Of a stretch of DNA of 47,963 nucleotides, positions 1-47,963 are shown piece by piece. Position 1 is the stretch's first letter. Each line of letters begins with the position of its first letter. This DNA comes from Acidobacteriota bacterium (lineage in GTDB: Bacteria; Acidobacteriota; Terriglobia; Acidiferrales; UBA7541): NCBI GenBank assembly GCA_003225295.1, contig QHYZ01000084.1:1-47963 (forward strand), in the 5' to 3' direction. Position numbers and translations under genes: made by a program. The notes beneath the pieces are model-generated. The model searched no databases. It had not been told where the DNA came from and worked only from the letters and a program-made list of their open reading frames with translations.

Positions 1-1
1 C

Positions 2-172
2 GCCAAGACCACCACGGCGAAAGGATTGAAAGTCACCTGCAGATTGGATCGACGCAAATACCTGACAGGACGCGAGATAAGCAAAGCGCAAATGGAACCC
101 CTCAACCTGGAACGCAACAAGTTTCACGGCGAGTGGAACTACGTCATCAAACCGAAGGCAAAAATAAGTTGA
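2..172 (+). CDS. ISAzo13-family transposase, C-terminal fragment (5' end outside window)
   Basis: Frame 2 is open from the first base and ends in TGA at 170-172, giving 56 residues. The tail contains LTGREISKAQM followed by FHGEWNYVIKPK. From memory of the family, ISAzo13 (Rhodopirellula-type DDE) transposases end in a '..G..IS...M..L.L....FHGEWNY.I.P' pattern, and this fits well. It catalyses cut-and-paste transposition of its own element. Only the last part is visible, so I cannot tell whether the transposase is intact upstream of the window. I did not identify the IS terminal inverted repeat in the 90 bp that follow. Confidence 0.75.
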   Translation, partial: AKTTTAKGLKVTCRLDRRKYLTGREISKAQMEPLNLERNKFHGEWNYVIKPKAKIS

Positions 173-261
173 TACCTTTATTTATTTACGGCTCCTTACT
201 GAAAGCCACGGCCAACTGCAGTTCGGGTCGGCTGTTCGTCTACCGGCTCGATGCGATTCAG

Positions 262-930
262 TTAACGCGGGTTTGATGCGGCTTGCCGGGCACTCTGTTT
301 AATCATTGCATCGTTCTGTTCGATGCTGCCCTTCACGAGCTCCGTCTTTACTTCCGATTTCTGTCCTGCCAATAGGTTTACTTCGGTCTCGAACGTGCGG
401 TAGCCCGGCAATTCAATCTTAATGCGATGCTTTCCCGCCGCGATCAGCAGCGAATGAAACTTCCCGCCAAATTCGCCCACATGTCCTACATACCATTCGT
501 CAAGAAACACGGCGGCTCGATTCGGCTGTACCGTCAGCTTCAACGTCGCCGTTGCCGATGGTGTCTGCCATCCCACGCTTTTTTGCATGGCCACGTGCAC
601 CGTTTGTTTTCGACCAGGTTCGACCACAATCTTGCGAACAAAGTCCTCAAGACCCGCCTGCCGGACGTTGATTTCATGCTCTCCAGGCAGCAGCATCACC
701 TTCTTGTCGCCTCTTAGCTCTTTCAGATAGCCTAGATACTGTCCATCGATCCAGACCCCCGAGTCCCGCTCCACTCTGCTCGCGCCTTCAAACTGCACTT
801 CCCCCATCACCCGATTGTCGGCATAACTGTTTGCCGCGGAGAGCAAGAGAATCAAGGCCACAACGGGGACAAACCTCCTCAGCCGGAACAGCGTCCCATC
901 TACCATCGCTTCACTCTGTCGATTGAACAT
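262..930 (-). CDS. Secreted PEGA-domain protein
   Basis: This is a 222-residue protein with an N-terminal signal/anchor (hydrophobic run roughly residues 20-35 after FRLRRF). Two PEGA-type beta-sandwich repeats follow. The first is around residues 43-118 (VWIDGQYLGYL then LLPGEHEINVR). The second is around 128-203 (AVFLDEWYVGHV then IAAGKHRIKIELPGYRTF). PEGA domains are found in surface and S-layer-associated proteins and are thought to mediate cell-surface protein interactions; no enzymatic residues are visible. The start at 930 was chosen because a purine-rich Shine-Dalgarno (GGGGGAAG) sits just upstream; a longer reading frame opens at 972 without one. The gene is divergent from the giant secreted protein at 1442, separated by about 510 bp. 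The substrate or partner is unknown. Confidence 0.8.
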   Translation of the reverse strand: MFNRQSEAMVDGTLFRLRRFVPVVALILLLSAANSYADNRVMGEVQFEGASRVERDSGVWIDGQYLGYLKELRGDKKVMLLPGEHEINVRQAGLEDFVRKIVVEPGRKQTVHVAMQKSVGWQTPSATATLKLTVQPNRAAVFLDEWYVGHVGEFGGKFHSLLIAAGKHRIKIELPGYRTFETEVNLLAGQKSEVKTELVKGSIEQNDAMIKQSARQAASNPR

Positions 931-1441
931 GCTTCCCCCTTCACCAACCCCGATAGCCAAAACGACCTGCATTTATCCAACCAACCGCAAATTCCAGAGA
1001 ACGGCCCCAAATCTAAGAAACAGTTAGGTTTGTCACGACCTTCCAGGCGCTGTCTGTATTTGCTGGCTAGTACTAGACCGCAAAAATTACTCACCACCCG
1101 CCGTCCTCCACCTCTCCGGCTTGTTCTCCATGATGAACCCCTTAGGATGAACCCCTTAGATGGTTCCCCCAGGTATTCTCCAGACTTCTTTCGTGAATCG
1201 CGTGTTCCCGAACCCGGCCAGAAACACTAGAAACAAAACAACGGACACTTGACTTTCTCCGGCTTTCACAGGAGACTGCCACTCATCGGATTCTCGAAAC
1301 GTGGCTTGTCTCACCCACCTTTGAGTCAGTATTCGAATGGCAAATCGCTTCGCGCCAAGCGTCTCTGTCCGAAGCGAGTGTGACTGATTGCCGGCGGGAT
1401 CGAACCGGTCCCGGAACTCTACCCTCAGCCTAGGAGTTTGC
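931..1441. other. Divergent intergenic region, 511 bp
   Basis: This lies between the divergent PEGA and sialidase/kelch genes and presumably holds both promoters, but I see no convincing -35/-10 pair. It contains a perfect 2 x 14-bp tandem duplication (GATGAACCCCTTAG at 1132-1145 and 1146-1159). The short open frames here look non-coding. Confidence 0.5.
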
Positions 1442-4400
1442 ATGATCCCGTCCGTCAAATCTATTTGTGCCCTTGCCGTGTTCACAGTCTTATCCGCCTT
1501 GCTCATGCCATCGGCGTCGGTGGCTCAGGTCGCGGGACAAAACGTCAACATGGTTTCCGGCACACAGTGGCCGACGGGCGACCCCTTTCTGCAGCGGCAG
1601 AACGAACCCTCCATGGCCGTTTCCACACGCAATCCCATGCATATTCTGGCGGGATCGAACGACTATCGAAGCGTAGATCTCGAGTTGGTGCTCAGTGGCG
1701 GTGCGGAAACCGGCGATTCCTGGCTCGGATTGTTCAAGTCGTTCGACGGCGGTCTCACATGGCAGAGCACGCTGCTCCCGGGCTGCCCGCAAGCCGTTCC
1801 TCAGTGTACGGACAGCGGCGCTCTAGGCGGCCGGTACCAGGCGGCTTCCGATCCGGTCGTCCGGGCCGGCACAAACGGCATGTTCTATTACGCGGGTTTA
1901 GCTTTTGACCGCGCGACCAGTTCAACCACCGCGAGCTCCTTCAGCTCGATCTTCGTGGCCCGCTACAACGACCTGAACAACAATGAGAACGTCGATCCCA
2001 TCACTTACATCGACACCCGCATCGTCGCTACGGGGAACAGTTCGCAATTCCTCGACAAGCCCGCCATGGCCGTGGACATTCCGCGCTCCGGTGCCATGAC
2101 TTGTTCGTTCAACGCCAACGAACCCGGCACCGGTCCGAACGGCGGCACGCTTACGGTCCATCAATCCTTCCCCGCCGGCAATATCTATCTTACCTACACC
2201 GATTTCTTGACGGCCACAAAAGACAACACTACTCCCACCCATCTTATGTTCACGCGCTCGGCCGACTGCGGCGTAACCTGGAGCTCTCCGATTCAGATCA
2301 ACAGCGGAACCACGACCAGCCAGGGCAGTGCCATCGCGGTGAATCCCCTGAACGGGAATGTCTATGTGGCATGGCGTCAATTCGCCTCCACGGGAGTGCC
2401 CGACGCCATCATGATCGCGCAATCCACGAATGGCGAAACGAGTTTCGGCGCGCCGGTCCGAATTTCGACTTTTCAACCGTTCGATCAAGGAACCACTGGC
2501 ACATCGTTTCGCACGAACGCTTATCCCGCGATCACGACCGACTTTTTGGGGCTTGTTTACGTGGCCTTTTCCGCCCGGGGATTGACAGCCAGTGGTGATG
2601 CGCGCGTCGTTTTCGCAGGGTCCATCGACGGCGCGCACTGGACACCCGCCATCATGGTCGACAATCCGTCGCTGAACGCCCAAAGCAATCCCTCCGGCCG
2701 CGGCCATCAAATCATGCCGGCGATGACCTTTGCCAACGGAAGGCTTACCATCCTCTACTACGACCTGCGCCTCGACCACTACGGCGCCTTTTACACTCCG
2801 AACGCTACAAGCCCCACGGGATATGCTCAAACGCTTCTGCCCGAAGGCGAGTTGGCGCCGCCAAGTCCAGTCCCGAGCGAAGTTTTCACCAACTTCATCG
2901 ATGACAACGGACTAACCTTGCGTCGCCACACCCTGGACTTGCGAGTTCTCGAGCTCGGAATTTTCCCGACGGTGACCTTGGGGCCCTCGGTGCTCGTTTC
3001 GCAATACGCCTATGGATGCTGCGTCAACCCCAACGCTCCCGACATCGAACAGTTCAAGTTTAACGTGCCGAACCTGCCGCTCTTCTCGACGGGAGAAGTC
3101 CCCTTCCTCGGCGATTACATTGAAGTCGTGCCATCACCACTTTTTGTGCCCAATGGAAGTTCTTGGTCGTATAACTTCACGCCGAGCGTAAATCCGCTTT
3201 TCCATGCTTCTTGGACCGACAATCGCGACGTCGTGCCGCCCGCGGACGGTAACTGGCAGAACTACACCCCGGCGGTGCCTATCGGCACAACGAGTGTGTT
3301 CCAGTCGGGCAGTTCGGTGGCGAGTTGCAAGCCCGGCCAGGAAGGCATGCGCAATCAAAACATCTACACTTCTCAGATTACCGGCGGCCTCGTCGTTGGC
3401 GCCCCGGGAAATGCCAAGCAACTCGGCACCACTACGTTTAACAATATGACGTTTCCGTTCCAGCGCGCCTTTGCCGTGGAAGCGCAAAACGTCACCAACA
3501 AACCGCTCAACGTGCGCTTTACGATTGCGAACCAGCCGACGGGCGGATCTGCCTCGTTCCTGCAATTCTCCCCGTTAACCACACTCGACCTGACGATTCC
3601 CGCGTTCTCCTCGGTCTCGCGCAGCGTCTTTGTTACTTCCAGCAATCCTCAAGCACGCGTCACCGTGAACGTCGCGCAAATCAACGCCATCGGCGGTTCC
3701 GTGGTCACCAACGGTCTGAGCTCTTCAGCGGTTCTCAACCCAGACATTACTAACCCCAACATCACGAACCCGAACATCACCAATCCCAATATCACCAATC
3801 CTAATATCACCAATTTTGAAGTCACCAACCCGAACATCACCAATCCCAACATCACGAATCCGAATATCACCAACCCGAACATCACCAATCCCAACATCAC
3901 GAATCCGAATATCACCAACCCGAACATCACCAACGTTAGTGCAACCAATCCCAACATCACCAATCCCAATATCACCAACCCAGACATCACCAACCCGAAC
4001 ATCACCAATCCCAACATCACCAATCCGGACATAACCAACGGTTCGATTCAGGACGTCATCTACCCGATGAGCAACAACGGCAACACCACCGCCACCTACA
4101 CCGTGAAGACCGCGACTTTTGCTCCCCCGCCAGGCGGCGTCTTCCTGCAGCTCATCCTCAACAAGCTTTACGAGACGCCCGCCGCCAACAACTGCCAGCT
4201 CGCCAATGAAACCCATTGGGTCACCGTAGCCAACATCACCAACCCAAAGCTCTACACCCCAACGGATCCCCAACTCGGAAATCCAAACATTACCAATCCC
4301 ACCCCGAATGAAGCTTCGGTCACCCTCGCCCCAGGTGAGACGGTATACATCACGCTTCGCGTTGTAAATCCAACGCCAGCAATTACTCCGTTCAATCCGT

Positions 4401-6925
4401 TGACCTCAATCACTCCAGTGACCATCCCGCAGGCCGTAAACACGCAAACCGTCCTCTCGAATCCCGGCGCGACGATTTTTCCGCCGGTTACCGTGCCGCC
4501 TCTCATGATCACAACGGCGACGCTGCTCGATGGCATCCTTGGCAATTCCTATAGCGCGCGTATCGCCGTGCAGGGTGGAAACCCGGGCGCCGACAGGTGG
4601 AGCGTTTCTGTGGGAGCGTTGCCTACTGGCCTCAGCTTGAATACCGCGACCGGCGCAATCAGCGGCCCGCTTTCCGCCACTGGAACCTTTACGTTTACGA
4701 TCCAGGTAAAAGACACTGCCATTGGAACTCAATTTCCGCAGCACACCACGTCGCAGAGCTACACGATTCACGTCGTTCCGCCTCTGTCGCTGGCATCCGC
4801 GACGCTTCCCGGCGGAACGCAAGGCACGTTCTACAGCCAGGCAATCGTGCCCGCCGGAGGACTTTCTCCTGTCACTATTTCTCTTATCGGAGGAGCGTTA
4901 CCAGCCTCGCTCAACTTCAACAACGGCACGATTATGGGGACGCCCACCGGGACGGGCACGTCCAACTTCACCGTCCGGGCCGTCGACAGCTCAAACCCGC
5001 AGCAGGTGTTTACGCAGAGCTATAGCATCAACATCGTGATGCCCGTTCAGACCGGCGGAAATATATTCTTCATAACGAGTCCGGTCAACTCGGTAGGCGG
5101 TCATGTGCTTAGCAATAGCCCAATCACGGTTCGGGTGACTGACAACCAAGAAGCGGTCGTTCCAGGCGCCCCAGTCACGATTTCTTTCAATGGTACGCCG
5201 CCTTGTCCTACTGCCATTCTGAGCGGTACGCTGACGCAAGTGACGGACCAGACGGGTCAGGCAAGCTTTAACGACTTGAAGATCGACCGGGGCCAACAGG
5301 CTTACACGCTGAAAGCCACTGTCAGTTCCGCACCGAACGTTTTCGGGACTTCAGTCACGTTCAACGTCGAAGGTTTCTGCGACACGAGCAGTTTGACAGT
5401 GGCGCGCGAGTACCATCGGGCAGTCAGCCTGCCCAACGGGAAGGTGTTAGTCGCCGGGGGCGCGTCAAATCTAGATGGCACGGGCGCGCTGATGAGCGCG
5501 GAAATCTACGATCCCGCCACTCATACATTCGCCTCGATTGGAAACATGCATGATCCGCGGGTCGACTTCACCGCGACTCTGCTTTCGAATGGGAAAGTAT
5601 TGATTGCTGGTGGCTTCAACGACACGACCTCTCTAGCGTCCGCGGAAATCTTCGACCCCGCTGACAATTCCTTCACCTTGCTGCCTAGCGCCATGACAAG
5701 CCCGCGCTCGGAACATACCGCCACCCTCCTGCAGGATGGCACAGTGCTAATTGCTGGCGGCGACTCCGTCAACAACGCCACGACCTTGACGACCGTTGGG
5801 ACCGCGGAAATCTTCCATCCAACTACGAATTCTTTTTCCAACACCGAATTGGGCATGAACACACCACGTGCGGATCATCACGCCGATCTGCTTCCCAATG
5901 GTCAGGTGTTGATCACCGGCGGCTTTGATGCTCACCTTACGCTGCTCGCTAGTGCGGAACTATACGATCCGGTGACTCTGACGTTTGTACCGACCGGAAG
6001 CATGGCTACCGCGCGCTTGTTCCACGCATCAGCTCTGCTGAATACCGGCAAAGTCCTTGTCGCGGGCGGGCAAATCACTAGCGGCGGAGCCACAACCGCA
6101 ACGGCTGAATTGTACGATCCATCGGCTGGAACATTCAGCTCGACGGGAAGCATGGCTCAGCCACGCGCTCGCTACTTCGACACCGTGCTCCCGAATGGAT
6201 TGGTGCTCATCGAGGGTGTGGGAGGGGGCACCACTGCGTACGCCGAACTCTACGATCCAGCCACTGGTACTTTTGGTGCCGGCGGAGACCTGACTAGCAA
6301 CAACGGTGGAGGAAGAGAAGCCCTCCTGCCCGACGGCAGCGTAGTGATCGCGGGCGGGTTTAACGGTCCCAACGTATTGGCAAATGCTGAAATCTTTTAT
6401 CCACTCTCAAATCTCGGGTTCACACCTAGGACGTTTACAAGTTCGGCCAGTTTCTTTGCTGCTCTTGGTTCGATTCCCTCAACAACGGAGACATATGAAA
6501 CCCTTGCCAATGGAAGCGTGATTCTGCAAGGGGCGACTGTGGATAGCCTGACTTACTCTAGTTTCCCAGCGGGGGTAGACGGCCTCATCAATGGAAGCTT
6601 TGCCAGCATCGGCACGCAGAGTCTGACTGCCCGGCGCGGCGGTTCACCCAGCTTCTTCCTTCAGGGGGATAGTATCACCGTTACTTTCCCTGTTCCGGTC
6701 ATCGCCTCGGGGATCTTCTTCAATGCCTTTACGAGTGTGCCCGGCTCGTACTGTCTCAGCACGGCCGTGGGGACGGCCTGCAACGGCTCCACCTACGATA
6801 CTTCGTCGTTCTATTTCGTGGGGTTGATTTCGAGCACGCCGTTTACATCCGTAACTATCAAGGGCACGGGAAGTGGTGCGAGTGGATATAACGTGGACAA
6901 CCTGACCTACGTTCCGGTGCCGTAG
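1442..6925 (+). CDS. Giant secreted sialidase-like / NPNIT-repeat / Ig / kelch protein
   Basis: This is a 1827-residue exported protein. The start at 1442 is supported by AGGAG at 1432-1436 and a clean signal peptide (MIPSVKSICALAVF... cut near SVAQ). Modules in order: a sialidase/BNR-like beta-propeller, roughly residues 40-620, with Asp-box-type motifs (SFDGGLTW, SADCGVTW, STNGETSF); a linker; 20 tandem NPNIT pentapeptides, 766-865; two putative Ig (He_PIG) domains, about 1022-1200 (LPTGLSLNTATGAISG is typical); another Ig-like domain, about 1207-1313; seven kelch/galactose-oxidase-like repeats, about 1333-1651 (GKVLVAGG ... AEIYDP); and a C-terminal domain like those of PEP-CTERM proteins, ending FNVDNLTY-like, but with no PEP-CTERM or sortase anchor. 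It probably acts outside the cell in glycan binding or adhesion. Hydrolase activity is not demonstrated because catalytic residues cannot be assigned by eye. Confidence 0.85.
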   Translation: MIPSVKSICALAVFTVLSALLMPSASVAQVAGQNVNMVSGTQWPTGDPFLQRQNEPSMAVSTRNPMHILAGSNDYRSVDLELVLSGGAETGDSWLGLFKSFDGGLTWQSTLLPGCPQAVPQCTDSGALGGRYQAASDPVVRAGTNGMFYYAGLAFDRATSSTTASSFSSIFVARYNDLNNNENVDPITYIDTRIVATGNSSQFLDKPAMAVDIPRSGAMTCSFNANEPGTGPNGGTLTVHQSFPAGNIYLTYTDFLTATKDNTTPTHLMFTRSADCGVTWSSPIQINSGTTTSQGSAIAVNPLNGNVYVAWRQFASTGVPDAIMIAQSTNGETSFGAPVRISTFQPFDQGTTGTSFRTNAYPAITTDFLGLVYVAFSARGLTASGDARVVFAGSIDGAHWTPAIMVDNPSLNAQSNPSGRGHQIMPAMTFANGRLTILYYDLRLDHYGAFYTPNATSPTGYAQTLLPEGELAPPSPVPSEVFTNFIDDNGLTLRRHTLDLRVLELGIFPTVTLGPSVLVSQYAYGCCVNPNAPDIEQFKFNVPNLPLFSTGEVPFLGDYIEVVPSPLFVPNGSSWSYNFTPSVNPLFHASWTDNRDVVPPADGNWQNYTPAVPIGTTSVFQSGSSVASCKPGQEGMRNQNIYTSQITGGLVVGAPGNAKQLGTTTFNNMTFPFQRAFAVEAQNVTNKPLNVRFTIANQPTGGSASFLQFSPLTTLDLTIPAFSSVSRSVFVTSSNPQARVTVNVAQINAIGGSVVTNGLSSSAVLNPDITNPNITNPNITNPNITNPNITNFEVTNPNITNPNITNPNITNPNITNPNITNPNITNPNITNVSATNPNITNPNITNPDITNPNITNPNITNPDITNGSIQDVIYPMSNNGNTTATYTVKTATFAPPPGGVFLQLILNKLYETPAANNCQLANETHWVTVANITNPKLYTPTDPQLGNPNITNPTPNEASVTLAPGETVYITLRVVNPTPAITPFNPLTSITPVTIPQAVNTQTVLSNPGATIFPPVTVPPLMITTATLLDGILGNSYSARIAVQGGNPGADRWSVSVGALPTGLSLNTATGAISGPLSATGTFTFTIQVKDTAIGTQFPQHTTSQSYTIHVVPPLSLASATLPGGTQGTFYSQAIVPAGGLSPVTISLIGGALPASLNFNNGTIMGTPTGTGTSNFTVRAVDSSNPQQVFTQSYSINIVMPVQTGGNIFFITSPVNSVGGHVLSNSPITVRVTDNQEAVVPGAPVTISFNGTPPCPTAILSGTLTQVTDQTGQASFNDLKIDRGQQAYTLKATVSSAPNVFGTSVTFNVEGFCDTSSLTVAREYHRAVSLPNGKVLVAGGASNLDGTGALMSAEIYDPATHTFASIGNMHDPRVDFTATLLSNGKVLIAGGFNDTTSLASAEIFDPADNSFTLLPSAMTSPRSEHTATLLQDGTVLIAGGDSVNNATTLTTVGTAEIFHPTTNSFSNTELGMNTPRADHHADLLPNGQVLITGGFDAHLTLLASAELYDPVTLTFVPTGSMATARLFHASALLNTGKVLVAGGQITSGGATTATAELYDPSAGTFSSTGSMAQPRARYFDTVLPNGLVLIEGVGGGTTAYAELYDPATGTFGAGGDLTSNNGGGREALLPDGSVVIAGGFNGPNVLANAEIFYPLSNLGFTPRTFTSSASFFAALGSIPSTTETYETLANGSVILQGATVDSLTYSSFPAGVDGLINGSFASIGTQSLTARRGGSPSFFLQGDSITVTFPVPVIASGIFFNAFTSVPGSYCLSTAVGTACNGSTYDTSSFYFVGLISSTPFTSVTIKGTGSGASGYNVDNLTYVPVP
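3737..4036 (+). repeat. 15-bp tandem repeat tract coding for 20 NPNIT pentapeptides
   Basis: Twenty in-frame units of 15 bp (consensus AAYCCSAAYATCACS) run without a gap. Fifteen encode NPNIT, three NPDIT (units 1, 17, 20), one NFEVT (unit 6) and one NVSAT (unit 14). Residual NPNIT copies occur again near 4276-4296. Third codon positions vary between units, so the protein sequence is held more tightly than the DNA. The residue order (N before a central I, polar elsewhere) recalls pentapeptide-repeat beta-helices, but with Pro where those have Ala. Confidence 0.95.
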
Positions 6926-6999
6926 CGCGGCGTTCTCTTCCTGAGAGGCGAAGGCTTGTCTGCCGCCGCCTCTTCAGAATCGGCACAGGAGAAATTGCC

Positions 7000-9924
7000 T
7001 CAGTGCTGGCCAAGGCGCCGTCGGGCGTCCGCGACGAGAGGATCTCCAGCGCCTCTTTCTTTGATGGCGAGGAATGCCTTGTAAGACTCTGCGGCCCCCG
7101 GGCTATGCAATCCCTCGCGCGCGCGCCCCTGGTAGTAATACACAGCCGGCAAGATGTGGTAGCTAGGGACGTCGTCGAGAAAAACGGAAGTAGCTTCTCC
7201 GCGCCGCTTCAAGCACACGTCGAATTCCGAGGAAGCTTCCGTGTACGCCGAAGCCGCAAGATATGCCAGCCCCATGTCAAAATGCCCCAGCCAGGTGTCT
7301 GCCAGCTTCTGCGCTTCCTGAAATGAATTCAGCGCCTCGCGTGCATTGGCACGCTTGAGCCGCGCCTCGCCTGCAATCAATTTCGCATAAACTTGCGGTT
7401 CAGTCTCCAGCCGCTGCGAAAGTGGCGCAACCAGTTGCAGCGCCTTCGCTTCTTGTCCCGCAGCCACATAGACTTGCGCCGCTCGATAAATCACGCTCGC
7501 TTCTTTGCTTCCCGCAGCAGCCATTCCCGCAGCGGAAACCGCTTCCGATGTTTTCCCGCGCGCAAGCTCCGTCAAGGCAAGCGTGGCCGTGCGATCGGCC
7601 GCAGCTTCCTCATCCTTCGCCGCACGATCATCCGCGATGGCCCTCTCGAGAATCGCGGCCGCCTCCGTGAGCCGGCCTTCGTACAATTCCAGGTCCGCTA
7701 GTCCCGTTGACGCGATCGAAGCGCCATAGGCGCCCACCCCCTGGAGCTTCTTGTAGTTCTGCCGCGCTTCTTCGTTGTGCCCCCGCCCCAACTCCGCCAG
7801 CGCCAGCGTGCGAAGCGCCTGATCAAACTTCGGGTTCTCGTTCAGGATCGACTGTGCTTCCTTCGCCGCTGTGTCAAAATCCTCCGCATACAACGCATAC
7901 ATCGCATAATTCACACGCTGGAGCAGGCTGTGCGGGGTAATCTCCATCGCCCGCTTTTGCTCCTCTAGCGTCTTGCTCATGTTCCTGCCGTAAAAATAGG
8001 CCAGTGCCAGATTCGCATGCCCCGCGGTATCCGCCGGATATTGGCTGACCAAGGCCGACAACTCCTCAATCGCCTTCGCCTGATTGTGCATCAGCAAGTA
8101 ATACCCGCTGCGTGTCCGGTATTTCTCCCGGTCGGTCATCCGGTCGATCCGCTCCAGAGCCAATTGATAATACTTTTCCGCCTCCTGATTCTTCCCGAGA
8201 TTCGCGTACATTGCCGCCGTCCCGGCGTACGCTCGGCCCAGATCAGGATCCGATTTGGCCGCTTGCCCATAAGCGTTGATCGCGTCAGTCCATTTCCCGG
8301 ATTGCTGCAGGTCCTGGCCGACCGCGTACTGATGCGCCGCTTCGAGCGAGCCTGCGGTAAATGTTTCTGCCGCGGATTTCTGCGCGGACTCAGGCGTTGT
8401 GTCGCCCAGGCCCTTGCGAATGCGTTCCGCAAGTTTTCCTGCCGCGGCAAGAACATCCTGTTTATTCGAAGCGTCGCTTTCTTCCTTCAGCAGGGCCCTG
8501 CCGGTCGCTGGATCGAGCGTCGTCACGTAAACTTTGTAGCCGCTTCCTTCTTTCTGGATCGAGCCTGCCACCACCGCATTCACTCCCTCGCGAACGGCCA
8601 CCAACTGCGCCAGCGCCGCCTCCATATGCGACGCCCCTGGCTGTATCCTGGCCGCCACCTTTTTCGCTTGCCCGCGATTGTACGAGGAAATGAACGGCGC
8701 GCCCTCCAGCGCAATTCCTAGCATCGGTTCCAGTGTCCCGTCAAAAACCGGATCTCCCGTCTTGTTGTCAAAATCCGCGATCAGCAGCGATACCGGCGCG
8801 TGCGGCGCTGCGAGACGTGTCCCCAATTTCGAACGCAGAAAAAATCCCGCGGCAACCAGCGCCACGGCAAGCCCCGTCCCCGCCCATTTGACGTATGCGG
8901 GCAGACCGCCGACCCGCTGGACCAACACACGCGTTCCCGCTTTCGGTCCTTGCCACACTTCGATCTGTTGCAATAATTCCGCCGCGCTCGCGAACCGCTT
9001 GTGCGGATCGATCTCCAGGCATCGCCGGACGATCTCGCAGAGTGTCGGCGGAATCGTCTTATCTAGTTCTCCCAACGGGCGTGCCAGCTCATTCGTGCGC
9101 TTCCAGAGCTTTCCCATTGTGGTGTCGGCAAGGAAGGGGGTTTGCCCGGCGAGCATCTCGTAGAAAATGATGCCCACGCTGAACAAATCCGACCGCGCAT
9201 CGAGCGTCTGCCCTTTCGCCTGCTCGGGCGACATGTAATCCGGCGTCCCGATCAGCGCCCCGGTCTGCGTCATTCCCGGAGCCAACGTCGATCGCGCAAT
9301 CCCGAAATCCATCACGTACGCCCGGCCGCGCTTGTCCAGCATGATGTTTTGTGGCTTCAGATCGCGGTGAATCACTCCTTCCGCATGCGCCGCTTCCAAC
9401 GCCCGGCAAGTCTGCGCGATGATATTGGCCGCTTCCGCCGGCTCCAGCTTCTTCTTGCGGCGAAGCAGGCTCTGCAAATCCTCGCCTTCGATGTAGTCCA
9501 TGGTGATGAACTTGAACCCGTCGGCCTGCCCCAAATCAAAAATACGGATGACGTTCTTATGCGTGATTTGCCGCGCCAATATCAATTCTTGTTTGAATCG
9601 TTTCAGGATTTCCGGATTGGCCGCCAGATCGCTGCGAATCACCTTCAGCGCCACCTGACGTTCCAGTTCGCGATCGTAAGCCTGGTACACCGCGCCCATG
9701 CCACCTTGTCCCAACAGCCGAACAATCTCGTAGCGCCCGCCCAAAATCGTGCCGGGATCCAACTGTCCAAAGCCTGATGGGGAAATGACCACGTCCCCCG
9801 CAGGGACGGACCAACCCTGGCCTCCGGTAACCAGGGTCTGGTCACTCAACGGCAATGGCGTCGCGCACTTCGCGCAAGTCACCGACCTCTCCAAATTTGC
9901 GTAGCTGCACTGTGGGCAAACCAT
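7000..9924 (-). CDS. Transmembrane Ser/Thr protein kinase with zinc ribbon and TPRs
   Basis: This is a 974-residue Hanks-type kinase. A zinc ribbon opens it (Cys 3, 6, 17, 20). The kinase domain spans about 64-325: P-loop GQGGMGAVY, Lys94 in VALK, catalytic HRDLKPQN with Asp188, DFG Asp207, and PDYMSPEQ. One membrane helix lies at about 343-363. A TolB/FlgO-like domain follows (SLLIADFDNKTGDPVFDGTL), then many TPRs to the C terminus. Such proteins phosphorylate partner proteins in response to extracytoplasmic or assembly cues; the periplasmic TPR part is the likely sensor or scaffold. The start at 9924 puts the MVCPQC zinc ribbon at the N terminus, with AGGA about 10 nt upstream; an in-frame extension to 9987 is less likely. 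The gene is divergent from 10236 across a palindromic site. Confidence 0.93.
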   Translation of the reverse strand: MVCPQCSYANLERSVTCAKCATPLPLSDQTLVTGGQGWSVPAGDVVISPSGFGQLDPGTILGGRYEIVRLLGQGGMGAVYQAYDRELERQVALKVIRSDLAANPEILKRFKQELILARQITHKNVIRIFDLGQADGFKFITMDYIEGEDLQSLLRRKKKLEPAEAANIIAQTCRALEAAHAEGVIHRDLKPQNIMLDKRGRAYVMDFGIARSTLAPGMTQTGALIGTPDYMSPEQAKGQTLDARSDLFSVGIIFYEMLAGQTPFLADTTMGKLWKRTNELARPLGELDKTIPPTLCEIVRRCLEIDPHKRFASAAELLQQIEVWQGPKAGTRVLVQRVGGLPAYVKWAGTGLAVALVAAGFFLRSKLGTRLAAPHAPVSLLIADFDNKTGDPVFDGTLEPMLGIALEGAPFISSYNRGQAKKVAARIQPGASHMEAALAQLVAVREGVNAVVAGSIQKEGSGYKVYVTTLDPATGRALLKEESDASNKQDVLAAAGKLAERIRKGLGDTTPESAQKSAAETFTAGSLEAAHQYAVGQDLQQSGKWTDAINAYGQAAKSDPDLGRAYAGTAAMYANLGKNQEAEKYYQLALERIDRMTDREKYRTRSGYYLLMHNQAKAIEELSALVSQYPADTAGHANLALAYFYGRNMSKTLEEQKRAMEITPHSLLQRVNYAMYALYAEDFDTAAKEAQSILNENPKFDQALRTLALAELGRGHNEEARQNYKKLQGVGAYGASIASTGLADLELYEGRLTEAAAILERAIADDRAAKDEEAAADRTATLALTELARGKTSEAVSAAGMAAAGSKEASVIYRAAQVYVAAGQEAKALQLVAPLSQRLETEPQVYAKLIAGEARLKRANAREALNSFQEAQKLADTWLGHFDMGLAYLAASAYTEASSEFDVCLKRRGEATSVFLDDVPSYHILPAVYYYQGRAREGLHSPGAAESYKAFLAIKERGAGDPLVADARRRLGQH

Positions 9925-10235
9925 CAAGAAAACGTCCTGTTGCGGGGACGCGCTAATTATGAAATCTTTGCACGGAATTGCAAGCACGCCGCTGGTTTTG
10001 TACTTTGCGGTTCCGCAAAGTACACTTGATCCAGTGGCGAGGGCGAGCCCGGCCCTAAAGGCCGCCGAACCAGACCAAGCGGAAAAAAGCTAAATCGATG
10101 GCATCCTTCCGCTGAAACAAGGTCCCGCTTTCGAAAGCGCGGCGGGGTTTGGCGGGCGTCACGCGCGACAATCCAGTCGTTGGAGAGCTCTAGCTAGAAA
10201 TGAAAAAACACGCTTCGCTCCAGATAAGGATGCGC
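9925..10235. other. Divergent intergenic region, 311 bp
   Basis: Apart from the palindrome at 9999-10024, nothing gene-like was seen here. It must contain promoters for the kinase (minus strand) and the small secreted protein (plus strand), but no strong consensus hexamers stand out. Confidence 0.5.
9999..10024. promoter_or_regulatory. Perfect 12-bp-arm palindrome between divergent genes
   Basis: TGTACTTTGCGG (9999-10010) and CCGCAAAGTACA (10013-10024) are exact reverse complements separated by TT. The site is 75 bp upstream of the kinase start and about 210 bp upstream of 10236. The size and position fit an operator for a dimeric regulator. A transcript hairpin is the alternative, but no U-run follows on either strand. 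The binding factor is unknown. Confidence 0.6.
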
Positions 10236-10670
10236 ATGAGCAAGAACCGATTTTCGGCACGAGTGACGGTTGCAGCCGGATTCCTATTACTGTGTGCGGC
10301 ACCAGGACTGACCCGCGCGCAGGGCAGTCCCCCCAGGCCGCCGCAGACTCACAAGGCCTCACCTGCGGCTCGACCGAAGAATGACGCTCAACCAACGGAC
10401 GATTTCGCCGGGTTGAAGTACACGGATGATCAGAAGGAGAAAATTGACCAGATTCATCAGGATATGAAGTCGCGTATGGATCTGGTGGTCAAAGATGAAA
10501 AGTTAAGTCCAGATCAGAAAGAAGCCATGCTCGAGGGGTACCGGCGGCTGGAGCGCGGCCAGGTTTTCAAGCTGCTGACGCCAGAGCAGCAGAGAGAAGT
10601 TCGCAAGAAAATAAGTGCCCGGCGCGCGGCAGAGCAAGAGAAGAAGAAGAAGCCGTCCCTGCCGAAGTGA
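10236..10670 (+). CDS. Small secreted protein with charged helical C-terminal half
   Basis: This is a 144-residue protein with a classical signal peptide (MSKNRFSARV, then a hydrophobic core, cut near TRAQG), a Pro/Ala/Lys linker, and a highly charged helical region. That region has repeated 'Y/L-T/S-x-D/E-Q-x-x' turns (KYTDDQKEKID, KLSPDQKEAM, LLTPEQQREV). These LTPEQ-like repeats resemble periplasmic Spy/CpxP-type LTxxQ proteins and similar helical hairpins, which suggests a periplasmic chaperone-like or metal-responsive role; this is inference. The start at 10236 was chosen because AAGGA lies 5 nt upstream; a further in-frame ATG at 10200 would add a charged N-terminal extension. The gene is divergent from the kinase. 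Confidence 0.7.
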   Translation: MSKNRFSARVTVAAGFLLLCAAPGLTRAQGSPPRPPQTHKASPAARPKNDAQPTDDFAGLKYTDDQKEKIDQIHQDMKSRMDLVVKDEKLSPDQKEAMLEGYRRLERGQVFKLLTPEQQREVRKKISARRAAEQEKKKKPSLPK

Positions 10671-10982
10671 AGGTTGAGAATCAGTTCTGAACAGGTTGAG
10701 CCTATACAGCGATCTTTGAGAAGAGATTCAGATACATCTTGAAGGGGAACCGAACATCGGTGAGAGAGTCCTTAAATGGCAGCCCACTGCCAGACCTCCT
10801 GACTGTCTTCCTTAACGGCCTCCGCATGTTGCGCAACAATGCTGGCTTCACCCGGGATGACGATCTCGCGGAGGTGTTGTCGGAAGGGATTTGGAGTGCG
10901 CCCGGAGCCGGCGGATCATCGAGCGGTCATCCGCGAGCCCGCAACCGCGGTTCTTGCCCTTTCGCTCTCTCTCTCCGAAGCC
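10671..10982. other. Convergent intergenic region, 312 bp
   Basis: This lies between convergent genes. No convincing terminator hairpin with a U-tract and no coding potential was recognised; the open frames crossing it have no signal, motif or ribosome binding site. Confidence 0.4.
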
Positions 10983-11506
10983 TTATGTGCCAGGTGGCGG
11001 GGTACCGGTCCAGACGTGCTGAACGATTTGCCAACTGCCGTTGGGCTGGCGTTTGAAGATGATTATGTAGCTGCTTTTGGTAGCGATCTTAGCGCCGTTG
11101 GCGATGGTGGTTAAGATTTCGTGGAAGTCGCCGCTATCGTAGGCCAGATCGCCGGATGTTTCGAGGTTCTGGCTGTGGAGGGTGAGGTTGCTGTCGAAGG
11201 TGGCCATTATGGTTTGGAAGAGGGTGCGCAGGGCGATGGAGCCGGTGATGCGTTCGCCGGTGGGTTGGAGGAAGACGGCGTCTGAGGCGTAGAACTTCAG
11301 GATGGCTTCGAGCTGTTTGGCGCGAAGGTCTCGGACCCAGGCTTCGCGGATTTTGGCCAGGGTGACGAGAGTCGAGGCTTGGGGGCGGCGGCGGTGGGGG
11401 AAAAAGTCGGTGCGAGGATGGTAGCGAAGGCCAGGAACGCTATGGCGGCGCGGCGCGAGCAGCGATAGAGGGGCGATTTGGCTGGTGATGTGGAAGAGAC
11501 GTTCAT
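10983..11506 (-). pseudogene. Secreted NTF2/SnoaL-like (DUF4440-type) protein, single frameshift
   Basis: The N terminus and body lie in different frames. Starting at 11506, with AGGAG five bases upstream, one frame gives a good signal peptide (hydrophobic AAIAFLAFATIL, then an Ala-rich cleavage region). The next frame gives an NTF2-fold body: LEAILKFYASDAVFLQPTG, LAYDSGDFHEIL, SYIIIFKRQPNGSWQIVQHV. This matches the DUF4440/SnoaL-like pattern of small secreted or cytosolic ligand-binding or enzyme proteins. Adding one C to the run of five C (plus-strand G5 at 11381-11385) joins the frames perfectly. It is either a one-base deletion in the genome or a homopolymer error in assembly. The gene sits 42 bp downstream of the DUF420 gene on the same strand, so the two are probably co-transcribed. 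Confidence 0.8.
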
Positions 11507-11548
11507 GGCGGCTCCTATTAATTAAATCAGGCCGGCTCAATACCGGGT

Positions 11549-12088
11549 CTAGTACGCATACGCCTTGAGGAAAGCGAAAACCACCACGCCGGTGATCGAA
11601 ACGTAAAGCCAAATGGGAAACGTCCAGCGTGCGATTCGGCGATGCATCGCGAACCGACCCGTCAATGAGAAGAACAACGTCGTCAGCACCAGCGGCAGCG
11701 CGACGATCGAAAGGATTACGTGACTGGCTAGAATGGAAAGGTACAGCGTGCGCACCGGGCCGTGGCCGGGAAACATGGTGTCGCCGTGCAGTGCGTGGTT
11801 CACGATGTAACTGATGAGAAAAACGGAGGAGAACGCGAAGGCTAGCAGCATGCTCGTGCGATGCGCTTCCTTGTTGTGATGTTTGATGAAATACAATCCC
11901 ACGCAGAGTGCAATTGCGCACAATCCGTTCAGAAGCGCGTTGAGGGCCGGCAGAAACATCCAGCGCCCGGCGAAATCAGCCGAAGCATGATGCCCGTACA
12001 GCAGCCATAGCAGAAATGACACTGCGAGGCCGCTCACCGCAACGATCGCTCCAACCACCGGGCGCGGGCTAAATTCAGCCTGTTCCAT
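11549..12088 (-). CDS. DUF420 family membrane protein (CtaM-like)
   Basis: This is a 179-residue protein with about five membrane helices. It carries the conserved His pattern of DUF420: GLYFIKHHNKEAHRTSM, NHALHG followed by FPGHGPVRTLYLSIL, SHVILSIVALPL, and a C-terminal RRIARWTFPIWLYVSITGV. The family includes Bacillus CtaM, needed for maturation of the aa3-type cytochrome oxidase. The His residues suggest haem or copper handling in the membrane, but no oxidase genes are present here, so the partner is unknown. The start is uncertain: ATG at 12088 or 12115, neither with a strong ribosome binding site. The gene lies just upstream of the broken NTF2-like gene and is divergent from the PadR relic. 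Confidence 0.85.
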   Translation of the reverse strand: MEQAEFSPRPVVGAIVAVSGLAVSFLLWLLYGHHASADFAGRWMFLPALNALLNGLCAIALCVGLYFIKHHNKEAHRTSMLLAFAFSSVFLISYIVNHALHGDTMFPGHGPVRTLYLSILASHVILSIVALPLVLTTLFFSLTGRFAMHRRIARWTFPIWLYVSITGVVVFAFLKAYAY

Positions 12089-12293
12089 GCTCACAATTAA
12101 ATCATAAAAATTCATCCGGAAGTCATTTCGGGTCCGCCGCAAGGACAAGCGCGTCGTGATCCGCCGGCAATCGGCGATAAGCTCGCAACGGAGTTTCGTA
12201 CTTCCCACCACGAGAGTTCGGGGAGTCTGCGAGATTTCATCCGATTTGAGGCTCTTAAGCGCACGACCGCGGAAGCCCTGTCGGTTTCTCCTC

Positions 12294-12339
12294 TTGACAA
12301 TCAGTATGAGGAGCGTATTCTCCCCCTGATTGTCAGGGG
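12294..12339 (+). promoter_or_regulatory. Promoter and inverted-repeat operator of the PadR-ADOP unit
   Basis: A TTGACA box (12294-12299) and TATTCT (12316-12321) are spaced 16 bp apart. TGACAATCAG (12295-12304) and CTGATTGTCA (12326-12335) form a perfect 10-bp inverted repeat that overlaps the -35 and encloses the -10. A smaller hairpin (CCCCTGA / TCAGGGG, loop TTG, 12323-12339) overlaps the downstream arm. This geometry is what an autorepressing PadR-type dimer would need. The PadR start codon follows at 12348. Confidence 0.65.
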
Positions 12340-12347
12340 AAGCGTTG

Positions 12348-12660
12348 ATGGCGAACAAGCTAGGTGATCTCGTCCCGGGCACGCTAGTCATGCTCATTCT
12401 CCAAAACGTTGGCGCTGGAACCCATGCATGGGTAGGGATCGCTCCTCCGAACCGCACAGATGAGCAACGGCGTTTTTCAGGTTAATGCGGGTTCGTTACT
12501 AGTAGCCTTTCAGAGCAGCTACAACGAGATGGACTGATCAAAGGCCAATGGAAGGCCACCGAGAATAGCCGGCGAGAAAAGTACTACACAGGACAGGGAC
12601 GAAAGAATGAGAGAGACAACTTACGGCCATCGCTAGAATCTTCCAGGCATTGTAAGGAGG
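12348..12660 (+). pseudogene. PadR-family transcriptional regulator, multiply frameshifted
   Basis: The start ATG at 12348 has AGGGGA seven bases upstream and encodes MANKLGDLVPGTLVMLIL, the typical PadR N terminus (helix 1, 'GTL..LIL'). After GTHAW the frame is lost. The winged-helix continues in a second frame as QMSNGVFQVNAGSLLVAF, and after another shift as LQRDGLIKGQWKATENSRRE and KYYTGQGRK. At least two indels therefore separate recognisable parts. PadR regulators commonly precede ADOP permeases in Acidobacteriota and repress them. Here the ADOP gene begins immediately downstream (12668), so the regulator appears dead while its target is intact. Confidence 0.85.
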
Positions 12661-12667
12661 AGGTTCC

Positions 12668-15394
12668 ATGTCATTACTCGGAAGCGTAGTGACCGGGCTC
12701 CGATCACTGTTCCGCAAGGAACGGGTTGATCGGGAATTAGACGAGGAGCTACGCGGCTATCTGGAGATGGCGGCCCATGAAAAGATGAAGCAAGGTATGA
12801 GCCACCACGATGCAGTTCGAGCAGTGCGTTTGGAAATGGGGAGTCTCGAAGCCACAAGAGAAGTCGTTCGCGCTGCCAGCTGGGAATCTCTTGTGGAGAC
12901 GTGGTGGCAGGATTTGCGCTACGCAGTACGCGGATTGAGACGCAACCCCGGCTTCGCAACCGTCGCAATTCTCTCTCTCGCTCTGGGCATCGGAGCGAAC
13001 AGCGCCATCTTTTCTGTCTTCAATGGCGTGATGCTCAAATCCCTCCCCGTCGAAAAGCCCCAAGAATTGCACCGTATCCGCTTGGAAGCCCGAACCAGAA
13101 CGGCAGGCCGTTTCTCCTATATAGAATTCCAGCGACTGCGCGACTCTGCACACCTTTCCGGGGGAATGGCAGCGATGAGCCGGGTTGTGGACGTCAACCT
13201 GCGCGTCGATGGCGAGCCACAACAGGAATCGGCCAAGATGCAGCTGGTCTCGGGCGAATACTTTCCAGTGCTCGGTGTGTATCCGGCCTTCGGCCGGACG
13301 CTGACACCGGACGATAACCGAACGCTGGGTGAACATCCGGTTGCGGTTATCAGCGGTAATTATTGGCAGCGGCGATTTGCTGGCACACCTAATGTCTTAG
13401 GACAGGGAATAGTCTTGAATGGCACGCACTTCACGATCGTCGGCGTCGGTCCGCGCAGCTTCGCCGGGGTGTGGATTGAAACGCCTGTGGATGTTTGGAT
13501 CCCGCTCATGATGCAGGCCGATGTTCGTTACGCCCAGCACTTCAGCGCCAGCAATAGTGATTATGTGAAACCGTGGATTCCCCAAGAAGGGGTCCGCTGG
13601 CTGGACGTGATTCTCCGCGTAAAGCGAGGAGCCGAGGCCGCCTCTGTCGCTTCGGTAAATTCGATATTCCAGCAATGGGTAAGGCAAGAAGCTGAGACCA
13701 TCGGCAATCTCCAGGAGCGAAAGTTGTTCTTGCAACGCGCATTGGTCTTTGATCCGTTCAACCGCGGATTTTCCGACGTGCGCCGGGACTTTGCAGTCCC
13801 CTTAACTGTGCTGATGGCGATGGTAGCTTTGGTTTTGCTGGTCGCCTGCGCCAATATTGCGAATCTTCTTCTCGCTCGAGGGGCGGCTCGCCAGCGTGAG
13901 ATTGCTGTTCGGCTGTCCATGGGTGCTGGCCGATCTCGTCTGATTCGGCAATTGCTGACGGAAAGCGTGTTGCTTGCGAGTATCGGAGCTACATTGGGTT
14001 TGTTCGTGGCCCACTGGGGCAGCGCGCTATTGGTGCGCATGGCTGTCGGCGTGAAGTCAGGCCCTGCATCTATAGCGGCCGGCGTGGACACTCATGTGCT
14101 GATATTCACAGCAGGCTTGGCCGTGGGCACTGGCATACTCTTCGGATTGGCACCAGCTTTTCGCTTGACTTGCGTGGAGTTAGGGGCCGCTCTCAAGGCA
14201 GACTCCTGCAACCTCCAGGGACGCTCGCGAATCAACTTGAACAAGATGCTGGTCAGTTCCCAGGTGGCACTCTCATTACTGCTCATCGTGGGAGCAGGTC
14301 TATTTGGCAGAAGCCTGCGGAATCTGTGGCACCTTGACAGTGGCTTCGACCGTCAACACTTGCTGACCGTAGAAATAGATCCGCAAAGTGTGGGCTACGT
14401 TCCAGCACAATTAGGTGACATTTTTCGCCGGCTCGTGGAACGCGTGGAAGCCGTTCCTGGAGTTCGTTCCGCAGCCATTGCCGGGTGCGGCTTATCGAAC
14501 CGTTGTCTCAGCTTTGAAGATGGCCTTCAAATCACGGGGTACCAGGCCCACCCCGGCGAACAGATGCTGGTTCAGGGCAACGTCGTCGGCCCGAAATACT
14601 TTTCAACTGTCGGAATGCAATTGCTCGAAGGCCGGGAGTTCAGCGATCGAGATACCGATAAGTCTCCGATGGTTGCGATTGTGAACGAGGCCATGGTGCA
14701 CCGCTATTTTGCAGGACGCAGTGCGGTCGGTCAGCGCTTCGGGAGCGGGACTCCTGATCGGCAGATCATTGGCGTGGTTCGCGACGCGCGCGTCACAAGT
14801 GTTCAACAAGCACCCGTTCCGATGGCCTACTATTTTCTTCCGCAAATGATGGCGCCGGCCGAAGCAATTGAAGTCAAGACGGCCGCAGATCCGCGATGGA
14901 GCGTAGCGGAAGTAAGGAAGGCAGCCGCTGAAGTCGATCCTAACCTCCCGATTCGGTCGGTCACCACACTTTCCGACCAAGTGGACGATAACTTGAATCA
15001 GGAACGTCTGGTTGCGTTTCTTACCCTTGCATTTGGTGGACTGGCGCTCGGGCTGGCCTGCTGTGGCTTGTACGGAGTGATGTCTTATGTAGTAGCGCGA
15101 CGCACTTCGGAATTGGGGATTCGCATGGCGCTGGGAGCATCCCCGCACCAAGTACTCTGGAGTGTCTTGTCAGAATCCTTAGGGCTTGTTGGTCTCGGGC
15201 TCGCGCTTGGTCTGCTGTCAGTGCTGGCTGCTTCGAAATTATTGTCCGGCATGCTGTTTGGCTTGACCGCAAACGATCCCCTAACGATCTCAGGAGCAAT
15301 CCTGATTCTTTTAGCAGTCGCGGCTATCGCTGCCTCCTTACCCGCGTTCCAAGCGGCAAGGGTGGATCCGTTGATGGCCCTTCGATACGAATAA
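12668..15394 (+). CDS. ADOP-family permease (MacB/FtsX-like, duplicated)
   Basis: This is a 908-residue protein with a perfect AAGGAGG-type ribosome binding site. It has an N-terminal soluble permease-prefix domain (about 1-80: RVDRELDEELRGYLEM, AVRAVRLEMGS), then a MacB-type unit with first helix [18 protein letters not shown] (about 97-125), a periplasmic core domain, and an FtsX three-helix domain from about 378 (VACANIANLLLARGAARQRE). A second copy of the same unit has its first helix near 526 and its FtsX domain from about 781 (TSELGIRMALGAS), ending DPLMALRYE. The family is thought to act in export or mechanotransmission with a separate ATPase (ABC type 3 family). No ATPase gene is nearby, hence 'orphan'. 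The length is normal and the gene looks intact. Confidence 0.93.
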   Translation: MSLLGSVVTGLRSLFRKERVDRELDEELRGYLEMAAHEKMKQGMSHHDAVRAVRLEMGSLEATREVVRAASWESLVETWWQDLRYAVRGLRRNPGFATVAILSLALGIGANSAIFSVFNGVMLKSLPVEKPQELHRIRLEARTRTAGRFSYIEFQRLRDSAHLSGGMAAMSRVVDVNLRVDGEPQQESAKMQLVSGEYFPVLGVYPAFGRTLTPDDNRTLGEHPVAVISGNYWQRRFAGTPNVLGQGIVLNGTHFTIVGVGPRSFAGVWIETPVDVWIPLMMQADVRYAQHFSASNSDYVKPWIPQEGVRWLDVILRVKRGAEAASVASVNSIFQQWVRQEAETIGNLQERKLFLQRALVFDPFNRGFSDVRRDFAVPLTVLMAMVALVLLVACANIANLLLARGAARQREIAVRLSMGAGRSRLIRQLLTESVLLASIGATLGLFVAHWGSALLVRMAVGVKSGPASIAAGVDTHVLIFTAGLAVGTGILFGLAPAFRLTCVELGAALKADSCNLQGRSRINLNKMLVSSQVALSLLLIVGAGLFGRSLRNLWHLDSGFDRQHLLTVEIDPQSVGYVPAQLGDIFRRLVERVEAVPGVRSAAIAGCGLSNRCLSFEDGLQITGYQAHPGEQMLVQGNVVGPKYFSTVGMQLLEGREFSDRDTDKSPMVAIVNEAMVHRYFAGRSAVGQRFGSGTPDRQIIGVVRDARVTSVQQAPVPMAYYFLPQMMAPAEAIEVKTAADPRWSVAEVRKAAAEVDPNLPIRSVTTLSDQVDDNLNQERLVAFLTLAFGGLALGLACCGLYGVMSYVVARRTSELGIRMALGASPHQVLWSVLSESLGLVGLGLALGLLSVLAASKLLSGMLFGLTANDPLTISGAILILLAVAAIAASLPAFQAARVDPLMALRYE

Positions 15395-16261
15395 TTTCAC
15401 CGCTCCCCCTGGCGCGGTCTCTGCTCATTCATACTGATTCCGACGGACTTCGGTAAGCGGGCTTTTCCGCCTGGCGTTTCGTCAGCAGTTGCACTTGCTC
15501 ACCCGGTCAGGCCTCACACGCCTGCCGTTCATGGATCGCGGGCGTTAGTATTCGGTGAGATACACTGCCCTGTTAACCATCACAGCCGGACACTATAAGT
15601 CCTTGTCTTGGCGTCGATTGCCTACCCCGCTGTCTCCCCAGCTGTGCCCCAACGTTTCGCCGTGGTTCGCGATAAGACTAGGCGCATAGAATTCCGGTCT
15701 TCAAGTAGAGCCGACGGACAACTTATTATCTGCGCACCGCATGGATAGACTGGGGACGGCCGAAACCTTGCTTCTCGCTGGGCACTTTCCATAGCTTGTT
15801 AACTGACATGGCTTGTGGGTTCGATCGCGGAGACGTGAGAGGCCAAGAGTCAGCTAGGCAGAAGGAGCGGCTGGAATTGTTTGTGCCTTAACGACACCGA
15901 GAGTTTCTTGTGCGCTACGCAGTTGAAAACATTTCTGAACCCAATCTTCCGGCGCAAGCTTGCCGGCCAGGAGATCGTTCACCAGTCCAAGGCATCCAAA
16001 GTTTCGCCGCCGCGGCGGAACGGAAAAAACAGCAGGTTGGGCAGGTTGGGTATGTAGTTTGCAGCCCGTTTCCAGAAGTATTACAATGCTCCCGGAGCAG
16101 ATGCGCCGCTCTCTCCGTCCGCTGCTTTGGAGTTAACAGCGTTCCTTCTAAATCCGGCAGCGGTGAGCCAATTGCGGGCAAACTGTTTCAAGAGATCCGG
16201 AAGGGAGACGCCCTTCGTGCCAATGAGTAGCGAACCGCATTGGGCAAATTGTCGGTATAAC
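15395..16261. other. 867-bp region without recognisable genes
   Basis: Short open frames occur on both strands (for example around 15910-16230), but none has a family motif, signal peptide or ribosome binding site. It may be decayed coding sequence; I could not identify an ancestor. It ends at repeat copy A. Confidence 0.5.
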
Positions 16262-16400
16262 AACGCGCGGTTGCGCGGTAGCTCAACTCGGCTGTTTACA
16301 CAGAACTTCAAATCGCATAAATTGTTTCTCTGGGGTTGGTTAACAGCCTCGGGACCATTCCCAAATCCCTCTTTGGTGTCCCCCATATGTCCCCAGCCAT
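16262..16400 (+). repeat. Dispersed tRNA-Asn-half repeat, copy A (degenerate)
   Basis: This contains a shortened tRNA-Asn 5' half (CGCGGTAGCTCAACTCGGCTGTTTA, about 10 bp of the D-arm/anticodon region deleted), then the tail shared with copies B and C: CAGAACTTCAAATC, GTTTCTCTGG, GGTTAACAGCCTCGGGACC, and a GTCCCC-rich stretch. GGCTGTT (16290) and TTAACAGCC (16340-16348) form the outer arms of the conserved hairpin. Confidence 0.75.
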
Positions 16401-16425
16401 CAGCTTAGTTAGGGGAAAGACCTCA

Positions 16426-16791
16426 ATGGTAAAGCAGGTATTACCTGGATTGCTCTTGGAGGCTGCCCACAGTAGACGTTGCTATTGCGGTCAGGCATTG
16501 ACATTGAACGCCAACGCAACGCAACTCGGTACTTACGCGGCCCAGGTTGCCCAACGGCTGGGGGTGGGCATTGAAATCGAATACGAAACCAACACCCGCC
16601 CCAACCTAACGGCGCTGCAACAATTCACTGGCGGCTACCGGGCGAACGAGCCTTACGACGGCACTGGCGCGGATCCGGCCACTCGCTTGACCACCGACCT
16701 CGCGCTGTTTGCTCTTGATCAAGGACTAGAATTACGGGGCCAGTTAATGTCGCATACTGGAGCCCTCCTGCTGAGATGGACTATGGACTGA
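16426..16791 (+). CDS. Hypothetical protein upstream of the multihaem cytochrome
   Basis: This is a 121-residue frame starting MVKQVLPGLLLEAAHS with AGGGGA about 10 bases upstream. The stop is 12 bp before the cytochrome start, so the two could be co-transcribed. I do not recognise a family. The middle is acidic and polar (GVGIEIEYETNTRPNLTALQ, EPYDGTGADPATRL) and there is no signal peptide or membrane helix. It could be a decayed fragment; the frame extends upstream into repeat copy A, which argues against a longer start. Confidence 0.35.
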   Translation: MVKQVLPGLLLEAAHSRRCYCGQALTLNANATQLGTYAAQVAQRLGVGIEIEYETNTRPNLTALQQFTGGYRANEPYDGTGADPATRLTTDLALFALDQGLELRGQLMSHTGALLLRWTMD

Positions 16792-16803
16792 GGTGGCTAG
16801 AGC

Positions 16804-18897
16804 TTGAAGAGAGGTGCGCCCATTTTTGTCGGTTTCTTATGCTGGTTGATGCTTCTCGCCGGGCCGGGAGCCAGTTTGGCCTTTCCCGCGCCGCAGCGGC
16901 AAACCACGCGAAGCCCGCATGGTCCGCTCGCGATTCCCTGTGAGAACTGCCATACCGCGGCGGGGTGGCGTCCGATTCGCGCCGTTCCGGAGTTCGATCA
17001 CAACAAGACGGCGTATCCGCTTCGCGGCATGCACGAAAAGGTGCAGTGCACGCAGTGCCACGCCAAGCCGGTATTCACCGACGTCGGCAAGCTTTGTCAG
17101 GATTGTCATGCTGACATTCACCAGCGAAAAATGGGTACGGACTGCGCGCAATGTCACTCGGTCCAAGGTTGGAATATTGCGGTCCAGAAAGTAAAAGATC
17201 ACCAGAATCGTTTTCCGCTCCTAGGCGCTCACGCGGCAGTGCAATGCGAGGATTGCCACAAGAGCGCCGCGGTTGGACAGTTCCAAGGCTTGTCTACGGC
17301 GTGCGTCTCCTGCCACTTGAAGGACTATCAGAAAACTACGAATCCGAATCACGTCAGCTCGCAATTCGCGACCACCTGCGAATCGTGCCACTCGTCGTTC
17401 GATAGTTGGTTGGGAGCAACCTTCAATCATGGCGCACCTCCGATCAACTTCCCCTTGACCCTGGGCCATGCGAACGTGCCCTGTGCCTCTTGCCACGTCA
17501 ACGGCAACTATAGCCTTCAGATCGCGCCGACCGACTGCGGGAACTCAGGGTGTCACCTGACGACCTGGCGGCAAACCAATAATCCGGTGCACTCCACGGC
17601 CGGGCCGGCTTTTGCGGTGGGGAATTGCGCCAGTTGCCATACCACCAAGGGTTGGGACTCGGCGTCCTTCGATCACAGCGTGACGGGCTTCACGCTAACC
17701 GGAGCGCATGCTTCACCCACGCCCACCCCCTGCGCTTCCTGCCACGTCAGCAACAACTACACGCTGAACTCGACGGATTGCATGGGCTGCCACCTGGCGG
17801 CGTGGCAGAGCACGCCGACCTTTGGCGGGAGCGTACCGGATCACATCAAGGCGGGTTTCCCGTCGACGGCGTCCGCTTGCTCGACCTGCCATCCCATCAC
17901 GAGGTGGGCCGACGGGAAGTTCGACCACAACGCGTTTGGGTTCCCGCTGACGAACTCTCACGCGCTGGTGGCCAACGGCGGCAAGGTAGCGTCTTGCGCT
18001 TCCTGCCACATCGGCAACAACTACAGCCTGAATATCGCGGCGACTGACTGCGGCAATGCGGGATGCCACCTGACGACGTGGCAGACAACAAATAACCCGG
18101 TGCACCCAAAGGCCGGCGCGCCGTTCGCGGCGGCGAACTGTTCGACCTGCCACAACACGATCAGTTGGAATACGGCGACCTTCGACCACAGCGCGACGGG
18201 CTGGCCGCTGTCGGGTTCGCACCAGATGGCACCTGCGGGAAAGGTCGTGGCCTGCACCGATTGCCACGTGGGGAACAACTATACTTTCACGGCAGCGAAC
18301 ACGGATTGCATGGGCTGCCACCTGGCCGCCTGGCAGAGCACCGCAACGCTTGGCGGGAACGTTCCGAATCACATCACGGCGGGCTTCCCGAGCTCACAAT
18401 GCGCGACCTGCCACGACACGCTGCTGTGGGTGGATGGCAAGTTCGATCACAGCGCCACGGGCTGGCCGCTGCAGGGAGCGCACGTCACCACGCCCTGCGC
18501 TTCGTGCCACATCGGCGCCAATGCGTTCGCCCTTACTTCGGCGAACACGGATTGCTATGGATGCCATCAGGCGGCCTGGTTGAGTACGCAAACGCTGGGC
18601 GGCGCCGTGCCGAACCACGTTGCCGCGCTGTATCCAACAACCTGCGTAACCTGCCACACCACCTGGGTGACTACGGGCTGGCTGGGGGCTACCTTTAATC
18701 ACACCTGGTTCCGCATTCCGCATAATGGCTCGGTCTGTTCGGACTGCCACTTGGTCTCGACGGACTACTCGACATTCTCCTGCATTAACTGCCATACCCG
18801 CGCTAATGCGCACAACAAGGGGAGTACGGACCAGCAACACCAGGGCAATGGCAACTACACTTACACCGCGACGAGTTGTTACAACTGTCACAAGTGA
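16804..18897 (+). CDS. Secreted multihaem c-type cytochrome, 25 haem-binding motifs
   Basis: This is a 697-residue protein with a TTG start (GAGGTGG seven bases upstream) and a signal peptide (hydrophobic FVGFLCWLMLLAG, cut near SLAFP). I count 23 CXXCH motifs plus two CX4CH motifs (CGNSGCH, CGNAGCH) in near-identical sequence contexts, so up to 25 covalent haems at about 28 residues per haem. The sequence is modular: units of CASCHxxxNY, DC..CHL..W, a gap, C..CH...W, then FDH.. G.PL..H, repeated about five times. The FDH and H(A/Q) histidines are likely second axial ligands. It resembles cytochrome c3-like/7-haem domain assemblies used for periplasmic or extracellular electron transfer. There is no membrane anchor. 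No cytochrome maturation or porin genes are adjacent. Confidence 0.93.
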   Translation: MKRGAPIFVGFLCWLMLLAGPGASLAFPAPQRQTTRSPHGPLAIPCENCHTAAGWRPIRAVPEFDHNKTAYPLRGMHEKVQCTQCHAKPVFTDVGKLCQDCHADIHQRKMGTDCAQCHSVQGWNIAVQKVKDHQNRFPLLGAHAAVQCEDCHKSAAVGQFQGLSTACVSCHLKDYQKTTNPNHVSSQFATTCESCHSSFDSWLGATFNHGAPPINFPLTLGHANVPCASCHVNGNYSLQIAPTDCGNSGCHLTTWRQTNNPVHSTAGPAFAVGNCASCHTTKGWDSASFDHSVTGFTLTGAHASPTPTPCASCHVSNNYTLNSTDCMGCHLAAWQSTPTFGGSVPDHIKAGFPSTASACSTCHPITRWADGKFDHNAFGFPLTNSHALVANGGKVASCASCHIGNNYSLNIAATDCGNAGCHLTTWQTTNNPVHPKAGAPFAAANCSTCHNTISWNTATFDHSATGWPLSGSHQMAPAGKVVACTDCHVGNNYTFTAANTDCMGCHLAAWQSTATLGGNVPNHITAGFPSSQCATCHDTLLWVDGKFDHSATGWPLQGAHVTTPCASCHIGANAFALTSANTDCYGCHQAAWLSTQTLGGAVPNHVAALYPTTCVTCHTTWVTTGWLGATFNHTWFRIPHNGSVCSDCHLVSTDYSTFSCINCHTRANAHNKGSTDQQHQGNGNYTYTATSCYNCHK

Positions 18898-18976
18898 CGC
18901 ATTCGGCTTTTAGGCTGTTAAGAGAGAGTGTTGAAGGAAAACGCCCGTTCAAACAAGCGTGATGTGGCCTGGCGCG

Positions 18977-19122
18977 GGCTCGGGCACTGGTGCAGGCGTC
19001 CTGCAGCCAATCGCGGTGTCGCCCTGAGCGGCCACGATTGCGGTAGGCCAAACCCAGCAGTTCACCGCAACCAGTTCGTACAACGACGGCTCTCAGCAGA
19101 ACGTCACCCCGTCCGCCGCGCG
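18977..19122 (+). pseudogene. Relic of a Big_2-type Ig-domain protein
   Basis: In one plus frame the sequence reads LQPIAVSP, stop (19025-19027), then ATIAVGQTQQFTATSSYNDG and SQQNVTPSA. That is a clear bacterial Ig-like (group 2) signature ('VSP...I.VG.TQQFTAT..Y.DGS..N.T'). It lacks a start, contains an in-frame stop, and ends where the dehydrogenase relic begins on the other strand. It is a fragment of a surface protein of the kind seen elsewhere in the window. Confidence 0.65.
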
Positions 19123-19435
19123 CAATGCCTTTTCATTCCCCGTCGGCAAGACTCGCATACCGGCCTAAAGGCATACCCCGAACACGAAACTTTAATCACC
19201 CCGCAAGCCCGCCGCCCCGTCCATCGCTTCCGCCCGCTCGCCGATACACCCTCAACCTCAGCCACTTTACCCACAAACTCATGTCCCGGCGGTCCCGCGA
19301 AAACTGTGATACCCGCGCAGATTCTCCACGTCCGTGTTGCAAATCCCCGCCAGCCGCACGCGCACACGTGCCCAGCCGGGGCAGCGCCTTCGCAACAGAA
19401 ACGAGCTTTCCTTTATCAACTTGGAATGCAAGCAA
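19104..19435 (-). pseudogene. Zinc-type alcohol dehydrogenase, N-terminal relic with frameshifts
   Basis: ATG at 19435 gives MLAFQVDKGKLVSVA. A second frame gives VRVRLAGICNTDVENLRGYH. A third gives PGHEFVGKVAEVEGVSAS, then GYAFRPVCESCRRGMKRHCA. Together these follow the GroES-like domain of medium-chain zinc dehydrogenases: catalytic zinc Cys in GICNTD, GHEFVG, and structural zinc Cys in C..C......C. At least two indels break it and the catalytic Rossmann half is missing. It abuts the Big_2 relic, so this spot is a junction of two decayed genes. Confidence 0.8.
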
Positions 19436-19500
19436 TCGCGACGCGTCCTTCTGAATCCTTACTTTAGTTCACCATCATAGCCCGCCAAACTCGCCTTGAC

Positions 19501-21102
19501 TCAGCGCGTATACCCCGTATTGATGAACTCATCCACGTCTTTGTGCAGTTTGTGATGCTCTTTCTCGTCAATGTACATCATGTGCCCGGCCTCGTAATAA
19601 GCGAAGCTGACGTTTTTCCGCACCGGCGGCTCGATATTCATGTGCGCAAACGTGTTCTCGATGCCGTTGAACGGCGTGGCCACGTCATAGTAGCCGCACA
19701 GCACCAGCACTTTCAGGTAACTCTGCTGGGTCATCGCCGCGCGTAAAACTTCCGCCACTTCCGTATTGCCCGTCTGGTCCCACGGCCGCACATTCGCCGT
19801 CACCGTGTAGTACGCGTCGCTGTCCCACTTGAGTTCGCGCCGCACGTAGTCGTGAAATGTCGCCACAAAGGCACCCTCATAAGACGCTTCGCTCGGGTCG
19901 TATTCCACGCGCTCGCCGGCGGCGTCCGCGTCCATGCCCTCGAACCGCGAATCCAGCCGCCCGATGGTGCGTCGTTTGTCGCGCTCCAGTTCCTTGAACC
20001 AGCGGAAAGGGCTGATCCGCAGGTTGGTTTCTTCGATGTATTTTGGAGTAAGCCCAGTGAAGCGCGCCACGTCCGCAACGACTTTTTGGTGCTCTGCCGC
20101 GGAAAGAGCATCGCCCTTTTCAAGCGCCGCGGCATATTCACCGTGGGCGAATTCGCGTGCTTGCTGCGCTACCTGCTCGACAGTGAGGTTCTGCAAGTCG
20201 GACGGCAACAGATGGTGATACCAGGCCGTCGTCGTATAGGTTGGCAGGAAAAATTCCGAACGGTTGTCTGCGCCCCAATTGGAGAATGCCACCGAGGAGA
20301 GCAGCGCAATGCCGCTCAGGTAGATTTGATGGCGCTCCTGAAGAACGCCGGCCAGCTCCGCCGACCGCGTCGTGCCGTAGCTTTCGCCAATCAGAAATTT
20401 GGGCGAGGCCCAGCGCTCGTTCCGTGTGATGTACTGGTAGATGAAATCCGCGAACCAGTTGGCGTCCGCGATGATCCCGTGAAATTGACTCGGAGCTTCC
20501 CCCGGCGCGGGGCGGCTGAAGCCCGTCGAGATGGCGTCAATGAAAACCAGATCCGTTGTGTCTAGGAACGAATCTTCATTGTCCACCACCGTATAGGGTG
20601 CGGGCATGCCGTGGCCATCCGGCGTCAGAACTACCCGCTTTGGTCCCATGCCCATGTGCGTGAACAACGACGCCGAGCCCGGCCCGCCGTTGTAAACAAA
20701 GCTGATGGGCCGCTTGGCCATGTCGGACACGCCGTCTTTTGTGTACGCCACGTAAAACATCGTGGCCTTCGGCGTGCCGTCATCCGCTTTGATGTTGTAG
20801 GTCGCGGCCGTCGCTATGTACTTGATCTCCTGCCCGCCGATGCGTGCGGAATGATGCGTCACCGAAGATTTTTCTTCCGCCACCGGGGGGTGCTGCGCCG
20901 CTTTTCCTTGCGCTGCTTCAGGTTGCGAAGCCGCTTGTTCCGGCGGGCGCTGCGTGCGCTGGCGTTGCTGCGGCGGTTGCTGTGCCGGTGGGACAGTCAT
21001 TTGCGGCGATGGCGATTCTGCAGGACGTTCGCTTTGGCTCATCGCCGCAGGCGCAGCGAACAGTACACAAATTCCAATCAGCACGCACGGGTCTCTTCTC
21101 AT
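19501..21102 (-). CDS. Secreted S10-family serine carboxypeptidase
   Basis: This is a 533-residue protein. The start at 21102 has GAGAGG six bases upstream; a frame extension to 21123 lacks such support. A signal peptide (VLIGICVLFAAPAAMSQ) is followed by a Pro/Gln/Ala-rich linker to about residue 75. Peptidase motifs are FVYNGGPGSASLF (the oxyanion/substrate-binding GGPG), IGESYGTTR with nucleophile Ser241, CGYYDVATPF with Asp473, and YEAGHMMY with His507: a complete alpha/beta-hydrolase triad. S10 enzymes remove C-terminal residues from peptides, here in the periplasm or outside. The lone Cys residues differ from the disulfide-rich eukaryotic members, as expected for bacterial S10. It follows the ADOP permease by 163 bp on the same strand, so co-transcription is possible. 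Confidence 0.93.
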   Translation of the reverse strand: MRRDPCVLIGICVLFAAPAAMSQSERPAESPSPQMTVPPAQQPPQQRQRTQRPPEQAASQPEAAQGKAAQHPPVAEEKSSVTHHSARIGGQEIKYIATAATYNIKADDGTPKATMFYVAYTKDGVSDMAKRPISFVYNGGPGSASLFTHMGMGPKRVVLTPDGHGMPAPYTVVDNEDSFLDTTDLVFIDAISTGFSRPAPGEAPSQFHGIIADANWFADFIYQYITRNERWASPKFLIGESYGTTRSAELAGVLQERHQIYLSGIALLSSVAFSNWGADNRSEFFLPTYTTTAWYHHLLPSDLQNLTVEQVAQQAREFAHGEYAAALEKGDALSAAEHQKVVADVARFTGLTPKYIEETNLRISPFRWFKELERDKRRTIGRLDSRFEGMDADAAGERVEYDPSEASYEGAFVATFHDYVRRELKWDSDAYYTVTANVRPWDQTGNTEVAEVLRAAMTQQSYLKVLVLCGYYDVATPFNGIENTFAHMNIEPPVRKNVSFAYYEAGHMMYIDEKEHHKLHKDVDEFINTGYTR

Positions 21103-21265
21103 TTCACACCTCTCCCTTGGCAATCAGAAAATTTCTCGGGCCACCAGGAATTCGGCAAGTGCACCAAAAAGGTTCCGCCCACTCCGCGAAACCCCTGATT
21201 GGACGGACAAACAGTTTGTCGAGTTTCACCTTCAGGTTGGGGAAAGCGGTCCCGCTCGCGGCGCT

Positions 21266-23704
21266 TTATTCGTACCGCAACGCCACGATTGGGTCCACGC
21301 GCATGGCTCTCCGCGCGGGCAGGTACGCAGCCACCACGGCCACCAGAATCAGCAGCAGCGCCACGGCCAAAAACGTGACTGGATCGTGCGTCCCTACGCC
21401 AAAAAGCAAGCTGCTCAAGAATCGTGCCACCACGAGCGCTCCAGCCAGCCCAATCGCTACGCCAAGGACCGTCAACTTGATAGTTTGCGCCAGAATCATG
21501 CTCCGGACATTGGCGGTCTGCGCTCCCAGCGCCATGCGCACGCCAATTTCCTGTGTTCTCTGGCTCACTGTGTAACTCATCACCCCATAAATGCCCACCG
21601 CTGCGAGCACCACTGCTAGCATGGCGAAAATCCCAACCAGCAGCGCCGAGAATCGCCGGGGAGAGATGGAGTCCGTGAGCAGCCTGTCCATGGTCATCAC
21701 GTGGGTTACCGGCAGATGCGGATTCTCTTTGTGAATCGCGTCCATAACCGCGGCCGCCTGCGTTGCCGGGTCGGAGGCCGTCCGCACCACCACATACGGT
21801 GTCCATCCGCCCACGAAGTAAACGTCAAAAGTTGGCTCGGCATCCAGCCCAAACTGATGCACGTTTCCGACGATGCCAATGAGCGTGCTCCAGCACGGCT
21901 TGGGATCGAGCGAGCAGAGATTGATGCGCTTCCCAAGTGCGTCGCCCTTGGGCCAGAAACGCTGTTCCATCGTCTCGTTGATCACCGCCCTCGGCACTTT
22001 CCAGTCTTCCTCGGTAAAGAATCGGCCCTTGCGCAGGGGAATCCCCACCGTGGAAAAATAGCTGAGGCTCACGGTCCGGAATTGCACAATCGGCCGCGCA
22101 CCCGCATTCGGGACGGGCTGGCCCTCGATCACGAATCGCGACGCCTGGCGAAACTCGTTGCTCAAGGGCAGATCGTCGATGCCCGCGGCTTCCTTCACGC
22201 CCGGAAGCGCGCGGATGTGCTCCGCGATTTGCTCGAATTCCAGGGACTGCTTCTGTTGAAGCCGGATCCAGTCTTCCTGGGAAAGCTGCTTGGCCTGCGT
22301 GAAAGGCAGCGACGCCTGTTCCACGTCCATCGTCAGGATATGGTCCACGCGGAAACCGGGATCCACTTCCAATAAATGTTGAAAGCTGCGCAGCAGCAGG
22401 CCCGCCCCCATCAGCGGTACCAGCGCCATGGCAATCTCCGAGATCACCAGGGCGTTGTGGGTCCGGTGACGCCCCGGCCCGCTTGTCCCTTTGCCTCCTT
22501 GCTTCAGAACCGCCGCGAGATCCGACCGCAGCGTGCGCAGCGCCGGGAGCAGCCCGCAAATCATTCCGGTGGCCACGCAAACCGCGGCCGTGAATCCCAG
22601 GACCTTGCCGTTCAGACCGCTCTCCCGCAACACGCCCAGATCGGCGGGAACAAATGCCATCAAGGCGCGCAAACCGGCGATCGCCAGGAGCAATCCGAAC
22701 ACACCGCCCGCCAGCGACAGCAGCATGCTTTCGGTGAGCAACTGACGTGATAACCGCCAGGAGCTGGCGCCCAACGCCGTGCGCAACGCCACTTCCCGCT
22801 CCTTGCCGGCATTGCGCACCAACAGCAGATTCACGATGTTCGCGCAGGCAATCAGCAGCACCAGTCCCACGGCCCCGGAAAGAACCAGTAGGATGCCTTG
22901 CAGTTTCGCGGCCGACGGATCTTCCATCAGCTCGACGAGCACCCCAAAGAACTTGTGCGAATCCGGATACTTGATGGTTTCCTGTTGATTCAGTCGCACC
23001 ATTTCGTCGCGAGCTTGTGCCAGCGTGACGCCGGGCTTGAGCCGCGCGACGCCGATGAATGCGTGATGAATGTGCTCGGTCAAATCGTCTCCATACTGGC
23101 CGATGGGCATCCAAAGGTCGGGCCAGCGCAGAAGACGAAAGTCTGCCGGCAGCACGCCCGTTACCGTATACCGCTGGTTGTCCAGCGCGATGGTTCGCCC
23201 GACCACCGCGGGATCGCCCCCAAACCAGCTTTGCCAAAGGCGATGGCTCAAAATCACCACCGGGGAACTGCCCGCTCGATCCTCTTCCGGAACGAAGAAG
23301 TGGCCGGCCGCAAGGTGTATCCCCAGCATGGGAAACAGTCCCGCGCTTGCGTAGCTCCCCAGCACCCGCTGTGGCTCGCCTTCGCCGGTCAAATTGAATC
23401 CCTGCGAGAGTTGTACGTACGCGCCCATCTCCGAGAAGCTGGCGTTCTGCTCGCGCCAGTCCGCGTAGTCGCCCGGCGACAATGCGCCGCGCGGTACCTG
23501 CGGGGGATAGGTATTCCAGATTTGCACTAGGTTTCCCGGCTGAGGATAAGGTAGCGGGCGGAGCAGCACGTTTTCGACCACGCTGAATATCGCTGTATTG
23601 GCTCCGATGCCCAGCGCCAGAGTCAATACCGCGACCGCGGCAAAAACCGGATTCTTGGACAGCGTACGGGCCGCGTAACGGATGTCTTGCAGCAAGCTTT
23701 CCAC
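21266..23704 (-). CDS. ADOP-family permease (MacB/FtsX-like, duplicated), no prefix domain
   Basis: This is an 812-residue protein. The GTG start at 23704 is chosen because GAGGAA lies seven bases upstream and the protein then begins [19 protein letters not shown], the normal ADOP N terminus; the frame runs on to 23923 but that part is the overlapping end of the ADOP relic. It has a first helix [20 protein letters not shown], a periplasmic domain, an FtsX domain ([19 protein letters not shown]), then a second complete unit ending in [22 protein letters not shown]. Unlike the ADOP at 12668 it lacks the N-terminal prefix domain. It is an integral inner-membrane permease of the ABC3 superfamily; substrate and ATPase unknown. 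Its upstream neighbour is a decayed paralogue, which suggests a former tandem pair. Confidence 0.92.
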
Positions 23705-23769
23705 GAAATTATTCCTCGGCAGTAAACTCAAGCGTACTAAGGAGCGGTCGCGCCGCCAGCTCCGTCTCC

Positions 23770-24881
23770 TTATTTGGTCGACAATTTGGTAAGCGGCGCC
23801 TCCATAGCCCCCAGCGCCGGAACGATGCTGGCCACCAACCCTACGGAGCACAATACAACAAAGGCTCCGGTCACCGACAAAAATCAAATCCGGGCAGGCC
23901 GTAGTGCAGGCGGCGATACGCAAGAGCCAAGCCGAGCATAAGGGGAAGGCCGAAGATTCCGCCCAGCAGGACTGCTCTCGTTTCGCCCCGCATCATCAGG
24001 AGAACGCTTTTGCGTCGCGCGCCGAGCGCCATTCGTATTCCCATCTCGCGCCTACGCTGCGCCAGGCCGTAGACACTTACGGCGGCCAGAATACCTGCAA
24101 GAACTCCAAACAGGGAGAAAAGCAACATTGTGAAGCGAGGTCCGGTCCTGGCGTCTCCGACCAACTGTTCCATTTTGCGAATCTTCGACACCGCCACGGT
24201 TTTGTGCATTGCTGCAATTTCCCATCTCGGGCGGTCCGCCCACTTGGCGTTGAGTCCATGCGGTGTCCACACCTGCGCGCCGGCCGGAAAATCGAAATCC
24301 GCAGGCATGCCCCCGATAACCGTGTATCCAGGACCGTTCAAGTCCACCGTCTTTCCAATCACCGACGGGTCCGCATGGAACTGCTTCTTCCAAGCGGATG
24401 ACTGCAAAACCACCGTCGGTTCGGCCCCGGGACGATCATCCGATTCCTCAAATGTGCGGCCCATGGCGGCCGGCGCGCCCGGCAACGAAAAGAACGCAGG
24501 GCTAACGGGGGTCCTTTCGAGCTCCACGGGCTCTCCATACCCCGTCAGCGTGATCCCGTGTCCATACATGGTTGCAGGCATCGCGGCCATCATTGCAAAG
24601 GCCTTCGATTGGCGCTGCCAGTCTTGGAATTCTGGATAAGATAGTTCGCCAATATGCGCGACGTCCTTGGAATCGCCCTTCCAGGCGACCACCACACGGT
24701 CTTGTTCCTGGACGGGCAGTGGCTTGAGTAATGCCGCGTACATGATGCTGAAAAGGGCCGTACTCATCCGGATACCGAGGGAAAGCACAAGCACAGCAAT
24801 AAGAAAGAATCTTGGATGTCGCACGATCATTCGGGTGCCTTGCGAACATTCCCGCGCAGATTTAGAGATGGTTTCTTTCAT
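23770..24881 (-). pseudogene. ADOP permease, internally deleted and frameshifted
   Basis: From ATG 24881 the protein starts like an ADOP permease (HPRFFLIAVLVLSLGIRM, then the first periplasmic domain with YTVIGGMPADFDFPAGAQVW). Shortly after SKIRKMEQLV it jumps to the last FtsX domain (GVLAGILAAVSVYGLAQRRR, EMGIRMALGAR). The first FtsX domain and the second periplasmic unit, about 400 residues, are missing. Near 23880 the frame is lost: the C-terminal helix continues in another frame as [20 protein letters not shown], ending at TAA 23770-23772. Both lesions indicate a pseudogene. It lies directly upstream of an intact paralogue. Confidence 0.85.
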
Positions 24882-25273
24882 TTCCGGCTGACCCTCACCG
24901 CAATGCCTTTCTACGAGTGTAGAACAACACGCTGTCGCCGCGCTCGAAAAGACACAGAGTAATGGGTATAAAGACACGGTCAAGGTTCACGACCCCGCTG
25001 GCCACCACGTGATGCCATACATCGCCCAGAACGAATCCATATATCCAGTCTATTTGTTGGGCATACTTGCCGTTTCCTACAACGCCATGGCTTCTAGGAA
25101 GTCAACTTTTTTTTGGCCCACCTCGGCTTCCTATCAACCTGACTCATGCGCAGATTGAATCCTCAGCCTTGCCCATAGGACAGTACCAGCCCAGCCCAAA
25201 AGGACAGTAGCTGGGGGGGCATTTTCCGAAGTAGGCTAGGTGAATCGGAAGTCCCTCAAAGCAAGAGGTTCGG
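24882..25273. other. Divergent intergenic region, 392 bp
   Basis: No gene was recognised. AGGACAGTA occurs twice as a short direct repeat (near 25168 and 25200). AGAGG precedes the ATG at 25274. A promoter for the Ig-repeat gene is expected here but no clear hexamers stand out. Confidence 0.45.
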
Positions 25274-28200
25274 ATGAAGAGTAAGCTGGTGAGCGTTCTT
25301 CCCTTATTCTTCGTTGTGTTGGCGTCAGGGGTTCCGGCGCCGGCCCAGCAGACCAGTTCCAATCCTACGGTCATACCCCCCGTCAGCTATGACCTTTCGC
25401 CGCCTTTGGTGGACCTGGTTGCTTCCGCGCCGCCCAAGGCCCCTGCTAGCCAGCGCAACATCCCACTGCGCCAGCCGCCGCGACCTATTCCGGCTCCCCC
25501 AGCCTCGGTCACCCAGGACCGGGCTCTTCAACAGCTTTCCTTGCCCCTCGTCAGCACTTCACCTGGACTGGCCTTTGACGGCATAGGCGCGGACGGAGTG
25601 GCACCACCTGACACGAACGGCGCGGTCGGAGCCACGCAGTTCGCACAAATCGTGAACGTAGAATATGCGGTCTACAACAAGACCTCGAACGCCCTGCTGT
25701 TGGGCCCGACGCCTATCCACAACATCTGGAGTGGCTTCAACGGGGACTGCGCCAATGGCGACGGGGGCGACGCCGTCGTCCTTTATGACAAATCCGCCCA
25801 GCGCTGGGTGGTAGGCCAGATGAATGTCAAGCTCAACGCCTACTGCATGGCTGTCTCCACCACGTCGGATGCAACCCAAAGCTATTATCGATATGAGTTC
25901 TCCTTTGGCGGTAACACGCCCGATTATCCCAAGCTAGCAGTCTGGCCCGATGCCTACTACTGGACGGCCAACACGTTTTCAAGCGCAAACACTTTCGTCG
26001 GCGCAAACCCTTGCGCCTTTGACCGCGCTACGATGCTGAGTGGCGGACCGGCCAACGCCATTTGCATGCAGCAGAATCCGAGCATTGACAGTCTCTTGCC
26101 CGCGGACCTCGACGGAACTACGCCGCCGCCGACCGGCGAGCCCAACTTCTATCTTCAGATGGTGGCACCGAGCAACCTGAACCTCTTCAAGTTTCACGTG
26201 GATTTCACGACGCCCGCGAACTCCACCTTCACGGGTCCCACCGCGATCCCCGTGGCGCCCTTCAGCGAAGCCTGTGGCGGCGGCACATGCATTCCCCAAC
26301 CTGGAACGACGCAACAGCTCGATTCCCTGAGCGACCGTCTGATGTTCCGGCTGGCGTATCGGAACTTTGGCGACCATGAATCACTGGTGGTCAACCACTC
26401 GGTGATGGCGGGAAACAGCGTAGGGGTGCGGTGGTATGAGATCCGCAGCCCGAACGTCACCCCGACTGTTTTTCAACAGGGGACTTTCTCACCCGACTCG
26501 CAGTACCGCTGGATGGGCTCGATCGCGATGGATCAATCGGGGGACATTGCTGTGGGATACAGCGCTTCCAGCAGCAGCAATTTCCCGGCTGTTCGTTATA
26601 CAGGCCGCGTGCCCTCCGATCCAGCGGGCACGATGGAGAGCGAGAACAGCATCATTGAAGGCACAGGATCGCAGACCAACGGTAGCAGTCGCTGGGGTGA
26701 CTACAGCGGTATGAGCGTCGACCCGGCCGATGACTGCACCTTCTGGTACACGAACGAATACCTCACAACTAACGGTTCGTTTAACTGGAACACTCGCATT
26801 GGGTCCTTCAAGTTTACATCTTGCGGTCTGCCGGGCTCCTCTTTGTCGGCGACAACGTTGATCTCCTCGCTGAACCCATCTGCCTTGGGCCAGGCTGTGA
26901 CGTTCACGGCCACGGTGCAGCCAGCCACCGGCTCCGGCACCCCCACTGGCACGGTGACATTCAACGATGGCGCCATCGTGCTGGGCCCGGGCTCGCTGAA
27001 CGGTGGAACAGCGACATTCACTACTTCGGGGCTGGGAGCAGGGGTGCATTCGATCACCGCAGTTTACGGCGGTGATGCGAGCTTCGCCAGCAGCACTTCG
27101 CCGGTCCTTATGCAGACGGTGAACAAGGCAGCTAGCTCCACTGCCGTCGTCTCGTCGAATAGTGCATCGAATCGCGGAGCGGCTGTGACTTTCACTGCCA
27201 CGGTGACGTCGTCCGCCACGGGCACACCCACCGGGACGGTCACGTTTCAGGATGCCACCACTACGTTGGGCACGGGCACGCTGAGCGGCGGGACCGCGAC
27301 GTTCACCACTTCGGGACTAGGGACAGGAACGCATTCCATCACCGGAATCTACGGCGGCGATGCGAACTTTACCGGCAGCACTTCGCCGATCCTGACGCAG
27401 ACGATTGGCAAGGCGGCGAGCTCCACTGCCGTCGCCTCGTCGAACAATCCGTCCATTATTGGAACGGCTGTGACTCTCACCGCCTCGGTGACTTCGCCGG
27501 TCACAGGCACACTCACTGGGACGGTCACGTTTCAGGACGGCACCTCTGCGCTGGGCACGGGCACGCTGAGCGGCGGAGCAGCGACGTTCATCACTTCAGG
27601 GCTGACGGCCGGGACGCATTCGATCACCGCAGTCTACAGCGGTGATGCGAACTTCGCCGGCGGCACATCGCCGGTCCTTATGCAGACGGTGAACAGGGTG
27701 GCTAGCTCCACTTCCGTCGCCTCATCGAACAATCCATCAATCTTTGGATCCGCTGTGACGTTTACCGCCACGGTGACGTCGTCAGCGACGAGCATCCCGA
27801 CAGGAACGGTCACGTTTCAGGATGGCGCCGCTACACTAGGCACGGGCATGCTCAGCGGCGGAAATGCCACACTCGCCACCTCGGCGCTAGTGGGAGGAGT
27901 GCATTCGATCACCGCAGTTTACGGCGGTGATGCGAGCTTCGCCAGCAGCACTTCACCAGGCCTGACGCAAACGGTGGCGGACTTCTCCCTTTCAGCGTCC
28001 CCAACCGTAGCGGCGGCTACGGCCGGATCGACATCAACGTACCTGATCACCATCACTCCGCTGGGCGGATTCAGCCAGACGATTTCGTTTCAGTGCAGCG
28101 GCGCTCCGATGTTGGCTGTTTGCACAGCTCCTGCATCGGTGAGTCCTACAGGTAGCTCCTATGCGCCGTTCAATATTACGGTGACGACGACGGCCCAGTC

Positions 28201-28513
28201 GGCGGTGTCGCCAGGCACGATCGTGCCTTGGCCGTGGGCCGGCTTACGAATCGGGCTGACGTGGCTTCTCGCGCTTGTGGCTTGCGCCATTCTTAGCAGG
28301 TTCGCCGCACCTAGGCGTGGGTACGTGTGGCAAGTCTCCGGTGTGGCCATGTTTGTATTGCTGCTTTGTGCTGGTTGCACCGGCGGCGTTGCTGGAAGTG
28401 GGCGCGGTTCGACGCCAAAGGCAGGCACTGCGCCGGGAACCTATACTCTCACTTTGACGGGAACGTCTGGCTCGTTGAGCCACAACACCATGTTGACACT
28501 GACGGTGAAATAG
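25274..28513 (+). CDS. Secreted Ig-repeat surface protein with membrane-hairpin C terminus
   Basis: This is a 1079-residue protein with signal peptide (KLVSVLPLFFVVLASGVPAPA). The N-terminal ~510 residues form a beta-rich domain (FDGIGADGVAPPDTNGAVGA; DWs such as YDKSAQRWVVGQM) of a type I know from Acidobacteriota secreted proteins but cannot name functionally. Four group-3-type Ig-like repeats follow (about 523-900), each with PTGTVTFxDG and HSITAVYGGDAxF. The last domain starts DFSLSASP (about 902) and reads as an Ig-like beta-sandwich interrupted by a two-helix membrane hairpin (about 991-1040: LTWLLALVACAIL, APRRG loop, VAMFVLLLCAGC). It then resumes with PGTYTLTLTGTSGSLSHN to the end. 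It is probably a surface adhesin or a binding protein anchored by this hairpin. Promoter elements were not resolved. Confidence 0.85.
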   Translation: MKSKLVSVLPLFFVVLASGVPAPAQQTSSNPTVIPPVSYDLSPPLVDLVASAPPKAPASQRNIPLRQPPRPIPAPPASVTQDRALQQLSLPLVSTSPGLAFDGIGADGVAPPDTNGAVGATQFAQIVNVEYAVYNKTSNALLLGPTPIHNIWSGFNGDCANGDGGDAVVLYDKSAQRWVVGQMNVKLNAYCMAVSTTSDATQSYYRYEFSFGGNTPDYPKLAVWPDAYYWTANTFSSANTFVGANPCAFDRATMLSGGPANAICMQQNPSIDSLLPADLDGTTPPPTGEPNFYLQMVAPSNLNLFKFHVDFTTPANSTFTGPTAIPVAPFSEACGGGTCIPQPGTTQQLDSLSDRLMFRLAYRNFGDHESLVVNHSVMAGNSVGVRWYEIRSPNVTPTVFQQGTFSPDSQYRWMGSIAMDQSGDIAVGYSASSSSNFPAVRYTGRVPSDPAGTMESENSIIEGTGSQTNGSSRWGDYSGMSVDPADDCTFWYTNEYLTTNGSFNWNTRIGSFKFTSCGLPGSSLSATTLISSLNPSALGQAVTFTATVQPATGSGTPTGTVTFNDGAIVLGPGSLNGGTATFTTSGLGAGVHSITAVYGGDASFASSTSPVLMQTVNKAASSTAVVSSNSASNRGAAVTFTATVTSSATGTPTGTVTFQDATTTLGTGTLSGGTATFTTSGLGTGTHSITGIYGGDANFTGSTSPILTQTIGKAASSTAVASSNNPSIIGTAVTLTASVTSPVTGTLTGTVTFQDGTSALGTGTLSGGAATFITSGLTAGTHSITAVYSGDANFAGGTSPVLMQTVNRVASSTSVASSNNPSIFGSAVTFTATVTSSATSIPTGTVTFQDGAATLGTGMLSGGNATLATSALVGGVHSITAVYGGDASFASSTSPGLTQTVADFSLSASPTVAAATAGSTSTYLITITPLGGFSQTISFQCSGAPMLAVCTAPASVSPTGSSYAPFNITVTTTAQSAVSPGTIVPWPWAGLRIGLTWLLALVACAILSRFAAPRRGYVWQVSGVAMFVLLLCAGCTGGVAGSGRGSTPKAGTAPGTYTLTLTGTSGSLSHNTMLTLTVK
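26843..27985 (+). repeat. Four tandem ~285-bp repeats encoding Ig-like domains
   Basis: Repeat units begin near 26843, 27131, 27416 and 27701; the last three are spaced exactly 285 bp, and the first is one codon longer. They share long near-identical stretches at the DNA level (for example around GGTGATGCGA in units 1 and 4), consistent with recent duplication or gene conversion inside the gene. Confidence 0.85.
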
Positions 28514-28703
28514 CCGAAGAGGAGTAGCCTGAAGCGAAAATGTAGGTGTTTACAGGCAGCCCATATTCTTCTCCATCGAAAACGCGTTTCACGGACCACA
28601 TAACAGTTGGCAGCCGGAAGTTATTCCGAGTCATAGTGCAGTTGTGGGAAATCACGGCTCCGCTGATGGCCTCGTCGACGATCACTGATTTGAGCTAACG
28701 ACT

Positions 28704-28996
28704 GTTCGGTGCCGTGCCGAATACTCGCCCAGCAAGTAATTGATAACAAAAACGATCTCGGTAGACTGCACCGTTTTCAACCAAGAAAACTAGTTCAACT
28801 GGCGCAAATTGAACCCTTCTATTGCCATGAAAACAAGACGCTTGAACGGTTCCCCGGAACTCAACGGTAGAGCATTCGGCTGTTAAGAGAGTACTTCAAA
28901 TCCAATAACTCGTTTCTCTGGCTTCAGTTAACAGCTGCGAGACCGTCCCCCAAACGTTCTTTCCTCGTCCCCCAGAATGTCCCCACGATCCCTGGC
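28704..28996 (+). repeat. Dispersed tRNA-Asn-half repeat, copy B
   Basis: It begins TTCGGTGCCGTGCCGAATAC and is closely similar along its length to copy C (32392). It contains a tRNA-Asn(GTT) 5' half at 28851-28886 (one base short in the D-stem entry), then a hairpin whose outer arms GCTGTTAA and TTAACAGC span 28878-28935, then a GTCCCC-rich tail. It stops about 5 bp before the end of the PIN-toxin gene (29002). The 190 bp between the Ig protein and this repeat holds nothing recognisable. Confidence 0.85.
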
Positions 28997-29001
28997 ACTG
29001 G

Positions 29002-29427
29002 TTAGCTCGGTTGAAGGCGGAATCCGAGCTGCTCGCCGGCGCGGCGAATGCGATCGTCAAGACTTAGGAGTTCGACACTCGGGACAGTGGAACGTACGGC
29101 CAACGCGGATGCCAAGTGAATCGCCTCAAGGGTACGCACGGGTTCGGCGGGAAACGGACGCCTTGCTCGGTCAACAATCTCCAAAGTGAGTCGGCACAGG
29201 TGCCAGTGCGCAGCAGCTCCATTGAGGTGTGCCCGGCGATCGGCGGCCGTAGCTTCATCGATTTCTCCGAGCGTGACCGCGCGGATGAGCACGCGGTCAC
29301 ACTCGATGAGCGCGAGATCGGAGGCCATCACAAGCTCGGCACGGCGGAGCACCTCGCGGACGCGGCTGGCAGCCGCTTCCCCAAGCAACCACGCCAGCAC
29401 GGCGCTGGATTCTGCATAGATGTTCAC
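29002..29427 (-). CDS. vapC: PIN-domain toxin (VapC-type ribonuclease)
   Basis: This is a 141-residue PIN-domain protein, a normal VapC length. Acidic residues in the expected places are Glu6 (YAESSAVLAWLL), Glu42 (LIECDRVL), Glu101 (TLEAIHLASAL) and Asp124/125 (LLSLDDRI). Two positions that are usually Asp (first strand and the 'LDAIHLA' motif) are Glu; I know this variant from PIN proteins starting '.YAESSAVL', so activity is still likely. VapC toxins cleave tRNA or rRNA to stop translation. The gene overlaps the upstream antitoxin by 4 bp (ATGA-type coupling). Its 3' end lies next to repeat copy B. Confidence 0.9.
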   Translation of the reverse strand: MNIYAESSAVLAWLLGEAAASRVREVLRRAELVMASDLALIECDRVLIRAVTLGEIDEATAADRRAHLNGAAAHWHLCRLTLEIVDRARRPFPAEPVRTLEAIHLASALAVRSTVPSVELLSLDDRIRRAGEQLGFRLQPS

Positions 29428-29735
29428 CGGCTACCACGCTCCTCATCGAGGAGTACAGCGGCACGATGTCGCTTCAGGAGAGGTGAAAGTTTTGGATACA
29501 ACGTCGACTCATTTGGGGCGCCGAGCGTCAGCTGCCCCTTCCTCACCAGTGCCATCAGCCCGGAAGGGACACCGCTTTCATCGAGTCCTTGCCCTGGCGG
29601 GAGGAGTTCTGCAACGACTTCACCGCGATCCGTCACCAGCACGCCCTCGCCGGACCGCACTTCCCGAACATACTCGCTCAAACGGTTCTTCAGTTCTCGA
29701 AGTCCCACGCTTTTCACAATTACATGTAGCCTCAT
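29424..29735 (-). CDS. Phd/YefM-family antitoxin
   Basis: This 103-residue protein starts, in one reading, MRLHVIVKSVGLRELKNRLS, with the N-terminal DNA-binding Phd fold (VGLRELKNRLSEYV, VTDRGEVVAELLP) and a C-terminal toxin-binding tail. It neutralises the PIN toxin that overlaps it and autorepresses the pair. Start choice: ATG at 29735 lies inside an inverted repeat. GTG at 29717 would give MKSVGLRELKNRLSEYV, which matches the family N terminus better and puts the operator upstream. With GTG the mRNA would be nearly leaderless. I give the longer boundary because the start cannot be settled by eye. Confidence 0.88.
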   Translation of the reverse strand: MRLHVIVKSVGLRELKNRLSEYVREVRSGEGVLVTDRGEVVAELLPPGQGLDESGVPSGLMALVRKGQLTLGAPNESTLYPKLSPLLKRHRAAVLLDEERGSR

Positions 29736-29752
29736 GAAGCTACATTTGTCAA
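29724..29752 (-). promoter_or_regulatory. Toxin-antitoxin promoter/operator
   Basis: On the minus strand TTGACA (29747-29752) precedes ATGTAGC (29739-29745), an 8-bp spacer and GCTACAT (29724-29730), a perfect 7-bp inverted repeat. TACATG 18 bp after TTGACA is the best -10. The repeat would be the binding site for the antitoxin dimer. It overlaps the first possible start codon, which favours the internal GTG. Confidence 0.55.
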
Positions 29753-29909
29753 CACCGAGATTATCAGTGTCGCAAGGCGGAGGGAAGTCAGACGAGAACG
29801 GATGGGGTTGCTGCCTTCAGGTAGATGGATTCTGCCACAGCCATATATTGTGGAAAGAACGTCAATCAGTGGTCATGAGGGCTCGATTCCCCTAGTACTT
29901 TAGGCATCG

Positions 29910-29954
29910 ATCGTTTCATAAATCGTTTCACAAGTCATTTCACTAATCGTTTTA
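29910..29954 (+). promoter_or_regulatory. Four 12-bp-spaced iterons upstream of the HipA-type gene
   Basis: ATCGTTTCA (29910), ATCGTTTCA (29922), GTCATTTCA (29934) and ATCGTTTTA (29946) repeat with exactly 12-bp spacing. A fifth copy (30012-30020) overlaps the -10 and start codon of the gene at 30020. One binding face per roughly helical turn suggests cooperative binding of the gene's own HTH domain. Confidence 0.7.
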
Positions 29955-30007
29955 TCATTCCAGTTAAATAGATGAAAACAATTAAGATGCTATCACAATT
30001 CTTGATG

Positions 30008-30020
30008 TATAATCGTTTCA
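30008..30020 (+). promoter_or_regulatory. Consensus -10 box directly before a leaderless start
   Basis: A perfect TATAAT (30008-30013) ends six bases before the ATG at 30020, so transcription should start at or near the A of the start codon. There is no Shine-Dalgarno. A -35 is weak. This decides the start of the HipA-type gene in favour of 30020 over an ATG at 29972. Confidence 0.6.
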
Positions 30021-31285
30021 TGGCCAGCGAAGTTATAACCGAACTGAACCGTGGCATATTGCCTGCCGCCGACCTACGGGAGAGACTGGGTGTGTCGGCC
30101 GCGACACTTATGCGCATGGTGAGAGAAGCTGGGCCGGAGATCCTGCGGATTGGTCGAGGCAGGGCGACGCAATATGGCTTGCGTCAGACATGGCCGAATC
30201 TGGAAAGTTCACGGTTTCCGCTATTCCGAATAACCGAATCTGGCGCAGCCGTCCACGCAGGAGAACTCATTACACTTGCCGCTCATCAGTCGGCCTGGAT
30301 GCCCATGGGCACAGTCGTGGGTGGGCTTCCCGCCGAATTGGTTGACGCCCGCCCTTCTGGTTTCTTGGGCCGACACTTCGCAGCCGTCCACGCTGATCTA
30401 AGGCTACCGCCCCGATTAACGGACTGGTCTGATCATCACATTTTGCTCGCGATGTCTCGACGGGGAGAAGACTTACCGGGCAATTTCGTTATTGGCGAAG
30501 AATCATTCGCTCGATGGCAGGTACTTGAGCCTGTTTCCAGAAGCCGCGACGATTACCCGGCTCTTGCAGAGGCAACCATCGCAGGTCATCCGCCGGGTTC
30601 CTCGGCAGGGGGAGAGCGGCCGAAATTCGGTGCGCTAGTTGGCAACCAGCATATGCTCGTCAAATTTGCTGGCCGCGGAGGAATCGGGGACATGGCCGCC
30701 AGGCGCTGGTGCGATCTGCTGACCCTAGAGGGAATTGGGTTGCAAGTCGTAGCGTCACATGGCATCCCGGCCGCGCATACAAACGTCATCGAAACGCCTG
30801 ATTGTTGGTTTCTGGAGAGCGAGCGATTTGATCGCCTAGGGACGCGCGGGAGGATCGCAGTCTTAAGTCTTGCGGCTGTTCACGACGATCTCGCGGACTC
30901 GTGGGCACGCGCGGCCGTGTCACTCAGAGAGGCAAGGCGTTTGAGTGATGAGGATGCCAGGCGGCTTTGCTGGCTTGATGCGTTCGGAGCACTTATCGCA
31001 AACACGGATCGGCATCAGTCCAACATCCTGTTCTTTGCGGAAGGCTCTCGTTTGCGTCTAGCTCCGGCATTCGACCAAGTCTCAATGCTGTACGCACCCA
31101 CGGGCGATGGCCAAGTACCACCGCGCGAGTTTATGCTGCCGCTCGCCACTGCGAATACGTTGGATGTTTGGGACGATGCACGCGACGCAGCTCGGCAATT
31201 TTGGACACAGGCGAGCGAGGACATGCGGTTGTCGGATGATGCTCGGCTATTCTGTGCAAGCAACATGAAGCTCTTTGGAGAATAG
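30020..31285 (+). CDS. yjjJ: YjjJ/HipH-type protein: N-terminal HTH fused to HipA kinase
   Basis: This is a 421-residue protein. The N-terminal helix-turn-helix (about 12-36: LRERLGVSAATLMRMVREAG) is fused to a HipA-type Ser/Thr kinase fold. A nucleotide-binding loop lies near residue 196 (GGERPKFGAL, then HMLVKF), catalytic Asp330 is in NTDRHQSN, and metal-binding Asp352 is in APAFDQVSM. This is the architecture of E. coli YjjJ (HipH), where toxin-like kinase and DNA-binding domain are one chain, unlike the two-gene HipBA. HipA kinases phosphorylate glutamyl-tRNA synthetase or related targets and cause growth arrest; the target here is unknown. Iterons and a leaderless promoter sit upstream, arguing for autoregulation. 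The TPR fragment starts 4 bp after its stop. All key kinase residues are present. Confidence 0.88.
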   Translation: MASEVITELNRGILPAADLRERLGVSAATLMRMVREAGPEILRIGRGRATQYGLRQTWPNLESSRFPLFRITESGAAVHAGELITLAAHQSAWMPMGTVVGGLPAELVDARPSGFLGRHFAAVHADLRLPPRLTDWSDHHILLAMSRRGEDLPGNFVIGEESFARWQVLEPVSRSRDDYPALAEATIAGHPPGSSAGGERPKFGALVGNQHMLVKFAGRGGIGDMAARRWCDLLTLEGIGLQVVASHGIPAAHTNVIETPDCWFLESERFDRLGTRGRIAVLSLAAVHDDLADSWARAAVSLREARRLSDEDARRLCWLDAFGALIANTDRHQSNILFFAEGSRLRLAPAFDQVSMLYAPTGDGQVPPREFMLPLATANTLDVWDDARDAARQFWTQASEDMRLSDDARLFCASNMKLFGE

Positions 31286-31289
31286 GCTG

Positions 31290-31898
31290 ATGGATTTGTT
31301 GAATTGGACGACATCTGTGTTTCGAGCGGTGGCCGACTTCGGAGGGCCGCAGCGCAAAACGAATCCCACCGATAGTGACGTCGCGGGACTGTTCGGAAAC
31401 GCTTTGATCTACGAAGGTGAAACGCTCGAACTGCTGGGTGACGAACACAAAGCCTTGCAGTCTTTTGAGAGAGCGGTCACGGTTTTTGAATCACCTCCTC
31501 TTGCAGGCAAGATGGGGTTGAATTCAGTCACCGCCGCAGCGTACGCGAAGCTCGCGAATTCTCAGTCCCGGCTTGGTCACGCTGATTCGGCCCGTGAAAC
31601 CTATAACAAAGCTCTTGCGATGCTCGGTTCGCAAATGAGTTCGGAGCCGGCGGCACTGCAGGTTCAGTACACAGTCATCGAAATTTACGCTGGTCTTGGA
31701 GAGCTAGAGTCCCAAAGTGCCAGCCGAAGAAGCTCTCGAACGAATGCCCAGATTAACGCCTGCACGTGGTATCAAAAAAGCATGGATATCTGGCTGCACC
31801 TACCGATCCGAAATTCCATCTCGCCGAGCGGGTTCAAAGTGATCGATTTTAACTCGGTGTCCAGCAAACTAACCCAGTGCCAGCAGGCGCCCTGGTAG
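31290..31898 (+). CDS. TPR-containing protein, probable C-terminal remnant of a kinase
   Basis: This is a 202-residue frame starting at ATG 31290, with GGAG/AATAGG upstream and a TTG alternative at 31275. It contains two TPR-like helix pairs (ALIYEGETLELLGDEHKALQ; AAAYAKLANSQSRLGHADSA) and ends with CTWYQKSMDIWLHLP, then NSISPSGFKVIDF. That tail is familiar from the C termini of long acidobacterial Ser/Thr kinases with TPRs, but kinase and sensor parts are absent here. I therefore read it as a fragment left by recombination at the end of yjjJ, possibly still translated. Function unknown. Confidence 0.5.
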   Translation: MDLLNWTTSVFRAVADFGGPQRKTNPTDSDVAGLFGNALIYEGETLELLGDEHKALQSFERAVTVFESPPLAGKMGLNSVTAAAYAKLANSQSRLGHADSARETYNKALAMLGSQMSSEPAALQVQYTVIEIYAGLGELESQSASRRSSRTNAQINACTWYQKSMDIWLHLPIRNSISPSGFKVIDFNSVSSKLTQCQQAPW

Positions 31899-32391
31899 CG
31901 GTAGAATCAATCGAATGTCATTGCCCGTTGTGCCTCGACAAAACTTGAAGCCCATGAAGACTGTAAACGATTCGGAGCAAAGGAGTCTGCTTTGTTCTTT
32001 GTTAGCGAATCGGATTCAGAGGCTTGGTTCTCCGGAGTACCCAGATGGCGATGACAACCCGAGCGAATCTCCGTTGTCGGTACTCGCTCGCTTATCGAAG
32101 AGATACCAGTTGTCTTACGCAGCGCGGTCGTAGCGGTGATGCAAGCCACCAGGAGGGGCCGAGAAACAATTCTGGGTTGAGTATTACGCATTCTGACGAT
32201 TCGACCGAGTGGAGTTTCTTTGTGCAACCCCACCGGTCCGTAGTCGTCTGCTGGAAGTTGAGTCTCACGCTAACCATTGCGAACCACTGAATGCAAACGT
32301 TGGGAAATATTCGCGAGAGCTTGGCACCGGAGCCGTACTGGACGGAGTCTTAGATCCGGGGCTTCGCTGTTTCCTTCTGGCAGTTCGAGCA
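31899..32391. other. 493-bp region without recognisable genes
   Basis: Open frames on both strands (for example 31915-32133 plus, 31907-32233 minus) have no family motif or ribosome binding site. Probably decayed sequence up to repeat copy C. Confidence 0.45.
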
Positions 32392-32680
32392 TTCAGTGCC
32401 GTGCCGAATACTCGCCCAGCAGCAACTAATTGATAACAAAAACGATCTCGGCAGGCACCACCGTTTTCAACCAAGAAAATTCGTTCAACAGGCGCAAATT
32501 GAACCCCTCTATTACCATGAAAACAAATCGCTTGAACGGTTCCCCGGTAGCTCAACGGTAGAGCATTCGGCTGTTAACAGAGAACTTCAATTCAAATAAC
32601 TCGTTTCTCTGGCGTCAGTTAGCAGCCTCAGGACCATCCCCAAACACCTTTTTCTTGTCCCCACGATGTCCCCGCTATCG
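32392..32680 (+). repeat. Dispersed tRNA-Asn-half repeat, copy C (best preserved)
   Basis: It has an upstream segment (GTGCCGTGCCGAATACTCGC onward) with TACCAT as a possible -10 about 22 bp before the tRNA part. A perfect tRNA-Asn(GTT) 5' half lies at 32541-32577: acceptor strand TCCCCGG, TA, D-arm GCTCAACGGTAGAGC, A, TTCGG and anticodon loop CTGTTAA. The 3' half is absent. Instead a hairpin spans 32569-32627 (arms GGCTGTTAAC / GTTAGCAGCC with inner CAGAGAA / TTCTCTG), followed by a GTCCCC-rich tail. Confidence 0.88.
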
Positions 32681-33222
32681 CACACTTGTGCGGATGGCGC
32701 CTTTGTCAGCCGCGTGCATTTTCTAAAGTGCCGCAGTTGGGGGTGATTCCTATTCTAGTAGGACTCAGGTCCCAAACCACCCGAGGGTGCCGACATGGCC
32801 GAGAAGGAGCACGAGCACTTCATTCCTTAAGAGCTGGACAATGAGCCGGAATCAATCGGCAGCTTCGTCTGTTCAAATATTTTGTTGTCCCTTTGCATCC
32901 TGGGAAAATGCGGTGAACTGGGCAAAGCCCGCCCTCATCCCGCCCTGGCTGCGGCAGAGTGAAGTCTCTCCCCAGATTGCCCGAACGCCAATGCAGGTAT
33001 GTACCGGATTGGCAGTTCTTTGGCCGGAGTGTAGCGTGCCGCCCAAAGTAGAGCAACGGAGATGAATACGAACGCGCAAGAATCCCCGGCGGCGTTCCCT
33101 GCTTTCGACGCGCGCTTGCGGCGCGACTGCATTCCCCTCAGAACATCCCCCCAGCGTTACCTGCGCATTCCGATTCATTCGCGAAAAACTTTATCAAGTG
33201 ATGTCCCCGAAGGAGAATTGCA
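32681..33222. other. 542-bp region upstream of the TonB/glycosidase operon
   Basis: No gene was recognised; short frames (for example 32787-33065) lack motifs. The operon promoter should lie here. The ribosome binding site AAGGAGAA immediately precedes the ATG at 33223. Confidence 0.45.
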
Positions 33223-36200
33223 ATGAGAAATGTAGTGAACTCAAAGAGATGGTGGATGGGTGTGTTTACTCTGGCGCTCGCTGTGATTCCCGCGATTGCC
33301 CAGGTGGACATCGGCAGTATCTCAGGTACCGTTGTAGACACTTCTGATGCCGTTGTTCCCGGCGTGAGAATCATCGTTCGGAATGAGGGCAACCGGACTA
33401 CTCAGGAAGCCACAACGAACAGTTCCGGTTACTACATCTTTCCGAGCTTGATGGTTGGAGATTACACCGTCATAGCCGAAATGAAGGGGTTCAAGAAATT
33501 TCTTCAAACTGGAATCCAACTGAATGCAGCGGACCATCTGAGTGTTCCGATCCATTTATCGCTTGGCGAGATGAATCAGACCGTTGTAGTGAGCGGGGCC
33601 GCGCCCCAAGCACTGTCGTTGGAGCCGTCCACAGGCGGCACCGTCACTTCCTCTCAAATGCAACAGCTTGAAGTTAACGGACGCAATCCCGTTTATCTGA
33701 CCGGGCTGCAACCGGGAGTTACAGGCACAAACATTGGCACCTTCGATCCCGATAGCGTCAGTAGCGGCGGATTCAACATCAACGGAGGACGTTCAGATTC
33801 GTACACCGTTTTCGTTGATGGAGCGGTAGCGACACGCACAAGATCGTCCGGCTCGATGCTCGGTGCTCAAGACATGAGTTCGGTTCAAGAAGTTCAAGTG
33901 CTGACCGGATATTACGATGCTGAGTACGGCCGCTCTGCGGCAGGTCAAATACGGTTTGTTACTAAGAGTGGCACGAACACCTATCATGGTGAACTTTACG
34001 AAGTCATTCGCAATGCGGTGTTCGATGCCAACACTTGGTCCCGCAATTCAAGTCCGCTGGCGTCTCAAAACTCGAAACCTCCCAAACAGAATTACAACGA
34101 TTACGGATTCACGTTCGGTGGACCGATTTTCATTTCGCACAAACTTAATGTGGACAAAAGCAAGCTGTTCTTTTTCTTTGCCGAGGAGTGGATCAAACGG
34201 CGGTACGACACGGAAGCAACAGGGACCGTACCAACAGCCGCGATGCGAACGGGAGATTTAAGCGAATTGCTCGCCCCTACGAACCGATTCTTTGGGAAGG
34301 CCCGCGTCGCCAAGGACCCGCAAACGGGTCAGCCGTTTCCTAATAACGTAATTCCGCAGGACCGCTTGAGCAGCCTCGGCGTGGCCCTGATGAACGAATA
34401 CCCCCTGCCCACACTCGGATTTCAGCGAGGAAGCGCCAACTGGATTCAAACGTTTGGGGTTTCTTCTAACCTGTTCAAAACAACATTCAAAGTGGATTAC
34501 TACCCTGATAGCAAGAATCACCTGTATGTACGCGGAACCATCATTCCGTGGACATTCAACGGTCCACTTGAAGGTACGTTCGGCGTCTTTGAATCGCTAT
34601 GGTCCCGGCCCAATCAAACTGGAATCATCGATCTCACAACCGCTTTTTCTCCAACCTTCATAAACGATTTTTCTATTTCCGCGAACTCTGACGGAAAAGG
34701 CACCATCGCCCCGGACCCGCGCTGCGGTACCTACTGTGACCGGGACGCGCACGGAATCAACTATCCGTATCTTTATCCTGGAACGAAACTATTTCCTGCG
34801 AAGTTGCCAAGCCTCGCTGTGACGGGCTTAACTACTATCGATAATGGTCCCTATCCGGGCGAATGGGCGGGCTTCGTCTACGCGCTCAACGACAACGTCA
34901 CCAAGATTTTGGGCAACCACACTATCAAGTTCGGCGGCACGTTTGAACGCGCTGGCCAGAATGACCACATCCAACTAACAACAGCGAGTGCGCCGCAAAC
35001 TACGAATCAAAACGGCCAATTCCGGTTCCTCGATTCTGGCGGCGCGAACACAACCGGACTCGGTTTGGCTAACATCCTACTCGCCAATTTCAATGACTAT
35101 TCGGAGTTTGGAGCCAAGCCGCAAACACCTTGGATTGCCAATTCGTTTGAACTCTTTGCACAAGATATTTGGCAAGTTCGCCGCAAGCTGACGCTCCATT
35201 ATGGCGTGCGTTATTCGGTCTGGCCCGCATGGCACACAACGAATGGAACGGTTGCACAGTTTGAAACCGCTTTTTATGATGCAACGAATGCCGCCACACT
35301 CGATCCAAAGACGGGGTTCATCACCAGTGGCTCACCGTATAACGGCATTGTGCTCCCCGGTGGCGGCCCATCCAGTAGCGCGTTACGGCAATTCCCGTTC
35401 TTAAACCAGCCGCAATATCAATCGATGTATCACAACTTGCCCGGCGGCTTCGCTCCAACACAATGGGACTTAGTCCAGCCGCGCCTGGGCATCGCGTATC
35501 AGATCGCCAACAACACAGTGCTTCGTGCGGGCGGCGGCTACTTTGCGGGCCGAGCCGCAATCAACCGCGACACGGCATTAGGAGGCAATCCGCCCTTCAT
35601 GCCACAAACCACGCTGATAAATGGGAATGTTGCCAACTTATCCGGTGCGGCATCCGCGGTACTTCCGTTCACGATGACGATAAGCAGCCCCACAAACTTG
35701 TGGCCTACTACATGGCAATACAACGGAACTGTCGAGCGCGAATTCGGTAGAGGGATGACGGTTTCGGCGGGTTACGTGGGCAATCGAGGTCTGCACTTGC
35801 AGCGCAAGCGGAATATCAATCAAATACTCACGCCGGGCACAACGTACGCCAATCCTTCTGTGAACCCCAACGCGCTCCGGCCATATCTTGGACTCGGCAT
35901 TATCAATAGCGCGGAAAATTCCGGCAACTCCCGATATGACTCTTTCCAGACAACGGTGCGAAAAATCACGGGAGCCTTGACATTCGGCGCTTCCTACACT
36001 TACTCGCGCTCCAGGGACAATTCATCGTCCCTCACCGATGTGCTACCTAATGCCTATGATGACAGCAATTATTGGGGTCCTTCAGATTTTGATGTGCCGC
36101 ACGCCTTGACAATCAGCTACACCTACAACCTGCCGATCCGGGGCCGGGGAACGTTCACGAAGATGCTGGTTGGCGGTTGGGCTGTCTCCGGTATCAATCA

Positions 36201-36633
36201 ATTTGAATCCGGGTTTCCTTTTTCCGTGCGTACGAATATCGATTACGCGGGGATTGGTCCGGGAAGCGGAAATCAATTCTGGATCGTGAGCGGTAATCCA
36301 AACGGCTGTTCCACGGACTTTGTTCCAGGAACCGGAGCGACGCTCTACTGCAAAGACGCATTCACACCTCCACCGCAAGGGACGTTTGCGTCCGGCGATA
36401 CGAAGAATAGATTTACGAATCCGGCGTTCTGGCAATGGAACCTTGCGGCCTACAAATCATTCGCCTTAAAGGAATCTCTGCACCTGCAATTTCGTGCCGA
36501 GTCATTCGATGTCGTAAATCATCCAAATTGGGGAACGGTGAATTCCAACCCTCTTAGCTCAACGTTCATGATGGTTACATCGAAGTTAGCCAGTAGCCGG
36601 AATATGCAATTTGAGATGCGGCTCGCGTTCTGA
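33223..36633 (+). CDS. Oar-like TonB-dependent outer-membrane receptor
   Basis: This is a 1136-residue protein with AAGGAGAA ahead of the ATG and a signal peptide (WWMGVFTLALAVIPAIAQ). An N-terminal carboxypeptidase-regulatory-like beta-sandwich occupies about 31-115 (GSISGTVVDTSDAVVPGVRI, TNSSGYYIFPSLMVGDYTV). A plug domain follows (about 120-290: VEVNGRNP-type VNGRNPVYLTGL, GGFNINGGRSDSYTVFVDG, VLTGYYDAEYGRSAAGQIRF), then a large beta-barrel ending in an aromatic residue (FEMRLAF), the usual outer-membrane assembly signal. Such receptors take up large ligands such as oligosaccharides in a TonB-energised way. It is the first gene of a three-gene operon; the next ATG is 3 bp after its stop, so the substrate is probably the glycan handled by the two downstream enzymes. 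Confidence 0.93.
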   Translation: MRNVVNSKRWWMGVFTLALAVIPAIAQVDIGSISGTVVDTSDAVVPGVRIIVRNEGNRTTQEATTNSSGYYIFPSLMVGDYTVIAEMKGFKKFLQTGIQLNAADHLSVPIHLSLGEMNQTVVVSGAAPQALSLEPSTGGTVTSSQMQQLEVNGRNPVYLTGLQPGVTGTNIGTFDPDSVSSGGFNINGGRSDSYTVFVDGAVATRTRSSGSMLGAQDMSSVQEVQVLTGYYDAEYGRSAAGQIRFVTKSGTNTYHGELYEVIRNAVFDANTWSRNSSPLASQNSKPPKQNYNDYGFTFGGPIFISHKLNVDKSKLFFFFAEEWIKRRYDTEATGTVPTAAMRTGDLSELLAPTNRFFGKARVAKDPQTGQPFPNNVIPQDRLSSLGVALMNEYPLPTLGFQRGSANWIQTFGVSSNLFKTTFKVDYYPDSKNHLYVRGTIIPWTFNGPLEGTFGVFESLWSRPNQTGIIDLTTAFSPTFINDFSISANSDGKGTIAPDPRCGTYCDRDAHGINYPYLYPGTKLFPAKLPSLAVTGLTTIDNGPYPGEWAGFVYALNDNVTKILGNHTIKFGGTFERAGQNDHIQLTTASAPQTTNQNGQFRFLDSGGANTTGLGLANILLANFNDYSEFGAKPQTPWIANSFELFAQDIWQVRRKLTLHYGVRYSVWPAWHTTNGTVAQFETAFYDATNAATLDPKTGFITSGSPYNGIVLPGGGPSSSALRQFPFLNQPQYQSMYHNLPGGFAPTQWDLVQPRLGIAYQIANNTVLRAGGGYFAGRAAINRDTALGGNPPFMPQTTLINGNVANLSGAASAVLPFTMTISSPTNLWPTTWQYNGTVEREFGRGMTVSAGYVGNRGLHLQRKRNINQILTPGTTYANPSVNPNALRPYLGLGIINSAENSGNSRYDSFQTTVRKITGALTFGASYTYSRSRDNSSSLTDVLPNAYDDSNYWGPSDFDVPHALTISYTYNLPIRGRGTFTKMLVGGWAVSGINQFESGFPFSVRTNIDYAGIGPGSGNQFWIVSGNPNGCSTDFVPGTGATLYCKDAFTPPPQGTFASGDTKNRFTNPAFWQWNLAAYKSFALKESLHLQFRAESFDVVNHPNWGTVNSNPLSSTFMMVTSKLASSRNMQFEMRLAF

Positions 36634-36636
36634 ATT

Positions 36637-38859
36637 ATGAACAGACGCGAGTTTGTACAGAGTGCTATCGGCGCAACCCTTATCGCAACTGTTCCCCAGG
36701 GTGTTACTGCACAGGGCGATACTGCGGCATTGCCGTGGTATCGCCGTACCATCCGGTGGGGCCAAACCAATATCACGGAACGCGATCCTGCTCGATACGA
36801 CATCGAATGGTGGAGGGAATTCTGGAAACGTACGGCGGTGCAAGGCGTGGTCATAAACGCGGGAGGCATCGTTGCATATTATCCGAGCAAGTTCCCATTG
36901 CACCATCGCGCAGAGTTTTTAGGGGACCGCGATCTTTACGGTGAACTGGCCAACGCCGCGCATCAGGACGGATTGGTTGTGCTTGCGCGAATGGATTCCA
37001 GCCGCGTAGCCGAGGACTTCTACCGAGCACATCCAGATTGGATGGCTCGGCAACAATCCGGCGAACCGTATCAAGTGGCGGATCGCTACATTACTTGCGT
37101 CAACAGCGCGTACTACGATGAATATCTTCCGAACATTTTTCAGGAAATCATAGAGCGTTCGCATCCAGAAGGTTTCGGGGACAACAGTTGGAGCGGCGGC
37201 TTAAATCGCAATCAGATTTGCTATTGCGATAACTGTGCGCGTAAGTTCCGCGAACGGACGGGCCAATCGTTGCCGAAACAAAAGGACTGGAATGACTGGG
37301 GGTACCGAAAATGGATCGAATGGAATTACGCCCGGCGCATGGAATTGTGGGACAACAATACCCGCGTCAGTCAAACATTTGGAGGACCGCATTGCCTGTG
37401 GTTGGGCATGAACAGCGGTTCGGTTACTTACCAAAGCCTCGTGTTCCGCGACTTCCGCGAGATCGTAAAGCGTTCGCAATTTCTTTTGCTGGACCATCAA
37501 CAACGTAACACATCCTCGGGCTTTCAGGGTTTCCAGGAGAACGGTGATACAGCCAAGCTCGTAAATGGATTACTCGGATGGAATAAGACGGCGATTGAGA
37601 GCATGGCCCTGTATCAAGCTCGTGTGGCCGCGAAACCCGAGCCGGAAGCCCGCATGTGGATGATAGAGGGGATCAGCGGCGGGTTGGGACCGTGGTGGCA
37701 CATGGTTGGTGCATATCACGACGACCGCCGCCTGTACCGCACTCCCGAACGAATCTTCCAGTGGCATAAACAGAATGAACACTACTTGAGGAACCGCCGC
37801 CCTTACGCATCCGTGGGTGTCATTTGGTCTCAACGGAATACGGACTATTTTGGCCGAGATAGCGCGGCGGATCGCGTTGACGCCCCATACCGTGGATTTA
37901 CCCAAGCACTGATTCGAGCGCGAATTCCCTATGTTCCGATTTGCTCGGCGGACACTGCACAGTACAGCGATCTCGCCGTTTTGATTTTGCCGAACGTGGG
38001 CGTGCTCTCTGATGTTGAGTGTCAAGCAATCCGTGAGTTTGCCCGGCGCGGCGGCGCGGTGATTGCCACGGGCGCCAGCAGCCTCTATGACGAATGGGGA
38101 GATGCAAGGCGAGACTTTGCCTTAGCAGACCTGTTCGGCGCACACGCGCCCTCCCCGGAACTATTCCTTAAGCCGCCGTCACAGGACAACTCGTATCTGC
38201 GATTGATACCTGAGAGGCGCGGCAAATCGTGGGGACCGAAAGTGCCGGACGATCCATCATCAGGCGAGCGTCATCCCGTTCTCGCTGGATTTGATGACAC
38301 AGATATTCTTACGTTCGGCGGCGTGTTAGAGGAACTGCGAACTGAATCCGGCATGATTATCCCGCTCACGTTTGTACCATCATTTCCGGCTTTCCCACCT
38401 GAGATGGCGTGGATGCGGCAACCTACAACTAACATTCCCGCTTTGGTCATAAATTCCAAAGTCGCATATTTGCCAGCCGATATTGACAGCCGCTATGCGC
38501 GTTACAACCTCCCGGACCACGGGACTCTACTCGCCAACCTTGTGAGGTGGGCGGCGGGAGATCGCATTGGATTCCAAGTTCAAGGCGCGGGATTGATTGA
38601 CTGTCATTTATATCGGCAATCGAATTCCCTCATCGTTCATCTCGTGAACCTCACGAATGAAGGCGCGTGGCGTGGTCCAGTCGATGAATTGATTCCGGTG
38701 GGTCCGCTACAGATACGAATCAAAGCTCCAAGCGATTTCCACATCTGCAAGGTTGAATCGCTCGTGTCACGAACTCAGCCGCCTCTAATGAACCAGCAGG
38801 ACTGGGTAAATGTGGAAGTTAAACAGATTTTGGACCACGAGGTTTTAGTGCTGTCTTAA
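36637..38859 (+). CDS. Tat-exported glycoside-hydrolase-like protein (GHL6/beta-galactosidase-like)
   Basis: This is a 740-residue protein. The N terminus MNRREFVQSAIGATLIA is a twin-arginine signal. A TIM-barrel-like region follows (VQGVVINAGGIVAYYPSKFP; DGLVVLARMDSSRV; HPDWMARQQSGEPY; SGGLNRNQICYCDNCARKF, with Cys195, 197 and 200). From about 390 there is a class-I-glutamine-amidotransferase-like/beta-galactosidase trimerisation-type domain (SVGVIWSQRNTDYFGRD; SDLAVLILPNVGVLSDVECQ; EFARRGGAVIATG). This combination is what I know from 'hypothetical glycosyl hydrolase 6' and GH42-like proteins. Activity and sugar are unknown; candidate acid/base residues cannot be fixed by eye. It is translationally coupled to the receptor upstream and followed 11 bp later by a second enzyme. 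Confidence 0.8.
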   Translation: MNRREFVQSAIGATLIATVPQGVTAQGDTAALPWYRRTIRWGQTNITERDPARYDIEWWREFWKRTAVQGVVINAGGIVAYYPSKFPLHHRAEFLGDRDLYGELANAAHQDGLVVLARMDSSRVAEDFYRAHPDWMARQQSGEPYQVADRYITCVNSAYYDEYLPNIFQEIIERSHPEGFGDNSWSGGLNRNQICYCDNCARKFRERTGQSLPKQKDWNDWGYRKWIEWNYARRMELWDNNTRVSQTFGGPHCLWLGMNSGSVTYQSLVFRDFREIVKRSQFLLLDHQQRNTSSGFQGFQENGDTAKLVNGLLGWNKTAIESMALYQARVAAKPEPEARMWMIEGISGGLGPWWHMVGAYHDDRRLYRTPERIFQWHKQNEHYLRNRRPYASVGVIWSQRNTDYFGRDSAADRVDAPYRGFTQALIRARIPYVPICSADTAQYSDLAVLILPNVGVLSDVECQAIREFARRGGAVIATGASSLYDEWGDARRDFALADLFGAHAPSPELFLKPPSQDNSYLRLIPERRGKSWGPKVPDDPSSGERHPVLAGFDDTDILTFGGVLEELRTESGMIIPLTFVPSFPAFPPEMAWMRQPTTNIPALVINSKVAYLPADIDSRYARYNLPDHGTLLANLVRWAAGDRIGFQVQGAGLIDCHLYRQSNSLIVHLVNLTNEGAWRGPVDELIPVGPLQIRIKAPSDFHICKVESLVSRTQPPLMNQQDWVNVEVKQILDHEVLVLS

Positions 38860-38870
38860 AAGAGGAGACT

Positions 38871-40319
38871 ATGGAATTGTCCAGGAGAGAATTTGCAAAG
38901 ATGATGGCAGCAGCCACTGTGATGCCACGATTCCCTCAACCGCAAGAACAACACACGATTGGGATGCAAGTCGGCGCGGTGTCATTTGTCGATGAAAATG
39001 TTGAACCTGTGTTGGAGCGGTTTCAACGCGCACGTATTAACGCCTTGTTCATTGCCGCGTTTTCTTATGGGCGTGGAATCGCCGGCAGACAAATTCCAGG
39101 ACAGCCATTGCCGGACCACGGCAAACAGAAATATGACACGAACTTTCATGGAGGCAACTTCGCCAGCACGCATGAACAGTTCTACAGGGATACTTCTCTC
39201 AAGAAAATTCAGGCCCCGGACCATCCAGGGTTTGACGTACTCGAAAGCGTTTTGCCAAAAGCGCGATCCCGCAAGATGAAAACTTTCTGTTGGTACGAGG
39301 ATGTGTTTCGGCGGGATTTGGAAGGTGTTGAGCGATTGCAGGAAGTGATGCTTTCGGGGAAGAAGGCCGGAACGCTTTGTTTCCACAACCCCGAGGTTCA
39401 GGCGTTTTGGCGTGCGCTCACTGAGGATTATGTACGCAGCTATCCGATTGATGGGGTGATGTGGGGGAGTGAGAGGCAGGGGCCGTTCAATAACGCGATT
39501 GGCTCATCACACGGCGGCGGTAATGGCGATCCAGGAGACGTGACTTGCTTCTGCGATTATTGCAAGCGCGAGGCAAGCTCCCGAGGCATAGATGCAAATC
39601 GAGCGGTTGAGGGTTATACGCGGCTGGCGTCATTGGTGCGCCAATCTCGGACAGGATCGCGCCCGAGCGACGGCTACTTCGTTTCTTACTGGCGGTTGCT
39701 GGTCCAGTATCCTGAGATTCTTGCTTGGGAAAAGTTGTGGAACGATGGGCAGAAAAACACGTACGCCAACATCCATCAGGTTGCAAAATCAATCCGACGT
39801 GATTGCGCGGTGGGCTGGCATATTTGGCACAACAATTCCTTCAGTCCTTTTTATCGCGCCGAACAGGATTACGCCCAGTTCCAAAAGTATTCCGATTTTT
39901 TGAAGGTTGTACTCTACAACAACTGTGGCGGGCCACGGCTGGCCTCTTACACCAAAAGCATGAGCCGCACACTGTTTGGAGATTTGTCACCAGATGAAGT
40001 GCTTGAGCTTACGTATAAAGTGCAGAACTACAACGGGGAGGCAGGTGCGGAGCTTTCGCGCAAGGGGCTTTCAGCCAATTACGTAGAGCGGGAGACGCGG
40101 CGGGCTGTTGCGGGTGTGGGAGATGCCGTAAAAATCTGGCCCGGTATTGACATCGATATTCCCACTGGCCAAGGGGAAAAGAAAACCGAACCGCAGGACG
40201 TGCGCGATGCGGTGCGAGCGGCGTTTAGCGGAGGCGCGGACGGCGTGATCCTCTCTCGCAAGTATTCGGAGATGCGGTTAGCTAATCTGCAAGCAGCGGG
40301 AGAAGCGGTGGGAACGTAA
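38871..40319 (+). CDS. Tat-exported TIM-barrel hydrolase-like protein
   Basis: This is a 482-residue protein with GAGGAG just upstream. ELSRREFAKMMAAATVMP is a near-perfect twin-arginine signal. Barrel-like strands are visible (FIAAFSYGRGIAG, KMKTFCWYEDVFRRD, YPIDGVMWGSERQGP), with a CFCDYC motif (Cys226, 228, 231) in the same place as the CYCDNC motif of the preceding protein, DCAVGWHIWHNN, and a C-terminal barrel strand (GGADGVILSRKYSEMR). It is probably a distant paralogue of the barrel half of its neighbour without the second domain. It is expected to act on the same glycan in the periplasm; the reaction is unproven. Confidence 0.78.
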   Translation: MELSRREFAKMMAAATVMPRFPQPQEQHTIGMQVGAVSFVDENVEPVLERFQRARINALFIAAFSYGRGIAGRQIPGQPLPDHGKQKYDTNFHGGNFASTHEQFYRDTSLKKIQAPDHPGFDVLESVLPKARSRKMKTFCWYEDVFRRDLEGVERLQEVMLSGKKAGTLCFHNPEVQAFWRALTEDYVRSYPIDGVMWGSERQGPFNNAIGSSHGGGNGDPGDVTCFCDYCKREASSRGIDANRAVEGYTRLASLVRQSRTGSRPSDGYFVSYWRLLVQYPEILAWEKLWNDGQKNTYANIHQVAKSIRRDCAVGWHIWHNNSFSPFYRAEQDYAQFQKYSDFLKVVLYNNCGGPRLASYTKSMSRTLFGDLSPDEVLELTYKVQNYNGEAGAELSRKGLSANYVERETRRAVAGVGDAVKIWPGIDIDIPTGQGEKKTEPQDVRDAVRAAFSGGADGVILSRKYSEMRLANLQAAGEAVGT

Positions 40320-40449
40320 TTGAGACACTATCGCGTCCACCATCCGAAACAGCATTCAGAACAACATCCGATCCTTTGGATTACTGAACACAGATTGAGA
40401 AGTGTGGTCCATTGGCGTAGTTGCGTAGACCATAGGATTGATTGCGCGT

Positions 40450-40831
40450 ATGGGCCTGGACCTCGATGCTAGACTGTGCGCACTTGAGGTATCCACGGAG
40501 GTGGAGAAAGCGATCCGTTACGCCCAGGTTGTTCGTTTTGCGACGTTCGAGCTTGACCTTCAGGCAGGCGAGGTGCGCAAGGCTGGGCTGAAACTGAAAC
40601 TCAGTGGTCAGCTGTTTCAGGTTCTCGCCATCCTGCTGGAGCACGCCGGCGCCCGGCGCAATCGTGACCCGCGAGGAATTACAGAAGCGGCTTTGGCCTG
40701 ACACCCTCGTTGACATAGATTACAATCTGAATACTGCGATCAACAAGATTCGAGAAGCGCTGGGCGACTCGGCGGAGAATCCGCGTTTCGTACCTGGATA
40801 TTGCACGCTCCTACTTCAGCTGTGGATTTGA
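40450..40831 (+). pseudogene. Relic of an OmpR/CadC-type winged-helix regulator
   Basis: The first frame gives VVRFATFELDLQAGEVRKAG and LSGQLFQVLAILLEHAG. The second frame gives IVTREELQKRLWPDTLVDID and NLNTAINKIREALGDSAENP. These are the two halves of a Trans_reg_C domain ('F..F.LD...GE..K.G....L......L..LLE..G..V.RE.L...LWPD..VD....LN.AI.KIR.AL'). One indel near 40650 separates them. The expected 'ETLPRRGYRF' end is replaced by unrelated sequence. In Acidobacteriota this domain usually fronts TolB/TPR sensory proteins, absent here. Confidence 0.85.
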
Positions 40832-40878
40832 GCTGCTTCTACTCTCACCCGCCAAGATGGGCAATAACCGAGGTCACC

Positions 40879-41031
40879 GCTACTTATGAACACAAGTATC
40901 TACAGCACTCCTTCGTTGAATCTCCACTCGTAATGAACGTTTACAACGGCATAGTGGTTTTGGACCAAGAGGGCGAGGTTGATGTGCAGCGCCCTACATA
41001 TTTCGAAGCGCTAAATCGAGACTTTCGATGA
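40879..41031 (+). pseudogene. Relic of a conserved hypothetical protein (NVYNG..VLD..GE motif)
   Basis: The frame reads KYLQHSFVESPLVMNVYNGI then VVLDQEGEVDVQRPTYFEAL, NRDFR and stop. I know the pattern 'N.YNG...LD..GEA.V.LP.YFEALN.DFRYQLT' from C-terminal parts of secreted or tail-fibre-like hypothetical proteins. Here it is cut off at DFR and lacks a start, so it is a fragment. Confidence 0.6.
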
Positions 41032-41153
41032 AGCTGGGCCAATCTCTTGCACGCATCGGGACCTGCGCGGCCGGTAGGCTAGCTAAGATAGGTAGTCGCA
41101 ACTGACCATATATGCGCAACCAGTCGTTTCGAGAATCGATTTCTTTGGTTCAA

Positions 41154-41395
41154 CTGTTCGGTGCAACATCGAATACTCGCCTGACGGAAACTCACTGACT
41201 ACAAACACGATTTACCCCATCGAGCAGGGATCGAACCCGAAACATAAGTTCAACTGGCGTGGACCGAACGCCTCTAGTACAATGAAAACAAATCGGTTGC
41301 GCGGTTCCCCGGTAGCTCAACGGTAGAGCATTCGGCTGTTAAGAAGGCAGTAAAAATCCAATAAGTGCTGCATCTGGTGTCGCTTACAGCCGAAA
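41154..41395 (+). repeat. Dispersed tRNA-Asn-half repeat, copy D (diverged flanks)
   Basis: It has a tRNA-Asn(GTT) 5' half at 41306-41342 identical to that of copy C. The upstream segment is recognisable but more diverged (CGAATACTCGCC, AACACGATTTACC, TTCAACTGGCG, with TACAAT as the -10-like box). The downstream tail does not form the same hairpin (GAAGGCAGTAAAAATCCAATAAG). It lies between the operon/relics and the sedolisin gene. Confidence 0.8.
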
Positions 41396-41966
41396 AGGTT
41401 GCGCAATCACCGTCTTGAAATGGACCGAAGTTGGACTGAAATTTTTGGGGTGAACTACAAACGCTACAACGACTGGAAAGACGTCGTACGGCTGGTCAGT
41501 TACTGCTCATTAAACTGTAGCGACCACCCCCCGCCAAACCCTTCGCGATCTCCAGTGTCACTAACTGTCCTAAAGGGGAGCGCTCAGCCCGCCCTCAAAG
41601 CGTACAGTTGCGCAAGACAATCGCGTCAGTTTCACTGGTGGAGAACGAAACTACGCGAAGTAACTTACGCGGCCACCTTGTAGCTTTACACCACATCCAG
41701 CCAAGACTCTGTCCTCATGCCCCAAGCCAATTTCCCCAACGCTGGCGACTCGATGCGGTCGGAGTAGCGTGCCCTTTTTCATTGCCTAAGCTTGTTGGCT
41801 CATTTGATTATTTGATCCGATTCGCCCACCCGGTAAATACCCGATGGCGAAACCCTCGCGCGCCTTATAGCGTCTGATGAAACGTCTGATGAAAAAGGTG
41901 GGGTGACTCGAAGGCGAAATGTTTTCGATTTGGGGAAACCCACCGATTCTCGATTCAGGGAAGCCC
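41396..41966. other. 571-bp region without recognisable genes
   Basis: Only short motif-less frames are seen. The sedolisin promoter should be here; AGGGA lies five bases before the chosen ATG at 41967. Confidence 0.45.
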
Positions 41967-44900
41967 ATGGCGGCCAAATCTGGGTGGTCCTTCCAGCCTT
42001 TGCGAGTATTCGTGGTTCTCCTCAGCGCGGCTCTTGCCGGTGTTTTGGGAGTAGGCATTGCCAAGGGACGCGCCCTTCGTTCCTCCGCTCGAAGCTCGGC
42101 GCAAGCGGAGTCAACTAAAGCGGGCCCCCCAAACGCACAAGCTTTGCAAGCGACAGGGACAGTATCGAGATCGCGGATTACGCAGCCGATAAATGAGAGA
42201 GTGCGTGTAACTTTGCATGGCAACGTGCATCCACTGGCTCGGGCTGAATACGACCGCGGGGCTGTGGCTGATTCCCTTCCCGCGGGGCGGATGTTGTTAA
42301 TCCTGCAGCGTTCTCCTGAGAGAGAGGCTGCGTTGCGGCAGTTTCTGCAGGAGGTTCACAAGCCAAGCAGCGCTAGCTATCACAAGTGGCTCAGTCCCGA
42401 GCAGTTTGGCGCATTGTACGGGCCAGAGGATTCGGAAATTGCTACGGTTCGCGGCTGGTTGCAGAGGCACGGCTTTTCTGTTGGGCGCGTGACCAAAGGC
42501 AAGACCGCAGTGGAATTCTCCGGCACCGCAGGGCAGGTTCGCGAAGCCTTCGGCACCGAAATCCACACTTACCTCATCAACGGCGAAGAACACCACGCTA
42601 ACAACCGTGACCCGCAAATTCCTGCCGCCCTCGCCCCGGTGATTGCGGGCATAACGCCGATGAATGACTTTCGCGCAAAGTCGTACGCAAAGGTTCTGGG
42701 CAAAGCTACCCTTCAAACCGAAACGAACACGATCACCCCTCAATGGACTCTAAACACGAGTCCGTTGTTAGCTCTCGCACCTGGCGATTTTGCCGTGCAG
42801 TACGACTTGAATCCTCTTTACACTGCGGGCGTCAACGGAAGCGGGGTCACCATTGGCATTATCAGCTTTTCGAACGTGGATCCCACGGTTGTTGCAGCGT
42901 ACCACTCGCTCTTCGGATTGCCCGCGGGCAAGCTGAACGTCGTCGTGGATGGCAGCGATCCGGGTGTGAACGGCGCGGCGGTGGAAGCCCACCTGGACGT
43001 AGAGATCGCGGGTTCGGTCGCGCCCGGAGCGACCATCAACCTCTACACGGCTGAGAGCACTACGGTGCAGGATGGCCTGGTTCTGGCGGCGCAGCGCGCC
43101 GTCGATGACAATCAAACCACGGCGTTGAGCACCAGCTACGGCGTCTGCGAACAAAGCCTGGGCTCGGCGGGCAATCAGTTTTGGGCAGGCTTGTGGGAGC
43201 AAGCGGCAGCGCAAGGGCAAACCTCGTTCGTGTCCGCCGGTGACGGCGGCCCAGCGGGATGTGACGACTTCAACGCCCAGGACGCGGCGCAGCACGGTCT
43301 TTCGGTGAGCGGGTTCGCTTCCACGCCGTGGAACGTAGCAGTCGGAGGCACGGACTTTTCCTACAACAGTTATGCCGGAAGCCCGGCTTCCCAGAACGCG
43401 GAGCTTGCCACTTACTGGAACTTAACCCCGGCGAAGCTACCGTCCGTCTCGCTGCTCAAACCCATTCCCGAGCAGCCGTGGAACCGGCCGTTCGGCCTCA
43501 ATCTTTCGAGCAACGGCGTTTACAATCCGCCTCCACCTACAATCATCGCAGGCGGCGGAGGAGCCAGTAACTGCGCTACCGGCTCTGCCGCACCGGATGG
43601 CTCGTTTGCTTCCTGCACGTCAGGTTATCCGAAGCCTACGTGGCAAAGCGGCAAAGGAGTTCCTGCGGACGGCGCGCGCCATCTTCCCGACGTTTCCCTT
43701 TTTGCCGCAGCAGGAGAAAACAACAGCGCCTACCCCATCTGCGTGTTTTCCCAAGATTGTGTGGTGGTGAACGGAGGAACGAGGCTCATTCTTGCAGGTG
43801 GCACATCCGCCTCGTCGCCGGCGATGGCCGGCATCATGGCGCTCGTGAACCAGAAGTTCGGGCCGCAGGGGCAGGCGAATTTCGCTCTTTACCCGTTGGC
43901 CGCGCAGCATCCTGCGGTTTTTCACGACGTTACCGCAGGAAGCAACAATGTGCCGTGCCAGCAGAATTCTCCTTCCTGCACGCTGAGCACGCTCACGGAC
44001 AATACGCAGGGCTTCTTCACATTCGGACAGTTCTATTCTGCGACGGGATACGATCAGGCGACGGGCCTCGGGAGCGTGGATGCGAGCTTGCTGGTTCAAA
44101 ACTGGAATGCGGGGACGTTTACGTCCACGAATACAACGCTCAGTCTCAGCCAGACGACTTTTACGCATGGTACCCCTATCGGTGTGACCGTGTCGGTGAC
44201 CGGAAGTGGCGGCACGCCTACCGGGGACATCGCTTTGGTAACAACGGCAAGCCCTGCGGTGAACAAGGGATTAGGAGAGATTACTCTTCAGAGTGGAACA
44301 GGGTCGGCAACGTTAAACAACTTCCCCGGAGGTCAGTATCAAGTAACGGCGAGATACGCCGGAGATGCTACGTTTGGGCCCAGCGTATCGAGTCCGGTAA
44401 CCGTCAACGTTGCTCCGGAAAACAGCACGGTGTCGATGTCGGGAAACAGTTTCGACTTTAGCACAGACCGGTATATACCCGTCTCGAACGGGGCCAGCTT
44501 CCCCTACGGTACGTTCATCGCCATTGATGCGCAGACGCAAGGCGCGAGTGCGCCGACCGGTACGCTGGACGGCGTGCCTACAGGAACCGCAACCTTCAAC
44601 GACAACGCGAGCAGCGGCAACGTTAGTTCTGCGGCCTTGAACCTGAACAGCAAAGGCCTCGCAGAATGGATACCCAGTGGCGGATTTCCAGCCGGTACGC
44701 ATAGCGTAGGAGCAAGCTACTCCGGAGATGCGAGCTTCGCCTCCTCAACCGCAACGCCAATCACATTTACGATTACCAAAGCGACCCCGGTGATCGGCAT
44801 TTTCGCGAGCCCTAAGACCATCGGCCTTGGCGCGCCGACTACACTTACCGCATCCATTGCAGTGTCACCTGTCGTCCCGGCTCCTACGGGCACGGTCACG

Positions 44901-45977
44901 TTCAACTTAGGAAACACGGCCTTGGGTATGGCGCAGCTGAGTCCCGTCCCATATGCTCCCCATCAGGGGCAAGCGACGCTTAGCGCAACCAGCTTGCCGC
45001 TGGGTACCAACTCCGTGACAGCAACTTACAACGGTGATGCCAACAACCTCACTGTTACGTCTTCGGCGGTCAACATTGTGGTGATGCAGAACTCCAACCT
45101 GAGCGCGGTCATCAACCCGCCGGCGATAAACATTGCAGGAAGCGGGGTCATCACTGCAACGGTTCCGGGTGCAAGCGGGCAACCGACGCCTACTGGAAGT
45201 ATCGGGATTTTTGCTTCAGGACCCGGGGCCACTTGCGGTTGCGGCGGAGCAAATCTGGTGAACGGCTCGGCCAGCATCAATTTCGACGGCAGACTTTTCA
45301 ATGTCGGCACCGTTTCCATTCAAGTCGGCTATTCCGGCGATTCGGTGTACGCCCCAGCTACGGTGACACTCAGTGTGATGGATGCATTTCCTTTCACAAT
45401 GGGACCAACTTCACCGGTTACCATCACAGCGCCGGGCGCGAGCACAGGGAACACGTCAACGGTGACGGTCACGCCGGTCAATGGTTATACGGGCCCAGTT
45501 TATCTTTCGTGCGCGCTCACTACTTCCCCGGCAGGAGCAGTGAATCCTCCGACTTGCAGCATCCCGCCGTCCACAAATATTCCAGGCACGGCCGCAGTCA
45601 CGGCGACGATGACCATCAACTCGACGGCGGCTGGCTCCGCCGCGATGGTTCATCCCATCCCGCTTGGATCATCGCCGCCTGACTTGTTGGACAAGGCGCC
45701 CGGCTGGATTGCAGCTTGGGCTGGAGTTGCGCTGGCTCTCTTGTGGCTCTTAGGGACGCGCGGCCGAGAACTCCATCGGCGGCGCTTGGCAAGTTTCTTG
45801 CTCTTGCTTGCCATGCTTGGAAGTCTGGTCGCTTGTGGGGGAGGAGGGAGCAATAGCGGGCCGCCGAATCCAGGGACAACGCCAGGGAGCTATACATTCG
45901 CAGCGACGGGTTCCTTCACATCCAACTCGGCAAGCGGCACAACGCAAACGACGACTGTTGCGGTTACGATTCAATAG
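41967..45977 (+). CDS. Secreted sedolisin (S53) peptidase with Ig-like modules and membrane hairpin
   Basis: This is a 1336-residue protein. The start at 41967 is chosen over 41919 because AGGGA is correctly spaced and the signal helix (VFVVLLSAALAGVLGVGIA) then lies at the N terminus. A pro-kumamolisin activation domain occupies about 79-233 (HKWLSPEQFGALYG). The S53 catalytic domain spans about 268-713 with the Glu/Asp pair Glu340 and Asp344 (VEAHLDVEI), oxyanion Asp426 (FVSAGDGGPAG), nucleophile Ser614 (GGTSASSPAMAG) and a calcium site (FHDVTAGSN; GYDQATGLGSVDA). Several group-3 Ig-like repeats follow (about 720-1130). The final Ig-like module is interrupted by two helices (WAGVALALLWLLG; FLLLLAMLGSLVACGG) around an Arg/His-rich loop, about 1247-1293. 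Sedolisins are acid endopeptidases; self-activation by pro-domain removal is expected. It would digest proteins outside the cell under acidic conditions. Confidence 0.93.
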   Translation: MAAKSGWSFQPLRVFVVLLSAALAGVLGVGIAKGRALRSSARSSAQAESTKAGPPNAQALQATGTVSRSRITQPINERVRVTLHGNVHPLARAEYDRGAVADSLPAGRMLLILQRSPEREAALRQFLQEVHKPSSASYHKWLSPEQFGALYGPEDSEIATVRGWLQRHGFSVGRVTKGKTAVEFSGTAGQVREAFGTEIHTYLINGEEHHANNRDPQIPAALAPVIAGITPMNDFRAKSYAKVLGKATLQTETNTITPQWTLNTSPLLALAPGDFAVQYDLNPLYTAGVNGSGVTIGIISFSNVDPTVVAAYHSLFGLPAGKLNVVVDGSDPGVNGAAVEAHLDVEIAGSVAPGATINLYTAESTTVQDGLVLAAQRAVDDNQTTALSTSYGVCEQSLGSAGNQFWAGLWEQAAAQGQTSFVSAGDGGPAGCDDFNAQDAAQHGLSVSGFASTPWNVAVGGTDFSYNSYAGSPASQNAELATYWNLTPAKLPSVSLLKPIPEQPWNRPFGLNLSSNGVYNPPPPTIIAGGGGASNCATGSAAPDGSFASCTSGYPKPTWQSGKGVPADGARHLPDVSLFAAAGENNSAYPICVFSQDCVVVNGGTRLILAGGTSASSPAMAGIMALVNQKFGPQGQANFALYPLAAQHPAVFHDVTAGSNNVPCQQNSPSCTLSTLTDNTQGFFTFGQFYSATGYDQATGLGSVDASLLVQNWNAGTFTSTNTTLSLSQTTFTHGTPIGVTVSVTGSGGTPTGDIALVTTASPAVNKGLGEITLQSGTGSATLNNFPGGQYQVTARYAGDATFGPSVSSPVTVNVAPENSTVSMSGNSFDFSTDRYIPVSNGASFPYGTFIAIDAQTQGASAPTGTLDGVPTGTATFNDNASSGNVSSAALNLNSKGLAEWIPSGGFPAGTHSVGASYSGDASFASSTATPITFTITKATPVIGIFASPKTIGLGAPTTLTASIAVSPVVPAPTGTVTFNLGNTALGMAQLSPVPYAPHQGQATLSATSLPLGTNSVTATYNGDANNLTVTSSAVNIVVMQNSNLSAVINPPAINIAGSGVITATVPGASGQPTPTGSIGIFASGPGATCGCGGANLVNGSASINFDGRLFNVGTVSIQVGYSGDSVYAPATVTLSVMDAFPFTMGPTSPVTITAPGASTGNTSTVTVTPVNGYTGPVYLSCALTTSPAGAVNPPTCSIPPSTNIPGTAAVTATMTINSTAAGSAAMVHPIPLGSSPPDLLDKAPGWIAAWAGVALALLWLLGTRGRELHRRRLASFLLLLAMLGSLVACGGGGSNSGPPNPGTTPGSYTFAATGSFTSNSASGTTQTTTVAVTIQ

Positions 45978-46064
45978 AGCCTCAAAAATCCGAAGCAGAT
46001 TCGTCAGGGACCAGTGCCCTTACTCACGTTAAAGGACTTGCGTGAGGGCGCTAAGAAAAGAGAC

Positions 46065-47294
46065 TCACTTTTCTCCGATGTAGGTCGTTCCCGGACCACC
46101 ATTCTGGACGATGTATCCAACAATCGCATAGCCATCATTAAAAATCTGCAGCTGTTCCGGGCTTCCCGCGGTCGCGACGAGGATCGGCCGCGGCGCGGTG
46201 TTCCCTTTTACTCGCGTTCCAACCATCACAAATCCATCCGTGCCGTTGCCGCCAAACGCGGTGATGATATAACCGCCTTGGGCCAGATTGGTCGCCGCTT
46301 GGCCCAGCGTGGCGTATGTCGCGGTCGCCACCTGAGCTTCGTAGATGGTTGATGAATCGCTTTGCCAGGCGTAGGAAAAATAGGTAACGTTTCCCGCATT
46401 GAAAGAAACCGCGGTAACTACGTGGCTCAGTGCGCCTTCCTGCGTCGCCGCGGCCTGCAAGGCGCTCGGGGCCACCGTGCCCTGCGTTAGCGTAAACCCT
46501 GTCGATTGTGTAGCCTCCGTGTAGCAGACCGCGTAGATGACGTCCTCCGGGTGCAGGTCGATGGAGGTAATCACGGTGTGGCCCGTGTCGATGTTGGCCA
46601 CATCCGAATTCAGGTTGTCAAAACCACCCGTGGAATAGCCGACATTCAGGCCGGCCACGTTCGCCGGCAGACCGGATGCGTCAAAAAACCATGCGCAAGC
46701 AAATGGGCTGCCAGTAGATGGCCCACAAGCGTCTCCCAGCGACAGCGGCGTTCCCACCGCGTTGCGAAAGTACCAGGACAGCCCCGCATCCACGTTCGTG
46801 TGCAAGCCTCCGCTAGGATACCCGTTAATTGTGGAAGGCGCGTCAACCTGCTGGAAGCGCAAATCCCCCGTTTGAGGCGGTGGCGCGGGCAGGACCTTCA
46901 GCGTGGCGGCCATGCTGGTGGCGGAGTTGATGGCATTGGTCACGGTCATGGTGAAGGTGGCGCCGTCGTCGCCCTGGACGGTTGGGGGCGTTATGTAAGA
47001 AGCGCTGGTGGCGCCGGGAATCGGAGTGCCGTCCTTGCTCCATTGATAATTCAGCGGCGCCGTTCCGCTTGCCGCGGCCGTAAACGTTGCCGACTGCCCT
47101 AGGATCGCAACTTGGTTCGTCGGCTGAGTAGTGATAATTGGCGGCTCGACAATTGGCTTTAGGCCTGATGACCCTCCTGAAGCGCAGCCGTACAGGACGT
47201 ATGAGGGCAGTGCCAGCATGCACAAATATCCACTGCGTCGGCTAAATCCACCGTTAGTTCTTCTGGGATTCTGCAGCAACAAGTAGAAGGACAT
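46065..47294 (-). CDS. Ig-domain lipoprotein
   Basis: This is a 409-residue protein from ATG 47294. The N terminus has an Arg-rich n-region, hydrophobic LCMLALPSYVLYGC with lipobox Cys37, and a Gly/Ser linker. An I-set-like Ig domain follows (about 50-135: PTNQVAILGQSATFTAAASG, YQWSKDGTPIPGATSASYI, DDGATFTMTVTNAINS). The rest is a beta-rich domain (LRFQQVDAPSTINGYPSGGL; PFACAWFFDASGLPANVAG; GGYIITAFGGNGTDGFVMVG) that I do not recognise. It is likely anchored to a membrane by lipid and surface or periplasm facing. A GTG-started extension to 47375 lacks a ribosome binding site. It is convergent with the sedolisin gene, with under 90 bp between the stops. Confidence 0.8.
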   Translation of the reverse strand: MSFYLLLQNPRRTNGGFSRRSGYLCMLALPSYVLYGCASGGSSGLKPIVEPPIITTQPTNQVAILGQSATFTAAASGTAPLNYQWSKDGTPIPGATSASYITPPTVQGDDGATFTMTVTNAINSATSMAATLKVLPAPPPQTGDLRFQQVDAPSTINGYPSGGLHTNVDAGLSWYFRNAVGTPLSLGDACGPSTGSPFACAWFFDASGLPANVAGLNVGYSTGGFDNLNSDVANIDTGHTVITSIDLHPEDVIYAVCYTEATQSTGFTLTQGTVAPSALQAAATQEGALSHVVTAVSFNAGNVTYFSYAWQSDSSTIYEAQVATATYATLGQAATNLAQGGYIITAFGGNGTDGFVMVGTRVKGNTAPRPILVATAGSPEQLQIFNDGYAIVGYIVQNGGPGTTYIGEK

Positions 47295-47545
47295 CACCCG
47301 GGCCCCTAGTTTGCTGGAGATTCTCCCTTGTTGGGACGAAAGCAACGCGAATTTGGTTTCATTTTTGCTGGGCACAAAAACGGCAGGGCTATTTTAGCCC
47401 TAAACCCTCAGACACAATTTTGGCGATCTTTCTTGCTGTCCTTCCCTTGCTTATCCGGACTCTGACGCGCTTGAGATTGAAATTCGGAAGAGATATTCCT
47501 CACTTCGCTCGGAATGACAGCCTTACTGCCTAAGCTTGGGCCCGT

Positions 47546-47963
47546 TCAAGGAAGCGTAAGAGTATAACCTTCGCGGACGATGGCTGCGGCTTCGCTACCT
47601 TGGTAGCGGTAGATAACTGCAAGTACTTTGTCCGCGCCGACAGCGGGATCGCCGCCCATAGTGCTGTTCGTGACGACGAAGCTGAGCTGACCATCGTGCG
47701 TTTTGCTGCGCAGGACCTCGGTCACATTGACGCTGCTTGCCTGCCAGCGGTAATAAGCGCGAATCATGCGGACGCCAGCATTCCGGCGAGCGAAATCGAA
47801 GCCGGGATGGAACTCCATCTTCCCTGCCTGGTGAAAGTCGGTCAGGGCAACAACGGATACAAGACCGTCGGATAGTTCTTGCCCGAGGCTGCCGACTGAT
47901 CGGTTGCCATACCCACACATCCGAGTCAGAGCGGCAACCGCCTCTCTGACCCGGATTCCTTGC
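47546..47963 (-). CDS. Hypothetical protein, 5' end outside window
   Basis: The frame is open to the window edge and ends in TGA at 47546-47548; about 139 residues are visible. An internal ATG at 47920 could also be the start. The visible part has MEFHPGFDFARRNAGVRMIR, AYYRWQASSVNVTEVLRSKT and VLAVIYRYQGSEAAAIVREG. It is basic in the middle and has no clear signal peptide or membrane helix. Family not recognised. It lies upstream of the Ig lipoprotein on the same strand, with 250 bp between. Confidence 0.5.
   Translation of the reverse strand, partial: QGIRVREAVAALTRMCGYGNRSVGSLGQELSDGLVSVVALTDFHQAGKMEFHPGFDFARRNAGVRMIRAYYRWQASSVNVTEVLRSKTHDGQLSFVVTNSTMGGDPAVGADKVLAVIYRYQGSEAAAIVREGYTLTLP

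Follow-up and report, generated by a model that had tools for sequence, protein, structure and literature searches.

The multihaem cytochrome gene and its layout

The window, a 47,963-bp stretch of Acidobacteriota contig QHYZ01000084.1, contained a gene for a secreted-looking multihaem cytochrome, referred to here as the expandable cytochrome or wire. Its parts are listed in Table 1. Motif counting in the 697 codons gave 23 CX2CH, no CX3CH and two CX4CH motifs, so that the count of 23 CXXCH and two CX4CH in the initial annotation, and its density of one site per 28 residues, were reproduced. This was far above the chance level for CX2CH, which had a mean of 0.26 and a maximum of 4 in 2000 residue shuffles of the protein. 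Of 51 cysteines, 50 were inside haem motifs and the remaining one was in the signal-like N-terminus; 26 histidines were outside the motifs. Pfam analysis revealed a match to Cytochrome_C7 (97.9 bits; cut-off 24.8), with related class III cytochromes.

Cutting the chain at the haem sites displayed the internal modular repeat that had been claimed: haem site 1 was followed by seven triheme bricks and a C-cap (1 + 21 + 3 = 25). The protein is thus a long haem chain, also as proposed, with 25 sites in one polypeptide. No anchor was seen in the protein, and neither a lipid anchor nor an export signal placing it outside the cell was found. The AlphaFold model obtained from 31 sequences was unusable (pLDDT 42).

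Table 1. Positions in the window of the expandable cytochrome gene, its parts and the small frame upstream.
Feature	Position	Strand	Basis
Expandable multihaem cytochrome (MHC2), 697 aa, 25 haem sites, TTG start	16804..18897	+	ORF and motif count; purifying selection
Signal-peptide-like N-terminus, residues 1-26	16804..16881	+	judged by eye
N-terminal RSPHG...CENCH, haem site 1 (the "+1" of 3n+1)	16909..16953	+	cut at haem sites
Triheme bricks 1 and 2 (conserved N-cap)	16954..17391	+	
Triheme bricks 3 to 7	17392..18657	+	
Brick 3	17392..17640	+	
Brick 4	17641..17892	+	
Brick 5	17893..18153	+	
Brick 6	18154..18414	+	
Brick 7	18415..18657	+	
CX4CH site CGNSGCH (residue 245), slot 2 of brick 3	17536..17556	+	
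CX4CH site CGNAGCH (residue 416), slot 2 of brick 5	18049..18069	+	
C-cap, three haem sites	18658..18894	+	
Small upstream frame, probably not a gene	16336..16791	+	no Pfam family; frame broken in L064

The cytochrome gene was flanked by a MacB/FtsX permease gene upstream and an S10 peptidase gene downstream. The small frame noted earlier 12 bp upstream was present, but it was rejected as a partner gene and is probably not a gene, because the same frame in the sister record L064 carried in-frame stops and indels. Two stretches of the window were without a DNA match in L064. One of them (12317-15173) covered most of the permease gene (12668-15394) and was bordered in L064 by flanks approximately 92-93% identical to the window; it is therefore an insertion in the window or a deletion in L064. 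The other (20105-21127) covered much of the peptidase gene (19501-21123), which appears shortened in the sister. Further upstream, the product of positions 1388-6925 was 1845 aa long and contained Kelch and Ig-like (He_PIG) repeats.

Relatives, the three-haem step and the CX4CH sites

Relatives were obtained by a profile search of genome contigs with the N-cap, used in place of a motif pattern that missed many family members. The search gave 123 loci, of which 80 were analysed. According to their titles, the 80 were of Acidobacteriota origin with one exception, L133, which is from a bin labelled Bordetella parapertussis; its locus was placed among Acidobacteriota in the N-cap tree, and the bin is probably mislabelled. 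In the same tree, the window formed a clade with L064, L065 and L066 (support 100/90). With the window's own genome counted, matches were present in 20 of 61 genomes searched in its family at E ≤ 0.001 and in 47 of 396 searched in its phylum at E ≤ 1e-20; some of the weaker genome matches may be merely related cytochromes.

The typical brick had the form FDH...GxH..CxxCH...C(x2 or x4)CH...PxH...CxxCH. The stretches leading up to slots 1, 2 and 3 held exactly 2, 0 and 1 extra histidines in 478 of 540 bricks (58 proteins), and at least these numbers in 539. Three CXnCH sites with three distal histidines per brick suggest, on sequence grounds, that the bricks are probably all bis-His triheme units.

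The named set consisted of the 80 loci and the window (81 in all). Fourteen proteins were open at a contig end, and 61 of the other 67 ended near a haem site and were counted as C-terminally complete. The site totals of these 61, the window included, ranged from 16 to 61 and equalled 3n+1 in 59; with CX2CH counted alone, 46 of 61 fitted. L073 was among the 61 despite having no C-cap; it was left out of the brick count (60 proteins), for which bricks were taken from the 58 obeying 3n+1. Under a stricter C-cap rule, which retained 53 proteins, 51 fitted. The two rule-breakers in the named set were L102 (42 sites) and L136 (23 sites, two sites lost). In L136, which is also listed as L051, one site reads CTSCN and one brick is without slot 2. 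The sequences behind these counts are related and not independent, though close relatives differ in their totals (window 25 and L066 28; L101 22 and L110 34; L117 43 and L140 55).

A later set was drawn from 18 genomes that do not belong to the window's class; it comprised 20 regions, with the C-cap read from the last 30 residues. All 14 of its C-capped wires followed 3n+1 (10, 10, 13, 16, 16, 19, 19, 22, 22, 25, 28, 31, 40 and 46 sites), and the overall totals were 10 to 61. Left out of the 14 were L155, L158 and L160, without a C-cap (18, 18 and 28 sites), L168 and L170, open at a contig end, and L167, a fusion. Only L164 had a DNA match longer than 500 bp to the named set, at 75%. In two Acidobacteriota genomes of the later set (L167:5875-10893 and L168:4710-8246), a 23-haem-type cytochrome and the expandable cytochrome formed one frame; the fusion in L167 had 54 sites, read as 23+31.

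All 46 CX4CH sites inside bricks of the named set occupied slot 2, and the initial annotation had indeed placed the two in the window at repeat positions equivalent to CXXCH. Outside the bricks, two further CX4CH and all eight CX3CH were found, every one in the C-cap. CX4CH was present in 18 of the 80 loci, namely the window's clade plus L114. Of the 17 proteins with CX3CH or CX4CH, all obeyed 3n+1 if those sites were counted and only 4 if they were not. The CX4CH sites had been taken as likely true haem sites, with their conservation chosen beforehand as the check; it held, and they are very probably real haem sites, judged from the sequences, because they are needed for 3n+1 and always fall in slot 2 within bricks.

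A search of PDB sequences with the brick profile gave as best match 1z1n, a 16-haem cytochrome (E 1.5e-7), followed by nine-haem c, c3 and two Geobacter entries, 3oue (E 0.027), which we take to be GSU1996, and 3ov0 (E 0.045). The latter is named as GSU1996 in the excerpted text of PMC10138318. As sequence matches, these denote superfamily likeness only.

Partner genes, detached copies and plasmid copies

In the usual locus, the expandable cytochrome gene was accompanied by genes for a 23-site cytochrome, a b-type-like inner-membrane protein and an outer-membrane barrel with a predicted 22 strands; an Fe-S flavoprotein gene was also often present. Among the 53 relatives with at least 2 kb downstream, the barrel gene was within 400 bp of the wire gene in 48 and was not within that distance in five. 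The earlier statement that no porin or reductase gene lies nearby accordingly holds for the window copy and not for most of its relatives. In those of the loci with enough sequence, the inner-membrane protein gene was found in 42 of 45, and a flavoprotein with 4Fe-4S motifs in 31 of 37, either strand being accepted (L109 has it on the other strand).

The partner cytochrome was found upstream in 53 of the 70 loci with at least 2.4 kb upstream, in L104 at a distance of 4.9 kb. It was not found intact in the other 17, among them L099, in which it is split in frame. Where found, it had exactly 23 CXXCH in 52 of 53 cases, the exception being L137 with 21. The later set gave 23 sites in 13 of 15 partners and 20 sites in L158 and L163; no partner was seen in L155, L165 and L166. 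The neighbour genes were not found in every region of the later set, and none was seen in L158 and L170.

The barrel model (pLDDT 77.4, pTM 0.59) showed 22 strands by our own count after an N-terminal domain. Pfam analysis of three barrel proteins gave no family, and the barrel profile had no meaningful match among PDB sequences. The 50 matches listed in the fold search (Foldseek, VIA-align) included ushers, TonB-dependent receptors, Occ porins and AlgE, and the modelled barrel appears to resemble outer-membrane barrels in general; MtrB and PioB were not among these 50, which is uninformative either way. The inner-membrane protein carried two WX3HX13H motifs in 35 of 36 sequences (by chance, in 1 of 7200 shuffled sequences) and SGXXG in 36 of 36. 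By our own hydropathy count, 10 of the 36 had five segments and 21 had six, so that the protein may or may not have five helices.

The window copy is an orphan paralogue with neither barrel nor partner gene adjoining. Parts of the usual set were found in its own genome on contigs C245, C42 and C368. At its end, C245 encoded a 23-site partner together with the first part of a further expandable cytochrome, and this end overlapped C42 exactly over 182 bp; C42 continued an expandable cytochrome and carried a whole barrel gene. Joined on paper, C245 and C42 gave 37 sites (our own sum), though the link is not unique, since the start of C184 also overlapped C42 by 135 bp. C368 contained the terminal part of a different barrel gene, together with an inner-membrane protein gene that was intact and a flavoprotein frame running to the end of the examined stretch. 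C233 held part of a further copy, with no barrel gene in its first 15 kb. An apparently broken inner-membrane-protein gene in this genome was rejected, the stops being in an over-long query start and the 314-aa frame being intact. The assembly (C245, C42, C184 and C233) breaks inside cytochrome repeats, and two contigs overlap one contig end; repeat-rich cytochromes are therefore likely cut or collapsed in short-read MAGs.

The dN/dS ratio of the window gene was 0.315 against L064, 0.217 against L065 (shared part) and 0.168 against L066, and 25 sites were present in both the window and L064. These ratios indicate purifying selection on the window copy, a detached paralogue in a gp2-like Acidobacteriota lineage. 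Orphans require at least two changes on the N-cap tree, with orphan labels assigned by the analyst; for L064, L065, L066 and L073, no more than 650-1606 bp of downstream sequence was available to assign them, and L089, with 8.9 kb downstream and no barrel, was yet not labelled orphan.

Plasmid pEMTOL02 of Emticicia oligotrophica DSM 17448 (Bacteroidota; L148) carried the same gene set in the order ccsA, inner-membrane protein, flavoprotein, 23-CXXCH cytochrome, 40-CXXCH cytochrome and barrel protein. The expandable cytochrome with 40 CXXCH corresponds to 3 × 13 + 1, and profile matches were obtained for the flavoprotein (E 3e-142) and the barrel protein (E 1.5e-23). Among other plasmid records, none matched the Emticicia expandable cytochrome at E ≤ 1e-10. 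A Methylophaga pinxianii plasmid (L149:7073-10427) carried a 2Fe-2S protein, an inner-membrane-protein match (E 1e-6) and a short cytochrome, with a heavy-metal ATPase near. A Sphingobium plasmid (L150:3351-6708) had a similar gene order, and its cytochrome matched the 23-haem partner.

Proposed role and comparison with known systems

We read the protein as a secreted single-chain wire of triheme bricks that in most relatives would serve a PCC3-type conduit as its partner of variable length, probably outside the cell, the window copy being a detached paralogue; the probability of this reading is put at roughly 0.65. From the gene content and the PCC3 model we infer a route in which electrons from the quinone pool, or from a soluble donor by way of the flavoprotein, would enter the b-type-like inner-membrane protein. 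From there they would reach the 23-haem cytochrome, cross the barrel and travel along the haem-loaded bricks to an acceptor outside; the reverse direction is equally open. The orphan would probably be an alternative wire used with a conduit whose genes lie on other contigs of the same genome.

The wire might instead be a periplasmic haem chain, acting as a capacitor or as a periplasm bridge like GSU1996, with the barrel using the 23-haem partner alone. The tandem triheme domains of GSU1996 and their periplasmic capacitor role (as given in the excerpts of PMC10138318), the lack of a visible anchor and the window copy without an adjoining barrel gene favour such a chain. However, totals of 10 to 61 sites would sit poorly with a fixed periplasm width, and in 48 of the 53 loci with enough sequence the wire and barrel genes are neighbours, which makes a periplasmic chain unlikely. 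Alternatively, the window copy may be decaying after duplication and have no function today. Its lack of operon partners would agree with this, as would the frame of its relative L065, which loses the C-terminal part; the dN/dS ratios and the 25 sites kept in both the window and L064 argue against decay, which we regard as improbable.

A polymeric filament like OmcS, OmcE or OmcZ, with many copies stacked as a nanowire, would suit a protein that is secreted-looking and haem-dense and, in the window, encoded apart from the conduit. The comparison with these cytochromes proposed in the initial annotation showed no likeness by sequence, as the window protein had no match among PDB sequences at E ≤ 1. 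In addition, no chain named OmcS, OmcE or OmcZ was among the 60 of 71 brick-profile matches listed (weak evidence), and length varies through internal duplication. The data agree better with c7-like triheme units joined in tandem in one covalent chain, and a filament is very unlikely. Weak profile likeness to DmsE-type and HmcA cytochromes could point to a redox enzyme (nitrite, sulfur or other) and not a wire, but the NCBIfam scores of the window protein were far under the cut-offs (DmsE, 20.5 against 192.2; HmcA, NF045713, 16 against 400). Three distal histidines per brick suggest no open haem site, and bricks are gained and lost between close relatives, unlike an active site; an enzyme is hardly credible.

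If the wire reading holds, the loci may form a cross-phylum conduit class with one cytochrome approximately locked at 23 haems and a wire growing in three-haem steps (n 3 to 20), the number of steps being selected for reach past the cell surface, and gp2-like Acidobacteria retaining detached wires that differ in length and share a conduit. This wider picture is tentative, and we would not yet favour it. Acidobacteriota are abundant in soils, and the electron exchange of most of them with minerals or humic matter is little known; the present results offer a gene set to look for and a simple sequence rule (23 and 3n+1). The set is carried by the named strains Occallatibacter savannae AB23 (L110) and E. 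oligotrophica DSM 17448. Natural wires built from a single kind of brick, with 10 to 61 haem sites, would allow electron transfer to be measured against wire length.

Like MtrCAB, which combines a barrel with multihaem cytochromes, the loci pair a barrel with multihaem cytochromes. They differ from it in the low DmsE score given above, and group 5 of the Acidobacteriia MtrCAB clusters, in the excerpts of PMC8805035, has no inner-membrane quinone oxidoreductase gene nearby. The NCBIfam OmcA/MtrC model gave 51 against a cut-off of 209.3 on the 61-site relative L120, and nanowire_3heme (TIGR04257) gave 19.4 against 40 on the window protein. The tandem triheme domains in one chain are shared with GSU1996, which has four such domains, 12 haems and one His-Met haem per domain (excerpts of PMC10138318); in the present family, by contrast, each brick has three distal histidines, the chain reaches as many as 61 sites, and there is a porin locus. 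The large ANME cytochromes are likewise very haem-rich single chains (up to 86 motifs), but they are archaeal and several have S-layer domains, according to the excerpts of PMC9012536.

Within Acidobacteriota, the portions of the literature consulted describe, besides MtrCAB group 5, two porin-cytochrome clusters of a Holophaga (PMC7399161) and a wastewater survey in which every genome encoded large multihaem proteins, the substrate of most being unknown (PMC8100337). An unbinned bog metagenome contig encodes a 51-site cytochrome of a putative porin complex (PMC6344600, in part). In the limited collection searched, nothing joined PCC3, multihaem cytochromes and Acidobacteriota, or Emticicia, multihaem cytochromes and extracellular electron transfer.

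The closest architecture is that of PCC3 (He et al. 2017, PMC5566968), described from Alpha-, Beta- and Gammaproteobacteria. It comprises a porin, an extracellular cytochrome with repeats (median 34, up to 85 haems), a periplasmic cytochrome (median 21) and a five-helix inner-membrane protein that carries SGXXG and two WX3HX13H motifs. By architecture and this published description, we class the present loci as PCC3-type conduits whose haem wire varies in length and is probably extracellular: both have a barrel, a cytochrome of near-constant count, a repeat-rich variable one and an inner-membrane protein (approximately 300 aa) in which SGXXG and two WX3HX13H motifs occur. That such proteins change length by domains had been proposed before: the excerpts of PMC7399161 report Burkholderiales clusters (24 and 49 haems) with CxxCH-domain indels between close relatives, and note for Chloroflexi that motifs may be added or removed in pairs or in multiples.

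The differences from PCC3 begin with the hosts, which are Acidobacteriota and a Bacteroidota plasmid instead of Proteobacteria. The partner here has 23 haems, compared with 21, 24 or 27 in Gallionellaceae PCC3, and the variable cytochrome is almost strictly 3n+1, unlike the Gallionellaceae counts of 10-35 in the excerpts of PMC10734462. The Fe-S flavoprotein is not among the parts listed in the PCC3 descriptions consulted, and CX4CH in slot 2 and orphan copies also set the family apart. The known PCC3 picture is thereby extended by a phylum, a near-fixed 23, a near-strict three-haem quantum, a flavoprotein, a plasmid copy, slot-2 CX4CH sites and orphans.
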